Shown one piece after another: positions 1 to 64,000 of a DNA stretch of 64,000 bases (positions are counted from its first letter, which is position 1; the number at the start of each line of letters is the position of its first letter). Source of the DNA: Limnobacter sp. MED105. GTDB lineage: Bacteria; Pseudomonadota; Gammaproteobacteria; Burkholderiales; Burkholderiaceae_B. The stretch spans positions 1 through 64,000 of the forward strand of contig NZ_ABCT01000007.1 of assembly GCF_000170915.1 (NCBI RefSeq). Reading direction: 5' to 3'. A program made the position numbers and the translations under genes. Below the pieces are notes generated by a model that saw only the letters and a program-made list of their open reading frames with translations, was not told the DNA's origin and searched no databases.

Positions 1-474
1 CCAGCGGACATTGCTGCAGAACTGGAATTGCTGAAGCAGTGCGACTTGCTGGTGTTGAATTTTCCGCTTTACTGGTTTTCCTTGCCTGCAATTTTGAAGG
101 GCTGGATTGATCGGGTATTTTTATCGGGCGTGGTTTATGGCGGCCGGAATTTTTACGACCGTGGTTTGATGAAAGGCAAACAGGCCTGGCTTACTTTTAC
201 ACTCGGAGGTCGCGACCACATGTTTGGCGACGAGGCCATTCATGGTGACTTGAACACCATGTTGCGCCCAGTGTTGCGGGGCAGCTTGGGATACGCTGGC
301 TTTGACGTACTGGAACCCTTCGCGGCCTACCATGTACCCTACATTACGCAAGAGGCCCGGGTTGAAATGCTTGAGCAGCTCGATGATGCAGTGAACACAC
401 TGGCTTCACGCCCGCGGGTTTCATATCCCAGTCTGGATCACTTCGATGCGCAAATGAACCCGCTCGGAAAATAA
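1..474 (+). CDS. NAD(P)H dehydrogenase (quinone)/flavodoxin-fold oxidoreductase, 5'-truncated by the window edge
   Basis: The reading frame is open from base 1, so the start lies outside the window. The visible part is about 157 residues. It begins near the second strand of a flavodoxin_2 fold: the pattern LLVLNFPLYWFSLPAILKGW followed by IDRVF is characteristic of the MdaB/KefF/NQO family of FMN- or FAD-dependent quinone reductases. TFTLGG, matching the ribityl-phosphate side, follows at about residue 60 of the visible part. The C-terminus ends normally. Family members reduce quinones by two electrons using NAD(P)H in the cytoplasm. The gene converges on the Ala/Lys-rich gene, with a shared hairpin terminator between them. 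The exact substrate cannot be told from the fragment. Confidence 0.8.
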   Translation, partial: PADIAAELELLKQCDLLVLNFPLYWFSLPAILKGWIDRVFLSGVVYGGRNFYDRGLMKGKQAWLTFTLGGRDHMFGDEAIHGDLNTMLRPVLRGSLGYAGFDVLEPFAAYHVPYITQEARVEMLEQLDDAVNTLASRPRVSYPSLDHFDAQMNPLGK

Positions 475-505
475 AAAACCCGCGGTGCTTTCGCACAACG
501 GGTTT
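472..505. terminator. Bidirectional intrinsic terminator
   Basis: The arms AAACCCG (476-482) and CGGGTTT (499-505) enclose a second stem, GTGC/GCAC, around a TTTC loop. On the minus strand the hairpin is followed by a run of T (the A tract at 473-478), so it should end transcription of the Ala/Lys-rich gene. It probably also serves the converging plus-strand gene, although the plus side lacks a clear T run. Confidence 0.75.
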
Positions 506-514
506 CAATCAAGT

Positions 515-549
515 CTACAAGAAGACCTTTCATACGAAAGGTCGTGTAG
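515..549. other. Stem-loop downstream of the Ala/Lys-rich gene
   Basis: CTACA (515-519) pairs with TGTAG (545-549), and GACCTTT (524-530) pairs with AAAGGTC (537-543), around a 6-nt loop. It lies in the 3' untranslated region of the minus-strand gene, ahead of the terminator. It may protect the mRNA 3' end; no function is shown by the sequence. Confidence 0.5.
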
Positions 550-577
550 CGGTCTTATTATTTTTGCTATTCCTGGA

Positions 578-1192
578 TTACTTCATGCCCAGTTGCTTTT
601 TGATCTTGGCGATCACGTCAGTTTGAACTGACTTGACCATGCCCTTGACTTGTTTCTCAAGGTCCTTGATCTGCTTCTGAACATCACTCAACAATTTCTT
701 GCGATCCGTTGCGCTAAATACTGATTTGGCTGCTGCGGCCTTGGCCTTGGCGGCTGGCTTTGCTTTGGCCACAGTTTTCTTCGCCTTGGCTGCAGCATTC
801 GCTACGCTGGCAGTGGCTGCCTTGGCGCGTGATGTTACTGGCTTCTTCGCTGCGGGTTTTGCTGCGGGCTTCTTGGCAGCAACTGGCTTTTTAGCGGCTG
901 GCTTTTTCGCTGCAGCTGGTTTTGCAGCGGCGGGTTTTTTGGCAGCAGCTGGTTTGGCGGCTGGTTTCTTGGCAGCGGCTGGTTTTGCAGCAGCTGGCTT
1001 TTTCGCGGCAGCGGGTTTTGCTGCTGGTTTTTTCGCTGCTGCTGGTTTTGCTGCAGTTGCTGGCTTCGCAGCAGTCGCTGGTTTTGCAGCGGCAGGTTTT
1101 CTTGCAGCAGGTTTTCTTGCTGCTGGTTTTTTAGGAGCTGGGGTTGCTTTGCTTGCCTCGGCTTCGACTGGCTTTTGATCTGTTGTAACCAT
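578..1192 (-). CDS. Ala/Lys/Pro-rich histone H1-like basic protein
   Basis: This 204-residue protein is dominated from about residue 15 to 150 by degenerate repeats of the type KPAAAKKPAA. It resembles eukaryotic H1 tails and the AlgP/BpH1-type low-complexity DNA-binding proteins of proteobacteria. The last 45 residues are different: an amphipathic, heptad-like stretch (KKLLSDVQKQIKDLEKQVKG) that could form a coiled coil for oligomerisation. The start is the ATG preceded by AAGGAAGG about 9 nt upstream. A nucleoid-binding role is the likely reading from composition, but phasin-like or regulatory proteins can carry similar tails, so the function is not certain. The repeats make length variation between strains likely. 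Confidence 0.8.
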   Translation of the reverse strand: MVTTDQKPVEAEASKATPAPKKPAARKPAARKPAAAKPATAAKPATAAKPAAAKKPAAKPAAAKKPAAAKPAAAKKPAAKPAAAKKPAAAKPAAAKKPAAKKPVAAKKPAAKPAAKKPVTSRAKAATASVANAAAKAKKTVAKAKPAAKAKAAAAKSVFSATDRKKLLSDVQKQIKDLEKQVKGMVKSVQTDVIAKIKKQLGMK

Positions 1193-1421
1193 GTTGTGTA
1201 ACCTTCCTTAAACGGTGTGGTGAGTTATGTGTACATCAAATTTTATTAACTGAAAAGCTTTTTTCATCAATACATGATCAACAACCCGTTTGTGTGTAAT
1301 TTTCAATAAGTTTTGTCGTTTTTTTTTCGCACCACTCGCGTGCAAATTTTCAAAAACTTTTTGAATTTTATTGGCACTGCTCTTGCTAGTTTGATGTTGA
1401 TTCAACTTCGAGTGCACTGCC

Positions 1422-2567
1422 GTGTTCAAGCATCTTTCCAAACTTTCTCATCACGCTGCCTGGCGAAGACAACTTGAATTGTTGCTCGACTCAACCGGTG
1501 AAGGCATCTATGGCATCGATCTGAAAGGGCGCTGTGTTTTCATCAACAAAGCGGGCGCAGAAATGTTGGGTTATTCCGCCGATGAAGTGCTTGGACGGAA
1601 CATGCATTACCTGATGCACCACTCGTATGCGAACAACGATTTGATGCCTGTTTGTGAGTGTCATATTTTTCGTGCCTTTCAGGAAAACAAAGGTTGCCGC
1701 GTTGACAACGAGGTGTTGTGGCGCCGGGACGGAACCTGCTTTCATGCCGAGTATGCTTCTTACCCGATTTTCGAAGAGCAAGCGGTGGTGGGCGCTGTGG
1801 TCACTTTCAACGACATCACCGAGCGGGTTGAAGCGCAAAACATTCGCGCGGCTGCACAGGCTGAACTGGAGCGCAGGGTGATTGAGCGCACGGCTCAATT
1901 GCAGAAAGCGCACGACAGAATGCGCAGACTTTCCGCACACCTGACCACCGTTCGTGAAGAAGAGCGCACCCGAATTGCGCGCGAGATGCACGACGACCTG
2001 GGTGCCAAGTTGACAGCATTTGATCTGGAGTTGAAAGCACTGTCTTACCGCTGTGCCAACGATCAGAAATTAACAGTGCGAATTGAAAGTATGCTCGACC
2101 TTGCCCAGGGGGCCATGGAAAGTTTGCGCCGAATACTTTCGGATCTTCGACCCGGGGTGTTGGATCATCTCGGACTTTGGGCCGCAGTGGAACATTTGCT
2201 GGGCGAGTTCTCCCAACGCACCAAAGTGGTGAGTGTGCTCGACATTGCCCCCGAGCTGGAACATGTGCGTTTGAGCAAAGCCACCGAAACTGCGCTGTAT
2301 CGAATTTTGCAAGAGGCGCTGAACAACGTCAGCAAGCATTCAGGTGCAAGCAAGGTTGAAGTAACTGTGAACACCGAGGGCAGGGCAGTTGTATTTCAAG
2401 TCAAAGACAACGGCCGTGGCATGGCGGTGCGAACCTTTAATGCGGGCTTCGGTTTAATGGGCATCGAAGAAAGGGCGTGGGACATTGGTGCGCGTTGCAC
2501 GATCGATTCTATTTTGGGGCAGGGCGTGTGCATCAAGCTGCGTCTGCCCGAGGTGTTGGCCTTATGA
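1422..2567 (+). CDS. Cytoplasmic PAS-domain sensor histidine kinase, NarL-partner type
   Basis: This 381-residue kinase has no membrane segment. A PAS domain fills residues 17-137, then a helical linker leads to a HisKA_3 box with the phosphoacceptor His190 in REMHDDLGAKL. An HATPase domain follows, with N-box LQEALNNVSKHS and G motifs DNGRGM and GFGLMGIEER. This class phosphorylates NarL/FixJ regulators. The stop overlaps the ATG of the downstream regulator (ATGA), so the two form a translationally coupled pair. The start is a GTG at 1422 with no convincing ribosome site, so the true N-terminus may differ slightly. Its position just before the cyanate genes suggests, but does not prove, that it controls them. 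The PAS ligand is unknown. Confidence 0.9.
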   Translation: MFKHLSKLSHHAAWRRQLELLLDSTGEGIYGIDLKGRCVFINKAGAEMLGYSADEVLGRNMHYLMHHSYANNDLMPVCECHIFRAFQENKGCRVDNEVLWRRDGTCFHAEYASYPIFEEQAVVGAVVTFNDITERVEAQNIRAAAQAELERRVIERTAQLQKAHDRMRRLSAHLTTVREEERTRIAREMHDDLGAKLTAFDLELKALSYRCANDQKLTVRIESMLDLAQGAMESLRRILSDLRPGVLDHLGLWAAVEHLLGEFSQRTKVVSVLDIAPELEHVRLSKATETALYRILQEALNNVSKHSGASKVEVTVNTEGRAVVFQVKDNGRGMAVRTFNAGFGLMGIEERAWDIGARCTIDSILGQGVCIKLRLPEVLAL

Positions 2568-3187
2568 AGATTTTGATTGTGGACGACCACATGATTATTC
2601 GCCGCGGCCTGGTTCAAATTCTTGATGAGTTTGATGGGCAGTACCACAGCGAGCAGGCGGCCGATGGCGTGGAGGCCATGCAGAAACTTCGCAAGGATAA
2701 CTTCGATGCCGTGCTGCTGGATGTTGCGCTGGGCGAACGCGACGGCTTTGATGTACTTAAAAGCGTGCGCAGTGAATTTCCAAAACTGGGCGTGGTGATG
2801 TTGTCGGTCTACCCCGAAGCGCAGTTCGCTTTGCGTGCAATTCGAAGTGGCGCCAATGCGTACCTGAACAAAGGTTGCTCGCCTGCAGAGTTGACGCAGG
2901 CCCTTCAAATGGCCTGTGCCGGGCAGGTGTACCTGACACCGGCCACAGCCAACCTGATGGCAAACGATTTGCGTAAACCCGCTGACAGACCGCCCCATGA
3001 GCGCTTGTCCAATCGCGAAATGCAGGTGCTGCGTTTGATGGCGCAAGGCGAGACTGTTCAACACATTGCGCAGGCCTTGTGCCTGTCGGGCAACACGGTT
3101 TCAACCTACCGGGCCCGCGTGTTTGAAAAGCTGGAACTGAAGAACCTGGTTGATCTGGTGAACTACACCAAGCTGCATGGGCTGTAG
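2564..3187 (+). CDS. NarL/FixJ-family response regulator
   Basis: This 207-residue regulator has a receiver domain (acidic pocket Asp7/Asp8, phosphoacceptor Asp53 in LLDVALG, Ser81, Lys103) and a C-terminal LuxR-type helix-turn-helix (LSNREMQVLRLMAQGE to about residue 190). The start is the ATG overlapping the kinase stop; a longer frame to 2477 exists, but those residues do not belong to the receiver fold. It is the evident partner of the PAS kinase. The next gene lies 112 bp downstream in the same direction, so it may act on the cyanate cluster promoter. That link is inferred from position only. Confidence 0.93.
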   Translation: MKILIVDDHMIIRRGLVQILDEFDGQYHSEQAADGVEAMQKLRKDNFDAVLLDVALGERDGFDVLKSVRSEFPKLGVVMLSVYPEAQFALRAIRSGANAYLNKGCSPAELTQALQMACAGQVYLTPATANLMANDLRKPADRPPHERLSNREMQVLRLMAQGETVQHIAQALCLSGNTVSTYRARVFEKLELKNLVDLVNYTKLHGL

Positions 3188-3299
3188 TGTTCTTGTAGGG
3201 CCAGCACTACAACACAATCACAAATGGCGTGATACCCAGTCCAAGGCCAGCGCGGCACACTGAAAGCCTGTTTAACGCAGTGTTGCCGGAGAAGCGCCA

Positions 3300-3980
3300 A
3301 TGGCCAGAATGCAAGGGTTCAGACTGGGTGTGTATGTGTTCAAGGAAGCCGAAGTGGTGGACTACGCAGCACCCTACGGCGTGTTCTCGGTGGCCAAGCG
3401 TTTTGACCCTGAGCTTGATGTTTTTCTGATTGCCGAAAGCATGCGCCCGGTACAAACACAAGCGGGCTTCACCGTGCTCCCCAATTATTCATTCGGCGAC
3501 ACGCCTGCAATGGATGCGTTTCTGATCCCCGGTGGTTTCGGTACACGGCAGGAAATGAACAACGGCAATTTGCACCGCTACATTCGGTCGCTTCCCAACA
3601 CCTGTTTGCTGACCAGCGTGTGCACAGGCTCCTGGATTTATGCCCGCATGGGTTTACTCGATGGCCTGGCTGCCACCAATCGCAAAGAACCCGATCGTCT
3701 TGAAGCCTCACACCTTGGTAAAACACCAATAGACCGCTTGGCCGAAATTGCACCGGCATGCCAGGTGAGCCACGCACGGGTGGTGGATGCTGGCCGCATT
3801 GTGACCGGCGGCGGAATCGCCAGCGGCATGGAAGTGGGTTTTCACCTGCTGCGCCGCGCACGTTACGACGAAGAATTTATTACCGAGGTGGCTCGCGTGA
3901 TGGAGTACACCAAAGCTTATCAGCAATACCAGCACGACATTGATTATTTTCGCCCCGCTTTGAACCGCGCTTCAGCTTGA
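3300..3980 (+). CDS. DJ-1/PfpI-family protein, isonitrile hydratase-like
   Basis: This 226-residue DJ-1/PfpI-fold protein has the nucleophile elbow Cys108 in TSVCTGSW, the preceding LIPGGFG, and an N-terminal acid in FKEAEVVDYAAPYGVF. That pattern is seen in isonitrile hydratases and in the amidase-like domain of GlxA-type regulators. No AraC DNA-binding domain follows, so it is a free-standing enzyme. GGAGAAG lies just before the ATG. It is the first gene of a same-strand run with a cyanate/nitrate-type ABC transporter and cyanase. A role in handling a C-N compound related to cyanate (isonitrile or nitrile) is therefore attractive, but this is inference. Alternatives are a chaperone or glyoxalase-like DJ-1 protein. 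Confidence 0.8.
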   Translation: MARMQGFRLGVYVFKEAEVVDYAAPYGVFSVAKRFDPELDVFLIAESMRPVQTQAGFTVLPNYSFGDTPAMDAFLIPGGFGTRQEMNNGNLHRYIRSLPNTCLLTSVCTGSWIYARMGLLDGLAATNRKEPDRLEASHLGKTPIDRLAEIAPACQVSHARVVDAGRIVTGGGIASGMEVGFHLLRRARYDEEFITEVARVMEYTKAYQQYQHDIDYFRPALNRASA

Positions 3981-4009
3981 TCGTTGAACAAACTGCATAG
4001 GAGTTCACC

Positions 4010-5371
4010 ATGTCCTTTTTCAAGAACCCGTTTGACCCCAACACCCGCCTGGGCATGCGTTGCGCCTGTGGCCAGCACAACAGCCAGGCTGAACACGACC
4101 AACAACTTGCCGTTCAACAAATGGAAGAACGTGCCGTTGAAAACGCGGTGATGCATGCGTTGTTTCCCGATGACAACCTGCGCCGCAATTTCCTGCGTGC
4201 AGTAGGCAGTGGCACTGCCATGGCTGCAATCGGTAGTCTGTTTCCATTGGCAGCGGCCAAGGAGGCCTTTGCGCAAAGCAATGGTCCCCTGGAGAAACAA
4301 AAACTCAAGGTGGGCTTCATTCCAATTACTTGTGCAACTCCAATCATCATGGCGCAGCCACTTGGCTTTTACGCCAAGCAGGGCCTCGATGTTGAAGTGG
4401 TGAAAACAGCAGGTTGGGCCGTGGTGCGTGACAAAGCGCTTGCCAAGGAATACGACGCGGCGCACATGTTGTCGCCCATGCCTTTGGCCATTTCCATGGG
4501 GGTTGGTTCAAACGCCATTCCATGGACCATGCCCGCCGTTGAAAACATTAACGGTCAGGCCATTACTTTGGCGATGAAGCACAAAGACAAACGCAACCCC
4601 AAAGACTGGAAAGGCTTCAAGTTTGCGGTGCCATTTGACTACTCCATGCACAACTACCTGTTGCGTTACTACCTGGCCGAGGCTGGCTTGGACCCCGATC
4701 GTGATGTGCAAATTCGTTCTGTGCCACCTCCCGAGATGGTGGCCAATATGCGTGCGGATAATATCGACGGCTTCCTGGCGCCCGACCCCGTGAACCAGCG
4801 TGCGGTGTATGACGGTGTGGGCTTTATTCACATTTTGTCGAAAGAAATTTGGTCTGGCCACCCTTGTTGCGCGTTTGCAGCCAGCAAAGAATTTGTGACC
4901 CAAAACCCCAACAGCTACAAAGCATTGTTGAAGGCTGTGCTGGATGCCACTGCGTATGCGCGCAAAGCCGAGAACCGCAAAGAAATTGCAGCAGCGATTG
5001 CGCCCACCAATTACTTGAACCAGCCATTGACCGTGGTTGAACAGGTGTTGACTGGAACATACGCTGATGGTTTGGGCGGTATCAAGAAAGACCCGCAGCG
5101 CATCGACTTCGATCCCTTCCCGTACCAAAGTTTTGCGATCTGGATTTTGACGCAGATGAAACGTTGGGGACAGATCAAAGGCGATGTGGACTACAACAAG
5201 ATTGCCAAGGATGTATTTTTGGCCACCGATGCAACCCGCTTGATGAAAGAAGTGGGTATGCAGCCACCGGCATCGCTGGACAAGAAGTTCAGTGTGATGG
5301 GCAAGCCGTTTGACCCCAAGAAGCCTGAGGAATACCTCAACAGCTTCGCAATTTCCAGAACCAAGGGCTAA
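4010..5371 (+). CDS. cynA: ABC transporter substrate-binding protein, NrtA/CmpA family, probably cyanate
   Basis: This 453-residue periplasmic binding protein belongs to the nitrate/bicarbonate/cyanate family. Residues 1-55 form an unusual hydrophilic leader with Cys18-x-Cys20. They are followed by a twin-arginine signal, RRNFLRAVG (Arg58/Arg59), and a hydrophobic segment ending in AQS near residue 90. Export by Tat is therefore likely. The mature domain begins KLKVGFIPITCATPIIMAQP, as in NrtA/CmpA. AGGAG precedes the ATG. It lies ahead of permease, ATPase and cyanase genes in a compact run, which points to cyanate as substrate. Nitrate, nitrite and bicarbonate binders share the fold, so the ligand rests on context. 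The gene symbol follows that context. Confidence 0.87.
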   Translation: MSFFKNPFDPNTRLGMRCACGQHNSQAEHDQQLAVQQMEERAVENAVMHALFPDDNLRRNFLRAVGSGTAMAAIGSLFPLAAAKEAFAQSNGPLEKQKLKVGFIPITCATPIIMAQPLGFYAKQGLDVEVVKTAGWAVVRDKALAKEYDAAHMLSPMPLAISMGVGSNAIPWTMPAVENINGQAITLAMKHKDKRNPKDWKGFKFAVPFDYSMHNYLLRYYLAEAGLDPDRDVQIRSVPPPEMVANMRADNIDGFLAPDPVNQRAVYDGVGFIHILSKEIWSGHPCCAFAASKEFVTQNPNSYKALLKAVLDATAYARKAENRKEIAAAIAPTNYLNQPLTVVEQVLTGTYADGLGGIKKDPQRIDFDPFPYQSFAIWILTQMKRWGQIKGDVDYNKIAKDVFLATDATRLMKEVGMQPPASLDKKFSVMGKPFDPKKPEEYLNSFAISRTKG

Positions 5372-5376
5372 GCGGC

Positions 5377-6225
5377 ATGAAAGATTTCAGGAAGCAAAAG
5401 TGGGCACCATCGGCATTGTCTGCATTGATCCTGGTCGTGATGCTTGCGATCTGGACCATTGCAACAATGCCGGAGGAATCGGAAGTGATTGTGGATCCGG
5501 AATATGCCGCATTGGTTGGACAGGCGGCATCGACTGGCGGTGAAACGCCATTGCCCACACCGGGCGATGTGGGCGAAAAACTGTGGGGGCACATCAGCGA
5601 TCCGTTCTACGACCGTGGCACCAATGACAAAGGCATTGGCATTCAACTGGGCTATTCCATTTTTCGCGTGCTCGTGGGTTTTGGTTTGGCGGCCTTGGTG
5701 GCGATTCCCTTGGGGTTTGTGATTGGCATGTCGCCTTTGCTGTACAAGGCGCTTGACCCCTTCATTCAGATTTTGAAACCCGTGTCGCCTTTGGCCTGGA
5801 TGCCGCTGGCTTTGTACACCATTCAAGACAGCGACACCTCTGCCATCTTCGTGATTTTCATTTGCTCGATCTGGCCGATGTTGGTGAACACCGCTTTTGG
5901 TGTGGCCGGTGTGCGGCGTGACTGGTTGAATGTGGCGAAAACGCTGGAAGTGAGTTCGCTTCGTACAGCCTTCCAAGTGATATTGCCTGCGGCGGCACCT
6001 ACCATCATGACCGGTATGCGCATATCGGTGGGTATTGCCTGGTTGGTGATCGTTGCTGCCGAAATGCTGGTGGGTGGTACAGGGATTGGTTACTTCGTGT
6101 GGAACGAATGGAACAACCTGTCGATTGCCAACATCATCAGCGCCATTTTGTTCATCGGCTTGATCGGCATGTTGCTCGACACGCTGTTGGCCCGCATGGC
6201 CAAGCTGGTCAGCTACAAGGAGTAA
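5377..6225 (+). CDS. cynB: ABC transporter permease, NrtB family (cyanate uptake)
   Basis: This 282-residue inner-membrane protein starts 5 nt after the binding-protein stop. A first membrane helix (about residues 12-28) is followed by a roughly 50-residue periplasmic stretch. Then comes the binding-protein-dependent permease domain with about five helices and the EAA-like loop around VSSLRTAFQVILPAAAPTI. WLVIVAAEMLVGGTGIGYF near the C-terminus is typical of the NrtB/SsuC group. A homodimer is expected to form the channel energised by the next gene's ATPase. The spacing shows one operon with its neighbours. Confidence 0.9.
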   Translation: MKDFRKQKWAPSALSALILVVMLAIWTIATMPEESEVIVDPEYAALVGQAASTGGETPLPTPGDVGEKLWGHISDPFYDRGTNDKGIGIQLGYSIFRVLVGFGLAALVAIPLGFVIGMSPLLYKALDPFIQILKPVSPLAWMPLALYTIQDSDTSAIFVIFICSIWPMLVNTAFGVAGVRRDWLNVAKTLEVSSLRTAFQVILPAAAPTIMTGMRISVGIAWLVIVAAEMLVGGTGIGYFVWNEWNNLSIANIISAILFIGLIGMLLDTLLARMAKLVSYKE

Positions 6226-6231
6226 ACAACA

Positions 6232-7203
6232 ATGACGACTGAACACAAAATATTCAGCAAAGACCTGGTTCCCGGCGAAAAAGCCGCAGCATTCCTACAA
6301 GTGGAGGGTTTGGTAAAAAGTTACGCTCCTTCGGATGCCACAGTTCCACCCGTGTTTGAAGCTGTGAACTTCGATATTCAGAAAGGTGAGTTCGTTTGCA
6401 TCGTCGGCCATTCAGGCTGTGGCAAAAGCACGATTCTAAACATTCTGGCCGGGCTGGATGACGCCACGCAGGGCTACGTGATCATGAATGGCAAGGAAGT
6501 GGTGGGCCCGTCGTTGGATCGTGGTGTGGTGTTTCAAAGCCATGCACTGATGCCCTGGATGACAGCGTTGAAGAACGTGGAGTTTGGCGTGCGTTCCCGC
6601 TGGCCTGATAAAACCCCGGAGGAAATCAGCGAACACGCCATGAAATATTTGGACATGGTGGGTTTGAGCAAAGCTGCCAACAAAAAGCCGCATGAGCTTT
6701 CAGGCGGCATGAAGCAGCGTGTGGGCATTGCCCGTGCTTTTGCCATTCAGCCGCAGATGCTGTTGCTGGACGAACCCTTCGGCGCGCTGGACGCACTGAC
6801 ACGCGGCACGATTCAAGACGAGTTGTTACAAATCGTGAAGGCCACCGGGCAAACCGTGTTCATGATTACGCACGATGTGGACGAGGCCATTTTGCTGGCC
6901 GACAAAGTGATGCTGATGAGCCATGGTCCACGCGCCCGCATTGCCGAAATTGTTGAAAACACCATGCCGCGTGAACGAACCCGCAGCACTGTTCATCACG
7001 ATCCACAGTACTACGCCATTCGAAATCACTTGGTTGATTTTCTGGTCAACCGCGCTGCACCCGCACCCAGCACTGAACCCGATGGCAACAAGTTGAACGC
7101 CGAACTACACAAACAACCCACGGTGGTTCGCCCTGGCCTAAAAGCCTTGGCCAATACCGAGACAACACCCCCACTAAATTTGATTCAAAGGAGTGCACCA
7201 TGA
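6232..7203 (+). CDS. cynD: ABC transporter ATP-binding protein, NrtD family (cyanate uptake)
   Basis: This 323-residue ATPase has Walker A GHSGCGKST (residues 59-67), signature LSGGMKQR (about residue 156), Walker B LLLDEPFGALD and the H-loop THDVDEA. A tail of about 60 residues after the catalytic core has no recognisable domain. It is longer than the usual 255-275 residues of NrtD/SsuB proteins but lacks the NrtA-like domain of cyanobacterial NrtC. The last codon overlaps the cyanase start (ATGA), giving translational coupling of uptake to degradation. Confidence 0.92.
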   Translation: MTTEHKIFSKDLVPGEKAAAFLQVEGLVKSYAPSDATVPPVFEAVNFDIQKGEFVCIVGHSGCGKSTILNILAGLDDATQGYVIMNGKEVVGPSLDRGVVFQSHALMPWMTALKNVEFGVRSRWPDKTPEEISEHAMKYLDMVGLSKAANKKPHELSGGMKQRVGIARAFAIQPQMLLLDEPFGALDALTRGTIQDELLQIVKATGQTVFMITHDVDEAILLADKVMLMSHGPRARIAEIVENTMPRERTRSTVHHDPQYYAIRNHLVDFLVNRAAPAPSTEPDGNKLNAELHKQPTVVRPGLKALANTETTPPLNLIQRSAP

Positions 7204-7643
7204 AACGAACCGACGTAACCGAAATGATTGTATTGGCCAAGCGCAAGAAAAAATGCACTTGGGACGACTGCGCCAAAGTACTGGGCCAGTCCAAGGAATG
7301 GAGTACAGCTGCATTGCTGGGCCAGATGACCTTGACTGAGGAGCAGGCCAAGAAAATTGGTGAGTATTTGGCTTTGCCACCTGAAGCGGTAGATTGCCTG
7401 CAAGTGGTGCCTTACAAAGGATCGCTGCCCACAGCCGTGCCCACCGACCCCCTGATTTATCGCTTTTATGAATTGATTAGCGTGTACGGCACCACCTTCA
7501 AGGAACTGATTCATGAAGAGTTTGGCGACGGCATCATGAGCGCCATCGACTTCAAAATGGATTTGCAGCGTGAGCCAAACCCCATGGGCGACCGCGTTAG
7601 TATCAATATGAGCGGCAAATTCCTGCCCTACAAAACCTATTGA
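7200..7643 (+). CDS. cynS: Cyanate hydratase (cyanase)
   Basis: This 147-residue protein catalyses bicarbonate-dependent breakdown of cyanate to ammonia and carbon dioxide (through carbamate). The N-terminal half is the helical domain (WDDCAKVLGQS, LTEEQAKKIGEYLAL). The C-terminal half holds the decamer active site. Arg88, Glu91 and Ser114 fall exactly eight positions before Arg96, Glu99 and Ser122 of the E. coli enzyme, so the catalytic triad is complete. The start overlaps the ATPase stop, with GGAG upstream. The operon supplies nitrogen from cyanate and protects against carbamoylation by it. Confidence 0.97.
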   Translation: MKRTDVTEMIVLAKRKKKCTWDDCAKVLGQSKEWSTAALLGQMTLTEEQAKKIGEYLALPPEAVDCLQVVPYKGSLPTAVPTDPLIYRFYELISVYGTTFKELIHEEFGDGIMSAIDFKMDLQREPNPMGDRVSINMSGKFLPYKTY

Positions 7644-7723
7644 TTTCAAGGCTGAATTTCCAGCTGATTGAACACCCCGGGTTAGAATAGACGCTTGTCT
7701 TAATTCTTACCTGGGGTAATGCC

Positions 7724-8092
7724 GTGACTGATTCAACCAACAACGCCGCCGCTGGCGACGAACTCGTACTGCCATCTGGCGTGAAGCTGACTTTCAAAAA
7801 GCGCGGCACTGGTACGCAAAAGCCAACACCCAATTCAATCGTCGAAGTGCACTACGAAGGCACCTTCCTGGACGGTCGCGTTTTTGACAGTTCGATCAAG
7901 CGCAATGAAAAAATTTCCTTCCCTTTGAACCGTGTGATTCCTGCCTGGACTCAGGCTTTGTGCGAAATGGTGGTGGGTGATCGTGCGATCGTGTTCTGTC
8001 CTTCAGACACTGCTTATGGCGCGCGTGGTGCGGGTCCGATTCCTGGCAACACCGACTTGGTGTTTGATGTCGAGTTGTTTGACATTCGTTAA
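7724..8092 (+). CDS. FKBP-type peptidyl-prolyl cis-trans isomerase
   Basis: This 122-residue single-domain FKBP has no signal peptide. Typical features are VEVHYEGTFLDGRVFDSS, IPAWTQALCEMVVGD, and the C-terminal strand DLVFDVELFDI. It starts with GTG at 7724 behind a GGGG-type ribosome site. The usual 'W-x-E-G' segment of the FKBP pocket is replaced by W-T-Q-A, and several usual aromatic pocket residues are altered, so isomerase strength may be modest. It stands alone 80 bp after cyanase and converges on the TVP38 gene across two palindromic repeat elements. Confidence 0.88.
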   Translation: MTDSTNNAAAGDELVLPSGVKLTFKKRGTGTQKPTPNSIVEVHYEGTFLDGRVFDSSIKRNEKISFPLNRVIPAWTQALCEMVVGDRAIVFCPSDTAYGARGAGPIPGNTDLVFDVELFDIR

Positions 8093-8097
8093 TTTAT

Positions 8098-8325
8098 AGC
8101 CAACTCGGCGGGGTTGTCTTAGTTATAACCAACTCGACGGGGTTACCTGCTTCCTCACAGAAAACCGCTTGATCCCTTTTTGAGCCAAGGCATTCAATTC
8201 ACCCAAGCCCGACAAGAAAGATGGTCGGGTCTTGGGTGTCGCCTACGGGCGAGCATTGAAGCCTTGGTTCAAACGGGGCGGTTTTCTTGAAGTTCGGAAC
8301 AGGCAAGCCCACTGCCGAGTTGGCT
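8098..8325. repeat. Palindromic intergenic element, type with CCAACTCGGC ends
   Basis: This 228-bp element is bounded by a perfect 12-bp inverted repeat, AGCCAACTCGGC (8098-8109) and GCCGAGTTGGCT (8314-8325). Inside it, AGAAAACCGC (8159-8168) pairs with GCGGTTTTCT (8278-8287). GAGCCAAGGC pairs with GCCTTGGTTC, and CCCAAGCCCGAC pairs with GTCGGGTCTTGGG around an AAGAAAGATG loop. The whole could fold as one long hairpin RNA or cruciform. A second CCAACTCG at about 8129 hints at a nested or repeated end. It lies between convergent genes and shares its core with the elements at 8421, 14010 and 46231. Confidence 0.75.
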
Positions 8326-8420
8326 TAAACTAGCGCCAGCGGCTCACCAGCAAGTTCGCGTCACAGCGCAACTGGTGCGAACTACTATCTACCGCCGCGC
8401 AGTTCACAGCAGGTTTCAGG

Positions 8421-8622
8421 GCACAATCGGCGTCGGTGTTTCGATCGTCTCGCCTTCAAGAAAACCTGCCCTTGCGTGTCGAGCAGGGCCGGTGTCGTCC
8501 CAGTATGGGCGACAGAGAACGCGCCCGACTCGCTTTTTGGAGGGGCGTTCTCAGGCATCGTAAGGCTCAGCAAGGGATATACAGGTTTTCTGGCGAAAGG
8601 GCGGAACACGAGCTGATTGGGC
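8421..8622. repeat. Palindromic intergenic element, type with CCCAATC ends
   Basis: This 202-bp element directly follows the previous one in the same convergent gap. Its left end reads CACAATCGGCGTCGGTGTTT, then TCGATCGTCTCGCCTTCAAG and AAAACCTG. Its right end is CAGGTTTTCTGGCGAAAGGG ending in GATTGGGC. Both ends match the elements at 14010 and 46231 almost base for base, while the centre is different and carries its own stem (GAACGC with GGCGTTC). Apparent reading frames through it (for example 8385-8753 minus) are by-products of the repeat. About 95 bp (8326-8420) separate it from the first element and hold only a small hairpin (GTTCGC with GCGAAC). Confidence 0.75.
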
Positions 8623-8643
8623 CAAGTGAACCAGCCGGTTGTG

Positions 8644-9333
8644 CTAAACCGCTTTTCGTAGTTGAAATTGCCGCGTTCCCCACTGAATGAGGAACGGCAC
8701 CAAAGCCAGTGCCGCCAGTGAAATGACCACCTCAAGCGAAATAAGCTCCTCAAGCCTGTTCACCTTGGCCAGCTCATTGCCCGCATTCACATACAGCATG
8801 GTGCCAGGCAGCATGCCTAGAAAGCTGGTCCACAAGAAGGTCCACGGCTTTACACGTGTAAGGCCAGCCAGCAGATTGAATGCAACGAAAGGAATGATGG
8901 GTGCCAGTCGCAGGCTGAGCAAGTAAGCCACTTCGTTTTTCTCAATGCCTTTGTTGATGTCATTCAGCTTGTTGGCAAAGCGGCTTTCAACTGAGGATCG
9001 GAAAAAGTGCCGCGCAAACAGCATGGTGAGCAAGGCACCCAAAGCCGATGCTGCGGTGGACACGACCATGCACAAGCCAAAACCCATGCAGCCGCCACCC
9101 ACCAGCATCAACACGCCTGCACCGGGCAGGCACAGCGCTGTGAGCAATACAAATACACCGAAGTAAATGACAGTGACCAACGTGGGGTTGTCCATAAAGT
9201 GCATGGCCAATTCGCGCTGGGCAGCCAACATGTCTTGCAGCGACACATCTGCACTGAGCCACACCAACAACAGCACCGCCGCGACCAGCATCAGTGTGGT
9301 TTTCTTCCAGTGTTGTTGAACAGCATTTTGCAT
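8644..9333 (-). CDS. TVP38/TMEM64 (SNARE-associated/DedA-like) membrane protein
   Basis: This 229-residue inner-membrane protein has an N-terminal helix (about 12-28), then the family core: helices around 55-75 (VTVIYFGVFVLLTALCLPGA), the glycine-rich LMLVGGGCMGFG, the re-entrant APIIPFVAFNLLAGLTRV, and a last helix near 205. The ATG at 9333 has GGAAG at proper spacing; a TTG one codon upstream is less likely. It starts 11 nt after the selD-fusion stop and so belongs to the selenium operon. DedA/TVP38 proteins transport lipids or small anions, and from memory a DedA mutant of Cupriavidus metallidurans is altered in selenite uptake. A selenite role here is inference. Confidence 0.85.
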   Translation of the reverse strand: MQNAVQQHWKKTTLMLVAAVLLLVWLSADVSLQDMLAAQRELAMHFMDNPTLVTVIYFGVFVLLTALCLPGAGVLMLVGGGCMGFGLCMVVSTAASALGALLTMLFARHFFRSSVESRFANKLNDINKGIEKNEVAYLLSLRLAPIIPFVAFNLLAGLTRVKPWTFLWTSFLGMLPGTMLYVNAGNELAKVNRLEELISLEVVISLAALALVPFLIQWGTRQFQLRKAV

Positions 9334-9344
9334 CAAGTGCTTCC

Positions 9345-11633
9345 TTAACCCTTCAATACAATCGGTTCAATGGCTTCGCCCTGAGGCAGTATGCGGCCAA
9401 TAATGGCGGTGTGTTCATAGCCCAGTTTCTTCAATGCAGCCACACAGGCCTCAGCTTTGTCACCGGGCACGGTGGCCAGCAAACCACCTGCTGTTTGTGG
9501 GTCAAATATCAGCGGGTAGCGCGGGTCATTCACATACTCAGCCTGATTTCGAATGGCGCGGCGCAAGCGCACGTTCGCCGGTTGCAGAGAGCTCACAATA
9601 CCAGCGCTGACCATTTCAAGCGCGCCGTCCAGCAAAGGCAGGGCGCTTAGATCAAGTTCAGCGTCTACCTCTGAAGGGCGGGTCATTTCCACCAAATGGC
9701 CCAACAGCCCAAAACCAGTCAGGTCGGTACAGGCCTTCGATCCATATTCACGAAGGCACTGTGCGCCAATTCGGTTGCTCTTCACCATCGATTCCAGTGC
9801 TGCATCAATCCAACGACCCTTCGTTTTCAACTGGGGCAAGGCGGCAAACAGTGTCCCGGTACCAATTGGTTTGGTCAGCAATATTGCATCGCCGGGGCGC
9901 ATGCCACCTTTGATCATCACGCCGTCCAGGTTTTCATCGACCAAGCCATTGATGGCAAAGCCCAAGGCCAACTCACGACCTTCGCCAGTGTGACCGCCCA
10001 CCAGTGCGCAACCTGCTTCGTTCAACACTTCAACTGCACCGCTCATCATTTGAAACAACAGTTCTTCAACTTTCGATTCCAGCCCGGGGGGTACGGTGAC
10101 CACGGCGGTGGCCGATTGCGCCTCGCCACCCATGGCAAATACATCGCCCAGCGCATGGTTGGCGGCAACTTTGCCGAAAATGTAAGGGTCGTCTACAAAA
10201 GCCCGGAAGAAGTCGACTGTGTGCACCATGGCTTTGCCGGGGGGTACTTTCACAATCGCAGCATCGTCAGGGGCATGCAGGCCTACCAATACATCTTCGC
10301 GATCCACCGGCTTTAGGTTACCGAGTGCGCGAGATAAAACTGTTGAACCCACTTTGGCGCCGCAACCACCACAGCGCATGGCGATGGCTGAAATGGCCTG
10401 TAGGCTTTCTTCCTGAGTCAATGCGAGGTTGGGCGTGATGCTACCACCAGCCGGCTTCGCGTTGGGGTCCATCTCAGGAAATTCACTGAATTTCGCCATG
10501 AAGCGGCGGTCAATCCAGTCTTTCCACTGCCACACCCAAGCGCCTGCAAAGCCCAAGGAGCCTTTGGACGCCACGGCGTATTTGTCGCCAGTGCTGATCA
10601 AGGCCAGCCAGGTTTTTTGGGGTCGGTATTCCAGCAGGTCGGCCCCCTGCACAAACAGGTGCAGGTTCTTGGTCAGTGGTTTGCCCATGCGTACAGCAAA
10701 CACACCGGCTTTTTCCAGTGGTGTGCTGGTCAGGTTGGCGATGTCGCCTGCTGCAAAAATTTTGGGGTCGCGCGTAGTTTGCAGGGTTGGTCCCACGTTG
10801 ATAAAGCCACGGGAATCCAGTTCAAGGTCGGTGTTCTTCAGCCACGCTGCACCACCAGCCTGTGTGACCCACATGATTTCATCGGCATGCAGGTTTTCAC
10901 CCTGTTTGGTTTGCAGGGTGTGGCCGTCGAGCTGAATCACTTCTGCATCGCGGTGAAGCATTACGCCGCGCTCGGTCAGCACTTTCTCGAAACGAGCGCG
11001 CACGCCAGCGTTGTGCGTGGGCAGTACATCAGCATCGGCGGTGAACAGGTGAAATTCAAGTTCATCGGGGTTGCGGCCCATGGTGCGCAGTTCGTTGCGC
11101 AAGCGAAACTGCATGGCCAGCGCCAGTTCAACACCACCGGCTCCACCACCCACCACGGCAATGGTGGTTTTGCCTGCGTGGGTTTTTACTCGCTCCAACA
11201 GGCTTACCCAGCGCTGGTTGAATCGTGCAATCGGCTTCACGGGCACCGCGTTTTCCAAAGCACCCGGTACCAGTTGCACTTGCGGCGTGCTGCCAATGTT
11301 GATGGACAAGGCGTCGTAAGCCACGGGTGGTCTGTTTTTGCAAATCACCTTTTGATTGGCGCGGTCAATGCCCACCACTTCGTCTTTGAACAAGCGTGCA
11401 CCCGCAAATGCACACAGGCGGCCCAGGTCGATATGAACGTCGTCGTAGCTGTAGTGGCCCGCAATGTAGCCGGGCAGCATGCCGGAATAGGGTGTGTGAA
11501 TGTCGGTACAAATCAGGGTAAGGCGCACACCGGGCCAGGGCTTCATGCCAAACATGCGCAGCACACCCACATGGCTGTGACCGCCGCCAACTAAAACGAT
11601 GTCACGAAGAATGGGTTGGTCAAATGTTTGCAT
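9345..11633 (-). CDS. selD: Selenide, water dikinase fused to an N-terminal FAD/NAD(P)H oxidoreductase
   Basis: This 762-residue fusion begins with an NDH-2-like pyridine nucleotide-disulfide oxidoreductase: FAD motif LVGGGHSHVG at residue 13, NAD motif VVGGGAGGVELAL near 165, and a second FAD motif FAAGDIA near 290. From about residue 415 comes a complete SelD. Cys424 and Lys427 in RCGGCGAKVG correspond to catalytic Cys17/Lys20 of E. coli SelD, and GGHTGEGRE and DLTGFGLLGHL are present. SelD makes selenophosphate from selenide and ATP; the oxidoreductase half may deliver reduced selenium. It overlaps the upstream SenB-like gene by 14 bp. No selA, selB or selenouridine gene lies in the window, so the product may feed SenB. 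Confidence 0.95.
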   Translation of the reverse strand: MQTFDQPILRDIVLVGGGHSHVGVLRMFGMKPWPGVRLTLICTDIHTPYSGMLPGYIAGHYSYDDVHIDLGRLCAFAGARLFKDEVVGIDRANQKVICKNRPPVAYDALSINIGSTPQVQLVPGALENAVPVKPIARFNQRWVSLLERVKTHAGKTTIAVVGGGAGGVELALAMQFRLRNELRTMGRNPDELEFHLFTADADVLPTHNAGVRARFEKVLTERGVMLHRDAEVIQLDGHTLQTKQGENLHADEIMWVTQAGGAAWLKNTDLELDSRGFINVGPTLQTTRDPKIFAAGDIANLTSTPLEKAGVFAVRMGKPLTKNLHLFVQGADLLEYRPQKTWLALISTGDKYAVASKGSLGFAGAWVWQWKDWIDRRFMAKFSEFPEMDPNAKPAGGSITPNLALTQEESLQAISAIAMRCGGCGAKVGSTVLSRALGNLKPVDREDVLVGLHAPDDAAIVKVPPGKAMVHTVDFFRAFVDDPYIFGKVAANHALGDVFAMGGEAQSATAVVTVPPGLESKVEELLFQMMSGAVEVLNEAGCALVGGHTGEGRELALGFAINGLVDENLDGVMIKGGMRPGDAILLTKPIGTGTLFAALPQLKTKGRWIDAALESMVKSNRIGAQCLREYGSKACTDLTGFGLLGHLVEMTRPSEVDAELDLSALPLLDGALEMVSAGIVSSLQPANVRLRRAIRNQAEYVNDPRYPLIFDPQTAGGLLATVPGDKAEACVAALKKLGYEHTAIIGRILPQGEAIEPIVLKG

Positions 11634-12678
11634 TGTTTACTTCTTGTTTGTTTTGAATGGCTCGTTGTACGAGTCGAATTAGGTGATTTTGTTCGTTTTC
11701 CGGGGCAAATAATTTCGCTCGCTCGGCGCACTGGTTTTTTAGCTTGGTGTACAAACTGGATTTACCCGGTGGCAGGGGTTTCGGATTCACTATGTCTTCT
11801 TGCAACTGGGTCAGCATATTGGCCAGGGCATGCGAATTGCCCAAAGGGAAATAACCCTGGTAACCTGCGCCCAGCATGCCGATATTGCCATCAATGTAGC
11901 TGGCCACCACCGGGGTTCCGCTGCACACCGCTTCCATGATGACATGCGCTCCGCCTTCCATTTTGCTGGCGTGCACCAGCACATGGGCGCGTTGAATGCG
12001 TGTTCGGGTAGCGCCATGTGGCTGATTGCCCAGCCAGTGGTAGTTGGGGCAAGCCTGCATGGTTTCCTCGGCGGCTTGGGCCAGCTCGGGGTCCAGGGGG
12101 CCACCAATGTGATCAATGTAAATGTCGGGGTAGCCACGCAACAACACGGCAGCTTCCATCAGGGTTTGGGGCATTTTTTCATCGCGCAAATGGCCCACCA
12201 TAACCACCTTCAAACGACGTTTGGCCTTCGAAAGGGTTTTGCGTGTCGTGGTGGACTGAAAAATAACAGAGGTCTTTTCCTGCAAGGCTTCGCTGAGTTT
12301 CTCTGTGCCTTTTTCCTGCAACACGATCAAATGTTGTGCCAATTCCAGCGATTTTTGCGCAGTTTCATCGGTTTCGATATCGCGGTACAGGTCGGTGCCG
12401 GTCAGCGCCAATATCAGCCCAGGGCTTCCGTTTGCATCGGTATCACGGCTGTGTGCCCAGGCGGCGATTGAATCGGCAGAGCGCCGTGCATGCAGCGCGA
12501 TCATTGCAACATCGTGTTGTGTGGCGGGTGTGTTTTCCCAGTGCTTCACAATGCGCACATTGAAATGCCCGGACAAAAACAATTGCCAGCGGCGGGCGGT
12601 TTGCCAATTCCCATTGTTGGAATCGGCAAGTGCGGGGCTTACGATGACGACAGACGGTTTAATCAAGACAACAGCCAC
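11620..12678 (-). CDS. senB: SenB-type glycosyltransferase (selenosugar synthase family)
   Basis: This 352-residue GT4-like glycosyltransferase is of the TIGR04348 type. Diagnostic stretches are NNGNWQTARRWQLFLS near residue 21, ALHARRSADSIAAW near 61 and LTGTDLYRDIETD near 93. The C-terminal nucleotide-sugar site includes HASKMEGGAHVIMEAV around residue 240. Family members called SenB join selenophosphate-derived selenium to a UDP-sugar to give a selenosugar for selenoneine synthesis. Direct 14-bp overlap with selD strongly supports this role. The frame opens with GTG at 12678 without a clear ribosome site. The third pathway enzyme, SenA (EgtB-like), is not visible in the window. Confidence 0.85.
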   Translation of the reverse strand: MAVVLIKPSVVIVSPALADSNNGNWQTARRWQLFLSGHFNVRIVKHWENTPATQHDVAMIALHARRSADSIAAWAHSRDTDANGSPGLILALTGTDLYRDIETDETAQKSLELAQHLIVLQEKGTEKLSEALQEKTSVIFQSTTTRKTLSKAKRRLKVVMVGHLRDEKMPQTLMEAAVLLRGYPDIYIDHIGGPLDPELAQAAEETMQACPNYHWLGNQPHGATRTRIQRAHVLVHASKMEGGAHVIMEAVCSGTPVVASYIDGNIGMLGAGYQGYFPLGNSHALANMLTQLQEDIVNPKPLPPGKSSLYTKLKNQCAERAKLFAPENEQNHLIRLVQRAIQNKQEVNNANI

Positions 12679-12783
12679 TTAATTGGAGGGGGTAAATTCG
12701 GGGGAGATAACCACCCGAGGTGGTACACTGCGACCCTGAAGAAGTTTACACGATCCGACCCGCCATTCACCGCGAGAACCCGC

Positions 12784-13977
12784 ATGCAATCAGCCCAAGA
12801 AACCCCTGTGATCCAATGGACCAAAGGCGAGGAAACGTTCAGCGCGCGCTGGCAATCGGAGCGCAATTTGGCGGTGCCCGGCAAAGTGATGCTGGCTGAC
12901 GACACCCTGACCGCTGACATGGCTTACCGCCTGGCCTGTGAGGGCAATGTGTTTTTGTGGCAAAGCGACTTTCAAAATGCTCGCCAGTTGATGCAAGCCT
13001 TGGTGCGCCGTGTGGACAAAAATGCCGAGCACAAGAAAAGCAAGTCGGCCAAGGCAGGCAAGACCGACGTGGAATATCCCCAAAAATTTCATTTGTATCG
13101 CCAAACCCAGGCACAGCGCGCGCGAATTCTGGGTTCAATCCTGATTCCGTTCAACGCCGATTACAGTATTCCCTTGCGCCGCGCACCCGATGTGTTGTTG
13201 GCGTGCACGGAAGCCTGGGGCGAGCCACAAGTGGACGGCCCAATGATTGTGACTTCGCTACGCGAGATGATGGGCGTGGTAGGTGCGCATGAATGGCGCA
13301 AAAAAGGCGTGGATGTACCCGCGCTTGGCGATCCTCCCAATAATCGCATTCACCCGTACTACGGGGTTTTTTCCCCGGTGCGGGGCGAGTATGTTGATTT
13401 GGTACTGAAAGCCCCCATGCCCAAAGCCTGTGAAGTCAACGGCTCGGCGGTAGATGTAGGTACGGGCACGGGCGTGTTGGCAGCCGTGCTGGCTCAACGC
13501 TGGTTGAGCAATATTGTGGCCACCGACAACGACCCGCGCGCGCTGGAATGTGCGCAATTCAATGTCCAGAATTTGGGCATGGGCAAGCAGGTGAAAGTGG
13601 TGCAGGCCGATTTGTTTCCCGACAGCAAAGCCGATTTGATTGTGTGCAACCCACCCTGGTTGCCGGGCAAGCCCACTTCACCGATTGAACGCGCTATTTA
13701 CGATGAAAACAGCGGCATGCTGAAAGCGTATCTGGCTGGCCTGGCTGCGCACTTGAATGCAGGCGGCGAGGGTTGGCTGATTTTGTCTGATTTGGCGGAG
13801 CACCTGAAATTGCGCACGCGTGAAGAATTGTTGGGTTGGATTGAACTGGCAGGTTTGAAGGTACTGGGCCGCATGGATGCCAAGCCCAAGCATGGCAAGG
13901 CATTTGATGCCAGCGATGTGCTGTTTGATGCACGGAGCAAGGAAGTGACCAGTTTGTGGCGGCTTGCTGCTGCGTGA
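12784..13977 (+). CDS. Class I SAM-dependent methyltransferase, HemK/RsmC-like
   Basis: This protein has 397 residues from the ATG at 12784; a much longer frame upstream is the antisense of senB. The N-terminal 200 residues are an unassigned domain with a Lys-rich patch (about residue 84-100). The C-terminal half is a Rossmann methyltransferase with motif I VDVGTGTGVLAAVL near residue 223, acidic ATDNDPRALECA, and the NPPW motif near 288. That motif is typical of enzymes modifying glutamine side chains or exocyclic amines of nucleic acids. The target is therefore probably a protein Gln, rRNA or DNA base, but is not determined. It is divergent from senB across about 105 bp. Confidence 0.82.
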   Translation: MQSAQETPVIQWTKGEETFSARWQSERNLAVPGKVMLADDTLTADMAYRLACEGNVFLWQSDFQNARQLMQALVRRVDKNAEHKKSKSAKAGKTDVEYPQKFHLYRQTQAQRARILGSILIPFNADYSIPLRRAPDVLLACTEAWGEPQVDGPMIVTSLREMMGVVGAHEWRKKGVDVPALGDPPNNRIHPYYGVFSPVRGEYVDLVLKAPMPKACEVNGSAVDVGTGTGVLAAVLAQRWLSNIVATDNDPRALECAQFNVQNLGMGKQVKVVQADLFPDSKADLIVCNPPWLPGKPTSPIERAIYDENSGMLKAYLAGLAAHLNAGGEGWLILSDLAEHLKLRTREELLGWIELAGLKVLGRMDAKPKHGKAFDASDVLFDARSKEVTSLWRLAAA

Positions 13978-14009
13978 TTGCTTTAATGCCCACTCGGCGC
14001 GTGTTTGTC

Positions 14010-14201
14010 GCTCAATCAGCGCGAATCCCAATCGCTTGCCAGAAAACCTGTTAATCCCTTTTTGAAGTCACCCTGACTCAATCCGCTCGACAAAACAGAT
14101 GGTCGATCGGATTGTCAGCCTGCGGCTGAACGTGGCGTGTGAATTCAAGCGGGCAGGTTTTCTTGAAGGCGAAGCGATTGAGACCACGCTGCTGATTGCG
14201 C
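14010..14201. repeat. Palindromic intergenic element, type with CCCAATC ends
   Basis: This 192-bp element lies in the convergent gap between the methyltransferase and egtD. Left: GCTCAATC and then GCTTGCC followed by AGAAAACCTG (14041-14050). Right: CAGGTTTTCTTGAAGGCGAA followed by GCGATTGAG and GATTGCGC. In the centre CAATCCGCTCGAC pairs with GTCGATCGGATTG around an AAAACAGATG loop, similar to the loop of the 8098 element. Its outer 40 bp on both sides match the 46231 element in the opposite orientation. Confidence 0.75.
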
Positions 14202-14329
14202 GATTAGTTGGTGAGCAACAAACAGGTCGGTGAATGATCACGCACCCGCGCACTATCGGAAAATTGAGAGAATCGCCAAAGTCGGCGTTTCTAAACTCTG
14301 CCACTTTGACTCGCAGTGGTCTGAGATGC

Positions 14330-14385
14330 AGCCAACTCGGCAGGCGGTTTTCTGTGCGGAATCGGGCAACCCCGCCGAGGTGGCT
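14330..14385. repeat. Short palindrome, probable deletion derivative of the 8098-type element
   Basis: AGCCAACTCGGC (14330-14341) faces GCCGAGGTGGCT (14374-14385), the same 12-bp end sequence as the 8098 element with one change. Only 32 bp lie between, including GCGGTTTTCTGTG. The rest of 14202-14415 shows no gene; open frames there run antisense to egtD. Confidence 0.6.
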
Positions 14386-14415
14386 ATTAAACAGGCAAGT
14401 TCGCGGAGCTGCCTT

Positions 14416-15387
14416 TCAAGCCTGCGCCCAAAACACCGCAAACTTTTGATCCGGGTCGGTGTAAGCCTTACACGCCAAAAAACCCGCACGTTTCAGAAGG
14501 TCTTCAAACCCGGTCAGCGTCCACTTGTAAGAGTTCTCTGTGTGGATTCGTTCGCCTTCTACAAATTGGCGTTGTCCACCTTCCCAAGTCACCACCACAT
14601 CGCGCAGTGCTTCCAGGTGCATTTCAATTCTGTTCAGTTCGGTGTTGTACAGGCCAATGTGTTTCCAGTCTTCCAACTGGAAGTTGGTGCCAGCCAGTGT
14701 ATTGAAGTGCAGCAGCATGTTGCGGTTAAATGCCGCAGTCACACCCAGTGCATCGTCGTAAGCTGCTTCAAGCACCGTTTTGCTTTTCACCAGGTCGACA
14801 CCAATCAATAGACCGCCACCGGTTGCTGTTGCACACACAGTATGCACCTGTTTCAAAAACAGAAGTGCCTCTTCAGGGGTGAAGTTGCCTATGCTGGAGC
14901 CCGGGTAAAACATCACGCGTGGCTGAGCCGGGTTCAGTGCCAGGCCAGCAGGCAAGTTCAGTTCGCTGGAGAAGTCCATGCCTACGCCGCTCATTTCAAG
15001 TTCCGGAAATTGCCTTTGCAGGCATTCCAGCGCGCCTTTCAAAAAGTCCACGGAAATGTCCACAGCCACATAACGCGCCGGGTGGAATACATTGAAAAGT
15101 TTGGCCGCTTTTTCGCAATTGCCTGCGCCCAGATCGATGAACACCGAGCCCTTGGGCACCTGCCTGGCCATGTCATGTCCATGGCTTGAAAAAATTAGTG
15201 CCTCGGTGCGGGTGGGGTAGTACTCGGGGATGCAGGTGATGGCTTCAAACAGTTTGGAGCCCAGCTCATCGTACAAATACTTGGGCGATGTGTGCGCCTT
15301 GCTGGCGCGTAGGCCGCTTAGCAACTCCTCACGAATGTGCTCGGCTTGGGCTTGGTAAATCTGTATGAATTGAGGTGTGGGTGTCAT
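14416..15387 (-). CDS. egtD: L-histidine N-alpha-methyltransferase (EgtD family)
   Basis: This 323-residue enzyme trimethylates histidine to hercynine, the precursor of ergothioneine and selenoneine. Family marks include SPKYLYDELGSKLFEAI and EYYPTRTEALIF near residue 55, SAM motif FIDLGAGNCEKAAKLF near 83, FYPGSSIGNFTPEEA near 160, and the histidine-pocket region around ALGVTAAFNRNMLLHFN. It begins 13 nt after the second phnE-like permease and so is cotranscribed with an ABC importer. No egtB/senA gene lies beside it, which is unusual. Related methyltransferases of the DUF2260 group exist, but the length and motifs fit EgtD well. Confidence 0.9.
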   Translation of the reverse strand: MTPTPQFIQIYQAQAEHIREELLSGLRASKAHTSPKYLYDELGSKLFEAITCIPEYYPTRTEALIFSSHGHDMARQVPKGSVFIDLGAGNCEKAAKLFNVFHPARYVAVDISVDFLKGALECLQRQFPELEMSGVGMDFSSELNLPAGLALNPAQPRVMFYPGSSIGNFTPEEALLFLKQVHTVCATATGGGLLIGVDLVKSKTVLEAAYDDALGVTAAFNRNMLLHFNTLAGTNFQLEDWKHIGLYNTELNRIEMHLEALRDVVVTWEGGQRQFVEGERIHTENSYKWTLTGFEDLLKRAGFLACKAYTDPDQKFAVFWAQA

Positions 15388-15400
15388 TGGTTCAGATCGA

Positions 15401-16222
15401 TTAACGGGTCATACGACGGCGAAGGTGATAGCTCATGCTGTCCACGATTGCCACCAACAGTAACATGGCGGCCAATATGGTTGCTGTCTTGCCCATTTGG
15501 AACAAGCCCATGTGGAAAGATAGAAGCTGACCTAAACCACCGGCACCAACCACGCCCAGAATGGCCGCAGCACGAATGTTGTTTTCCCACCGGTAGAGGG
15601 TATAGCTCATCAGTTGCGGGATTACCTGTGGCAAGGTGGTGAAATAAAACACGCGCAAGTTCCCGATTCCTTGGGTACGAAGGGCATCCGCAGGCTCTGG
15701 CGGCGCATTCTCGATAGACTCGGCAAACAATCGCCCAAGTACACCAGTGGTGTGAAAAGCCAATGCCAATGTACCAGCGAATGGCCCCAGGCCAGCTGAA
15801 ATCAGCAAAAGTGCTGCCCACACCAATTCCGGAATGGAGCGCAATGCATTCAGAACCCAGCGGGTCGGCGTGCGCATTAAGCCTTTGTCGCCACTGTGCA
15901 GTTTGCTGGCCGGGATTGCCAGCGCCAGCCCAGCCAGGGCGGCAAGGGCGGTACCCATTAGGGACATGGCCAGTGTTTCAACAGTACCCCAGCCTACTTT
16001 GACGAGAAATTCTGAGTCAGTTTCGATTGGAAAAAATTCAGCAACAAAGCGTCCCATGGATCTGAAGGCTTCCATGGACAGAAAATCGCCCCATTTCAGG
16101 CCCAATGTCCAGAAGCTGGCGATAATCAGTGACAGCATGGCCAATAGCAACATGGCCGTGCCGCTTTTCATGATCGCGGGGGCTTTGCTTGGGCAGGGCG
16201 TTGGGTTGGGCTGTGCGCTCAT
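15401..16222 (-). CDS. phnE: PhnE-type ABC transporter permease (second copy)
   Basis: This 273-residue permease has about six membrane helices and the cytoplasmic EAA-like loop near residue 180 (DALRTQGIGNLRVFYFTTLPQVIPQ). SIPELVWAALLL near residue 140 and RAAAILGVVGAGGLGQLL near 215 are typical of phosphonate-type transporters. Its ATG overlaps the stop of the first permease. The pair probably forms a heterodimeric channel. Confidence 0.88.
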   Translation of the reverse strand: MSAQPNPTPCPSKAPAIMKSGTAMLLLAMLSLIIASFWTLGLKWGDFLSMEAFRSMGRFVAEFFPIETDSEFLVKVGWGTVETLAMSLMGTALAALAGLALAIPASKLHSGDKGLMRTPTRWVLNALRSIPELVWAALLLISAGLGPFAGTLALAFHTTGVLGRLFAESIENAPPEPADALRTQGIGNLRVFYFTTLPQVIPQLMSYTLYRWENNIRAAAILGVVGAGGLGQLLSFHMGLFQMGKTATILAAMLLLVAIVDSMSYHLRRRMTR

Positions 16223-17067
16223 ACAAGCCTCTTGCGGAAAAATGCACTAACCGCATCAGCCAGTGCTACCAGCAAAATGAATACGATCAGCATGGTGGAT
16301 ACTTCTCCACCATTGAACATCTTCATCGAATTGTCCAGTTCCTGACCCAGTCCGCCTGCACCGACAAAACCCAAAACCACGGATGATCGAATGGCACATT
16401 CCCAGCGATACACCGTGTAAGACGTCAGCTCCATCACATTCTGGGGTAACAAGCCGTAAAAGAATGCCTGCAAACGACCGCTGCCATTGCGCAGCAATGT
16501 CTCGGTGGGCGTGGTTTCACCACTTTCCAGAATTTCGCCGTACACCTTGCCCAACATGCCGCCGTAAGTCAGTGCAATGGCCAACACGCCCGCCGTGGGG
16601 CCCAGGCCCACCACGCGCACAAACACCAAGGCCCAAACCAGTTCGGGAATGCTGCGTAGAAAAATCAGCACCCAGCGAATGGTTTGTCGAACAATAAATG
16701 GCAGTGCATTCATGCGGCCCGAAATGGCGGAAACTGACAGCACACGGGTGGACAAAATGGTGAGCGGAAATGCAATGGTCAGCGCCATGACCATACCCGC
16801 CGTTGCGATGGCAACCGTGGTCCAGGTGGCGTCAACTATTCGCCACAGTAGGTCAGGTTCGAGCACAGGCGGAAAAAAACTGCCTATAAATTCGGCGCTG
16901 ATCCGCATATTCTCGGCTTCAAACAGCACTCCCGGGCGGAATTCGGTGGCCACTGCCAACGGCCAAACCAGCACCAGGGAAAACACAATCCAGAAGACTC
17001 GTTGGTGCCAAGCGGGGTCGCGTAGCGGCACGTCAAACCGCGGATTGTGCACAGGCAGGCTGCTCAT
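16219..17067 (-). CDS. phnE: PhnE-type ABC transporter permease (first copy)
   Basis: This permease has 282 residues, counting from the ATG at 17067, which overlaps the phnC stop; a TTG two codons earlier is less likely. Six predicted helices are present. The family loop lies around TETLLRNGSGRLQAFFYGLL, with SIPELVWALVFVRVVGLG and RSSVVLGFVGAGGLGQEL. It is clearly related to the second permease and arose by an old duplication; both contain the GAGGLGQ signature. It is part of the phnD-C-E-E-egtD operon. Confidence 0.88.
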   Translation of the reverse strand: MSSLPVHNPRFDVPLRDPAWHQRVFWIVFSLVLVWPLAVATEFRPGVLFEAENMRISAEFIGSFFPPVLEPDLLWRIVDATWTTVAIATAGMVMALTIAFPLTILSTRVLSVSAISGRMNALPFIVRQTIRWVLIFLRSIPELVWALVFVRVVGLGPTAGVLAIALTYGGMLGKVYGEILESGETTPTETLLRNGSGRLQAFFYGLLPQNVMELTSYTVYRWECAIRSSVVLGFVGAGGLGQELDNSMKMFNGGEVSTMLIVFILLVALADAVSAFFRKRLV

Positions 17068-17906
17068 CGACAATTGTTGACCACCACGGCGGGTGTCATT
17101 TTCTCGAACTGCTTCTCGATCAATTCGCGGTCTACCTGACCGAGCAGTTCATGTTCGTATTGCGAATACAAGGTTTTCAACATGGCAGGTGTTACCTGTT
17201 CTGTTGGCAGATCAAATTCAATCTGACCGTTTCGCAAACCCACAATACGCTTGAAGAAAGCAAGCGCCATGTCAACCTGATGCAGTGTGCACACCAGGGT
17301 AATGCCATTCTCCGTAGCGGATTCGGTCAACGCAGACATGGCCTGGCGTGCCCTTGTGGGGTCTAATGCTGAAAGAGGTTCGTCCACAAGCCACAACTGG
17401 GCAGGCGATACGAACAAACGCGCGAGACCCACCCTCTGACGTTCACCACCAGAGAGCCGGTCAACACGTTCAAATATTTTCTCGGGCAAATCCAGTTTGC
17501 TCAGTGCGCTGTGCGCAGCGGGAATGTCTACCGGATAAAACAGTGATTTGATGCTCTGAAGCAATCCCATCGCTGGAAGCTTTCCGGCCAATACGGATGT
17601 AATTACCCTTTGCCTGGGGGGTAGGGGGGGCACCTGCGGGGCGACAATCAGGTTTCCGCGCAGTTTTTGTAATTTGCGTTTGCTCAGTGCCCAAGGCGAT
17701 TGATTGTTCACCTTGAATTCACCGTTCAGCGGTTTGAGCGTGCAGGCCAATACCTGCAAAAGGGTAGTTTTGCCAGCGCCAGATGGACCTATCAAGGCGA
17801 CTTGCTCACCTGCCTGAATAGTCAAGGACATGCGCTTGATTGCAGGAATACCGCCGGTTGGCGCTGAGGGGTGGCAGGCATCGATGTCCTGAATTTGAAG
17901 CTTCAC
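17064..17906 (-). CDS. phnC: PhnC-type ABC transporter ATP-binding protein
   Basis: This 280-residue ATPase has Walker A GPSGAGKTT near residue 39, signature LSGGERQRVGLARLF near 152, Walker B LWLVDEPLSALD and H-loop His in CTLHQVDMA. It starts with GTG behind AGGAAGAG. A 20-bp perfect hairpin separates it from phnD. Substrate specificity (phosphonate, phosphite or another anion) cannot be read from the ATPase. Confidence 0.9.
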   Translation of the reverse strand: MKLQIQDIDACHPSAPTGGIPAIKRMSLTIQAGEQVALIGPSGAGKTTLLQVLACTLKPLNGEFKVNNQSPWALSKRKLQKLRGNLIVAPQVPPLPPRQRVITSVLAGKLPAMGLLQSIKSLFYPVDIPAAHSALSKLDLPEKIFERVDRLSGGERQRVGLARLFVSPAQLWLVDEPLSALDPTRARQAMSALTESATENGITLVCTLHQVDMALAFFKRIVGLRNGQIEFDLPTEQVTPAMLKTLYSQYEHELLGQVDRELIEKQFEKMTPAVVVNNCR

Positions 17907-17931
17907 TGCGCGGCTCTTCCTTTAAAACAGT

Positions 17932-17951
17932 GAGGGGCTGATCAGCCCCTC
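17932..17951. terminator. Intercistronic hairpin between phnD and phnC
   Basis: GAGGGGCTGA pairs perfectly with TCAGCCCCTC. It lies between the phnD stop and the phnC start on the minus strand and is followed by only a weak T run. It probably attenuates read-through or stabilises the phnD message, giving more binding protein than transporter. Confidence 0.6.
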
Positions 17952-17961
17952 AACCGTTCGA

Positions 17962-18837
17962 TTATAACAAGCCTGCGCTTTTTGCAGCAGCCTCAAGTCC
18001 TTTGTAGTTCTCGGGCTTGGTATCGATGTAACGAGTGGCACGGTTCAACTTCAGTATCTCGGCATGTTCGGGTACTGCCGGGTCCAGGTCAAACAGGGCC
18101 TTTTGAATCTTCTTGCGAAGTTCTGCGGGCATGTCCTGATGAACGGTCCAGTTGTAGTTGTAATACGGTGGGGTGGTATAAAACACGTTCACTGCATTGG
18201 TGTCGACCTTGTTGGCGTCCACGAATTTTTTCCACACAGTGATGTCCAGTGCTGCAGCATCCACTTTGCCACTGACAACAGATGCAATGGTTGCATCATG
18301 CGCGCCTGAATAAGCCACACGTTTGAAGGCTTTCTCGGGTTCCAGGCCCGCTTCTAGCAGGAAATTGCGGGGCATTAGGTGGCCCGAGGTGCTGCTTTGT
18401 GACCCGAATGACACTTGCTTGCCCTTCATGTCTTGCAGGCTTTTGATGCCTGAATCGGTTTTGGCGATAAACACAGACTGAAATTTCGTGTCTTCCACGC
18501 GTTGTGCAATTGGAATCACCTTGCCATCGGAACGGCGAGATGCTTGAATAAATGTGAATCCGCCCAGCCATACCAAGTCGACTTTTTTATTGGCCAATGC
18601 TTCCACAGCAGCTGGATAGTCGCTCACTGGGGTGAACTCGACTTTCATGCCCACAGCTTTGGACAAGTAATTGGCCAGTGGCTCAAATTTACGGATTTGC
18701 TCGGTAGCCGCCTCTTCAGGAATGGTGGATACCTTCAAGACCTGTTCTGCGTGGGCTGAAACGGAAAAACCTGCAGCCAGCGCAATGGCTGCCACAGAAA
18801 AGAGACGACGTGAAATGGAAATTGCTGAACTTTTCAT
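17962..18837 (-). CDS. phnD: PhnD-type periplasmic substrate-binding protein
   Basis: This protein has 291 residues from the ATG at 18837, preceded by GAGG; a 24-residue upstream extension of the frame has no signal-peptide character. A signal peptide with ISRRLFSVAAIALAAG and cleavage near SAHA precedes a PF12974-type domain: LKVSTIPEEAATEQIRKFEP, EFTPVSDYPAAVEALANKKV and DLVWLGGFTFIQASRR. Such proteins bind phosphonates, phosphite or other small anions; no C-P lyase genes are near. Linkage to egtD raises the possibility of a different ligand, such as a betaine or histidine derivative. Confidence 0.87.
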   Translation of the reverse strand: MKSSAISISRRLFSVAAIALAAGFSVSAHAEQVLKVSTIPEEAATEQIRKFEPLANYLSKAVGMKVEFTPVSDYPAAVEALANKKVDLVWLGGFTFIQASRRSDGKVIPIAQRVEDTKFQSVFIAKTDSGIKSLQDMKGKQVSFGSQSSTSGHLMPRNFLLEAGLEPEKAFKRVAYSGAHDATIASVVSGKVDAAALDITVWKKFVDANKVDTNAVNVFYTTPPYYNYNWTVHQDMPAELRKKIQKALFDLDPAVPEHAEILKLNRATRYIDTKPENYKGLEAAAKSAGLL

Positions 18838-18957
18838 GAGTACCTCGTTATATAGAACGATTGGAAAAAACTCGAAAATTGATGATCGCACAAACAATTC
18901 ACGTTTCAATGATGAAATGTTTGTACGACTGTTTTTTTAACATTTAATTTTTAATCT

Positions 18958-19557
18958 TCAGCTGCCCAGCTTACCGGCGGCCTGAACTTCAGCGGCCTGC
19001 TCTTCTCCGGTTTTGTAGTGCGGTACGCGAATGACGAGGCGCTTTGCGCGTTGAATGAAGCTGTTGTTGCCCTTCACCTCTTGCTCCCAATAGTCGTCAG
19101 CCAAGGCAATATTTTTCTCCATTTCAAGCTCGAAGGCCGCTTGCGACACCGTGCCGCCGAAAATGTACAGTTTCCCGTTCACCACGTTGAAGTCGGTGGC
19201 ATTGCCACCCCAGGGAATGCCGAACATAATGCCGTTGGCGCAGTAGCCGCCATATTGAGGAATGTATTTCGTGGGTTCTGCATCGAACAGCGCCTTGTGT
19301 TCAGCGCTCGAGAAGTGAAAATCCACTTCCTGGTAGGTGCTGCTGAACTCAGGCTTTCCCTGCACGTAGGCGTTTTGTGTGAAATAGGCCACCACATCGG
19401 CGCCAAACAGCATCAGGCGATCTGCACCTTCCATTTCTGCGGCGTTCACAGGCGTCAATTCGCTGGCGGGGTTTTGGGCGGTCATTGCGCTACAGCCGCT
19501 TAGGCCCAACACCAGGCTGGCGGCGATCAATAGTTTGTGGGTGCGTGTAAATGTCAA
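18958..19557 (-). CDS. YHS-domain lipoprotein
   Basis: This 199-residue protein has a lipoprotein signal (LVLGLSGC, lipid Cys22) and a YHS-like domain over residues 45-105 (ADVVAYFTQ, FHFSSAEHKALFDAEPTKY, YGGYCANGIMFG). YHS domains often bind metal ions. The start is a TTG overlapping the ATP-grasp stop, supported by AGGAG 7 nt upstream. The protein is likely anchored in the envelope. Its coupling to the ATP-grasp gene is clear, but the shared function is unknown. Confidence 0.82.
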   Translation of the reverse strand: MTFTRTHKLLIAASLVLGLSGCSAMTAQNPASELTPVNAAEMEGADRLMLFGADVVAYFTQNAYVQGKPEFSSTYQEVDFHFSSAEHKALFDAEPTKYIPQYGGYCANGIMFGIPWGGNATDFNVVNGKLYIFGGTVSQAAFELEMEKNIALADDYWEQEVKGNNSFIQRAKRLVIRVPHYKTGEEQAAEVQAAGKLGS

Positions 19558-20909
19558 AATACTTCTCCTGTGCGGGGTTGAATCAAGTCGATGAACTGAC
19601 CTGTTTCGCTGAAAACAGTTCCTGCCGGGTCTTCAAGATAAGGCGCTGGCCAGCCTAGCATGGCGCTCGCCTGTTCGCAGCGATGCCTTAGATCACGAGG
19701 GTTGTCGCCACCCAAGTGGATGATTCCATAGCGGTAACTGCGCAGCCACTTGAAATCCCGGTGCAACTCTTTGGTGTCTTTGGGGTATTCAAACAGCAAG
19801 GCATCCGGAAAGGCTTTCCGGAAAGTGGTTTTTTGTACAAAGCTTGGAAATGGTACCGTGGCTTTCGGATCGAATGAGCGGTACACGAAGCTGGCGGTGG
19901 CGCCTGCAGTGGGCACCTGGCGTGCCAGTGTGGCCGGGTCAATGCCGTGCGCCAGTGCAAATGCGATTTCATGCAGATCGATGCCGTCCACGCGCAAATA
20001 CAAGTCAGAGAACTGCGAGGCCATACGTGGATTGAATTCAATCACGGTGATTTTGTCTGTGGCTTCGTCATGGAAAAATTCCATGTTGAACAAACCATGA
20101 TCAAAACCAACTGCGTTCAGAAAACGCCTTGCTACATCGGCCGCGCGTGCCTGTACATCAGGGTGCAATTTGCTGGGGTACTCAAAGCGCATGAAGGCAT
20201 CGGTGTTTGGGTACATGACCTCGTCCACCACGCCCAGCGGTCGAACCTGGCCTTGCCACACATAGCCGTCGAGGTTGAATTGCCGCCCACGCATGGGGGC
20301 TTCCAGCATCATGCTGTGCGCAGTGCCTGCTTCAGGAAGCCGTTTCTTGGCGACGCGCTCGAACGGCTCAACCAGGTGCTTGATCACCCACAGTTCCCAG
20401 GGCCCAAAGCGGGTGTGGTCGTGCAGTTCCTGGGCATTTTTAACCTGTCGTGACAACACCGAGAAAGCGGCCTTCACAGGTTTCACAAATTGTGGATATT
20501 CAATACCTTGGGGCACAGGGCCGCCATAGGCTGCATTCAGTCTGGCGAAAGGCAGGTTCGCTTCCGGCGCTACTTGCTCCAGCACCTCGCGGGCGTGCAA
20601 TTTGTGCTGACAAGCCAGAATGGCGTTCACAGGCGTGCCGGGCCAGCCCATTTTTTCGGCCAGCAGGGCAGCGCACAGGGCACCAAACTGTTCGTGGTTG
20701 GACGCCACAGCTTTTGCACCGTGAAGTTTGGCCAGTACTGCAGCCTTGGCCACGAAGCGCTCGGTGTCGAACCAAGCCAGGCGTGCATTGCTCGGAAAGC
20801 TGAACAAATCAAATCCTGAAGCCACACTGGGCCACTGGGCACGAAGCCGGTTGGCTCCTTGTTCGTCCCAGTCGTAATTAAACAGTAGCAGCGTTTTTGG
20901 ATGAGGCAT
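19554..20909 (-). CDS. ATP-grasp domain protein, carboxylate-amine ligase type
   Basis: This 451-residue protein has an N-terminal pre-grasp region and an ATP-grasp fold from about residue 100 to 330. ATP-binding and magnesium residues are visible in YPQFVKPVKAAFSVLS and in FNMEFFHDE with VIEFNPRMASQF, the usual late acidic/Asn cluster. The remaining about 120 residues have no clear assignment. The family joins a carboxylate to an amine through an acyl phosphate. Substrates cannot be inferred. It starts 17 nt after the DUF547 gene and overlaps the YHS lipoprotein gene, forming a three-gene operon. Confidence 0.83.
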   Translation of the reverse strand: MPHPKTLLLFNYDWDEQGANRLRAQWPSVASGFDLFSFPSNARLAWFDTERFVAKAAVLAKLHGAKAVASNHEQFGALCAALLAEKMGWPGTPVNAILACQHKLHAREVLEQVAPEANLPFARLNAAYGGPVPQGIEYPQFVKPVKAAFSVLSRQVKNAQELHDHTRFGPWELWVIKHLVEPFERVAKKRLPEAGTAHSMMLEAPMRGRQFNLDGYVWQGQVRPLGVVDEVMYPNTDAFMRFEYPSKLHPDVQARAADVARRFLNAVGFDHGLFNMEFFHDEATDKITVIEFNPRMASQFSDLYLRVDGIDLHEIAFALAHGIDPATLARQVPTAGATASFVYRSFDPKATVPFPSFVQKTTFRKAFPDALLFEYPKDTKELHRDFKWLRSYRYGIIHLGGDNPRDLRHRCEQASAMLGWPAPYLEDPAGTVFSETGQFIDLIQPRTGEVF

Positions 20910-20926
20910 GAATCGGTGAATCAGGA

Positions 20927-21733
20927 TTAACGTGGGATGTCGTTGAGCGACCAGTCGTACTCTGTATACGTCACCGGCAATGATTTGGATGCGATTCTAT
21001 CGACTATTTCCGGCGTAGAGCCCATATCTTTGGCCCATTTGGCAAATACATCCTTCACTTCTTTGAAACCCTGATGTCCTTTTTCAAAGTCCTCGGCAAA
21101 CCATTTGAATATCGGGCTCACTTGCAACTCACCGTTCTTGACCCGGTTGCGGCTGGCGTCGCTTAGAAAACGGCGCATGCCGTCGTCCAACTGGGCATTC
21201 AGTTTGATTGCGGTAAAGGCTTCGTTGCGCAAGGCCGGGCAGCCAATGCTGGCGCAGTTTACAGCAGCGTGAACGCGGGGTTCTTTGTACTTGGGGCGAA
21301 GTTGCTCGTGTTCAATCCAATCCAGGTGTCGCTTTTCGCCCAGCAATGTAAAAAACTCCTGCTTCCAGGGGCTACTGAACACGCCTCCGATTTCCTTGAT
21401 GGATTTGATTTTTGGATACTTGGTCAAAATCAACTCAATGGTGAAACCATTGTAGGCGTTGATCAAGAATGCCATTTGCTGGCTTTTCGAGAAGCTGTTG
21501 AAATCGGTTTGGCTAAGCGTCGACCAGTCGCCGAGAATGGCTTTCAAGGCCTGGCGGTCTTTTTGAAAGCCCGCGTAGTCCACAGCGGTTTGTTTGTTGT
21601 CGGGTAGCCACTTCACATGTTTGGCAAGCAGACTGTTCCACGCCGTGTAGTTGTGGTCAAAGTCGGCTGCAAAACTGGCGCTGCTGATTGAAAATGCGAT
21701 CACCAGCAACAATGTTTTTACAAATTTAAGCAT
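20927..21733 (-). CDS. DUF547-domain secreted protein
   Basis: This 268-residue protein has a clear signal peptide (cleavage near SSASFA-A). The DUF547 core runs from about residue 85 to 200: QQMAFLINAYNGFTIELIL, the tryptophan-rich SSPWKQEFF, and HAAVNCASIGCPALR with its conserved His and Cys. A protease-like or transglutaminase-like fold has been suggested for the family, but no activity is established. It is the first gene of the DUF547, ATP-grasp, YHS operon. Confidence 0.85.
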   Translation of the reverse strand: MLKFVKTLLLVIAFSISSASFAADFDHNYTAWNSLLAKHVKWLPDNKQTAVDYAGFQKDRQALKAILGDWSTLSQTDFNSFSKSQQMAFLINAYNGFTIELILTKYPKIKSIKEIGGVFSSPWKQEFFTLLGEKRHLDWIEHEQLRPKYKEPRVHAAVNCASIGCPALRNEAFTAIKLNAQLDDGMRRFLSDASRNRVKNGELQVSPIFKWFAEDFEKGHQGFKEVKDVFAKWAKDMGSTPEIVDRIASKSLPVTYTEYDWSLNDIPR

Positions 21734-21854
21734 GGCAAATTGATTACTCGGTTATTTGAATTTGAGTCTAGGTAGCGTATTCGTTCAGTACGGCAATTTG
21801 GTTACACTAGCTCAGATTCAATGCCGCAAGTTCGTCAAATCATCTGGAGTTGCC

Positions 21855-22202
21855 ATGCCCGCTGTTCCGGTCACCATTGCCATGTTGTTGATCAGCAATA
21901 TTTTCATGACCTTTGCATGGTATGCCCATTTGAAAGACATGAGCCAGAAACCCTGGATTATTGCTGCCTTGGTCAGTTGGGGAATTGCCTTGTTTGAATA
22001 CCTGTTTCAGGTGCCTGCTAACCGTATTGGATACACGGTGTTGTCGGTGGGGCAATTGAAAGTGATGCAGGAAATCATCACGTTGACGGTGTTTGTGCCG
22101 TTTGCGGTGTTTTATATGAAAGAGCCGCTAAAGCTTGATTATTTGTGGGCCGGTTTGTGCCTGGTGGGTGCAGCTTATTTCATTTTTAGGGACAAGCTTT
22201 GA
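21855..22202 (+). CDS. DUF486 (DMT-like) small membrane protein
   Basis: This protein has 115 residues from the ATG at 21855, which has GGAG just upstream; the frame extends farther but without membrane or family features. Four helices are predicted, with the conserved FMTFAWYAHLKD and LFEYLFQVPANRIGY of the DUF486 family, which resembles half-size drug/metabolite transporters. Its 3' end overlaps the receiver-domain gene on the other strand by 28 bp. Confidence 0.87.
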   Translation: MPAVPVTIAMLLISNIFMTFAWYAHLKDMSQKPWIIAALVSWGIALFEYLFQVPANRIGYTVLSVGQLKVMQEIITLTVFVPFAVFYMKEPLKLDYLWAGLCLVGAAYFIFRDKL

Positions 22203-22570
22203 TCACACTGCGCCATGAAGTGTTCAATGGCCTGTGTAAACCTTTGACCTTGACCGCCTTTTTCAGCGGCTTGAATTCGACCTGCAGCTTGCTGTTCCAG
22301 CTGCCATGGCAGTTCTTCCTCGGTGGACTGAACAATGACAGGTGTGTGTTCGCAATACTCGAGCAAAAAGCGGGCGGTGTTTTCTGCTTTGGAGTCGATT
22401 ACATTCAGATCTGAGATAAGAAGCTGGCAACGGCTGTTCGAGGCCTTTAGCTGTGCGAGGCTCCTGAAGTATTTCACCTCGACCCGATCGGCGAGCAGGC
22501 GTGTCAAATGCGTTTCCAGAACAAAACGATGCATTTCAAAGTCTTCGAGGCAAAAAATTACAGGTTTCAT
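22175..22570 (-). CDS. Stand-alone receiver-domain protein
   Basis: This 131-residue protein is made only of a divergent CheY-like receiver: acidic pair Glu9/Asp10 in FCLEDFEMH, probable phosphoacceptor Asp54 in LLISDLNV, a Ser/Thr switch in VIVQST, and Lys near 104. There is no output domain and no kinase next to it. It may act in a phosphorelay or by protein contact. The match is by pattern only. Confidence 0.65.
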   Translation of the reverse strand: MKPVIFCLEDFEMHRFVLETHLTRLLADRVEVKYFRSLAQLKASNSRCQLLISDLNVIDSKAENTARFLLEYCEHTPVIVQSTEEELPWQLEQQAAGRIQAAEKGGQGQRFTQAIEHFMAQCDQSLSLKMK

Positions 22571-22683
22571 GCGTTTTTAGAATTCAGGCGGTAACATTTG
22601 TATCGTACGAGAAACGCATCCGGGATGAGAAATCGAGCGAATTCTTATCCCTCACAATGGGGTTGTTGCACAGGGGAAGTTGA

Positions 22684-23781
22684 ATGCTCATCGACGTGTT
22701 GTTGTTTGTAGCCGGGTTGGGTTTGCTGGTGTTGGGGGCCAATGTGCTGGTGCGTGGTGCATCCAACCTGGCCTTTTCGTTCGGCATTTCGCCCTTGGTG
22801 GTGGGTTTGACGGTGGTTGCTTTTGGTACGAGCGCTCCGGAGATAGCGGTATCTGTGGGTGCTGTATTGGTAGGGACCACTGATATTGCAATTGGCAACG
22901 TGGTGGGCAGCAACATTTTCAATGTGCTGTTTATTCTGGGTTTAAGTGCGTTGATTTCACCTCTGGTGGTGAATCTTCAACTGATTCGCCAGGAGGTACC
23001 AATAATGATCGGTGCATCGGTACTGCTTCTTCTGCTGAGTCTGGATGGGCAATTGTCATGGAGCGATGGCGGTATTCTTGTCGTGTTGATGGTGGCTTAC
23101 ACCGCTTTTTTGATTATTCAGTCCCGAACCCAAGTTAAAGAGGCTCAAGCTGAGTATGAGCAAGAAATACACCCTGCTGCGCAAGGCAGTTGGGATTCCA
23201 AATTGCCTGTGCAACTGGCTTTGATTGCTTTGGGTTTGGGTTTGTTGGTATTGGGTTCAGAGTGGTTGGTGGGTTCAGCTGTGGTGTTTGCCAAGGCCAT
23301 GGGAGTCAGCGACGTGGTTATTGCACTGACCATTGTGTCGGCCGGCACCTCCATGCCGGAGGTGGCCACTTCGATTGCTGCCGCACTCAAGGGGGAGCGC
23401 GACATTGCCGTGGGCAATGTGGTGGGCAGTTCAACTTTCAACATTTTTGCTTGCCTGGGTATTTCAAGCCTGGTGGCAGTACCCGCTGGCTTGCAAGTTG
23501 CACCTTCTTTGCTCGCGTTTGATATGTGGGTGATGCTGGCGGTGGCGTTTGCCTGCTTGCCAATTTTCCTGACCGGGCGAGAAATTGCGCGATGGGAAGG
23601 TGGCGTATTTCTGGCCTACTACACCGCGTATGTGGTGTATTTGATTCTGGATGCGCAAGGCCATGATGCACTCGATTTGTATTCAAATACCATGCTGAGT
23701 TTTGTGGTGCCGATCACGGTGATCACCCTGGTGGTCAGCTTGTTGCGCAGAAAAGGCGGGGAGGGGAATTCAAACGCTTGA
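22684..23781 (+). CDS. Calcium/sodium antiporter, CaCA family (YrbG-like)
   Basis: This 365-residue inner-membrane protein has about ten helices in two inverted halves. Each half carries the ion-binding alpha repeat: GTSAPEIAVSVGA with GNVVGSNIFN, and GTSMPEVATSIAA with GNVVGSSTFN. A hydrophilic loop of about 30 residues separates the halves. It exchanges sodium (or protons) for calcium. GGGGAAG precedes the ATG. It stands alone. Confidence 0.93.
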   Translation: MLIDVLLFVAGLGLLVLGANVLVRGASNLAFSFGISPLVVGLTVVAFGTSAPEIAVSVGAVLVGTTDIAIGNVVGSNIFNVLFILGLSALISPLVVNLQLIRQEVPIMIGASVLLLLLSLDGQLSWSDGGILVVLMVAYTAFLIIQSRTQVKEAQAEYEQEIHPAAQGSWDSKLPVQLALIALGLGLLVLGSEWLVGSAVVFAKAMGVSDVVIALTIVSAGTSMPEVATSIAAALKGERDIAVGNVVGSSTFNIFACLGISSLVAVPAGLQVAPSLLAFDMWVMLAVAFACLPIFLTGREIARWEGGVFLAYYTAYVVYLILDAQGHDALDLYSNTMLSFVVPITVITLVVSLLRRKGGEGNSNA

Positions 23782-23896
23782 ACTCGATGTGTTTAGCAGC
23801 ATTGATCACTAGATTCAGGGACTTACGCCCCCTTGTTTAAAGGCGTACATTGGTATCGTGTATTGACCTGCAGTACAGCTTGATCAGGAGAAGGCT

Positions 23897-24883
23897 TTGA
23901 AAATAGCCCCCGCCGTTGTTGCCGTTGGTTTGTGCGTGTTTACTTTGGGCAGTGTTGCCCAAGCTGCGAACACAGAGAGTGATTTGCCTGTTTGGCTTCA
24001 AGAACGTTTTGAGCCAGTGCATTATGATTTAACCCGAATGGTCGACAACACTGCACGCAATATTGACCAGTTTTTTGGCACTGAAGACAGCCTGTTTGTT
24101 GAAAACCAATCGTTTCTGCGTGTGGCGCTGGACACTCGGCTTCAGCCCGGCGACTCCAAATTAGACCCCAGTGTTCGCTTTCGGGTGGACATGCCCACCA
24201 CCAAAAAACGATTGCGCCTGATTATTGAAAGTGACATTGAAGAACCTCTGGGTCGTCTTTCGGAGCAGGGTATTCGAGAAGTGCGCGGTGGCGAACGGTT
24301 CGATACCAACAATTCGGCGGTAGGTCTGGAACAGCGTTCGTCCAAAGACCCCACCCAGGCGTGGGTACAGGGCTTGGGCCTGGGTGTGAAGTTTGGTGCA
24401 CCACTTGATCCTTACCTGCGTTATTCCGCCTTGCGGCAGTGGAATTTCAGCGAAAGCAAATGGCAAATCAATTCCTCAAGCCGGGTGACCCAGTTCAACC
24501 AGCGCGGCTTGCAGGTGCGAACCAATTTCGATTTAAACAAGCCGCTGGACGAAGAGAAAACCCTGCGTTTTCAAACCTATGCAGAGTACGACGAAAGGCG
24601 CGACTCTACGGTGTTTTCTCAGACTGCTGAAATTAACCGTATTCTGGACTCTCGTACTGCGCTTCGATACGCCTTGATTGTTGTTGGCGAGGATCGCGGG
24701 GAGAACACAATCAAGGATTATATTTTGCAGGCCTATTATCGGCGTGACATTCACAAAAATATTCTGTTTATGGACATCATTCCTGAAATTCATTTCCCGA
24801 CCGAAGGCAATCGCGACCCCTATGTGGCTTTGACCTTCCGCCTGGAGGCATTTTTCAGAGGTAACTTCAGCCGCTCCCTATGA
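23897..24883 (+). CDS. Hypothetical envelope (outer-membrane-like) protein
   Basis: This 328-residue protein has a signal peptide ending near AQAA. The mature part alternates polar and hydrophobic residues and ends RLEAFFRG-N-F; long stretches such as LRFQTYAEYDERRDSTVFSQ suggest amphipathic beta strands. It could be a small outer-membrane barrel or periplasmic beta protein. I do not recognise a named family. It starts with TTG behind AGGAGAAGG, and its stop overlaps the ATG of the alpha/beta hydrolase. Confidence 0.7.
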   Translation: MKIAPAVVAVGLCVFTLGSVAQAANTESDLPVWLQERFEPVHYDLTRMVDNTARNIDQFFGTEDSLFVENQSFLRVALDTRLQPGDSKLDPSVRFRVDMPTTKKRLRLIIESDIEEPLGRLSEQGIREVRGGERFDTNNSAVGLEQRSSKDPTQAWVQGLGLGVKFGAPLDPYLRYSALRQWNFSESKWQINSSSRVTQFNQRGLQVRTNFDLNKPLDEEKTLRFQTYAEYDERRDSTVFSQTAEINRILDSRTALRYALIVVGEDRGENTIKDYILQAYYRRDIHKNILFMDIIPEIHFPTEGNRDPYVALTFRLEAFFRGNFSRSL

Positions 24884-25785
24884 CGTATTCTGTTCTTAAT
24901 TTGCAGCGCGATGACTTGCAGCTGAGTGCGATGGTGGAGGGTTCTGCGAGTGGACCCGCCAATGGCCCTGTTGCCATGTTGGTGCATGGCTTCCCCGACA
25001 CACCGCACAGCTGGCACGCTGTAGCCGAAGGGCTGGTGCAGGCGGGCTACCTTGTGGTGCGGCCATGGCTTCGCGGTTACACCACTGGTTCGGTTAATTC
25101 AAATGCAGATTATGATCCGTTCAATGCAGGGCTTGATTTATTGGCCTGGCGAAATTTATTTGAAGGGCGTGATGTTCACCTAATAGGGCACGACTGGGGT
25201 GCCGTGGCCGGCATGGCTGCAGCGGCCACTGATCCACAGGCCTGGAAAACTCTCAGCCTGCTGGCAATTCCACCATTTCAAAGAGTTGAGCGGGCCTGGC
25301 GATTAATGCCCAAACAGCTTGTGCTTTCTGCATACATGCTGGAAATGCAATCGACCGCAGCACCCGCTCGGTTGGTGGCCAATCAGTTTGGTCGCATTCG
25401 GGCGCTGTGGAACAGTTGGTCCCCAGGGTGGCAGTATGCCGAGTCCGAGATTCAACCAGTGCTCGATGCGTTTTCAAATCCCGGGGTGGCTTGGGCGGCC
25501 ACCCGCTACTACCGATCGCTGTTCACATTGCACCGTGGTGTAACCCGTGCCATCTACTCGCTGTCCAGAAAACCACTGAATGTGCCCACACTGGTGCTGG
25601 CTGGTGAAAATGACGGTTGCATGCAGGCTGCCCTGCAAAAGCCCATGGTTGATACACAATATTTTCCGAAAGGAGTAAGAGCCTGTACCCTGTCCGGGTG
25701 CGGCCATTTTCTTCAAGCCGAACAACCGGGTGCCGTGTTGCAAGAACTTCTTGCGCATCTGCATGGTCAAGATAGAATTCATTGA
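24880..25785 (+). CDS. Alpha/beta hydrolase, epoxide hydrolase-like
   Basis: This 301-residue cytoplasmic hydrolase has the oxyanion HGFPD (residues 36-40), nucleophile Asp105 in GHDWGA, an acid in GENDG (about 245) and His in GCGHFLQAEQP (about 275). Asp as nucleophile fits epoxide hydrolases and haloalkane/haloacid dehalogenases rather than esterases. The substrate is unknown. It is translationally coupled to the preceding envelope protein gene and lies 23 bp before the NdvB-like gene. Confidence 0.85.
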   Translation: MTYSVLNLQRDDLQLSAMVEGSASGPANGPVAMLVHGFPDTPHSWHAVAEGLVQAGYLVVRPWLRGYTTGSVNSNADYDPFNAGLDLLAWRNLFEGRDVHLIGHDWGAVAGMAAAATDPQAWKTLSLLAIPPFQRVERAWRLMPKQLVLSAYMLEMQSTAAPARLVANQFGRIRALWNSWSPGWQYAESEIQPVLDAFSNPGVAWAATRYYRSLFTLHRGVTRAIYSLSRKPLNVPTLVLAGENDGCMQAALQKPMVDTQYFPKGVRACTLSGCGHFLQAEQPGAVLQELLAHLHGQDRIH

Positions 25786-25808
25786 ATCGATTTTAAAGCA
25801 GTACGCCC

Positions 25809-28430
25809 ATGCCCTCCGTTTTTGCGCTGTTTGCTTTTGTGTTGCTGGTTGTCGGGGGTTACGGTTACATCAACCAACCTGCTCAGGAACCGCCCTGGAA
25901 TCAGATTATTCCAGGCTTCGCGTTTTCGCCCTACCAGGCCGGGCAAAGCCCCATCGACAACATCGAACCCAAGCTTGAAGACATCAATCGCGACTTGTCC
26001 TTGTTGGCAGGTAAAACACTGGCCATTCGAACCTACACAGTGGCTGGCATATTCGGAGAAATTCCCGCGCTGGCCCAAGCCCACAGCATCAATGTGGCCT
26101 TGGGGGCCTGGTTAAGTCCAGACCTGCCCGCCAATGAAAAAGAACTTGAACGTTTGCTCAGCGTGGCGCACAGCCCGCCCTACAATGTTGTCCGTTTGAT
26201 TGTGGGCAACGAAGCCCTGCTGCGAGAAGACCTGAACCTGAAGCAAATGATTGCTTACCTGGACCAGGTGCGTGCTGAAACGGACATTCCGGTGAGTACC
26301 GCCGAACCTTGGCATGTGTGGTTGAAAAACCCGGAACTGGCTGAGCACGTCGATTATCTTGCCGTGCATTTGCTGCCTTTTTGGGAGGGAATTGCGCTGA
26401 ACGATGCGGTTGATTTTTCAATCAACACCTACAAGCGACTGCAAATGGCGTTTCCTGGCAAACCAATTGTAGTCACGGAAGTGGGCTGGCCCAGCAATGG
26501 TCGCTCCATCAAGCAGGCCGATGCATCACAGGCCAATCAAGCCAAGTTCTTGCGCCGTTTCATTCAGCGTGCCGAGCAAGAGAACATGGTGTTTTATGTG
26601 ATGGAGGCTTTCGATCAACCGTGGAAGTCGGATATTGAAGGCAGTGTGGGCGGGCATTGGGGCGTGTTCGATTCATTCCGCGATCCGAAATTTGAACCCG
26701 ATCGGCCGATTATTGCCATACCGCAATGGAAGTTGCTAGCAGCGGCATCCATCGTAGTGGCGTTGATGATGACTTTCCTGCTGCTGATTGACAGCAAAAC
26801 CCTGCGCGACAGCGGGCGCACATTCCTGATTTTCAACGCATTTGTCATTTCATCTTTGATTATTTATGTGATTTACGACTTCACCTTGCAGTACCACACC
26901 TGGGCCAGTGTCGCGATCTCGGTGTTTTTGTTGTTGGGCGTGGTTGGGGTGTTTGTGATCGTGATGTCGGAAGCCCATGAATGGGCCGAGGCCATGTGGT
27001 ACAGCAGTAGGCGCAGGCTGTTGACCTTGCCCAAGGGTGCAGAAGTCGAGGCCGCAAGTGCTGCGGTCTATCAGCCTTTAGTCTCGATTCACGTGCCAGC
27101 TTATGAAGAGCCGCCTGAAATGCTGATCGACACTTTGAATGCGCTGGCCCGGTTGGACTACCCGCACTTTGAAGTGATTGTGGTGGACAACAACACGAAA
27201 GACGAAGCTACCTGGCAACCTGTGCAGGCCCATTGCCAACATTTGGACCAACAGCCAAACAAGCGCTTCCGGTTTTTTCATGTGAGCCCCCTGAGCGGCT
27301 ACAAAGCGGGTGCCTTGAATTTTGCATTGGAGCGAACCTCCCCGCAGGCCGAGGTGGTGGCCGTGATTGATGCCGACTACAAGGTGCTGCCGCATTGGCT
27401 AAAACACCTGGCACCCGAATTTGAAAAGCCCGAGATTGCAATTGTGCAAGCGCCGCAAGACTACCGGGATGGCGTGGACAGCGCATTCAAATCCGTGTGC
27501 TACGCCGAGTACAAAGGTTTTTTCCATCTGGGTATGGTCACCCGCAATGAGCGCAACGCAATTATTCAGCACGGCACCATGACCATGGTTCGCCGGTCGG
27601 TGCTTGAGCAGGTGGGGTGCTGGGGAGTCAGCACGATTACCGAGGACACCGAACTGGGGCTGCGAATTTTTGAGCAGGGCCATGAAGCGGTGTATATCGA
27701 TCAAAGTTATGGACATGGTTTGATCCCCGACACTTTTACAGACTACAAAAAACAGCGTCATCGCTGGGCTTATGGGGCCATGCAAATTTTGCGCGAGCAT
27801 GCGGGTCAGTTGCTGGGGTTCAAACGAAGCAAACTGACCGCAGGCCAGCGTTATCACTTTGTGTCGGGTTGGTTGCCCTGGATCGCCGATGGGGTCAATC
27901 TGATTTTCACCCTGCTGGCTGTGCTGTGGTCGGGATTAATGTTGTTCGACCCCTTGGCATTCAATGCGCCGCCGTTGTTGATTAGCGTGGTGCCCATCAT
28001 GTTTTTTGCGTTCAAAATCACCAAACTTTTTACGCTGTATCTGGTACAGGTCAAGGCCAGCTTTCGAACGGCATTGGCGGCCACATTGGCGGGCCTGTCG
28101 TTAAGTTACGCGATTGGGCGTGCCACCCTGTCGGGTCTGTTTGTGGGGAGAAAAATTCCCTTCATCCGAACCCCAAAAATGGCCAATCGAATGGCTGTGT
28201 TGTACGCAGTGAATGCTGCGCGCGATGAATCTGTTTTGGCGTTTGTGTTGTTGTGTGCCGTAGGGCTGATTTATTTTCAGTTGGGCTTTGATTCCAAAGA
28301 AAACCTGGCTTGGTGCCTGGTGTTGGTGTCTCAAAGCTTGCCTTTTGTTGCGGCGGTTGTCGTTTCCTTACTCAGTGCTGCGCCTCCCAGGGCTGTGGCG
28401 CACAATGAAATTGGTGTAAAGCAGTCATGA
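25809..28430 (+). CDS. GH17-GT2 beta-1,3-glucan synthase, NdvB-like
   Basis: This 873-residue fusion has an N-terminal membrane helix, then a GH17 domain (about 30-305) with acid Glu134 in VGNEAL and nucleophile Glu224 in VTEVGWPSNG. Several helices (about 308-400) follow. Then comes a GT2 domain starting VSIHVPAYEEPPEM near 424, with the DADY (about 520), TEDTELG and QRHRW (about 648) synthase motifs, and about six C-terminal helices. Pseudomonas NdvB has this layout and makes cyclic beta-(1,3)-glucans, with the GH17 part acting as a glucanosyltransferase that branches or cyclises. The next gene overlaps by 4 bp and may decorate the glucan. Confidence 0.88.
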   Translation: MPSVFALFAFVLLVVGGYGYINQPAQEPPWNQIIPGFAFSPYQAGQSPIDNIEPKLEDINRDLSLLAGKTLAIRTYTVAGIFGEIPALAQAHSINVALGAWLSPDLPANEKELERLLSVAHSPPYNVVRLIVGNEALLREDLNLKQMIAYLDQVRAETDIPVSTAEPWHVWLKNPELAEHVDYLAVHLLPFWEGIALNDAVDFSINTYKRLQMAFPGKPIVVTEVGWPSNGRSIKQADASQANQAKFLRRFIQRAEQENMVFYVMEAFDQPWKSDIEGSVGGHWGVFDSFRDPKFEPDRPIIAIPQWKLLAAASIVVALMMTFLLLIDSKTLRDSGRTFLIFNAFVISSLIIYVIYDFTLQYHTWASVAISVFLLLGVVGVFVIVMSEAHEWAEAMWYSSRRRLLTLPKGAEVEAASAAVYQPLVSIHVPAYEEPPEMLIDTLNALARLDYPHFEVIVVDNNTKDEATWQPVQAHCQHLDQQPNKRFRFFHVSPLSGYKAGALNFALERTSPQAEVVAVIDADYKVLPHWLKHLAPEFEKPEIAIVQAPQDYRDGVDSAFKSVCYAEYKGFFHLGMVTRNERNAIIQHGTMTMVRRSVLEQVGCWGVSTITEDTELGLRIFEQGHEAVYIDQSYGHGLIPDTFTDYKKQRHRWAYGAMQILREHAGQLLGFKRSKLTAGQRYHFVSGWLPWIADGVNLIFTLLAVLWSGLMLFDPLAFNAPPLLISVVPIMFFAFKITKLFTLYLVQVKASFRTALAATLAGLSLSYAIGRATLSGLFVGRKIPFIRTPKMANRMAVLYAVNAARDESVLAFVLLCAVGLIYFQLGFDSKENLAWCLVLVSQSLPFVAAVVVSLLSAAPPRAVAHNEIGVKQS

Positions 28431-30109
28431 GTTCTACAGATACAGCACTGCGGGGCAACCTTGGCCTGGCTGTCGGTGGTGCAGCAGAGGTTTCAAAGTG
28501 GCGTTTCAGTGGCCAACTGCTGTTGGCCTTGATTTTTTTAAACTCCACCCTGTGTTTCTCGGCAATTTGGCCCACGGTTTACGTGCTTCCCGACTTGGGA
28601 GTATCGCCCGAGTTTGTGTGCCTGATCATGCTGTTGTCCGCTTGGGTTGCAGTGTTCGGTAAACCTTCCGCACGGGCCTTGAGTGTTATTTCTGCAGTGT
28701 ATTTGTTGATGGCGTTTGGCCACTACGCCGATGTAGTGGTACCCAACTTATTGGGTCGACCGGTTAATTTGTATTGGGACGTACCCCAGCTTCCACGTTT
28801 TGTATGGGTTACCGTTCAGGGCTTGCCTGTGTGGCTGACGGCCTTGGTGACGCTTTTGGCTTGTGCAGCAGTGTGGGCCTATTACCGCCTGCTAAGGATT
28901 GCCATGCAAACCGTGAGCAATGCTGTACAACCTGTTGCGAAAACACTGTGGTTGTGGAGTGCCTTGCTGTTGGCCGGCGTGGTCGTGCTTGTTAATTATT
29001 CCGAAGACCCGGACAAACCCACTTTTGTATCGAAGGCTGTGGTGCCTGTTTACTGGAAAGAGGCGATGAAGCTGCGCGACATTTTGGTGCCCTCGCGTGC
29101 GGCGCAATTGCTGCCAGCCACCACAGTGATCGACGAGACCTTGGCCAAGGAAAATACACCCGCCTTGGCTGCGCTGAACAATCGCGATGTACACATGATT
29201 TTTCTGGAAACTTATGGCGCCGTGCTTTATGACCAGAAAGATTCTTCAGCGGCTGTTGCGCAAACCCGCACACAACTTGAAAAGTCTATTTTGGCGAGTG
29301 GCCGCAATGTAGTGTCTGCGTTTTATGTGTCGCCGACCATTGGCGGTGCGAGTGATCTTGCGCACTTGTCTGTGTTGTCGGGCATTGATTTAAAAGATTC
29401 ACGTAAACATGATGTGCTGTTGACCACTGAGCGACCCACTTTGCTGGATGTGTTTGAGCGAGAAGGTTACGAAACCTTTGGCCTTTATCATTCCGTGGGC
29501 TGGGAGTGGGTGGAGCGCGCCTTTTACAGTTTTGATCAATACATTGATGGCCCGGCCTTGAATTACGAAGGCCCTGCATTTGGTTTCTGGAAAATTCCAG
29601 ACCAGTTTGCTGCGGCCCGGGTTGAGCAGCTGTACCCGCGCGATGAATCGGCCAAGCCCAGGTTTACTTTTTTCCCAACCATTTCCAGCCATTTTCCTTT
29701 TCACCAGGTGCCACCCTATCAGTCTGACTGGAAAAAGTTGTTAGGCCCCCAACCTTTTGATGCGGCGGCTGCAGCCCGCGCGCAGGCCGAGCCTGTGAAT
29801 TGGGAATACATGAAACCCGATTACCTGCGCACGATCAATTACACCAACACTTGGCTTGCGGGTTATTTCAGCCAGCCCGAGCCACGAGAAACCGTGTATG
29901 TGATGATCGGTGACCACCAGCCCACAGGCAGCGTATCGCGAGAGCCAACGCCTTGGGACGTCCCAGTGTTTGTTGTGTCCAAAGATGAGCGCCTTCTGGA
30001 CCGTTTCAGAGCCATGGGTTTCACGGATGGATTGACGCCGAAGAAACGAGTACCCTTGGGGACTCTGAATGAGCTGACTGCCGTATTGCTGAAAGGTTTT
30101 GGCAGCTAG
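28427..30109 (+). CDS. Membrane sulfatase-fold protein (phosphoglycerol/phosphoethanolamine transferase-like)
   Basis: This 560-residue protein has about five N-terminal helices (residues 28-190) followed by a periplasmic alkaline-phosphatase-superfamily domain. Metal-site stretches are visible in VHMIFLETYG, TIGGASDLAHLSVLSG, SSHFPFH and MIGDHQPTG. Related enzymes (OpgB, LtaS, EptA) move phosphoglycerol or phosphoethanolamine from phospholipid to glucans or lipids. The usual Thr nucleophile position is not clear from the sequence. The ATGA overlap with the glucan synthase argues that it decorates periplasmic beta-1,3-glucan; this is inference. Confidence 0.8.
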   Translation: MSSTDTALRGNLGLAVGGAAEVSKWRFSGQLLLALIFLNSTLCFSAIWPTVYVLPDLGVSPEFVCLIMLLSAWVAVFGKPSARALSVISAVYLLMAFGHYADVVVPNLLGRPVNLYWDVPQLPRFVWVTVQGLPVWLTALVTLLACAAVWAYYRLLRIAMQTVSNAVQPVAKTLWLWSALLLAGVVVLVNYSEDPDKPTFVSKAVVPVYWKEAMKLRDILVPSRAAQLLPATTVIDETLAKENTPALAALNNRDVHMIFLETYGAVLYDQKDSSAAVAQTRTQLEKSILASGRNVVSAFYVSPTIGGASDLAHLSVLSGIDLKDSRKHDVLLTTERPTLLDVFEREGYETFGLYHSVGWEWVERAFYSFDQYIDGPALNYEGPAFGFWKIPDQFAAARVEQLYPRDESAKPRFTFFPTISSHFPFHQVPPYQSDWKKLLGPQPFDAAAAARAQAEPVNWEYMKPDYLRTINYTNTWLAGYFSQPEPRETVYVMIGDHQPTGSVSREPTPWDVPVFVVSKDERLLDRFRAMGFTDGLTPKKRVPLGTLNELTAVLLKGFGS

Positions 30110-30140
30110 GTTCGTGAAATGCCTTAACAAGGAGATATCA

Positions 30141-30794
30141 ATGGGTTTAAGAATTAATGACGTGGTACCTAATCTGAGCCTGGAGACGGACCAGGGAAGC
30201 TTTATGTTGCACGACTTCATTGGCGACAGCTGGACCATTCTTTTCAGTCACCCCAAAGACTTTACCCCTGTGTGCACCACTGAGTTTGGCGCAGTGGCGC
30301 AGTTGGCCGAGGAATGGAAAAAGCGCGGCACCAAGGTCATCGGTTTGTCGGTTGATGGTGTTGAAGAACACAAGCAATGGAAAGGCGATATTGAAAAGTT
30401 TTCTGGCGCGAAGGCATCTTTCCCAATCATTGCGGACAAGTCGCTTGACGTGTCGAAGGCGCTCGACATGTTGCCAGCAAATGCCTACTTGCCCGATGGC
30501 AGAACAGCGGCAGACTCTGCCAGTGTTCGAGTGGTATTCATTTTCAGTCCCGACAAAAAAATGCAGTTGTCGATGACTTATCCAATGTCGGTGGGCCGAA
30601 ATTTTGCAGAAGTGCTGCGCGCGCTTGATGCGCTGCAAGCCACGTACGGCAAGCCAATTGCAACACCAGCCAACTGGGTACAGGGGCAAGATGTGATTGT
30701 TGCTTTGTCGCTGAACAATGAGCAGGCCACCGAGAAGTTCGGAAACATTGACATCAAGCTGCCTTACCTGCGTACCACCAAAATGCCAGGCTGA
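30141..30794 (+). CDS. 1-Cys peroxiredoxin (Prx6 type)
   Basis: This protein has 217 residues from the ATG at 30141 with AAGGAG upstream; a longer frame starts inside the preceding gene. Peroxidatic Cys45 lies in HPKDFTPVCTTEFG. There is no second resolving Cys in the C-terminal arm, and the extended C-terminal domain ending LPYLRTTKMP is typical of the Prx6 group. It reduces hydrogen peroxide and organic peroxides in the cytoplasm. The convergent membrane-protein gene ends only 4 bp away. Confidence 0.95.
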   Translation: MGLRINDVVPNLSLETDQGSFMLHDFIGDSWTILFSHPKDFTPVCTTEFGAVAQLAEEWKKRGTKVIGLSVDGVEEHKQWKGDIEKFSGAKASFPIIADKSLDVSKALDMLPANAYLPDGRTAADSASVRVVFIFSPDKKMQLSMTYPMSVGRNFAEVLRALDALQATYGKPIATPANWVQGQDVIVALSLNNEQATEKFGNIDIKLPYLRTTKMPG

Positions 30795-30798
30795 TGGC

Positions 30799-32232
30799 TT
30801 AACCCTGTAGCGGTTGTGCCAGTATCCAAAGCCCCACGCTGGTGAATACCACCATCAACACCAGCATGGGCAACTGGCTTAATGTGGCGCGGCTGCTACT
30901 GTGTTCAAGTTGCAAAGCCTGTTGGTGAGCCAACCACACAGCCGCAACATGCCCCGCCAAAATCAAGACCACCTGGCTAGTCCAAATGTTGGCCATGTCG
31001 GGCAGCCAGGGCAGGCGGCCCGTGATGGCATTGCCAAAAATATTCCAGCCCCAGCCGAAGGGATCAGACACCAAACCCCGAATTTTCAAGCCCTGGCTAA
31101 ACAGCAAGGTGTAGTAGTGCGTCAGGTGGTACACCACGGCAATGGGCACCAAGCTTGGCAAATAGCGGCAAAGCAGAAAGGCAATGGGTTGTTTGCCACT
31201 GGTCAGCATGCGCCCCAAGGCGAGAAACAGAATAAACAGCAGCAGGTAAAAAAACGGGGATGCGATCAGCAAGACCATTTCCCAGGCAATGAACCAGGGC
31301 CGCACTTGGGGATAAATTTTCAGCGGGTGATCACCAAAGGCGCTGGTTAAAATTCCCCATGGGTCTTGCCAGAAAATATTGAAGTACACCGCGGTTTCAC
31401 GCAGGCCGTCGTAAGCGGTGGACGACAGCAGAAACAGCACGAACAGGCATTGTGCAGGGTGCCACAGCCGAAGGCGGCGAAGATCGGAAAAGGGCAGGGC
31501 AATACGCCACCGGTATTTTCCATCGGTACTGGCAGTTCTGCGCAGCGGTGCACACGCTGCGAACAGCCGAAACAACACCGCAAACAATTCACCACGTTGC
31601 AACCAGCGCCGTGTGCCCCACAGCCACATACCTGCGAGGTTGAAAACCCCGAAAGCGATCAACAGCAAAGCGAGCTTGCGCGGCGTGCTGTGAAAAAACA
31701 GTTCAATGGCAACAAGGCACACCAGTTGCAGCAAAGCTGGCCAATGGCCAAGCCAGTGTGGATATTTTCGAACGCCAGGCCAGTGTGCGGGCAGCAGAAA
31801 TCGCCAAGGGTGTTGGTGCTTGTACCAGTCACCAATCAGCATCGATGCATAGGCACCACCCAGCACAAACAGAATCCAGAAGAAGGTCATGTTGAAGTTA
31901 CGGTGGCTGTCGTTGCTGCCCACAAGGCCTGTGACAATGCAAAACAGCAGCGCGCTTAGCCAGAACAATGAGCCTGCCGCGCGTACCCGGTCAACCCACT
32001 GTGCAGGCCAGGCAGGCCAGGGCAACAGGCCGTATGCATTCAATCGATGGAGCAATTTGCCGCCAGCTTGACCACTGAAAGCCAGCAGCACGAACGACAA
32101 CACCAGCGCCAACACCGACCCTGCAATGTACAGCCCATAGGGCATGGGCAGTTGCACAGGCTCGCCAAAGGCGTGTGCCCAAACGCTGGCGGGTGCTGCA
32201 AGCAGCACCGCGATCAAGCCAAGCAATTTCAT
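30799..32232 (-). CDS. Polytopic membrane protein of unknown function
   Basis: This protein has 477 residues from the ATG at 32232, which overlaps the stop of the dipeptidase-like gene. It begins with a signal-like segment (LLGLIAVLLAAPASVWAHAFG) followed by about ten to eleven hydrophobic helices rich in Trp and Leu. Several helices carry His (YKHQHPW, HYYTLLFSQG), but no catalytic motif is recognisable. The ATGA coupling suggests that it acts with the lipoprotein hydrolase. Function unknown. Confidence 0.75.
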   Translation of the reverse strand: MKLLGLIAVLLAAPASVWAHAFGEPVQLPMPYGLYIAGSVLALVLSFVLLAFSGQAGGKLLHRLNAYGLLPWPAWPAQWVDRVRAAGSLFWLSALLFCIVTGLVGSNDSHRNFNMTFFWILFVLGGAYASMLIGDWYKHQHPWRFLLPAHWPGVRKYPHWLGHWPALLQLVCLVAIELFFHSTPRKLALLLIAFGVFNLAGMWLWGTRRWLQRGELFAVLFRLFAACAPLRRTASTDGKYRWRIALPFSDLRRLRLWHPAQCLFVLFLLSSTAYDGLRETAVYFNIFWQDPWGILTSAFGDHPLKIYPQVRPWFIAWEMVLLIASPFFYLLLFILFLALGRMLTSGKQPIAFLLCRYLPSLVPIAVVYHLTHYYTLLFSQGLKIRGLVSDPFGWGWNIFGNAITGRLPWLPDMANIWTSQVVLILAGHVAAVWLAHQQALQLEHSSSRATLSQLPMLVLMVVFTSVGLWILAQPLQG

Positions 32233-34436
32233 TTCGGATTGTTGCGGTAGTACACGTTCTCCCACATTTGTACGTAGGCTTCAGCGCTGTTGTACAGCGC
32301 GTCGATGGCTTCACCGCCGCCTTCCAGGCGCACTTCTTCCACGAAGTCGGCCACCATGCCGTAGTGCGCCATGCCCACTTCATCGATGTGCCAGAACTTG
32401 CCACTTTCCGGAATGGTCAGCAGGTTCACTTTCATTTCTGGCAGCGATTGGTAGCGCGGGCCCCAGCCTTCACCCCGGAACAGGGTGAATGGGTATTGAA
32501 CCGGCACGCTGTCGCCACCGCGCGGGCCGGGATGCCCACCAAAACCGTTTCCATCTGCACCGTAACCCAAGCCTAGTAGCGAGTTATTCATCCCAGCCTT
32601 GTTGCGCCAGAATTTCAGCTTTTCCAGAAATTCCACGTGTTTGATGCCGTTGCCTTTGTAGGGGTAAATCACACCACCACTTTTCAGCATGCGCACAGCC
32701 TGGTCGCTGGTCAAGCCACCGTGCGCATCGTGCGAAGACGCCATGGGGTAGGGCGGGTTCATGCTTTCGGCCAAGTCCAGCATGATGTCTTTGCTGTGGT
32801 AGGCCGCATGGTCAATGTCGATCACAAAGCCGCGGTTCATCAGCGCAGTGAGCGCGTATTGGCCAAGATCGGTCACCGTGCGGGCATTGCAACGCTTGCC
32901 GTCCGGGTACAGGGGCGTAATGCCACCCACGGCCTCAAGCAACATATTGGTCAGTGCGTTGCTGCCCGTGCCGGGCACAGCAGTGGTCATGTTGGTGCCG
33001 GGTTCACGCACCGAGGGTTCGTTCTCGGGAAAGTCGCGGCATTCTGTGGTTTTCCAGAAGGCGCCGGTGTCCAGAAAGTTCAGGAAGTTGATGACGTCGC
33101 CACTGAAAATACCGGCACCGCCCAGTGAACTGTCGATGTCGTGGAAGGGGTACACATGGCGTGCACCCAGTGCCCACAGTTTGTCGATTTCTTCGTCAAT
33201 TTGCGCTTGGTCACATTTGCGAATTTCAGCGCCACCGGGCAGCATGGTGACGCCACAGTTGAACACTTGCGCTACTTCCACGCCCAGCACCACGGCCAGT
33301 TTGCCTTCATTGGCCACTTTGCGGGCTTCGGCCGGGGTTTTTACAATTCGGTACCAGCCTTTGCCGGGGCCGCCAAATTGCGCGTCCACATAATCTTGTA
33401 CGTCGTACAAATACTCCACCTGTTTGCTGGCCACACTCATGTCGTTGCAGTCTGCTTCAGGTTTTCCTGCATAGGTTTGGCCGACCCGGCACAGGGCCGC
33501 AATGTTGGTGCCGTGGTTCACCATGACACGCAAACCTGCGCGCCATGCGCGTTCAACCCAGGCGTGATACATCACTTGGTGGGTCAGGAAGTTGCGGCGC
33601 GGCCAGTCCACAAATGTGGGCCAACCCTGTGTGTCGTGCTGAGCGCCTGGAGTTGTTTCCAGAATGTTGTTGGCATCGCGAATACCATTGGGACCGTGAA
33701 AACCTTCACAACTGCCCAGTGCGTGGGGAATGCCAAAACGGTGAACCACTTCGCCGTACAGCACGCCACCTGCGGAGGGGCCTACGCTGCCATCCAGTGA
33801 CATTTCACTGGACATGCCCATGTGCGTGTGGGTGTCGGCAAAGCCAATAATGGGTTGGTTTTCACCGCGGCCTTTGTAGGGCGTGCCTTCCATGGCGGTG
33901 GGCATTTCGGGGTAGGCCGCGCAATCACTGCTGGGTGTTAATTTGAATTGAGTGCGTTCGGTGGGTTCGCTTGTGGTGCTTAGGCCGGTAGTTTCATCCA
34001 GCGCCAGAAACTGGCCTGCCGCGTTGGTGAAGCTGAACTGGCTTTTGGCTTGGTCAAAACTGGCTTGCCACACGGCTGCATCGGTGGGTTCAGCGCTGGC
34101 CACCAAGGTGTTGCCTTGGGCTGTGATCATTCGCCGATCGCTGCCGTAAATCAGATACTTGCCCAATTCAGTGGGGCGCAGGGTGAAGTTTTCTGCCTGC
34201 GTGGCCGGGCCTGCTGCATAGCGGGCGGCTGCCGGTTGCACAAATTGCCGGCTGAATGCGGATTGCAAACCGAAGCAACCGTTGGCCACCGAGAATTCTG
34301 ACAATTGCAGAGGTGTTTCACTGGGGTTGATGGGTTGGCCAGTGCTGCTGGCGCTTGTTGTGGAGTCTCCGCCAGACAGGCAAGCGGAAAGGAGTGCTGC
34401 TGTTGCGCCAAGGGCGAGAAGTGCTTTCACATTCAT
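32229..34436 (-). CDS. Lipoprotein of the metal-dependent hydrolase (membrane dipeptidase-like) superfamily
   Basis: This protein has 735 residues from the ATG at 34436, where the lipoprotein signal begins (AALLSAC, lipid Cys19); a longer upstream frame lacks this logic. Residues 40-190 look like a beta-rich accessory domain. The catalytic TIM-barrel part starts at FADTHTHMGM and includes RVMVNHGTN, YPFHDIDSS, FVIDIDHAAYHSKD and ASSHDAHGGL, which supply the His/Asp metal ligands expected in amidohydrolase/renal-dipeptidase-like enzymes. It is about twice the usual dipeptidase length. The substrate is unknown; a periplasmic or surface location is likely. Confidence 0.8.
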   Translation of the reverse strand: MNVKALLALGATAALLSACLSGGDSTTSASSTGQPINPSETPLQLSEFSVANGCFGLQSAFSRQFVQPAAARYAAGPATQAENFTLRPTELGKYLIYGSDRRMITAQGNTLVASAEPTDAAVWQASFDQAKSQFSFTNAAGQFLALDETTGLSTTSEPTERTQFKLTPSSDCAAYPEMPTAMEGTPYKGRGENQPIIGFADTHTHMGMSSEMSLDGSVGPSAGGVLYGEVVHRFGIPHALGSCEGFHGPNGIRDANNILETTPGAQHDTQGWPTFVDWPRRNFLTHQVMYHAWVERAWRAGLRVMVNHGTNIAALCRVGQTYAGKPEADCNDMSVASKQVEYLYDVQDYVDAQFGGPGKGWYRIVKTPAEARKVANEGKLAVVLGVEVAQVFNCGVTMLPGGAEIRKCDQAQIDEEIDKLWALGARHVYPFHDIDSSLGGAGIFSGDVINFLNFLDTGAFWKTTECRDFPENEPSVREPGTNMTTAVPGTGSNALTNMLLEAVGGITPLYPDGKRCNARTVTDLGQYALTALMNRGFVIDIDHAAYHSKDIMLDLAESMNPPYPMASSHDAHGGLTSDQAVRMLKSGGVIYPYKGNGIKHVEFLEKLKFWRNKAGMNNSLLGLGYGADGNGFGGHPGPRGGDSVPVQYPFTLFRGEGWGPRYQSLPEMKVNLLTIPESGKFWHIDEVGMAHYGMVADFVEEVRLEGGGEAIDALYNSAEAYVQMWENVYYRNNPK

Positions 34437-34559
34437 CAGGCAAACCCCATTGAAATATTGGTGGTGATTGTCTGTTACTGAAGGGGGGAAAGATTTAGAT
34501 GTGTTTGTGACACGGAGAATGCCAGTAATGTAAAAAGGCCGACACATCCCGGGCGAGGG

Positions 34560-34648
34560 CAGAAATGAAAAAAGCCTGAGCTTTTACACTCAGGCTTTTT
34601 GTATTTTGTGGTGGGTCGTGCGAGATTCGAACTCACGACCAAAGGATT
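34560..34648. repeat. Left attachment-site direct repeat with tRNA-Lys 3' remnant
   Basis: This repeat is identical to 40340-40428. It contains a copy of the terminator hairpin (34569-34600) and 40 nt of the 3' part of tRNA-Lys including the T arm and encoded CCA (34609-34648, minus strand). The identity stops inside the anticodon stem, so this copy cannot form a tRNA. Confidence 0.9.
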
Positions 34649-34869
34649 GAAAGCACCTTTGTACACAACCATGTCCTAGCTCGAGTTATGCGTGTTGGGG
34701 CTAGCCAGCCGAGTGTAGTCGTGTGAAATAGTTTAAGAGTGAATAAGTAACCCGAAAAATGGCTACTGCTTGACTACCTAGAATTTTACTCATAGAGGAG
34801 GCTTTGATGTGAAATCAAAAGTGGAATTCTTCTTTAGTCAGCTCCGGAGGTTGCAGTGTGATACCGTTT
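34649..34869. other. Left end of the island, no gene seen
   Basis: These 221 bp lie between the left direct repeat and the GHKL-nuclease stop. No coding frame with a ribosome site, no tRNA and no clear terminator is seen. It would be the expected place for an integrase gene, which is absent. Confidence 0.6.
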
Positions 34870-36717
34870 TCACTTATTGAACATGTCGTAGGCATCGATA
34901 AATTCCTTGTGGTATTCCTTCGATTGCTCCAATAATTCACGATAAGTTTTCACAAAAACCTCTCCAGAGTTCATATAAGTTCTCTCTTTGCTTTTAAAGT
35001 TGTAGTCATCAGATTTCTCACCGCCGACTACAAAACAAACTACTTTGGAGAATCCCGTTGAGCTAGCATATTTATTAGTCAAAAAAGAGCCATACTCATA
35101 AGCCTGTTCTAATGCTTTATGATCGACTTTATATTTACTTTTCTTAATTTCGATAACGTACAAAATTTCACCGAGAGCATTACTGCATAGAAAATCGATC
35201 CTACGATTTTTTTCTTCTAATTCCGAGTTCGGAAATGTTTCTTTTAAAAGCGACGAATAGGTAACCTCATCCCGAAATTCAAGGATTCTTGGGTCTAAAA
35301 GCCATGAAAATTTCTTGAGAAAGTTATGAAGTGTTGGTACCTCTTTTGTATCGTTTTTAATGTGTTCTTCAAATTGCTTAATTACTTCGACTCTAGAGCA
35401 CGCAAGATCTTTAAACTGCTTAGTCTCTATTGATTTCCACTGATTCATTAAATCAAGAAGTTTTGGTATGTCTTCGTCTCTCGAGATATTCGCGATATCT
35501 GAGGCATATCTTTTAAAAGTTTCATTATTAAATTTATCTATTACCCCACCAATTATGCTAGACGCACCCTCAGAGCTGATGTTGTTGTCTTCAAGTATAG
35601 GATTTATAATTTGGCTGCTAAGTTCTTTTTCGTATTTTGGTAACGAACTTTGCCATTTTTCAATATCCAAATTTTTTTCTAATTTTATTTGATCAAGTTT
35701 TAATTTTTGTCTTTTTTTTCTCCATTCGCTTCCTATGTCTCTTATAACTTTCTTGAGGTAAACCTGAAGCTCCTTTGTTACATCGTATTCCCAATTTAAA
35801 GAGTGTCGATCTGTGGAAATTAGATCTTTATCCAGATCGTCAATAAAATCAATGTGTAGATAGCCTGTAATATAATTGTGGAACTGATCGTTGTCACGCA
35901 AACCGAAAAAACTGGCGGAATTTACTATTTTTCCTCTGGATGCGAGATATATCCCGCGCATTTCGGTATCTTTTATTGGTGTTTCTGAGGTTATTATTTT
36001 TCCGGTGATGCTGTTAAAATAACTGTAGTCCTCGCCAAATTCTTTACTTGGAAATTCCCATGTAAATTGACTTTTCATTCCTTTAAATTTGTCCTCATTA
36101 AGAACTTGTTTTGGGTTTGAACCATTCTCTAGAAAAATTAACTTAAATTGATCCAGTACAGTAAATTTTTTAGATATGCTTATTATCATTTCCTCTATAT
36201 TAAATGAGGACTTTCTTCTTACGTCTTTCAGTGTTATTTGAGTCCCGTCGGGATCTGTAGTTTCTATATCTTTTTCAATGATTGTAGGATGATAAGAGTT
36301 ATGCGTACTGCTTTTTATTTTTTCTAGATCAAGTATGAATTGGTTCGCCTTGCCAAATTTAACAGATCGAACTACTACGGAATTACATATGCCAAATACT
36401 GACAGTTTACCTAGACCTTTTTTTCCAATCGGCTTTCGTCCTTTTGGTGTTGTCGGTGTTCCTGACAGTCTTCTGTTGCGGCCTATAACCAGATAATTTT
36501 TGTTTAATTCCTCAAATGTCATTCCATGACCGTCATCTCGAATACTAATTTCCTTTCTATTCTCCAAGGTTAGAAAGTCAACCTTTACTGTCGTAGCATC
36601 TGCGTCCCAAGAGTTGGAGATAAGCTCTGAAAGAACACTCGGCAATTGTGAATAAAGCGAAACACCGAGGTGTTCAATTGTATTTGGATCAAATTTTAAT
36701 TCTAACGTAGTGTTCAT
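34870..36717 (-). CDS. GHKL (MutL/MORC-like) ATPase fused to a PD-(D/E)XK nuclease domain
   Basis: This 615-residue protein has an N-terminal Bergerat-fold ATPase. The N1 box is ELISNSWDADAT (Glu31, Asn35, Asp39), the next motif is DDGHGM (residues 61-66), and the lid is IGKKGLGKLS (97-106). A middle region with charged helices (about 330-400) follows. The C-terminal part, from FLKKFSWLLDPRIL, ends in a nuclease-like core RRIDFLC/YVIEIKKSKY with Asp508, Glu523 and Lys525 in D-x14-E-x-K order, similar to Shedu-type DUF4263 nucleases. MutL/MORC-like ATPases are known in restriction operons. Here nuclease and ATPase are one chain. It is AT-rich and lies last in the island operon. An antiphage role is inferred from context. 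Confidence 0.8.
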   Translation of the reverse strand: MNTTLELKFDPNTIEHLGVSLYSQLPSVLSELISNSWDADATTVKVDFLTLENRKEISIRDDGHGMTFEELNKNYLVIGRNRRLSGTPTTPKGRKPIGKKGLGKLSVFGICNSVVVRSVKFGKANQFILDLEKIKSSTHNSYHPTIIEKDIETTDPDGTQITLKDVRRKSSFNIEEMIISISKKFTVLDQFKLIFLENGSNPKQVLNEDKFKGMKSQFTWEFPSKEFGEDYSYFNSITGKIITSETPIKDTEMRGIYLASRGKIVNSASFFGLRDNDQFHNYITGYLHIDFIDDLDKDLISTDRHSLNWEYDVTKELQVYLKKVIRDIGSEWRKKRQKLKLDQIKLEKNLDIEKWQSSLPKYEKELSSQIINPILEDNNISSEGASSIIGGVIDKFNNETFKRYASDIANISRDEDIPKLLDLMNQWKSIETKQFKDLACSRVEVIKQFEEHIKNDTKEVPTLHNFLKKFSWLLDPRILEFRDEVTYSSLLKETFPNSELEEKNRRIDFLCSNALGEILYVIEIKKSKYKVDHKALEQAYEYGSFLTNKYASSTGFSKVVCFVVGGEKSDDYNFKSKERTYMNSGEVFVKTYRELLEQSKEYHKEFIDAYDMFNK

Positions 36718-36887
36718 GAGCTGCCCTAAAGAAAAGATTTTATCTTCAAAAGGATTGATTTGATTTCTTGTTTTTAATTATTTTTCTAATGGTGATAATT
36801 TTTTGAGTAATTCCTATATTTTTTCTGATTAATATTATTCGATAAAAAATAGTTTTAAAACAAAATTATAATATTTGATTTGTTCTC
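36718..36887. other. AT-rich gap between restriction gene and GHKL-nuclease gene
   Basis: This 170-bp stretch is extremely rich in A and T, with several T and A runs (around 36778-36860). It may hold a promoter for the GHKL-nuclease gene or a terminator for the restriction gene. No open frame is present. Confidence 0.5.
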
Positions 36888-38303
36888 TTAAGTATTATTT
36901 ATACCAAGTGTTAAATATTCATATTTACTATATAAGCTACTGATTTTTTTATGGTTTATTCGGAATTGGCTTCGTCTTTTTATTTTGGGTTTCGTTGAAG
37001 AAGCCTCTTCTAGTTTTATGGCTGGATCGTAGTAGACGTTTCCCTGAGCGATAGCTGCCAAAAGCATTTCGAAACTAGTTCCTATCCCTAATTCTATATT
37101 ATTTCCATATTTGTATTGCTTTATAGCTGTTGGCGATTTTTGAGCCATGCAGGGTATATAAACTGCCTGTGCGTGCTTACGTTTCCAGTGATCCATAATT
37201 TTCGCAAAACTCCAGCTTGCTGCTACATGATCGTTGCTACTGATCAGCGCGATAGTTCCCGCGGCGTCTGTGATCAGGCCATTTTCTGGGTCATATCCGG
37301 AAAACTGCAGTCTTAGGTTTGTAGCCCTGCACAGCTTACCAATTACGTGGCGACCCCCAAAATTTATTCGATCGGGTTTGTTTGATTTGTCGTTATAACC
37401 AAATTTCCTTACGAAATTTTCCACGCCGTTTTCGACATAAAATCCTCCATTAGGTTCAGGGGTCATAAGCGTTGTTGGTTTTGCTCCAATTTTTGGAAAT
37501 CTTGTGATCCCAAATTGCTTAACTTCCCAGCCTAGGAAGTCTGGTTCCGCGACACTATTGGGTACGATTCCCAATTCAGCTTCAAGAGTGTAACCCCCAG
37601 CGTTGGAGGCGCTGTAGGGTTCTTTTATTCCAGAGCTTTCAAGTTTTTGTCCATCAATCCAGCCTAATTCAGTAATTTCTAGAAGTCTAGTTATTAAAGC
37701 GATTTTCGTCGATTTGATTTCTGTTTGCGTAAACCGTAGCTCACCAAATATTGAGTTTATTTCGATAATTTTGGTATCGTTAAGTTCATGGGCAACAGTG
37801 CTGTCTGGAGTTGCTAGGTATGCATAGACGGTATCGTCAGTCGAAATCCCAAGAATCATCCATCGACCTCGAGCCCTACCTTTTTTTTCAACGTTCATCC
37901 AGTCGCTTAAGTTCACAGACGATCCCTTCAAGAATCCTGATAGACGTACTTCAGGGTATTGGGGATAGTAAATAAGTTTTGCTTGTGGTGCTGGGTATGT
38001 ACGTCCTTCTGCGTCGAACCATATTAACTTCATCGTCGCTTGAAATTTAATTTCTCTGTTTTTATTCTTTTTACTTGGCGATTTATTTGATTTAGTTTTG
38101 GAGGCGACTGTTGTACCGGTCGGAATAAAGGGGATATCTGAGAAATGAGCGCCGAAGTAAGGCTGATTCTTACTATTGTCATTGGGTGATAGCTTTTTAA
38201 CGAAAACTCTTTCCGCTCCTAGATCTGAAATAATTCTTAATATCTTTTTTAGGTTTGCATCTTTTGATGGTTTTGTGTCATACGTGCCAATTACATTCGA
38301 CAT
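36888..38303 (-). CDS. Type II restriction endonuclease: EcoRII-N-like domain plus MvaI/BcnI-like catalytic domain
   Basis: This protein has 471 residues, against about 240 for MvaI. Residues 1-185 resemble the EcoRII N-terminal effector domain: VFVKKLSPNDNS (33-44) parallels the KRLSxND motif of EcoRII, and LIYYPQYPEVRLSGF (110-124) parallels its IYY...RITR region. Residues 200-471 are MvaI/BcnI-like, with GGYTLEAELGI (Glu241), PDFLGWEVK (Asp255, Glu260, Lys262), INFGGRHVIGKL and HAQAVYIPC. Both parent families cut CC-N-GG-type sites, so CCWGG or CCSGG is a reasonable guess. The downstream methyltransferase is the expected partner. The N-domain assignment is by motif memory only. Confidence 0.83.
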   Translation of the reverse strand: MSNVIGTYDTKPSKDANLKKILRIISDLGAERVFVKKLSPNDNSKNQPYFGAHFSDIPFIPTGTTVASKTKSNKSPSKKNKNREIKFQATMKLIWFDAEGRTYPAPQAKLIYYPQYPEVRLSGFLKGSSVNLSDWMNVEKKGRARGRWMILGISTDDTVYAYLATPDSTVAHELNDTKIIEINSIFGELRFTQTEIKSTKIALITRLLEITELGWIDGQKLESSGIKEPYSASNAGGYTLEAELGIVPNSVAEPDFLGWEVKQFGITRFPKIGAKPTTLMTPEPNGGFYVENGVENFVRKFGYNDKSNKPDRINFGGRHVIGKLCRATNLRLQFSGYDPENGLITDAAGTIALISSNDHVAASWSFAKIMDHWKRKHAQAVYIPCMAQKSPTAIKQYKYGNNIELGIGTSFEMLLAAIAQGNVYYDPAIKLEEASSTKPKIKRRSQFRINHKKISSLYSKYEYLTLGINNT

Positions 38304-38367
38304 TTAATGGCTCCATTTATCGATCTCGTTGAATATTGTATTCTGTTGAATCAACGTAAGGTAGTCT

Positions 38368-38820
38368 TTATGGAGTGATCTCCGTGGAAGGAATCGGCTC
38401 AACGGTAAGCCATTTGATGATTTCTTCCATGACCTTTTCATAACCATCAAGTTTGAGTTCACGCAATGCGCACTCCCAAACGGTGAGTACTCTCCAACCT
38501 TGCTTCAGAAGCGCGTCTCTGTGAAGGCTGTCGCGTGATCTGTTTCCGTTAATTTTTGCGAGCCAGAACTCAGTTCGTGTTGAAGGGACTTTGAAGAATT
38601 TGCAATCATGGCCATGCCAAAAGCACCCATGAATGTTGATTACGGCTTTGTATTTTGGGAGAACAATGTCTGGCTTACCAGGCAGGGTTTTGTCATGCAG
38701 TTTGAACCGGAAGCCTCGCCTGTGCAGCGCAGAGCGTACAAGAATTTCAGGCCGGGTGTTTTTGCCTTTTATCCCGGCCATCATCCTGCTTCTGGTTTTT
38801 GGATCGACTACATCTGTCAT
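38368..38820 (-). CDS. vsr: Very short patch repair endonuclease
   Basis: This 150-residue Vsr nicks next to T in T:G mismatches that arise when 5-methylcytosine deaminates. Asp51 (LPGKPDIVL), His64 and His69 (NIHGCFWHGHDC) fall at the same numbers as catalytic residues of E. coli Vsr. The N-terminal MAGIKGKNTRPE is the usual family start. The ATG overlaps the methyltransferase stop, so repair is coupled to methylation. Position 63 is Ile rather than the Thr of E. coli. Confidence 0.96.
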   Translation of the reverse strand: MTDVVDPKTRSRMMAGIKGKNTRPEILVRSALHRRGFRFKLHDKTLPGKPDIVLPKYKAVINIHGCFWHGHDCKFFKVPSTRTEFWLAKINGNRSRDSLHRDALLKQGWRVLTVWECALRELKLDGYEKVMEEIIKWLTVEPIPSTEITP

Positions 38821-40124
38821 CCTGCCATGCGAACAAGTGGCAATTCGGGTTGCATGTCTTCAGCTACAAACTGGCACATCAATTTGGCAGCATGCTCCAT
38901 CACATCAACAACTACAGAGTTGCCAAACTGTTTGTAAGCTCGGGTATCAGAAACCGGAATTCTGAAATCATCAGGAAAGCCCATCAGGCGAGCACACTCG
39001 CGAGGTGTAAGGCGTCTGGGATTCTTTTTTTTGCCTTGATCAACAAGAATTTCCGATCCGTCTTTGTAATACCGTGCAGACAGGGTTCGGGTTGTGCTCT
39101 CTGGGCCAACCAGACCAAACCCAAAACCGTTGCCTTTGGCTTTATGTTTCGCTGCATAGTTTTGCAGGTAAGTCCAAAGGCCCGGGGTTAGGGTGTATTT
39201 GTCTTGCACTTTCTTGCTGTCGTGGTCGAAGAAACGGTTTTCATCCCAAGGCAGGTAGGGTTCTGAACCGTCTGTCTTGTGCAAAATTTCTTTGAGTTTT
39301 CTGGAGCCTTTCGGCGGCAAAGGAATTGCGTCCCAATCAAAAGCAACCTGGTCTGCAAAGCCAGCGATCAAAATACGTTCGCGGTGTTGCGGCGTGAAAT
39401 GAGCGCCATCGATTACTCGACAATGAATCTTGTAGCCCAGGTCTTTCTCTAGCGTTTCTTTGATCACTGTAAAGGTACGGCCCTTATCATGCGATACAAG
39501 GTTCTTTACGTTCTCGAGCAGGAATGCACGTGGACGTTTGTCTTTGATAATTCGGGCGACATCAAAAAACAATGTGCCTTGAGTCTCATCCAGAAAGCCA
39601 TGCGAACGGCCAAGAGAGTTCTTCTTGGATACTCCTGCAATCGAGAAAGGCTGGCATGGAAAGCCTGCAAGCAACACGTCGTGATTTGGAATATCGACAG
39701 TATTGACCTTTGTGATATCACCGGAAATCTCGTGATGGTCACGCTGGTAGTTCTCTCTGTACGTTTTCTGGGCGTAACTGTCCCATTCGCTGGTAAATAC
39801 GCATTTTCCGCCCTGGTTTTCAAATGCTCGTCTAATACCACCCACGCCCGCGAAAAGGTCGATGAAGGTGAAAGCGTGGTTTTCGTCCTCAAGAGGAAGT
39901 TCTGGTGGAAGGAACTGACGCAGGGCAATGCTAGTGTATGAGGGAGGAATACTGTCGCCGTTTTCCCATCTTCGAATGGTTCTGGAGTCCACTCGCAGGG
40001 CTTGTGCAATGTCTTTTTTGGATTTGAATTTAAGGACTTGCGCTAACAGTGCCTGGAAGTGGAAGTTCTCTGGAGCATTCATCAGTACGAATTCCTCTGG
40101 GTCAAAAAGCGGACAAATTGTCAT
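38817..40124 (-). CDS. DNA (cytosine-5-)-methyltransferase with N-terminal helix-turn-helix
   Basis: This protein has 435 residues from the ATG at 40124, chosen for AGGAA 7 nt upstream; an 18-codon extension to a TTG is less likely. Residues about 36-54 form a helix-turn-helix (KKDIAQALRVDSRTIRRWEN), which may let the enzyme repress its own promoter. Catalytic motifs follow: I FIDLFAGVGGIRRAFE, IV GFPCQPFS (Cys157), VI LLENVKNL, VIII HRERILIAGF, and X GNSVV. The target-recognition region lies between VIII and IX (about 260-370). It protects DNA from the island endonuclease; the coupled Vsr confirms 5-methylcytosine chemistry. Confidence 0.95.
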   Translation of the reverse strand: MTICPLFDPEEFVLMNAPENFHFQALLAQVLKFKSKKDIAQALRVDSRTIRRWENGDSIPPSYTSIALRQFLPPELPLEDENHAFTFIDLFAGVGGIRRAFENQGGKCVFTSEWDSYAQKTYRENYQRDHHEISGDITKVNTVDIPNHDVLLAGFPCQPFSIAGVSKKNSLGRSHGFLDETQGTLFFDVARIIKDKRPRAFLLENVKNLVSHDKGRTFTVIKETLEKDLGYKIHCRVIDGAHFTPQHRERILIAGFADQVAFDWDAIPLPPKGSRKLKEILHKTDGSEPYLPWDENRFFDHDSKKVQDKYTLTPGLWTYLQNYAAKHKAKGNGFGFGLVGPESTTRTLSARYYKDGSEILVDQGKKKNPRRLTPRECARLMGFPDDFRIPVSDTRAYKQFGNSVVVDVMEHAAKLMCQFVAEDMQPELPLVRMAG

Positions 40125-40339
40125 GTAATCGTTCCTATCATAGCTAAAAAATGCCCCTAAGCCTTCTGAAGTCGACAAATATTCAGCGAAATCGTCATTT
40201 TTATGGGAGCCGAATGACGCGGAATACTGATTGGGGTGGACAGGAATTCAAACACGAAAAAACTGTATATTAAAACAGTATTATTCTGAATGGGGTGAGT
40301 GGTTAACCAGATTTGATGGAGTGAAGTTCTTTTGAGAGA
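40125..40339. other. Upstream control region of the methyltransferase operon
   Basis: This 215-bp region lies between the methyltransferase start and the right direct repeat. It carries an inverted repeat, ACTGT/ACAGT, around 40265-40281, a possible operator for the helix-turn-helix of the methyltransferase. No gene is seen. Confidence 0.4.
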
Positions 40340-40428
40340 CAGAAATGAAAAAAGCCTGAGCTTTTACACTCAGGCTTTTTGTATTTTGTGGTGGGTCGTG
40401 CGAGATTCGAACTCACGACCAAAGGATT
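40340..40428. repeat. Right attachment-site direct repeat
   Basis: This repeat is identical over 89 bp to 34560-34648. It covers the terminator of tRNA-Lys and the 3' 40 nt of the intact tRNA gene. Confidence 0.9.
40349..40380. terminator. Intrinsic terminator of tRNA-Lys
   Basis: AAAAAGCCTGAG and CTCAGGCTTTTT pair around an 8-nt loop, with T runs on both strands. It lies 8 bp after the tRNA 3' end on the minus strand and is duplicated at 34569-34600 by the island insertion. Confidence 0.9.
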
Positions 40429-40464
40429 AAAAGTCCTCTGCTCTACCAGCTGAGCTAACGACCC
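40389..40464 (-). tRNA. tRNA-Lys, anticodon TTT
   Basis: A 76-nt cloverleaf with encoded CCA. Acceptor arms GGGTCGT/ACGACCC, D arm GCTC-AGCTGGTAGAGC, anticodon stem GAGGA with loop CTTTTAA (anticodon TTT), variable loop, and T arm with GTTCGAATC. The island is inserted at its 3' end, but this copy remains complete. Confidence 0.97.
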
Positions 40465-40556
40465 ACATTTCGCTTTTGGGCGTTGGCCCTCAACCGAAGA
40501 CCGCGATTATGGCCAAGTTTTTAAAAGTGGTCAAGCCCTGCGGCCGTAAAAAGCCA

Positions 40557-41054
40557 CTATTTTTTAGCTGAAATCACGTAAGGGTTTGAAATCTTGAAAC
40601 GTTTTAGAATTTCAATTTCCCGGTTTTCCATCAATTCAGCTTGATTGTCGCTTTCATGCACATAGCCTTGGGCGTGCAGGCAGCCGTGAACAATCAGGTG
40701 GGCCAGGTGGTCAATCGGGTCTTTGCCCTGTTCCAAGGCTTCGCGTTCCACCACAGCCGGGCAAATTACAATGTCGGCCATGAACACGGGCAGGCCCGAG
40801 TCAGCGCCCAGGTCGGGCATGTCCATGGGAAAAGTCAGCACGTTGGTGGCGTAGTCTTTGCCCCGAAAATCCCGGTTCAGTTGTTGGCCTTCTTCTTCGC
40901 CCACCATGCGAATGGTAATGTCAGCCCTGTCCATGAAACAGGCTTTGGCCCAACGGCGAATGCGGCTGTTGTCCACTTCCGAGAAGGGAGGGTGGTCGGC
41001 CTGCATGGCCCATTGAATGGCCACGCTGACCAGTGTGTTTGTTTTACTCGTCAT
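40557..41054 (-). CDS. ybeY: Endoribonuclease YbeY
   Basis: This protein has 165 residues from the ATG at 41054, which overlaps the 3' end of phoH by 11 bp; a longer frame upstream is unlikely. The zinc motif H-x3-H-x5-H is present as His123, His127, His133 in VHGCLHAQGYVHE. The usual Asp before the last His is Val here. RDFRGKDYATNVLTFP is the other family hallmark. YbeY matures 16S rRNA 3' ends and takes part in ribosome quality control. Pairing with phoH is standard. Confidence 0.95.
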   Translation of the reverse strand: MTSKTNTLVSVAIQWAMQADHPPFSEVDNSRIRRWAKACFMDRADITIRMVGEEEGQQLNRDFRGKDYATNVLTFPMDMPDLGADSGLPVFMADIVICPAVVEREALEQGKDPIDHLAHLIVHGCLHAQGYVHESDNQAELMENREIEILKRFKISNPYVISAKK

Positions 41055-42060
41055 TGGTTTCGCCAGCGGTGCCGGTTCGTTCTGGGTTGTGAAAACGTTC
41101 GTAGGCCTCAACAATGCGGGCCACAAGCGGGTGGCGCACCACGTCGGCGCTGGTGAAGTAGGTCATGGCAATGCCTTTCACACCGCGCAGTACATGCTGG
41201 GTTTGCACCAGGCCGCTTTGCTGGCCGCGTGGCAGGTCGATCTGGGTCACGTCACCGGTGATCACTGCCTTGCTGCCAAAACCAATGCGGGTCAAGAACA
41301 TTTTCATTTGTTCGGGCGTGGTGTTCTGGGCTTCATCCAGAATGACAAAAGCGTGGCTGAGCGTGCGGCCGCGCATGTAGGCCAGAGGCGCAATTTCAAT
41401 CACATTGCGCTCAAACCATTTTTGAACGCGCTCGTAGCCCGCCAAATCGTAAAGCGCATCGTACAAGGGGCGCAGGTAGGGGTCTACCTTCTGGTTCAGG
41501 TCACCGGGCAAGAAGCCTAGGCGTTCACCAGCCTCCACAGCGGGGCGAGTCAAAATAATTCGTTTCACGCTGTCGCGTTCAAGTGCATCCACGGCGCAGG
41601 CCACGGCCAGGTAGGTTTTACCAGTACCGGCTGGGCCAATACCAAAGGTCAAGTCGTGCTCAAGCACAGCTTTCAAGTAGTCTTTTTGGCGTTCTGTGCG
41701 TGGCTGCAAGTCGCCTTTTTTGGTGCGCAAAACCACGGGCTCCTCAGCCCCGGCAATCAGGGGAATTTCTTTTTTTGTGCTGGCCACGGTGCTGGTGTTT
41801 TTCAGTTCAACCAAGGCCAATTGAATTTCGTCAGCAGTAACCGGCTTGTCGCTTTTCTCAAAAAAATGATTGATCAGGATGAAAGCCTGCTTGGCATTTT
41901 CCTTGTCGCCCACCACATTCAAGGTGCCATTGCGGCGTGCAATTTTTACATTCAAAGCGGCTTCAATTTGCCGAAGGTTGGCGTCCACCGGGCCACACAG
42001 GTTTGCCAGCTTGTGGTTGTCGTCTTCGGGGGCGTGCCATTCACTGCCTTTTGCTTTCAT
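41044..42060 (-). CDS. phoH: PhoH family ATPase (YbeZ-like)
   Basis: This 338-residue protein has an N-terminal nucleic-acid-binding-like region with a KH-type IARRNGTLNVVG pattern. The P-loop ATPase follows, with Walker A GPAGTGKTYLA (about residue 141), VEAGERLGFLPGDLNQKVDPYLRPLYDAL, and Walker B FVILDEAQN with TGDVTQIDLP. It works with YbeY in RNA metabolism. Co-directional overlap with ybeY gives an operon. Confidence 0.95.
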   Translation of the reverse strand: MKAKGSEWHAPEDDNHKLANLCGPVDANLRQIEAALNVKIARRNGTLNVVGDKENAKQAFILINHFFEKSDKPVTADEIQLALVELKNTSTVASTKKEIPLIAGAEEPVVLRTKKGDLQPRTERQKDYLKAVLEHDLTFGIGPAGTGKTYLAVACAVDALERDSVKRIILTRPAVEAGERLGFLPGDLNQKVDPYLRPLYDALYDLAGYERVQKWFERNVIEIAPLAYMRGRTLSHAFVILDEAQNTTPEQMKMFLTRIGFGSKAVITGDVTQIDLPRGQQSGLVQTQHVLRGVKGIAMTYFTSADVVRHPLVARIVEAYERFHNPERTGTAGETNDE

Positions 42061-42099
42061 TGGGTGCTTCTAGAAAAGTTGAGTTTGTATTTTAAGCAT

Positions 42100-43557
42100 T
42101 CAATCTTCCATTTGCCGGTGGCGCGGCGGGAAACTGACACGCATCAGGGTGCCTGGTCGGTCGGGATTGCTGGATTTCGGGTTGTCATGGATGCTGACGT
42201 TGGCATCATGCTGTGTGGCGGTTTCCTGCACAATCGCCAATCCAAGCCCTGAGCCATCTTCGCTGGTGCCCAGTACGCGGTAAAAACGATCAAATACCAG
42301 GTAGCGTTCGCTTTCCGGAATGCCGGGACCATCGTCTTCCACTTCCAGCACAATGGCTTCACGTTGGGGGCTGTCATCCACCCGCACAGTCACGCAGCCT
42401 TCATTCGGAGTGTAGCGCAGTGCATTTTCAACCAGATTCTTCAGCATCTCGGTCAGCATCAAGGTTTGGCCGTTCACGTACACTGGGTGATCGGGTACTT
42501 CAACGCCCAGGTCGATGCGCTTGTTCATCGCGTCTGGCACAAAGTCGCGGGTTACTGTGCGCGCAATGTGGGTTAAATCAAGTTTTTCAAACTGTAGAAC
42601 GGAGGGTGCCTCGGTTCGAGCCAAGGCCAGCAATTGGTTCACCAGGCGGGTTGACCTTTCGGTGCCAACTTTCAGGCGGCGCAGGCTGCGCAGCTTGGCG
42701 GCCTCGTCGGTTTCATCGCTCAGCAATTCAACCTGCATGCGCAGGCCAGCCAATGGTGTTTTAAGTTGGTGGGCTGCATCGGCTACAAATCGCTTTTGAG
42801 TGTCGATGGTTTGTTCAAGCCTTTCCAACTGCTCGTTCAAGGCCGTAATTACCGGTAGCAATTCTTCGGGTGTGTCCGTGGTTTGAAGGGCGCTGAGGTC
42901 GTCGGGTTTGCGGGTACGAATAATGTCCAGCAAGCTGTTGAGGGGGGCGATGCCTCGCGACAGGCCAAACCACACCAGCAATACGGCCAGGGGCAGGATC
43001 ACGAATTGCGGCAGAATTACGCCCTTGATGATTTCATTGGCCAGGCTGTCGCGTTTGCCCAGTGTTTCTGCGATCTGAATCAGCATGAACCGGTTTTCGC
43101 CCACGGTGGGAAGTTCAATCCACAGGTGGCCTGCGCGGAAGTCCTCGCCATTCACCACGATGTCGCGGAAATTGACCACGCCAATTTGCCGGGCCTCGCG
43201 TTGCGGAATGGGCAGTGTGCGTTCGTCACCCAATAAAAATTCGCCGCCTTTGCCCAACACCTGAACGCGCAACTGGTCGGTGCCATCGGCCAGCAATATT
43301 TCCATGGCTTCTTTGGGAATGGCAAATTGGTTGCTGGGTGCTTGCGCAGCCACTTCTTGGGCCAGCGCAGTTATTTTGTCATCAAGAATATGGTCGAAGG
43401 GATCGTTGGCAATCGACTTGGCCACCAGGTAAGTAACGCCAATGCTCATGGGCCACAAAATAAGCAGAGGCGCCAGCATCCAGTCGAGAATTTCGCCAAA
43501 CAGGGAGCGCCGTTGTTGTTGCCCCGAGGCCAGCGGGTTGCGTTTGTACCAAGCCAA
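42100..43557 (-). CDS. Sensor histidine kinase, TctE/QseC type
   Basis: This 485-residue membrane kinase has a first helix about 26-48, a periplasmic TctE-N-like domain (about 50-185) and a second helix about 187-206. HisKA follows with the phosphoacceptor His in DAAHQLKTPLAGLRMQ near residue 262. HATPase has NLVENALRYTP, DDGPGIPESE and GSGLGLAIV. It starts 13 nt after the response regulator, so they form a pair. TctE relatives sense tricarboxylates; no tct transporter is adjacent, so the signal is unknown. Confidence 0.92.
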   Translation of the reverse strand: MAWYKRNPLASGQQQRRSLFGEILDWMLAPLLILWPMSIGVTYLVAKSIANDPFDHILDDKITALAQEVAAQAPSNQFAIPKEAMEILLADGTDQLRVQVLGKGGEFLLGDERTLPIPQREARQIGVVNFRDIVVNGEDFRAGHLWIELPTVGENRFMLIQIAETLGKRDSLANEIIKGVILPQFVILPLAVLLVWFGLSRGIAPLNSLLDIIRTRKPDDLSALQTTDTPEELLPVITALNEQLERLEQTIDTQKRFVADAAHQLKTPLAGLRMQVELLSDETDEAAKLRSLRRLKVGTERSTRLVNQLLALARTEAPSVLQFEKLDLTHIARTVTRDFVPDAMNKRIDLGVEVPDHPVYVNGQTLMLTEMLKNLVENALRYTPNEGCVTVRVDDSPQREAIVLEVEDDGPGIPESERYLVFDRFYRVLGTSEDGSGLGLAIVQETATQHDANVSIHDNPKSSNPDRPGTLMRVSFPPRHRQMED

Positions 43558-43570
43558 TCAGGCACCTGCC

Positions 43571-44281
43571 TTATGTGTTGGCGTTGGCATTCGCATCTGG
43601 AGTGGCCTCTTTCTCGACAAATTTTTCAAGGCAATAACCCAGGCCACGCACGGTGGCAATTCGAACACCGTTAACTTCAATTTTTTTGCGCAGTCGGTGA
43701 ATATAAACCTCAATGGCGTTGTTGCTCACCTCTTCGCCCCACTCGCAAAGGTGGTCTACGAATTGTTCTTTGCTGACCAGGCGGCCTACCCTTTGAAGAA
43801 GTACTTCGAGCAAACCCACTTCGCGAGCGGAAAGGTCGAGCATGTCGTCGTTGATGTAAGCAATGCGACCCACCTGGTCAAAAGTTAATGGGCCGTGCTT
43901 CCAGATGCTGGCCCCGCCACCCGTGCCCCTTCGCGCCAAAGCCCGAACACGGGCTTCGAGCTCTTTCAAGTCGAAAGGTTTGGCCATGTAGTCGTCGGCC
44001 CCGGCGTCCAGGCCTTGCACGCGTTGTTCAACGCTGTCGGCTGCAGTCAGGATCAGCACAGGCATGTTGTTGCCGCGAGCGCGCAGCCGCCGCAGCACCT
44101 CCAACCCACTCATTTTTGGCAAACCCAAATCGAGTATCAGAATGTCGTAGTTCATGGTGGTGAGCGCGGTGTCGGCGTCGCTGCCCTTGAACATGCAATC
44201 GACGGCGTAGCCAGCCTGTCGCAACGATTGCGACAAACCTTCAGACAACAAACTGTCGTCTTCGGCCAGAAGTATTTTCAT
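43571..44281 (-). CDS. OmpR-family response regulator (TctD-like)
   Basis: This 236-residue regulator has a receiver with phosphoacceptor Asp51 (LILDLGLPKMSGLEVL), acidic residues at 7-9 and Lys in DDYMAKPFD. A winged-helix DNA-binding domain lies from about 125 to 222 (LSAREVGLLEVLLQR, EVYIHRLRKKIEV). A short Asn/Ala tail ends the protein. It is first in the two-gene operon with the kinase. Confidence 0.94.
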   Translation of the reverse strand: MKILLAEDDSLLSEGLSQSLRQAGYAVDCMFKGSDADTALTTMNYDILILDLGLPKMSGLEVLRRLRARGNNMPVLILTAADSVEQRVQGLDAGADDYMAKPFDLKELEARVRALARRGTGGGASIWKHGPLTFDQVGRIAYINDDMLDLSAREVGLLEVLLQRVGRLVSKEQFVDHLCEWGEEVSNNAIEVYIHRLRKKIEVNGVRIATVRGLGYCLEKFVEKEATPDANANANT

Positions 44282-44354
44282 CCCTGTCTCCTCAGTGCAG
44301 GCCGGCCAGTGTGGCTCTTTTTACCTGAACATGAATATGTGTAGTGCTTTGATT

Positions 44355-45215
44355 TTAGCCTGAAAGTGCCGCAGCTTTCGCAGCTTGAATTGCGTCACGG
44401 GTATTTCGGGCTTCGAGCGCTGCGGCACTTGCGAAATCGGCTTTGCTGCTGGCGTACAAAATGGCGCGAGATGAATTGATCAACAGGCCCCAACCTTGGC
44501 TACAAAGGCCGTTTTTAACAGTGTTCAGCAAGTCGCCACCCTGTGCGCCAATGCCGGGCACCAGCAGGGGTGAATCACCTACCAAAGCGCGCACGGTTTT
44601 GATTTCTTCCGGATAGGTTGCACCCACCACCAAGCCTACTTGCAGGTGGGGGTTCCAGGTGGTGGTGGCCAGTTTGGCGACTGTTTGGTACAGCGGTTCG
44701 TTTTTCTCAGTGTTTAAAAACTGCAAGTCGTTGCCACCGGGGTTGGAGGTGCGGCACAGCAAAAACAGACCCCGGTCGGCATACGCATGGTAGGGCTCGA
44801 CAGAATCGCTGCCCATATAGGGGCTCAATGTAACGCTGTCGGCCTTATAGCGCTCGAATGCTTCAATGGCGTATTGCTTTGCGGTGGCGCCAATGTCGCC
44901 GCGTTTTGCATCCAGAATGGTAGTGGCGTGTGGCGCAATTTCGTTGGCATAGGCCAGAATGTTTTCCAGCGCAGCTTCCGCGCGATTGGCAGCAAAGTAG
45001 GCAATTTGCGGTTTGAATGCGCAGGCGAACTCGGCTGTGGCTTTCACAATTTCCATGCAGAAGCGTTCGATTTCAGCCGGGCTGGTGCCGTAACCTTCTG
45101 GCATGCGGGACACATCCGGGTCCAGACCCACACACAGCATGGAATTGCTGTGTTGCCAACTGTGCGCAAGGCGTTTCGGGAAAGAGGTAAATTGCGTAAA
45201 ACGATTGCTGGCCAT
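44355..45215 (-). CDS. pyrF: Orotidine 5'-phosphate decarboxylase
   Basis: This 286-residue enzyme of the long (PyrF type 2) class carries out the last step of UMP synthesis. Features are LCVGLDPDVSRMP near residue 26, FKPQIAYFAA, catalytic LDAKRGDIGATAKQYA near 100, YMGSDSVEPY, and VPGIGAQGGD near 225. The ATG lies about 65 bp from the start of the divergent EamA gene. Confidence 0.96.
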   Translation of the reverse strand: MASNRFTQFTSFPKRLAHSWQHSNSMLCVGLDPDVSRMPEGYGTSPAEIERFCMEIVKATAEFACAFKPQIAYFAANRAEAALENILAYANEIAPHATTILDAKRGDIGATAKQYAIEAFERYKADSVTLSPYMGSDSVEPYHAYADRGLFLLCRTSNPGGNDLQFLNTEKNEPLYQTVAKLATTTWNPHLQVGLVVGATYPEEIKTVRALVGDSPLLVPGIGAQGGDLLNTVKNGLCSQGWGLLINSSRAILYASSKADFASAAALEARNTRDAIQAAKAAALSG

Positions 45216-45281
45216 TGCGTGCAGGAACAGTTGGAAGGTGTCGCTATTGTACAGGATCAGGGCAAGCCCCTAGGGGCAAGT

Positions 45282-46223
45282 ATGGGCCAATGCACTACAC
45301 TGGGGCGCTTTACTGAACGATCATTCACTTACGTGCCAGCTGCAACTCTTTCCTTAAAACAAATCCAGCTTCTGCTTGGCATCACCGCCATTTGGGGAAT
45401 GAACTGGCCCGTGATGAAGTATGCGGTCACGCAATACCCGCCTTTGCACTTTCGCACTTTGTGCATGGTGTTTGGCATGGTGGCCATGTGGTTTGTCGCG
45501 CGGCAAATGAAAGTGTCTCTGAAGGTGCCCCGCGAGATGTGGGGCAGGCTTGCCTTGCTGTGCATTCCGAACATGATTGGCTGGCACCTGTTTTGTATTT
45601 TGGCGGTGAAGGAGCTCAGCTCGGGTCGCGCAGCCATTCTGGGCTACACCATGCCCGTGTGGGCGGTGTTATCAGGTTTGATGTTCGCGCACCCAGTTAG
45701 TCGGCGTGGCTGGATCGGTTTGACCCTGGCGATGGTGGCTGCGATGTTGCTGCTTTCGTCCGAGTTTGCCGCAATCGCTGGCAGCCCACTGGGCGTGATT
45801 TTGATGCTGATTGCCGCCGCATGCTGGGGTTTTGGCACCACGCTGATTCGGCATTACCCCACGGGTTTGCATGCCCTAACTTTCACTCATGCCATGATGC
45901 CGCCGACCATTGTTGCCATGGGCTTGGCTGGTTTTTGGTTTGAGGGTACTGACGTGGGCGCGCCGCAGGGTTGGTCACAATGGTGGCCAATTTTTTACAA
46001 TGCATTTGGTGTGTTTGCGTTTTGCCAAGTAGCGTGGTTTAGCTTGGCGAAGTCGCTGCCACCGGTTGTGTCGAGTTTGTCGATCATGATCATTCCGGTG
46101 GTGGGTGTGATGTCGGGTAGCCTGTTCTTGGGTGAAGTGCCGCACTGGCCAGATTTCGTTGCGCTGGTGTTGATTCTTGGTGCGATGGCCGTGATTCTCG
46201 TGCCGGGGCGAAGAAGCAAGTGA
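45282..46223 (+). CDS. EamA-family (DMT) transporter
   Basis: This protein has 313 residues from the ATG at 45282, preceded by AGGGG; a GTG at 45333 is an alternative. The frame extends much farther upstream, but that part is the antisense of pyrF. Ten hydrophobic helices in two EamA repeats are present, with IWGMNWPVMKYAV at the start of the first and CWGFGTTLIRHYP at the start of the second. Such carriers export metabolites or amino acids; the substrate is unknown. The gene ends next to a palindromic repeat. Confidence 0.87.
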   Translation: MGQCTTLGRFTERSFTYVPAATLSLKQIQLLLGITAIWGMNWPVMKYAVTQYPPLHFRTLCMVFGMVAMWFVARQMKVSLKVPREMWGRLALLCIPNMIGWHLFCILAVKELSSGRAAILGYTMPVWAVLSGLMFAHPVSRRGWIGLTLAMVAAMLLLSSEFAAIAGSPLGVILMLIAAACWGFGTTLIRHYPTGLHALTFTHAMMPPTIVAMGLAGFWFEGTDVGAPQGWSQWWPIFYNAFGVFAFCQVAWFSLAKSLPPVVSSLSIMIIPVVGVMSGSLFLGEVPHWPDFVALVLILGAMAVILVPGRRSK

Positions 46224-46230
46224 ATTTGTA

Positions 46231-46424
46231 GCCCAATCTGCGGCGGTGTTTCGATCGCCTCGCCTTCAAGAAAACCTGCCCGTTTGAATTCACCTGCCAC
46301 GGTCGGCCATGGGCCGGCACCGAGACTCGGCTCGCCCTTTTGCCGAGCGAGGTGAGTCAGGGTGAATATCAAAAAGGGAAAATCAGGTTTTCTGGCGAGA
46401 GATTGAAACCCAAGCCGATTGGGC
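46231..46424. repeat. Palindromic intergenic element, type with CCCAATC ends
   Basis: This 194-bp element between convergent genes is the clearest family member. Its ends are GCCCAATC (46231-46238) and GATTGGGC (46417-46424). The inner arms TCGCCTTCAAGAAAACCTG and CAGGTTTTCTGGCGAG match the 8421 and 14010 elements. The centre has its own stem (GAATTCACC facing GGTGAATAT; CTCGGC facing GCCGAG). A further partial end (46448-46469, GCGGAACCTAAGCCAATTGG then GC) follows, like the right end of the 8421 element. Confidence 0.78.
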
Positions 46425-46485
46425 GATATAAACAAGCCTGCGTAAGAGCGGAACCTAAGCCAATTGGGCAATGAATATTCACCGA

Positions 46486-47010
46486 TCAGTTCCGGAAGTA
46501 CTTCCTCGACCGATACACCAGCGCCTCACCTTCCCGGAAGTCGCAACGCAACACCTCGCCCACCATAATGAAGTGATCGCCTTCGTCGTAACGGCTGCGC
46601 ACTTTGCACTCAAAATGTGCCAATGCATGGGGAATCAAAGGTGAGCCACCCAAGCCTTCGATGACTTCGACACCAGCAAAACGGTCGCCTTTGAATGTCG
46701 AAAAATGATGCGATAAATCTTCCTGATCGGCCGACAACACACTGACGCCATAATGGGTGGCCTCAGCAAATGCATCGTGGCTGCTGGCTTTCTTCGACAA
46801 ACTCCACAACACCAAAGGCGGGTGGAGTGACACCGAGTTGAATGAATTGGCGGTCACCCCCACGTACTTGCCCTCGGCGTTTTTGGTGGTGATGATGGTG
46901 ATGCCGGTGGCGAATTGGGCCAGTGCTTGCCGAAACATGTGCGCGTCCAGCTCGGCGTCGCCTTCGCGTTTCTCGGCGCGAATGAATTCGGGTTTGGCAG
47001 GTTGTTGCAT
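46486..47010 (-). CDS. Flavin reductase-like FMN-binding protein
   Basis: This 174-residue flavin reductase-domain protein has ALAQFATGITIITT, the FMN-binding VGVTANSFNSVSLHPPLVLWSL and HFECKVRSRYDEGDHFIMVGEV. Such proteins supply reduced FMN/FAD to two-component monooxygenases or reduce other substrates; no oxygenase partner is adjacent. It is divergent from tgt across about 140 bp. Confidence 0.9.
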   Translation of the reverse strand: MQQPAKPEFIRAEKREGDAELDAHMFRQALAQFATGITIITTKNAEGKYVGVTANSFNSVSLHPPLVLWSLSKKASSHDAFAEATHYGVSVLSADQEDLSHHFSTFKGDRFAGVEVIEGLGGSPLIPHALAHFECKVRSRYDEGDHFIMVGEVLRCDFREGEALVYRSRKYFRN

Positions 47011-47120
47011 GGGGTACTTCTAATTTTGTGAATGTCTCCATTGTGCCAAACAAGCGCTTGAATTGCTGGAATGGTGACTCAAAACGTGGTTTTCAGGCCC
47101 ATGTGCTTGAAATGATTTAA

Positions 47121-49829
<2,709 letters not shown>

Positions 49830-49833
<4 letters not shown>

Positions 49834-52649
49834 GCGGTTTTGTTGCCAGTGTGTTTTTCAAGGCCACCTGTGAGTTCTTCAATCAGGCGGTTTACGGCAA
49901 TCGCCAGGTCGCGCTGTTGTTCTGCCGAGCTGGTAATTTGCTTTACGCTTTGGCCTGTTTCAGTCACGCTGCTCAAAATGCCTTCAAAGCTTTGTGCCGC
50001 ATTCTGGCTTACCTCCACGCCTTCCTCAACCTGTGCAACCGATTCTTCAATCAATGTGGCAATTTCACGTGCCGCGCTTGAACTGCTTTCAGCCAGCTTG
50101 CGCACTTCGGCAGCCACCACTGAAAAACCAACACCATGTTGCCCGGCGCGTGCCGCTTCAATGGCAGCGTTAAATGCCAGCAAGTTGGTTTGGTTGGCGA
50201 TGTCGCCAATGACCCGCACAATTTCCGATACCTTGCTGGAGCTGTTCTGAATGGCGTGAATGGCAGCGATTGATCGCTTCAATTCGCGGCTTCCCTGGTT
50301 GGCTGCGTCCAGGCCTTTTTCAGCAAGCTGGGTGGCAGTTGCAGAGTTGCTGGAAATGTCGGTAATACTGTCGACCAGTTTGGACACACGTTCCCGCATT
50401 TCGCCCGACTTTTTGTTGATACCCTGTTCAAGCATCACTTCTTTGGTGACGTCGTAGGCATATTTCACCACTTTAACCACATTCCCATTCAAGTCCAGAA
50501 TGGGGTTGTAGGTGGCTTGAATCCACACATCACGGTTGAATTTGCCCACGCGGTGAAAGCGGCCGCTGACAAATTTTCCTTCGTTCAATTTCAACCAGAA
50601 GTCGCGATATTCTTCACTTTGGGTGTACTCCAGCGTACAGAAAATGCTGTGGTGTTGCCCTTGAATTTCACGCGAGGTATAGCCCATTGCGTTCAGGAAG
50701 TTGCGGTTTGCATTCAACACATGGCCGTCCAGATCAAACTCAATCACCGCCTGCCCCAGGTTAATGGCTTCGACCTTGGCTTCAAATTCCGAGTTTTTCA
50801 GTTTGCTTTCGGTGACATCGCTGGCAAATTTCACCACCTTGACCAAGTTGCCGCGTGGGTCGTAAATCGGGTTGTAAGTCGCTTGAATCCAAACCTCGCG
50901 CCCACCTTTGGCCACCCGCTTGTATTCACCTGACTCGAACTGGCCGCGTCCTAGGCTTTCCCAGAAGGCCTGGTACTGCGGTGTGGCGGCATAAGCCGCA
51001 TCCACAAACATGCGGTGGTGGCGACCGGTAATTTCCTCGGCTGAATATTCCATCAGTTTCAGGAAGTTGCTGTTGGCCGCAAGAACCTTGCCCTGCATGT
51101 CAAATTCGATCACCGCTTGTGAGCGGTCAATGGCGCCCAGTTTGCCTTCGGCATCCAGCCGGGACAGTTTGGATTCAGTGATGTCTTGCAGCATCAACAC
51201 CACTTTGATCAGTTGCCCTTCAAGGCCTATTACCGGGCTACGTGTGCCTGAAAGCCAAATCTCTTTGCCACCCACGCCCTTGTAGCGGAATTCACCGACG
51301 AGGTTTTTACCTTCGCGCAAATCATTCCAGATCTTGAAGTGATTGCTGTCGTTGCGTTCCTCGTCGAACATCAAAAAACCTTCGGACTTGTCGATTAGGT
51401 CGGCTTGGCTGTATCCCAGTGATTTCTGCATCAGTTCGTTGCTGTTGAGAATTTTCCCCTCCGCATTGAACTCAAGAATGCAGCTCGTGCTGGACACTGA
51501 GTCCATGCGTGCCTGAGTTTCAATGGCATGCAATTTTGACTGGGTAATGTCGCTACAAAATTTGATGACCTTCACCGGGTTGCCTTCAAGATCCAGAATA
51601 GGGTTGTAGCTGGCCTGTATCCAGATCCGCTTGCCGTGGTTGCCTACGCGCAGGTATTCACCCGAATCAAACTCGCCTTGGCCCAGCTTTCGCCAGAAAG
51701 CGCGGTAAGCGCCGCTGCTGGCCTCTTCCTTGTCCACAAACATGCTGTGGTGTTGGCCCACAATGTCAGCCAGTGAATAACCCGTCAGGCTCAGGAAATT
51801 CTCGTTGGCATGCAAAATATTGCCGCCCAGGTCAAATTCGATAATGCCTTGTGAGCGATTCATCGCATTGACCTTGCCGTCGTCCTCAATCGCCTTCATT
51901 TTTGTGGCAGTGATGTCGCTGGCAAATTTAACTATCTTCACTGGCTTGCCGTTCAAACCCAAAATTGGTGTGTATGTGGCCTGAAGCCACACAGGGCGGC
52001 CATGCCGATTCAAGCGCATGAATTCGCCTGATTTGAACTCGCCAGCCGCAAGGTCTTTCCAGAAGTTGCTGTATTCCTCGGATTCCGCATGGTTTTTTTC
52101 ACAAAACTGACGGTGATGTTGCCCCACAATTTCTTGCAGGCGATAGCCCATGGTGTTCAAGAAGTTGTCATTCGCAGCCAGAATGCGACCACTGGTGTCA
52201 AATTCAATCACGGCTTGAGTTTTGTCGATCGCGGCCACTTTGCCTTCATTTTCAAGCGACCTGCTCTTGGCCTCCGTAATGTTCGACGCAATCTTGATGA
52301 CTGACACCAAATTGCCGTCATCGTCCCGAACCGGGTTGTAGCTTGCCTGGATATAAACTTCCTGACCTTGCGAATCCAGTCGCAAAAACTCGCCACTTTG
52401 AAACTCGCCCTCGCGCAATTTGCTCCAGAACAACTGGTATTCGTCTGACTCGGCGGTACTTTCAGTGCAAAAAAGGCTGTGGTGTTTTCCCAGCACCTCA
52501 TCTTTCGAGTAGCCGAAAACATTCAGGAAGTTTTCATTGGCATACAGCACAGTGCCGTTCAGGTCGAATTCAATGCAAGCTTGGCTTTGGGTCAGCGCGT
52601 TGAACAGGTGGATACGGTGGTTGTTAGGCTGCTCGGTATTGGGTGTCAT
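49830..52649 (-). CDS. Soluble chemoreceptor with six tandem PAS domains
   Basis: This 939-residue methyl-accepting protein has no membrane helix. Six PAS-PAC units of 122 residues follow one another from about residue 20 to 752. Each begins with an IEFD/LEFN motif, then ANxNFL and GxHHxxF, and has a WIQATYNPI-type second half. The fourth unit is the most divergent ([11 protein letters not shown] instead of HHxxF). The cytoplasmic signalling hairpin occupies about 780-920, with tip [23 protein letters not shown] units of this type often bind flavin or haem, but cofactor residues were not established here. It forms an operon with the triple-CheW protein. Confidence 0.93.
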
Positions 52650-52952
52650 GGGTCGCCTTGCTAATCAGAATGAGTTGGCTTGATTGGGGTAACTACCATT
52701 GTGTGGGGCATAAGTCGACTTGATCACTTAATAAAACAGGTAATTACCGGCCAATTGCGGTTTTCCAAGCCTTGGGAATCGCACGTTTGGGTAGGGGGGC
52801 AATGTTGGGGGAGGGGTTTAATCGCCTATCTGACAGGCTTTCAGTTTGGCGTAAGTTTTCGCTTTGATACTCGTTCGCAAGCCTAGGCTCGGAGGGATGT
52901 GACCTCGTATTCCGGCCTGCGGTTAACAACAACCTTAAAAAGGAGACAAGCG
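52650..52952. other. Divergent intergenic region between chemoreceptor and DUF4212/symporter genes
   Basis: This 303-bp region should hold promoters for both directions. A G-rich patch (52792-52818) and a small palindrome, GCCTATCTGACAGGC, around 52825 are the only structures noticed. No sigma-28 or sigma-54 site could be recognised with confidence, and no gene is seen. Confidence 0.5.
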
Positions 52953-53213
52953 ATGAGCAACCCAAAGGGCGGTGAAGCCTACTGGAAAGCGACACTCGGC
53001 CTGTTGACCAAGATCATGATCGTGTGGTTTTTGGTTTCTTACGGCGCCGGTATTCTGTTTGTTGAGCAACTGAATCAATTCAGCATCGGTGGTTACCCAC
53101 TGGGCTTCTGGTTTGCCCAACAAGGTTCTATTTACACATTCATCATCCTCATTTTCTACTACGCGAAGAAAATGGGTCAGATCGACCGCGAACACGACGT
53201 CCACGAAAACTAA
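52953..53213 (+). CDS. DUF4212 small membrane protein, symporter subunit
   Basis: This protein has 86 residues from the ATG at 52953 with AAGGAG upstream. Two helices (about 16-40 and 50-70) with the conserved FWFAQQGSIYTFIILIFYY are present. DUF4212 proteins are regularly encoded just before SSS symporters and are thought to be their small subunit. The symporter starts 11 nt later. Confidence 0.92.
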   Translation: MSNPKGGEAYWKATLGLLTKIMIVWFLVSYGAGILFVEQLNQFSIGGYPLGFWFAQQGSIYTFIILIFYYAKKMGQIDREHDVHEN

Positions 53214-53224
53214 GGAGATTGCTA

Positions 53225-55030
53225 ATGGATTTGCAAACAATCACCTACGTCATCGTGGGTTTGAGTTTTGCGCTGTACCTCGGTATTGCGTTTTGGGCTC
53301 GTGCAGGCAGCACGGGTGAATTTTATGTGGCTGGCGGTGGTGTGCACCCCGTGGCCAACGGTATGGCGACTGCGGCGGACTGGATGTCAGCCGCTTCGTT
53401 CATTTCAATGGCGGGTCTGATTGCCAACATGGGTTACGGCGGTTCCGTATTCCTGATGGGTTGGACCGGTGGCTATGTGTTGTTGGCGATGTTGCTGGCT
53501 CCGTACCTGCGCAAGTTTGGCAAGTTCACGGTACCCCAGTTCATTGGCGACCGTTACTACTCCAACACAGCCCGCACAGTGGCTGTGATCTGTTTGCTGG
53601 TGGCTTCCATTACTTACGTAATTGGACAGATGACCGGCGTGGGTGTGGCTTTCTCCCGATTCCTGGGCGTGTCCGCTGAAGTGGGTATTTATGTGGGTAT
53701 GGGTATTGTGTTCATGTACGCAGTGTTTGGTGGCATGAAGGGCATTACTTACACACAGATCGCACAGTATTGCGTGTTGATCATGGCGTACACCATTCCC
53801 GCCATCTTCATTTCCTTGAACCTGACAGGCAATCCTTTGCCACAGTTGGGCCTGGGTTCTGACATGTTGGCCAACGGTCAGCCGATGTTGGCGACCTTGG
53901 ACAAAGTGGTGACTGACCTTGGTTTCAATCAGTACACCACCACCCCAGCCGGTGGCAGCTACCTGAACACCTTCTTCTACACCGTTAGCTTGATGATTGG
54001 TACCGCGGGTCTGCCCCACGTGATCATTCGCTTCTTCACTGTACCCACAGTGGCTGATGCGCGTTCATCTGCTGGTTGGGCACTGGTATTCATTGCGATT
54101 CTGTACACCACAGCACCTGCTGTTGGCGCAATGGCCCGCTACAACCTGCATGCAACGGTCAATTCCAATGTTGCGACTGGTGGTGACTTGTTTGCCGCTG
54201 AAGCTGCACTGGAAAACGACAAGAAGCCGGCCTGGATGGGTCGTTGGGAAACCACAGGCTTGTTGAAGTTTGAAGACAAGAACGGTGACGGTCGCATTCA
54301 ATACTACAACGACAAGTCCAAAGACGAAGCATTCCTGGCCAAAGCAGAAGCGGCAGGCTGGAAAGGCAGCGAAATGACAGTAAACGCCGACATCATGGTG
54401 TTGGCCAACCCTGAAATTGCATTGTTGCCCAACTGGGTGATCGCCTTGGTGGCTGCCGGTGGTTTGGCTGCTGCGTTGTCGACTGCTGCTGGTTTGTTGC
54501 TGGCGATCTCGTCTGCTGTATCGCATGACTTGATCAAGGGCGTATTCAATCCAAGTATTTCTGAAAAGAGCGAATTGCTGGCCGGTAAAATTTCCATGGC
54601 CTTCGCGATTGTTCTGGCCGGTTATCTGGGCTTGAACCCACCTGGCTTCGCGGCGGGTACTGTGGCCTTGGCCTTCGGTATTGCAGCATCAAGCCTGTTC
54701 CCTGTGATCATGATGGGTATTTTCTCCAAGACCATGAACTCCGCAGGCGCAATCGTAGGTATGTTGAGTGGCTTGGCTGTGACCCTGTTCTATGTGTTCG
54801 CACACAAGGGTATTTTGTTCATCAACGGCACTGAGTACCTGCACTTGGTGGGCGGCGCCAACGGCTTCTTCGGCATCACGCCTGAAGCCTTCGGTACCGT
54901 GGGTGCGATTGTCAACTTTGTAGTGGCCTATCTGGTCAGCAAGGTAACAGCACCACCTCCAGAGCACATTCAGCACTTGGTTGAAGACGTTCGTACCCCA
55001 CGTGGTGCAGGCGTAGCAACCGGTCACTGA
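53225..55030 (+). CDS. Sodium:solute symporter (SSS family, VC_2705 type), probably acetate/monocarboxylate
   Basis: This protein has 601 residues from the ATG at 53225 with AAGGAG; two codons upstream are also open. About 13 helices are present. SSS features are GEFYVAGGGVHPVANGMATA, DWMSAASFISMAGLI and ALSTAAGLLLAISSAVSHD. A hydrophilic insert at about 330-400 contains DKNGDGRIQ (about 351-359), which reads like a calcium-binding EF-hand loop. ActP-like relatives take up acetate and other short acids with sodium. It is followed by a strong terminator. Confidence 0.92.
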   Translation: MDLQTITYVIVGLSFALYLGIAFWARAGSTGEFYVAGGGVHPVANGMATAADWMSAASFISMAGLIANMGYGGSVFLMGWTGGYVLLAMLLAPYLRKFGKFTVPQFIGDRYYSNTARTVAVICLLVASITYVIGQMTGVGVAFSRFLGVSAEVGIYVGMGIVFMYAVFGGMKGITYTQIAQYCVLIMAYTIPAIFISLNLTGNPLPQLGLGSDMLANGQPMLATLDKVVTDLGFNQYTTTPAGGSYLNTFFYTVSLMIGTAGLPHVIIRFFTVPTVADARSSAGWALVFIAILYTTAPAVGAMARYNLHATVNSNVATGGDLFAAEAALENDKKPAWMGRWETTGLLKFEDKNGDGRIQYYNDKSKDEAFLAKAEAAGWKGSEMTVNADIMVLANPEIALLPNWVIALVAAGGLAAALSTAAGLLLAISSAVSHDLIKGVFNPSISEKSELLAGKISMAFAIVLAGYLGLNPPGFAAGTVALAFGIAASSLFPVIMMGIFSKTMNSAGAIVGMLSGLAVTLFYVFAHKGILFINGTEYLHLVGGANGFFGITPEAFGTVGAIVNFVVAYLVSKVTAPPPEHIQHLVEDVRTPRGAGVATGH

Positions 55031-55086
55031 TTGACTGTTCAACAATAACCACTGCCTTCATCGAAAGGCAGGGCTCAAGAAGCTTG

Positions 55087-55120
55087 AAAGCCCGGTGAGA
55101 AATCACCGGGCTTTTTGTTT
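55087..55120. terminator. Intrinsic terminator after the symporter
   Basis: AAAGCCCGGTGA (55087-55098) pairs with TCACCGGGCTTT (55103-55114) around a GAAA tetraloop and is followed by TTGTTTTTC. It ends the DUF4212-symporter operon. Confidence 0.92.
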
Positions 55121-55148
55121 TTCTAGAGTAAAACTGTTACTTCCACAC

Positions 55149-55610
55149 TCAAAAAAATGCTCCAATGCTTTGAAATTGCGCATGCACCCAAGGGTGGCTT
55201 GCCAAAGCAGCAATGAGTAAACCCAGCAGCAGAATAATTCCGAAAGGCTTGAGCGGGCTTGTCTTGGCGGGCGGCGCAGGCAAATGGGTGGAAGTGCTGG
55301 CAGTTTTTTGCGGTGCTGGCTGCGTGTTGCCTTGTTCTACCGGCAAGCTGTTTTTGACTTTTTCAGGAACAACTTTGCCTAAAAACCACATTGCAGCGCT
55401 AATCACGACCAAGTCGTCGGTGATGCCAAACAACACCAAAAAGTCGGGAATCATGTCGATGGGGCTGAACAGGTAAACCACCACAGCCAGCATGAAGCCC
55501 TTGATCCATTTTGGGGTGTCGGCATGCCGAAAGGCGTGCCACAGCATGCGGCCATGGGTCTTCAGGGCTTTGAGTTTGGTAAGAATTGGAAAAAACCGAG
55601 TAAAAAACAT
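55149..55610 (-). CDS. DUF1232 (YkvA-like) membrane protein
   Basis: This protein has 153 residues from the ATG at 55610; the frame runs farther upstream but crosses the divergent gene. The DUF1232 core is MLAVVVYLFSPIDMIPDFLVLFGITDDLVV, with the conserved SPIDxIPD motif, flanked by a linker rich in Pro/Thr/Ala and a last helix near 130-148. Function unknown. Confidence 0.87.
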   Translation of the reverse strand: MFFTRFFPILTKLKALKTHGRMLWHAFRHADTPKWIKGFMLAVVVYLFSPIDMIPDFLVLFGITDDLVVISAAMWFLGKVVPEKVKNSLPVEQGNTQPAPQKTASTSTHLPAPPAKTSPLKPFGIILLLGLLIAALASHPWVHAQFQSIGAFF

Positions 55611-55642
55611 ACGTTGTGCCCAACTATAAAAGAGGAAACATT

Positions 55643-56161
55643 GTGACCCAAGCTCCCTTGATGATCCAGCGTTCATGCCGAATCCCGGTGCCCTTGGCCG
55701 ATTGTTTTGCCTTGTATACCCGTTTGAAAGCGGATGAATACATTCACAGTGACGCATTGATCGCGCCCATCACTCATATAGAAATGATTCAGGGCAAATC
55801 GTTCAATGAAGTGGGCGACGTTCAGCGAATCACCTTCAAGGGCGGCGCTGTGATTGATGAAGAAGTGTTGGCCTTTGTTCCCAATCGCCAGTTTGTTTAC
55901 AGGGGTACCGGCTTTAGCCAACCCCTGTTGAGTTGGCTTGATCACGCCAAAGGTTCATTTGAATTTGAGAAGGATGGCGACGGCACCCTGGTGACTTGGC
56001 GCTATCTGTTTTATTTAACACCCGGCTTGGGCATTGGGCCCAAGCGACTCGTATTCAAGGCGGTTGTAGTTGATTTGATTTGGAACCGGATGATGACCAA
56101 AACCCTGGTCAACCTGACCCAAATCATTACGCTTCGCGCCTTGCAGGCAGGAAAAAAATGA
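55643..56161 (+). CDS. SRPBCC (START-like) domain protein
   Basis: This protein has 172 residues from the GTG at 55643, chosen for GAGGAA at good spacing. The pattern RIPVPLADCFALYTRLK at the start, then GDVQRITFKGGAVIDEEVLAF, FVYRGTGFSQPLLSW and TWRYLFYLTPG, fits the polyketide cyclase/START-like fold that binds hydrophobic ligands. The ATGATG junction overlaps the next gene, so the two are coupled. Ligand unknown. Confidence 0.78.
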   Translation: MTQAPLMIQRSCRIPVPLADCFALYTRLKADEYIHSDALIAPITHIEMIQGKSFNEVGDVQRITFKGGAVIDEEVLAFVPNRQFVYRGTGFSQPLLSWLDHAKGSFEFEKDGDGTLVTWRYLFYLTPGLGIGPKRLVFKAVVVDLIWNRMMTKTLVNLTQIITLRALQAGKK

Positions 56162-57237
56162 TGAATCCATGTGTAAAAAACAGTTTGCGAATCGCGGCTG
56201 TTTTCAGTTTGATGCTGTTGGTTTTCCTGGGCTTCCAGAACACGGCACGTGCTCAAACGCTTAGTGGCGTAGAGCCTAATATTTGCGTGTTCGACTTGCT
56301 GGGTGCCAAAGGGCCGATATTTGGTTTGGCTCAGGAATACGCTTTGGAAGGTCGCAAAAACGGCTATGGCTTTAAACCAGTGGTGTATACCAATGAATCG
56401 GTCGCTGCCAAAGATTTTGAAATTGGTGAGTGCGATGGACTGGTGGCCACGGGTATTCGCACCCGAAAATACAATAGCTTCACCGGCAGCCTGGATGCTG
56501 TGGGTGGCCTGCCCAACTATGATGCAGTGTTGCTGGCCTTGAAGTCGATGGGCAGCCCGCAGTTGCAAAGTGTGATGCAGCAAAGTGACTTTGAAGTGGG
56601 TGGGGTGCTGCCCTTCGGCACCGCTTATGTGTTTGTGCGTGATCGCGAAATCAATTCACTGGCCAAGGCTGCAGGCAAGCGAGTGGCGGCGTTGTCGCAT
56701 GATGAGTCGCAGCGACGGCTGATTGAGCAGGTTGGCGCACAACCGATTGCTGCAGACGTGTCCAACTACGGCTCAATGTTCAATAATGGCGCCGTGGACA
56801 TTATCGTGGCCCCTTCCATTGCATACGCTCCGCTAGAGCTTTACAAAGGCTTGGGAAAACGCGGTGCAATTATTCAGTTGCCTGTGGCGATGGTCACTTA
56901 CCAAATTATTCTGCGCAAGTCGAAATTTCAGCCTGGTTCAGGTCAGAAATTGCGGGCCTTTGTGGCGCGAGAAATGCCCAAAGCCTTGGATGCCGTGAAA
57001 AAAATTGACCGCCAAATTCCAGAGAAAGCCTGGTTGAAAATGAGCGATGCGGACAAGGTGGAATACACCACCATGATGCGCGAAGCCCGCATCAGCTTAA
57101 GTAAAGACGGCGTGTACGATGGCTGTGCCCTGCGCCTGTTGAAGAAAGTGCGCTGCTCGATCGACGGCAAAGCCTCGGAGTGCAGTTTGCCTGAAGGTTA
57201 CAAAGTCCAGAAAAGCTGCCCAATAGAGCCCATGTAA
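56158..57237 (+). CDS. AdeT-like putative periplasmic solute-binding protein
   Basis: This 359-residue protein has a signal peptide (cleavage near ARA-Q). The mature chain begins PNICVFDLLGAKGPIFGLAQ and contains EIGECDGLVATGIRTRKYNSFTGSLDAVGG. This resembles the AdeT1/AdeT2-type family (PF19582), whose members look like TRAP-type binding proteins despite the old 'efflux pump' label. Cysteine pairs near the C-terminus may form disulfides. No transporter gene is adjacent. Assignment is from memory of the family pattern. Confidence 0.72.
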   Translation: MMNPCVKNSLRIAAVFSLMLLVFLGFQNTARAQTLSGVEPNICVFDLLGAKGPIFGLAQEYALEGRKNGYGFKPVVYTNESVAAKDFEIGECDGLVATGIRTRKYNSFTGSLDAVGGLPNYDAVLLALKSMGSPQLQSVMQQSDFEVGGVLPFGTAYVFVRDREINSLAKAAGKRVAALSHDESQRRLIEQVGAQPIAADVSNYGSMFNNGAVDIIVAPSIAYAPLELYKGLGKRGAIIQLPVAMVTYQIILRKSKFQPGSGQKLRAFVAREMPKALDAVKKIDRQIPEKAWLKMSDADKVEYTTMMREARISLSKDGVYDGCALRLLKKVRCSIDGKASECSLPEGYKVQKSCPIEPM

Positions 57238-57252
57238 AACCGGCTTGGGTGT

Positions 57253-57753
57253 TTATCCAATCACCACTGGGGTGTCGGGAAGCTCATTCTTGCCACCCCC
57301 GTTGTGCGGAAAGTGTTCAATCAACTTCTCGCTAACCGCCGCAATGCAGTTCATCACCCCGGCTTCGAACTGCCCTTGCGCAAATGCCTGCTCCACTTCC
57401 TTGCATCGTTCTTCCCAGTATGCATGACCTACCTTGGCGTTTATTCCCCGGTCGGCCACAATTTCTATGGCATGGTCTGCCAACAGCACGTAGATCAGCA
57501 CCCCATTGTTCAGCTCGGTGTCCCACACATGCAATTCGCTGAACACCTCAATGGCACGCTGCCGTGGCGTTTGCTGCCTTAACAGGGGTTGCAGTTCAAG
57601 CGAGCTTTCCACTGCAACGCGAATTTCACCTGAGTGGCGTGTTTCACTGGCTTTGATGGCAGTTGAAATGTGTTCCAGTTGCTGTGTCTGGAAGATTTTC
57701 CGGACATGGCGTTCTGCAGTCATCAGGTGCGTGAAAATGCGATTCATGCCCAT
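57253..57753 (-). CDS. TPM-domain protein
   Basis: This protein has 166 residues from the ATG at 57753 with GGAAGG about 8 nt upstream; a second ATG lies two codons later. The TPM fold shows as ETRHSGEIRVAVESSLE, VFSELHVWDTELNNGVLIYVLLADHAIEIVADRGI and YWEERCKEVEQAF. It lacks membrane segments, unlike its upstream neighbour. TPM domains have been linked to phosphatase activity and to photosystem or membrane-protein maintenance. It is the last gene of the lemA-TPM-TPM operon. Confidence 0.87.
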   Translation of the reverse strand: MGMNRIFTHLMTAERHVRKIFQTQQLEHISTAIKASETRHSGEIRVAVESSLELQPLLRQQTPRQRAIEVFSELHVWDTELNNGVLIYVLLADHAIEIVADRGINAKVGHAYWEERCKEVEQAFAQGQFEAGVMNCIAAVSEKLIEHFPHNGGGKNELPDTPVVIG

Positions 57754-57755
57754 AT

Positions 57756-58649
57756 TCACCACCTTCCCGAGGCGCCACCGCCTCCAAAACCGCCACCACC
57801 ACCACTGAAACCACCGCCGCCGCCAAACCCCCCGCCGCCACGACCAAATCCACCGCGACCACCACCAATGCCACCCACCGAGTTGCCAAACAGGGTGAGC
57901 AGGGCAGCGACCACAGCAGCCAGCAAGGCGAAAACCACCGCACCAGCAAACAACCAGGCCACCACAAACACCAAACCGCCAGTGGCCATTGCGGCGGGTA
58001 ATTTGCCAATCGCTTTGCGTAGAAATCCGCCGATGAAAAGCGTCCCCATGAACAGCAGCGGTGCAATGTCTTCAATGGTGCTTGCCTTGTTTGCGGCTTG
58101 TTGCGCAACAGGCTCTGGCAAGGGTTCGCCATTAATTACTTTGATCATTTGGTCCACGCCAGCGGCCACACCACCTGCAAAGTCGCCTTGGCGAAACTGC
58201 GGCACAATAATTTCTTCAATAATTCGTTTGGAAGTGATGTCGGTCAGTGCGCCTTCAAGGCCGTAGCCCACCTCAATGCGCAGCGCGCGGTCTTGCAAAG
58301 CCACCACCAAAATGGCGCCATCGTCCACATTCTTGCGGCCAATTTTCCAGTTTTCTGCCACACGCAGGGCGTATTGCTCGATGGTTTCAGGTTCAGTGGT
58401 CTGTATCAGCAACACGGCAATCTGGCTGCCTTTGGCAGCTTCAAAGGCCTGCAGTTTTTGAATCAGGGCAGTCTGTTGGTCAGCGTCCAAGGTGCCGGTG
58501 GTATCGACTACTTGCGCAGTCAAGGGGGGCACTGGAACTTCCTGAACCCCCGCTTGAGCCCACAGCGGCCCTGGTAAAGGTACAAGTATCAACGCCAGCA
58601 GGGTAAACAGCCAAAAACGGCTAAACATGTTGCGCATGGTGGCTGTCAC
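57756..58649 (-). CDS. TPM-domain membrane protein with glycine-rich tail (YgcG-like)
   Basis: This 297-residue protein has a signal peptide (cleavage near LWAQA), a periplasmic TPM domain (about 40-165; VVDTTGTLDADQQTALIQKL, RNVDDGAILVVAL-like segment, GYGLEGALTD), two helices (about 190-255), and a C-terminal tail of about 45 residues made of Gly/Phe/Arg repeats. The start is a GTG overlapping the lemA stop; an ATG four codons later is possible. The Gly-rich tail is common in this family. Confidence 0.88.
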   Translation of the reverse strand: MTATMRNMFSRFWLFTLLALILVPLPGPLWAQAGVQEVPVPPLTAQVVDTTGTLDADQQTALIQKLQAFEAAKGSQIAVLLIQTTEPETIEQYALRVAENWKIGRKNVDDGAILVVALQDRALRIEVGYGLEGALTDITSKRIIEEIIVPQFRQGDFAGGVAAGVDQMIKVINGEPLPEPVAQQAANKASTIEDIAPLLFMGTLFIGGFLRKAIGKLPAAMATGGLVFVVAWLFAGAVVFALLAAVVAALLTLFGNSVGGIGGGRGGFGRGGGGFGGGGGFSGGGGGFGGGGASGRW

Positions 58650-59239
58650 TTGGTACCAAAATCTACAGTGGGTGGTTTGGAAATCGCAGCCTCGTCTTCA
58701 ACCGTAAAGCTTGGTTTGACTTCATAGCCCATGACCATGGCAGTCAGGTTGTTGGGGAATGAACGCACGGTCACGTTGTAGTCTTGCACCGATTTAATGT
58801 AACGGTTGCGTGCCACTGTGATCCGGTTTTCGGTGCCTTCAAGCTGCGTTTGCAAATCACGAAAGCCTTGGTTGGCTTTCAGGTTGGGGTAGTTCTCGGT
58901 GATCAACAACAGCCGCGACAAGGCACCACTTAGCTCACCTTGAGCCTGCTGAAATTTGTTGAAGGCTTCCGGGTCGTTGATCAATTCCGGAGTGGCTTGA
59001 ATCGACGTTGCTTTCGAGCGCGCCTCAACCACCTGTGTCAGTGTTTCCTGCTCAAAATTGGCTTCTGCCTTCACCACATTCACCAGGTTTGGCACCAGGT
59101 CGGCCCGGCGCTGGTACTGGTTCAATACTTCCGCCCAAGCGGCTTTGACCTGTTCGTCCGTGGTTTGAATAGTGTTGTAACCGCAGCCGCTGAGTGTCAG
59201 CGCAAACATCAACGTGAACAGAGAAAAAACGCGATTCAT
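58646..59239 (-). CDS. lemA: LemA family lipoprotein
   Basis: This 197-residue protein has a lipoprotein signal (LTLSGCG, Cys19). The LemA core has AAWAEVLNQYQRRADLVPNLVNVVKAEANFEQE, split here into the family pattern of QYQRRADLVPNLV then a long helical hairpin, and ends NYNVTVRSFPNNL-like in QDYNVTVRSFPNNLTAMV. It is coupled to the two TPM genes. Function in the envelope is unclear. Confidence 0.93.
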   Translation of the reverse strand: MNRVFSLFTLMFALTLSGCGYNTIQTTDEQVKAAWAEVLNQYQRRADLVPNLVNVVKAEANFEQETLTQVVEARSKATSIQATPELINDPEAFNKFQQAQGELSGALSRLLLITENYPNLKANQGFRDLQTQLEGTENRITVARNRYIKSVQDYNVTVRSFPNNLTAMVMGYEVKPSFTVEDEAAISKPPTVDFGTK

Positions 59240-59273
59240 ATGAACGCTCCTTGTGGGGTGGTTAACTGATTGT

Positions 59274-59314
59274 GCAATTAAAAAAGCCCATGGTGCAACT
59301 GCAGCATGGGCTTT
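59274..59314 (-). terminator. Intrinsic terminator of rho
   Basis: AAAGCCCATG and CATGGGCTTT form a 10-bp stem (59283-59292 with 59305-59314). On the minus strand it is followed by TTTTTTAATTG. It lies 21 bp after the rho stop. Confidence 0.88.
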
Positions 59315-59335
59315 GGTCAGAAAAGATGACTTGAA

Positions 59336-60592
59336 TTACTTCTTCATCATCTCGAAAAACTCTGCGTTGTTCTTGGTCTGGCGGATCTTGTCCATCAGGA
59401 ATTCCATCGCAGCAATTTCGTCCATGTCGTGCAGCAGGCGGCGCAGCACCCAAATCTTTTGCAGCAAATCGGGCTTGATGAGCAATTCTTCGCGGCGTGT
59501 TGAAGAGCGGTTGATGTTGATGGCCGGGTACACACGCTTTTCCGCCATGCGGCGTTCCATGTGAATTTCCATATTGCCGGTGCCCTTGAATTCTTCGTAA
59601 ATCACTTCGTCCATCCGGCTGCCGGTGTCGACCAGTGCAGTTGCGATGATGGTCAGTGAGCCACCTTCTTCAATGTTACGTGCGGCACCGAAGAAACGCT
59701 TGGGGCGGTGCAGGGCGTTGGCGTCTACACCACCTGTCAGAACCTTGCCGGAAGAGGGCACTACCGTGTTGTACGCACGGGCCAAACGGGTAATCGAATC
59801 CAGCAGAATGACCACGTCGCGTTTGTGCTCAACCAGGCGCTTGGCCTTTTCAATCACCATTTCAGCAACTTGCACGTGGCGGGTTGCCGGTTCGTCGAAT
59901 GTGGAGGCAATCACTTCACCGCGCACCGAGCGCATCATTTCGGTCACTTCTTCCGGGCGTTCGTCGATCAACAACACAATCAAGGTGATGTCGGGGTGAT
60001 TGGCAGTAATGGCGTGCGCAATGTGCTGCAGCATCACGGTTTTACCCGATTTCGGTGGGGCCACCAGCAAACCGCGCTGACCTTTGCCGATTGGGGCCAC
60101 CAGGTCGATGATACGGCCAGTGTTGTTTTCTTCGCCGCGCATGTCACGTTCCAGCTTTAGGGGCTGGTTCGGGTGTAGCGGTGTCAGGTTTTCAAACAGA
60201 ATTTTGTGTTTGCTGGCTTCAGGCGCTTCGCCGTTCACCTTGTCTACTTTTACCAGTGCGAAGTAACGCTCGCCGTCTTTGGGGGTGCGCACTTCACCTT
60301 CAATGCTGTCACCTGTGTGCAGGTTGAAGCGGCGAATCTGGCTGGGGGAAATGTAAATGTCGTCCGGGCTGGCCAGGTAAGATGTTTCTGGTGAGCGCAG
60401 GAAGCCAAAGCCGTCGGGCAGTACTTCGAGCACACCGTCACCGAAAATTTGCTCGCCGTTTTTGGCGCGTTTCTTCAGGATTGCGAACATCAATTCTTGT
60501 TTGCGCATGCGGTTGGCGTTTTCAATTTCAAGGCCACCAGCCACTTCAAGCAGGGCAGAGACGTGTTGCGTTTTTAGTTCAGATAGATACAT
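59336..60592 (-). CDS. rho: Transcription termination factor Rho
   Basis: This 418-residue protein is of standard length. The N-terminal helical and cold-shock-like RNA-binding domain ([31 protein letters not shown]) precedes the hexameric helicase with Walker [13 protein letters not shown] near 180, Walker [18 protein letters not shown]-loop [13 protein letters not shown] and R-loop [12 protein letters not shown]. It terminates untranslated transcripts. It follows trxA on the same strand, an order common in beta- and gammaproteobacteria. Confidence 0.98.
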
Positions 60593-60714
60593 GTTTGGCT
60601 ATTTGTGTAGGTGGCGAACGCCGCGAGGTAAACAGGTTAACGAAGGGTGGGGGTTTTACTGCAGTGAGGGGGTTCGATGCCCGGCACATGCCGGGCGACT
60701 CAATCAATATTGTA

Positions 60715-61044
60715 TTACAGGTGACTGTCGATAAAAGCGGCCAGCTGTGATTTGGACAACGCACCCACTTTCGTGGCGACCACGGCACCGTTCTTGAACA
60801 ACATCAAGGTTGGAATGCCGCGAATGCCGTATTTGGCGGGCGTTTCAGCATTCTCGTCCACGTTCATCTTGGCAATTTGCAGCTTGCCGTTGTATTCAGA
60901 TGAAAGGTCATCAAGAATTGGCGCAATCATTTTGCAAGGACCACACCATTCAGCCCAATAATCCACCAGCACTGGGCCGTCGGTTTTCAAAACATCGCTG
61001 TCGAAAGATGCGTCACTGACGTGTTTGATCAGGTCACTGCTCAT
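60715..61044 (-). CDS. trxA: Thioredoxin 1
   Basis: This 109-residue thioredoxin has active site WCGPC (Cys34, Cys37), buried Asp in VLVDYWAEW and cis-Pro in [16 protein letters not shown] lies 8 nt before the ATG. It reduces cytoplasmic disulfides. A short GCCCGGCA/TGCCGGGC hairpin (60679-60696) follows without a T run, so some read-through to rho is likely. Confidence 0.97.
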
Positions 61045-61156
61045 TTAAATCCTCAGTTGGGTAATTGCTTTGGAGGGTGTTCACAAAGCGTGTCCGGGTG
61101 ATTAAAGCACACGCGCAGACCATGAAAGTTCTTCATTTAAGAAAATGCTATTCTGA

Positions 61157-63754
61157 ATGGTACAGCGAAATCGAACTGAAACACAAACCCGCGTACGTTT
61201 TAATCGACTTAACAACACACACCAGCCCATACACGTTTTGACCCAACACCCTGTTTCTAGCGATCCTTTTCAATCCACCCCGTTTGCGGCGGCCTTTGAC
61301 TGGCTGAGCCAATCGGGTCTGGATGCCCGCCAGGTGTTGTGGGTGATGCCCCGCATCGAGACTGTGGGCAGCTTCAAACGGCACTGGGCGCGCCACCACG
61401 CAGGCCTTGCCACGCTGGGCCCGTGGATTCAAACAGCAGACCGCTTAAGCCAGCCTGCTGCCATGGGCCCCTGGCTAGCCCTGCAAGCCGATTTGGTGGG
61501 TGTGTTGCGGCAATTGCCTTTGTTGGGTGGCGGTTCATCGCCCTCGCAATTGTGGGGTTTGGCCCAGGAATACCTGGAGTTGGCCTTGCGACAGATTTTG
61601 GTGCAAAAACGCAACACCAGTGCGCTTGCCCAGTATGTTGAGAACAACACTTTCGCCGCCGAAGAGGCGCAGGTGGTGGCCACCTTGGCTCAAACCTATG
61701 CAGCTGAACTCATGGACCTGTTGCCCAAACCCGCCGAACCCGGGGGCAAGCCGCCACTGCATGTGGTGTGGTTTGATGACGGCGAAACTGTGCCTGGCCT
61801 TTGGCTGGAACTGTTCTACCCCGAGGTGCCGGTTCAGGTGTTCAGGCTTTCTGCCATTGAGGGCCCACAACCCTGGCAACAATTGGGCGCGACGCGTTTT
61901 AACATCCAGCCCAGCCCCGTGGTGTTGCAGGTGGCGCCCGATGAAACCACGCAGGCCCAGCAGGCTGCGCATCAAATTCTGGAATGGTTGCGGGAAGACC
62001 CCGTGACCGAGATTGCGGTGGCTGTACTGGATCGCCTGGCTGCGCGCCGGCTGGTGGGGCTGCTGGCAGATATAGGCGTGTTGGTGGACGACCGCACGGG
62101 CTGGCGTTTGTCCACCTCGAATGTTGCAGGCTGGTTTGACCACTTGTTGCAACAGTTTGTAGCGCAAGGGCAACTCACCGACATTGTTCAGCCCTTCACC
62201 GGTTTGCCGCTTGAGCACCTAGAGCCTTGGGCTTTCGGAAAAACAGGGAGCCGACACCCGCTGGCGCAGTGGGCAGGCGCTTTTCTGGCCTTGTTTGAAA
62301 AACATGGCCTGGATACCGCCTTGCAGCCTGACGAGGCAGGGCAACAATTGCTGACTGTGTTGGGTTTGATGCGACAAGTGCCTGCACAAACCGAATTTGA
62401 TGCACACGAATTTTTGGCAGCCTGGCGCAGTTGGGCTGAATCGCAACGTTTTCGGCCGTTGGACATTGAAAGCCCCGTGCGCATGGTGCCCTTGCTCAGT
62501 ACGCGCATGCGGCAATTCAAGCGTGTGTTGGTATTGGGTTGTGCACAGTCGCATTTTCAGGAAAGCCCGCCCGGTTTGTTGCCGCCCGCTGTGGCACAGG
62601 AATTGGGTTTTCCCGGCCCGCGCTTGGCCCGCATTCAAAAAATATCTGCCTTGTACGAGTTGCTGTTGCACAGCAATGAAGTGACCTTGGTACACAGTGC
62701 GCAAGTGGCTGGCAAACCCGAGATGCTGTTGCCTGAATTGATGTGGCTGGACATTGTGCTGCGAGATTCCGAAAGCCATGCCCAGCCTTGGGCCAGCCAG
62801 TGGTACCGCGCGCCATCCGATTTTGAAATTGAAGTGCGCGAAGCACCCGAGCAGGCCTTGCAGTTAACGGCTTTGAGCGATTCGGGTTCGATACCAGAGT
62901 CGTTGAGAGTGACCGCGCTGGACGACTGGAAGGCGTGTCGGCTCCGCTTTGGTTTGAAACATGCCTTGCCCTGGCCTGCGCAGCGTGATGAGGGTGCCAT
63001 GCGCTATGAGCAGCTGCGCGGTATTTTTGTGCACAAGGTGCTGGAAAAAACAGCACAGTACATGGCTTTGCCCGGCCAGCCCGTCAATCAACTACAAGCA
63101 TGGAAACAAACCTTGTTGGACCAGGCCCAGCTTGTGTGGAACAAGCTGGAGTTGGATGACCGCGCAACCGTTTACCCTTTCCTGAAATTTTTTGATCAAA
63201 TTGTGCCGCGCCTGGCCGGTAAATTAATGGAACGTCAAATTCAGGGTTGGCAATTCAAGGGGGCGGAGCAGCAGATTGAACACACACTTGTATTGCAACC
63301 CAGTGGAGCCTCGCTTGCATTGAAAGGCCGGGTCGACAGGCTCGACACACGGGGCGAAGCGCTGGCGATTTCAGACATTAAATTTACCAACCCGGCTGTG
63401 TTGAAAAAGCGACTGGCAGACCCTCTGAGTCAACCTCAACTGCCAGCCTACCAGGCCATGTTGAACAGCCCTGGTGCGCAACTTGATTTTCTGGGTTTGC
63501 ACAAAGACAAAGTGGATTGGGTCAGTTTTCCGCCCTTAAGCAATGAGTTCAGTGAACAGGGGTTCAAGTCGTGGGGCGAGGTGTTGCTCAGCCAACTGGC
63601 CACTGAACTGAATTCGTTTTTTCAGGGCAAAGCGGTGTGGCAGGCCAATCCGGGTGAGGCTTGTGAATACTGCGCCGTGCGTGGCGTTTGCAGGCCAGAA
63701 ACGCACCCTGCATTCAACGAAGGAATGAACGGTGAGGAGGGTGAAGATGACTGA
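61157..63754 (+). CDS. AddB-like PD-(D/E)XK nuclease/inactive helicase subunit
   Basis: This 865-residue protein is related to the 'probable DNA repair protein' AddB-like family. The N-terminal two thirds is a degenerate helicase without a clear Walker A. The C-terminal nuclease has GRVDRLDTRGEALAISDIKF near residue 725, followed by QPQLPAYQAML. A cysteine cluster, CEYCAVRGVC (about 838-847), with an earlier Cys (CRLRF, about 594), fits the Fe-S staple of AddB. The start at 61157 lacks a good ribosome site, so the N-terminus is uncertain. It overlaps the start of a RecB/AddA-like helicase gene, together forming a double-strand-break end-resection complex. Confidence 0.85.
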   Translation: MVQRNRTETQTRVRFNRLNNTHQPIHVLTQHPVSSDPFQSTPFAAAFDWLSQSGLDARQVLWVMPRIETVGSFKRHWARHHAGLATLGPWIQTADRLSQPAAMGPWLALQADLVGVLRQLPLLGGGSSPSQLWGLAQEYLELALRQILVQKRNTSALAQYVENNTFAAEEAQVVATLAQTYAAELMDLLPKPAEPGGKPPLHVVWFDDGETVPGLWLELFYPEVPVQVFRLSAIEGPQPWQQLGATRFNIQPSPVVLQVAPDETTQAQQAAHQILEWLREDPVTEIAVAVLDRLAARRLVGLLADIGVLVDDRTGWRLSTSNVAGWFDHLLQQFVAQGQLTDIVQPFTGLPLEHLEPWAFGKTGSRHPLAQWAGAFLALFEKHGLDTALQPDEAGQQLLTVLGLMRQVPAQTEFDAHEFLAAWRSWAESQRFRPLDIESPVRMVPLLSTRMRQFKRVLVLGCAQSHFQESPPGLLPPAVAQELGFPGPRLARIQKISALYELLLHSNEVTLVHSAQVAGKPEMLLPELMWLDIVLRDSESHAQPWASQWYRAPSDFEIEVREAPEQALQLTALSDSGSIPESLRVTALDDWKACRLRFGLKHALPWPAQRDEGAMRYEQLRGIFVHKVLEKTAQYMALPGQPVNQLQAWKQTLLDQAQLVWNKLELDDRATVYPFLKFFDQIVPRLAGKLMERQIQGWQFKGAEQQIEHTLVLQPSGASLALKGRVDRLDTRGEALAISDIKFTNPAVLKKRLADPLSQPQLPAYQAMLNSPGAQLDFLGLHKDKVDWVSFPPLSNEFSEQGFKSWGEVLLSQLATELNSFFQGKAVWQANPGEACEYCAVRGVCRPETHPAFNEGMNGEEGEDD

Positions 63755-64000
63755 TTTACACACCAACTTCACCTCGATTGCCTGCAACCCTGCCAACAGC
63801 GTTGTTGTGGAGGCTTGTGCAGGCAGTGGCAAAACCTGGTTACTCACTGCACGCTTGTTTCGTTTGCTGTTAAGCGGGGCGCGGCCCGATCAAATTCTGG
63901 CAATTACTTTCACACGCAAAGCCGCGCAGGAAATGCAGGAACGCCTGTTTGGCTTGTTGCGTGAATGTGCCTTGTTGAGTGATGACAAACTAAGCACCCT
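63747..64000 (+). CDS. UvrD/RecB (AddA)-like helicase, 3'-truncated by the window edge
   Basis: Only the first about 84 residues are visible. Walker A is EACAGSGKTWLLTARLFRLL near residue 23, and the ITFTRKAAQEMQERL motif Ia follows near 52, diagnostic of superfamily 1A helicases of the RecB/AddA type. The ATG at 63747 overlaps the preceding gene by 8 bp, so the two subunits are made together. Confidence 0.92.
   Translation, partial: MTDLHTNFTSIACNPANSVVVEACAGSGKTWLLTARLFRLLLSGARPDQILAITFTRKAAQEMQERLFGLLRECALLSDDKLST

Follow-up and report, generated by a model that had tools for sequence, protein, structure and literature searches.

A predicted paraMORC3-like GHKL ATPase-nuclease behind a Dcm-type restriction-modification system on a tRNA-Lys islet of Limnobacter sp. 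MED105

The window, i.e., the whole stretch of DNA analysed here, comprises 64,000 nucleotides of Limnobacter sp. MED105 (NZ_ABCT01000007.1, positions 1-64,000) and contains a 5.8-kb islet of four genes bounded by 94-bp repeats. All four are read from the same strand, beginning with a Dcm-type m5C methyltransferase (P0004, 38817..40178 (-), 453 aa) with an N-terminal HTH. It is followed by a Vsr mismatch endonuclease (38368..38820 (-), 150 aa), whose gene overlaps the methylase gene by 4 bp, by a type II restriction endonuclease of the MvaI/BcnI family (P0002, 36888..38303 (-), 471 aa), in which a PDFLGWEVK stretch is common to its relatives, and by P0001 (34870..36717 (-), 615 aa), a GHKL ATPase joined to a Shedu-like PD-(D/E)XK nuclease. 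The list of open reading frames showed no other sizeable sense-strand gene in the islet. The first-pass annotation had described P0001 as a GHKL-nuclease fusion in a restriction-Vsr-methylase setting; the fusion was borne out by motifs, profile matches and a model of the C-terminus, and the setting by Pfam matches to MvaI_BcnI (E=1.8e-39), Vsr (E=7.3e-31) and DNA_methylase (E=7e-83).

The P0001 gene is a single ATG-started frame with exactly the limits given above. Pfam HATPase_c_3 matched residues 26-149 (E=6.7e-22), and the GHKL motifs comprise E31, N35, D61-D62-G63-H64-G65-M66 and G98-K99-K100-G101-L102-G103-K104. The ATPase residues proposed earlier are all in place except Asp39, which is off by one, the aspartates being D38 and D40. 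The nuclease domain (34873..35400 (-), residues 440-615) carries E484, D508 and E523-x-K525, the last three at the positions that had been claimed for the nuclease core, plus Q538-x-x-x-Y542, which we take to be a RecB-like motif. Conservation was assessed in an alignment of 87 rows including P0001 and limited to frames of at least 560 aa. The position of E31 is Glu in 85 rows and a gap in 2, D508 is Asp in 84, E523 is Glu in 84 and Asp in 2, and K525 is Lys in 78 and Met in 5. Judged from the sequence, both catalytic sites of P0001 are intact.

Almost the entire protein (residues 6-611) aligned to NF050001, the NCBIfam model of BbrUII/HgiDII family restriction enzymes (E=4.5e-95), which was matched by 40/40 aligned family members. 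The score of 319.6 bits lies below the equivalog cut-off of 550, and by this alignment P0001 is a full-length relative of the BbrUII/HgiDII enzymes and no equivalog. PADLOC assigned it to two models named 'Type II restriction enzyme' (E=2.3e-40 and 1.4e-31), and Pfam HSDR_N_2 matched residues 500-565 slightly below the family cut-off. SduA_C (PF14082, presumably the former DUF4263) gave no Pfam match to P0001 at E<=1 and was dropped as proof of Shedu membership; at E<=0.01 it matched 6/40 aligned members and NucS_C 3/40, P0001 being among neither. A MutL identity was also rejected, as TIGR00585 reached 32.6 bits against a cut-off of 180 and covered only the ATP motif region (residues 27-72). 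Sequence searches against solved structures yielded nothing better than weak or chance matches with P0001 (best E=0.078) and a single, chance-like one with P0002.

AlphaFold2, run on an alignment of P0001 and 39 hand-picked relatives, gave a whole-protein model with a mean pLDDT of 84.2 and a pTM of only 0.60, which leaves the arrangement of the domains unsure. The best PDB matches of this model in Foldseek were the ATPase modules of Hsp90/TRAP1, MORC3/4 and SMCHD1; the 50 PDB matches listed covered 368-439 aligned columns with TM by query length of 0.25-0.39. By its predicted fold alone, an S5-type domain follows the GHKL domain, and the two would occupy 35683..36717 (-) (approximately residues 1-345, with the boundary set by eye on the model). 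Among the viral structures listed as matches of the P0001 model, many were phage RIIA proteins.

Residues 440-615 modelled separately (176 aa, 39 rows) reached a mean pLDDT of 91.0 and were predicted to adopt a PD-(D/E)XK nuclease fold, with the secondary elements H-H-E-H-E-E-H-E-H-E-H. DNA-bound E. coli SduA ranked first in Foldseek (8ps5, E=1.4e-6); next came EndoMS (5gke), a repair endonuclease from Pyrococcus (2vld) and the Shedu nuclease of Bacillus cereus (8ti9). The TM by query length ranged from 0.47 to 0.52 over these four, with 0.52 for both 8ps5 and 8ti9, thus the nuclease fold is clear, but Shedu stands only modestly closer than EndoMS/NucS. The likeness to Shedu-type DUF4263 domains put forward in the first-pass annotation therefore holds for the fold and fails for the SduA_C profile. 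The modelled C-terminus has the Shedu nuclease fold, not exclusively so, since EndoMS/NucS fits nearly as well.

P0004 and E. coli Dcm share 53% identity overall and 63% in the TRD, from which CCWGG, the sequence recognised by Dcm, or a close motif is predicted as its target. The 64-kb window has 185 CCWGG sites, of which CCAGG accounts for 85 (114.6 by a Markov estimate) and CCTGG for 100 (117.7). P0004 is the sole PF00145 match in an assembly that is approximately 96% complete, which leaves room for a separate partner methylase outside the assembled part; by this profile no second m5C methylase was found. Together with Vsr and P0002, P0004 forms a complete Dcm-type type II restriction-modification (R-M) system, each of the three proteins scoring above its Pfam cut-off. 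No close relatives of P0002 were detected in 59 other genomes from the genus, family and order, and 17 plasmid records matched it with 27-44% identity over at least 80% of its length. The dcm-Vsr-MvaI/BcnI set thus occurs on plasmids, the Runella copy being without an annotated Vsr. Seven of these 17 records were opened, and in six of them the available stretches show no GHKL frame; in the seventh, from Celeribacter (L023), a second m5C methylase and a truncated GHKL gene lie 2.5 kb on.

The islet is inserted at a tRNA-Lys (TTT) gene (40389..40464 (-)). The proximal copy of the 94-bp direct repeat (40340..40433) contains the tRNA 3' end and the terminator, and the distal copy (34560..34653) is identical to it at 93/94 positions. 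The tRNA region was searched in 15 congeners (G001-G015), of which 12 were followed further. An empty site with a single repeat copy and colinear flanks on both sides is present in G005, G007, G012 and G013, and the islet thus has both marks of an island, direct repeats with a tRNA 3' end and an unoccupied site in relatives. G001, G003, G006 and G011 hold 2.7-5.7 kb of other DNA between the same flanks, with no second repeat found, and for G004, G008 and G009 the available stretch did not reveal the far flank. The genes seen at the site in congeners (L168-L175) include HipA-type genes (G001, G003), a Phd/YefM antitoxin (G011) and a methyltransferase-HNH protein (G003). In G014 (L177:158-19301), the tRNA-Lys 3' end recurs 19 kb on, alike in 52/54 bases, and the DNA between the copies carries an m5C methylase, a full MZA set (MzaA-MzaE by PADLOC) and transposase genes. 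This methylase is 42-43% identical to those found next to members of the P0001 clade (described below) in L033, L042 and L084. G014 would represent a second defence cargo at the tRNA-Lys site, with another GHKL protein, MzaB; the left flank of the islet was not found within 7.8 kb past its second copy, so a single insertion in G014 is not proven. The tRNA-Lys site is variable within the genus.

The third-position GC content is 0.49 for the methylase, 0.50 for Vsr, 0.35 for the restriction endonuclease and 0.32 for P0001, against 0.63-0.64 for two flanking genes, and a 170-bp AT-rich gap precedes P0001. These differences, along with the absence from relatives, indicate that the set probably combines genes of different origin and entered the genome in this lineage. 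Since the islet is absent from congeners it should be recent, and an intact frame is therefore no proof of selection for function. PF00589 (tyrosine integrase) matched eight places in the genome and none at 34560-40433. A review (PMC3874152) describes R-M systems whose insertion duplicates a target of about 100 bp, and the cases covered in the available text resemble the islet, with its 94-bp repeats and the unoccupied site of its relatives. Here, as in islands made by integrases, the repeated sequence belongs to the 3' end of a tRNA gene. An integrase supplied from another place and a long R-M-type target duplication would both fit, and the tRNA end favours the integrase. Promoter-like sites show no excess in the islet (10 vs 13.1 expected from shuffles); terminator-like sites number 10 vs 5.7, and four of them come from the two repeat copies, each counted once per strand.

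The 59 other genomes of the genus, family and order contained no close relative of P0001, four of them having distant matches (best 25% identity), and two of 368 further genomes of the class had matches at E<=1e-25. Gene neighbourhoods were compared in 115 loci, i.e., the best 80 of 239 relatives from genome scans, 29 viral and 6 plasmid or phage loci, of which 111 yielded a GHKL-like frame in a blastp panel. In 68/111 loci, a GHKL frame of 480 aa or more has an m5C methylase frame of 280 aa or more no further than 300 bp away, and in 41 of these 68 the two frames overlap. The other 43 loci comprise contig ends, short or split frames, more distant methylases and some loci where no methylase was found; with only nine methylase references in the panel, missed methylases are likely, and the Mycoplasmoides locus (L068) was translated here with the wrong genetic code. 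Pairwise distances of GHKL proteins and methylases were correlated (r=0.62 for 68 pairs, maximum of 2000 permutations 0.10), a value uncorrected for shared ancestry and for near-identical HaeIII-linked copies. Given the 68 loci with a methylase neighbour, the GHKL-nuclease family appears to consist mostly of restriction partners of m5C methylases.

P0001 fell into a 17-row clade with 100/100 support in a maximum-likelihood tree of 45 rows, built from frames of 560 aa or more with at least 33% identity, three more distant ones and P0001. An m5C methylase lies within 110 bp in 11 of its 16 clade relatives and 1.2-4.9 kb away in three; none was found in L036, near a contig start, and in L041. None of the 14 methylases is of the Dcm type, and they share 23-27% identity with P0004. 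They belong to clearly different subfamilies, with identities down to 18-27%, and that of L040 lies 1.2 kb away on the opposite strand; partners thus seem to have been exchanged. As judged by its sequence neighbours, the usual kind of partner methylase is absent beside P0001. A search with four reference sequences found no MvaI/BcnI gene in the 111 GHKL loci, a set to which L023 does not belong. The pairing seen on the islet is unusual for the family, yet has a parallel in the MvaI_BcnI genes reported next to a different GHKL family (PMC8011034), and may have arisen by accident.

Elsewhere the GHKL gene follows other systems. In six loci (L053, L056, L057, L060, L016, L111) a HaeIII-type methylase and endonuclease are followed by the GHKL gene and a second methylase, some of these frames being split in L056 and L111. 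In L045 a Dcm-related methylase, an HpaII endonuclease and the GHKL gene succeed one another, and L048 has the same order by similarity of the middle gene. A type I-like system, recognised by similarity, neighbours the relative in L039. In L049 (1147-8890), drmA, drmB and a PLD protein (DISARM) are directly followed by a GHKL-nuclease relative, placed as if part of the DISARM operon. In L041 (1257-8854), which belongs to the P0001 clade, mzaC-mzaD-mzaE precede the relative, which perhaps replaces MzaB. These varied contexts suggest that the GHKL-nuclease module moves between systems. Two that were checked (L063, L069) from a set of shorter relatives have a Ymh (HEPN) domain in place of the nuclease, a fusion already described (PMC3710099, available text).

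Several further arrangements were observed around the relatives. L037 (1460-8863) and L062 (331-8851) bring together Vsr, an m5C methylase, a kinase/ORC-like protein of about 1237 aa and the GHKL nuclease, and the kinase/ORC-like protein of L037 is a strong PADLOC match to CARF_STK_AAA. In L040, L047 and L050 the GHKL nuclease directly follows a dnaA-dnaN-(recF)-gyrB-like order, with genes named by eye, which could mark an insertion spot after gyrB. The methylases at L034:6009-6971, which was checked with PF00145, and L040:10067-11050 have SPECT, where others near GHKL nucleases have PPCQ or a close variant. On a viral contig (L135:4327-7554), a GHKL protein 33% identical to MzaB of G014 over 341 aa comes after a Vsr gene and a Dcm-type methylase with 59% identity to P0004.

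With the usual m5C partner absent and the sole m5C methylase found already part of a complete system, P0001 looks like an added second nuclease, either licensed by the mark of this system or needing none. In our view P0001 probably acts as a paraMORC3-type nuclease that cuts DNA under the control of ATP, riding on the islet behind the Dcm-type methylase, Vsr and MvaI/BcnI endonuclease. By analogy with VcSduA and with GHKL enzymes generally, ATP binding would make the GHKL/S5 parts of two subunits pair up and clamp DNA, and the dimer would bring two C-terminal Shedu-like nuclease domains together and cut incoming phage or plasmid DNA. The ATP-gated defence suggested in the first-pass annotation is plausible on the same analogy. 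In the wider family, the cue that tells self from non-self is probably most often m5C methylation by the partner methylase. As for the tolerance of P0001 by its host, there is about an even chance that no methylation is needed for self-avoidance, as in stand-alone VcSduA; protection by the Dcm-type mark could also explain it, more tentatively, and idleness of the protein is an improbable reason.

P0001 could be an ATP-gated Shedu-like effector triggered by phage DNA structures or ends and independent of methylation, and this we regard as a serious candidate, if somewhat short of an even chance. SduA is the best structural match of its nuclease, VcSduA protects as a single gene with the same architecture (PMC12137116, available text), and the panel finds no m5C methylase beside the relatives in the MZA (L041) and DISARM (L049) loci. 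However, methylase neighbours in most loci, including those of the P0001 clade, argue against independence, as do the missing SduA_C match and the about equal fit of EndoMS/NucS to the fold. Alternatively, P0001 could cut DNA without CCWGG-type m5C, with P0004 protecting the host from both P0001 and the MvaI/BcnI enzyme. P0004 is the only m5C methylase found in the genome, and partners appear to be exchanged within the clade. Moreover, the relatives in L045 and L048, 41-42% identical, directly follow their Dcm-related methylase and HpaII-type endonuclease, the panel detecting no further m5C methylase in the 15.8 and 4.8 kb available, respectively, and the relative in L050 lies 2.2 kb away from a methylase with 55% identity to P0004 in the TRD. 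But the nearest relatives of P0001 pair with another methylase family, 24-28% identical to P0004, the methylases of L045 and L048 have a different TRD (16-26% to P0004), no MvaI/BcnI gene was found in the 111 GHKL loci, and the GHKL fragment of L023 has its own methylase, which makes a shared mark rather unlikely. Improbable in our estimate is the idea that the GHKL-nuclease is a transferable ATP-gated effector licensed by the self-mark of any neighbour, in which case P0001 would have switched partner and would read the CCWGG mark, and one methylase would license two unrelated nucleases.

Loss of the methylase during assembly of the islet, leaving P0001 as a silent or inactive orphan, would agree with the absent partner, the uneven third-position GC content and the AT-rich gap; the intact frame and complete set of catalytic residues speak against it, and we hold it to be unlikely. 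A role as back-up or guard of the neighbouring system, analogous to the PrrC-like one proposed for paraMORC-Ymh proteins, has some appeal because relatives stand directly behind complete HaeIII (L053, L057, L060) or HpaII (L045) systems. However, the HaeIII-linked copies are followed by their own second methylase and look like tandem systems, and in most loci no second endonuclease of the panel types was seen. With an m5C methylase close to the relative in 68/111 loci, P0001 more likely has a role of its own as a restriction nuclease, and the back-up role, also raised in the first-pass annotation, seems very unlikely. An added second nuclease behind the Dcm-type system thus remains our preferred reading. 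The islet offers a simple natural case, with one gene and one methylase, in which the need of such a nuclease for methylation in sparing the host can be studied. Across the family an m5C-methylase partner appears to be usual but open to loss or exchange, and the tRNA-Lys site points to compact defence sets that arrive repeatedly and in which no integrase of their own was seen.

The fusion of a GHKL ATPase with a nuclease is already known as paraMORC3, described by Iyer, Abhiman and Aravind in 2008 (PMC2292703). The available text of that paper defines it by a GHKL domain, an S5 domain and a C-terminal restriction-fold domain with E-D-ExK, and places it in R-M loci with DNA methylases and Vsr, with some members standing alone. 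P0001 shares the N-terminal GHKL domain with its ATP motifs, an S5-type domain by fold, the E-D-ExK nuclease and an R-M neighbourhood with m5C methylase and Vsr; it differs in its position after a full type II system that already includes an MvaI/BcnI endonuclease. Plasmid dcm-(Vsr)-MvaI/BcnI systems consist of the same genes as the islet, and among the seven records opened the only GHKL gene is the truncated one of L023. MvaI_BcnI, Vsr and C5-methylase genes also occur near HEF_HK, another paraMORC-related GHKL family (PMC8011034); in the text available, HEF_HK/Response_reg_2 is described as histidine-kinase-like with a response-regulator-like partner, which sets it apart from P0001. The paraMORC-Ymh (HEPN) fusions of R-M loci have been proposed to act like PrrC/RloC (PMC3710099, available text).

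The closest functional precedent is VcSduA, in which a GHKL ATPase is joined to a nuclease of the Shedu type. It gives protection from T1-like phages, and either E27A (GHKL Glu) or K557A (nuclease Lys) abolishes this anti-phage activity (PMC12137116). It has the same architecture as P0001, and no methylase is mentioned in the available text. The catalytic Glu and nuclease Lys, compared by spacing, are 530 residues apart in VcSduA and 494 in P0001, and no row of the 87-row alignment has a spacing identical to that of VcSduA. Proteins of the VcSduA type had been annotated as paraMORC3, and the available text of the same paper equates paraMORC3 with GHKL-type Shedu. The family model of the BbrUII/HgiDII enzymes aligns with P0001 over its full length, and P0001 differs from these enzymes in lacking its own kind of methylase partner; the literature searched contained nothing linking HgiDII with restriction and ATP, its available text on BbrUII deals with the methylase, and it uses the names BbrUII and paraMORC3 apart. 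Our findings link the two, and BbrUII/HgiDII, paraMORC3 and GHKL-type Shedu look like one GHKL-nuclease family.
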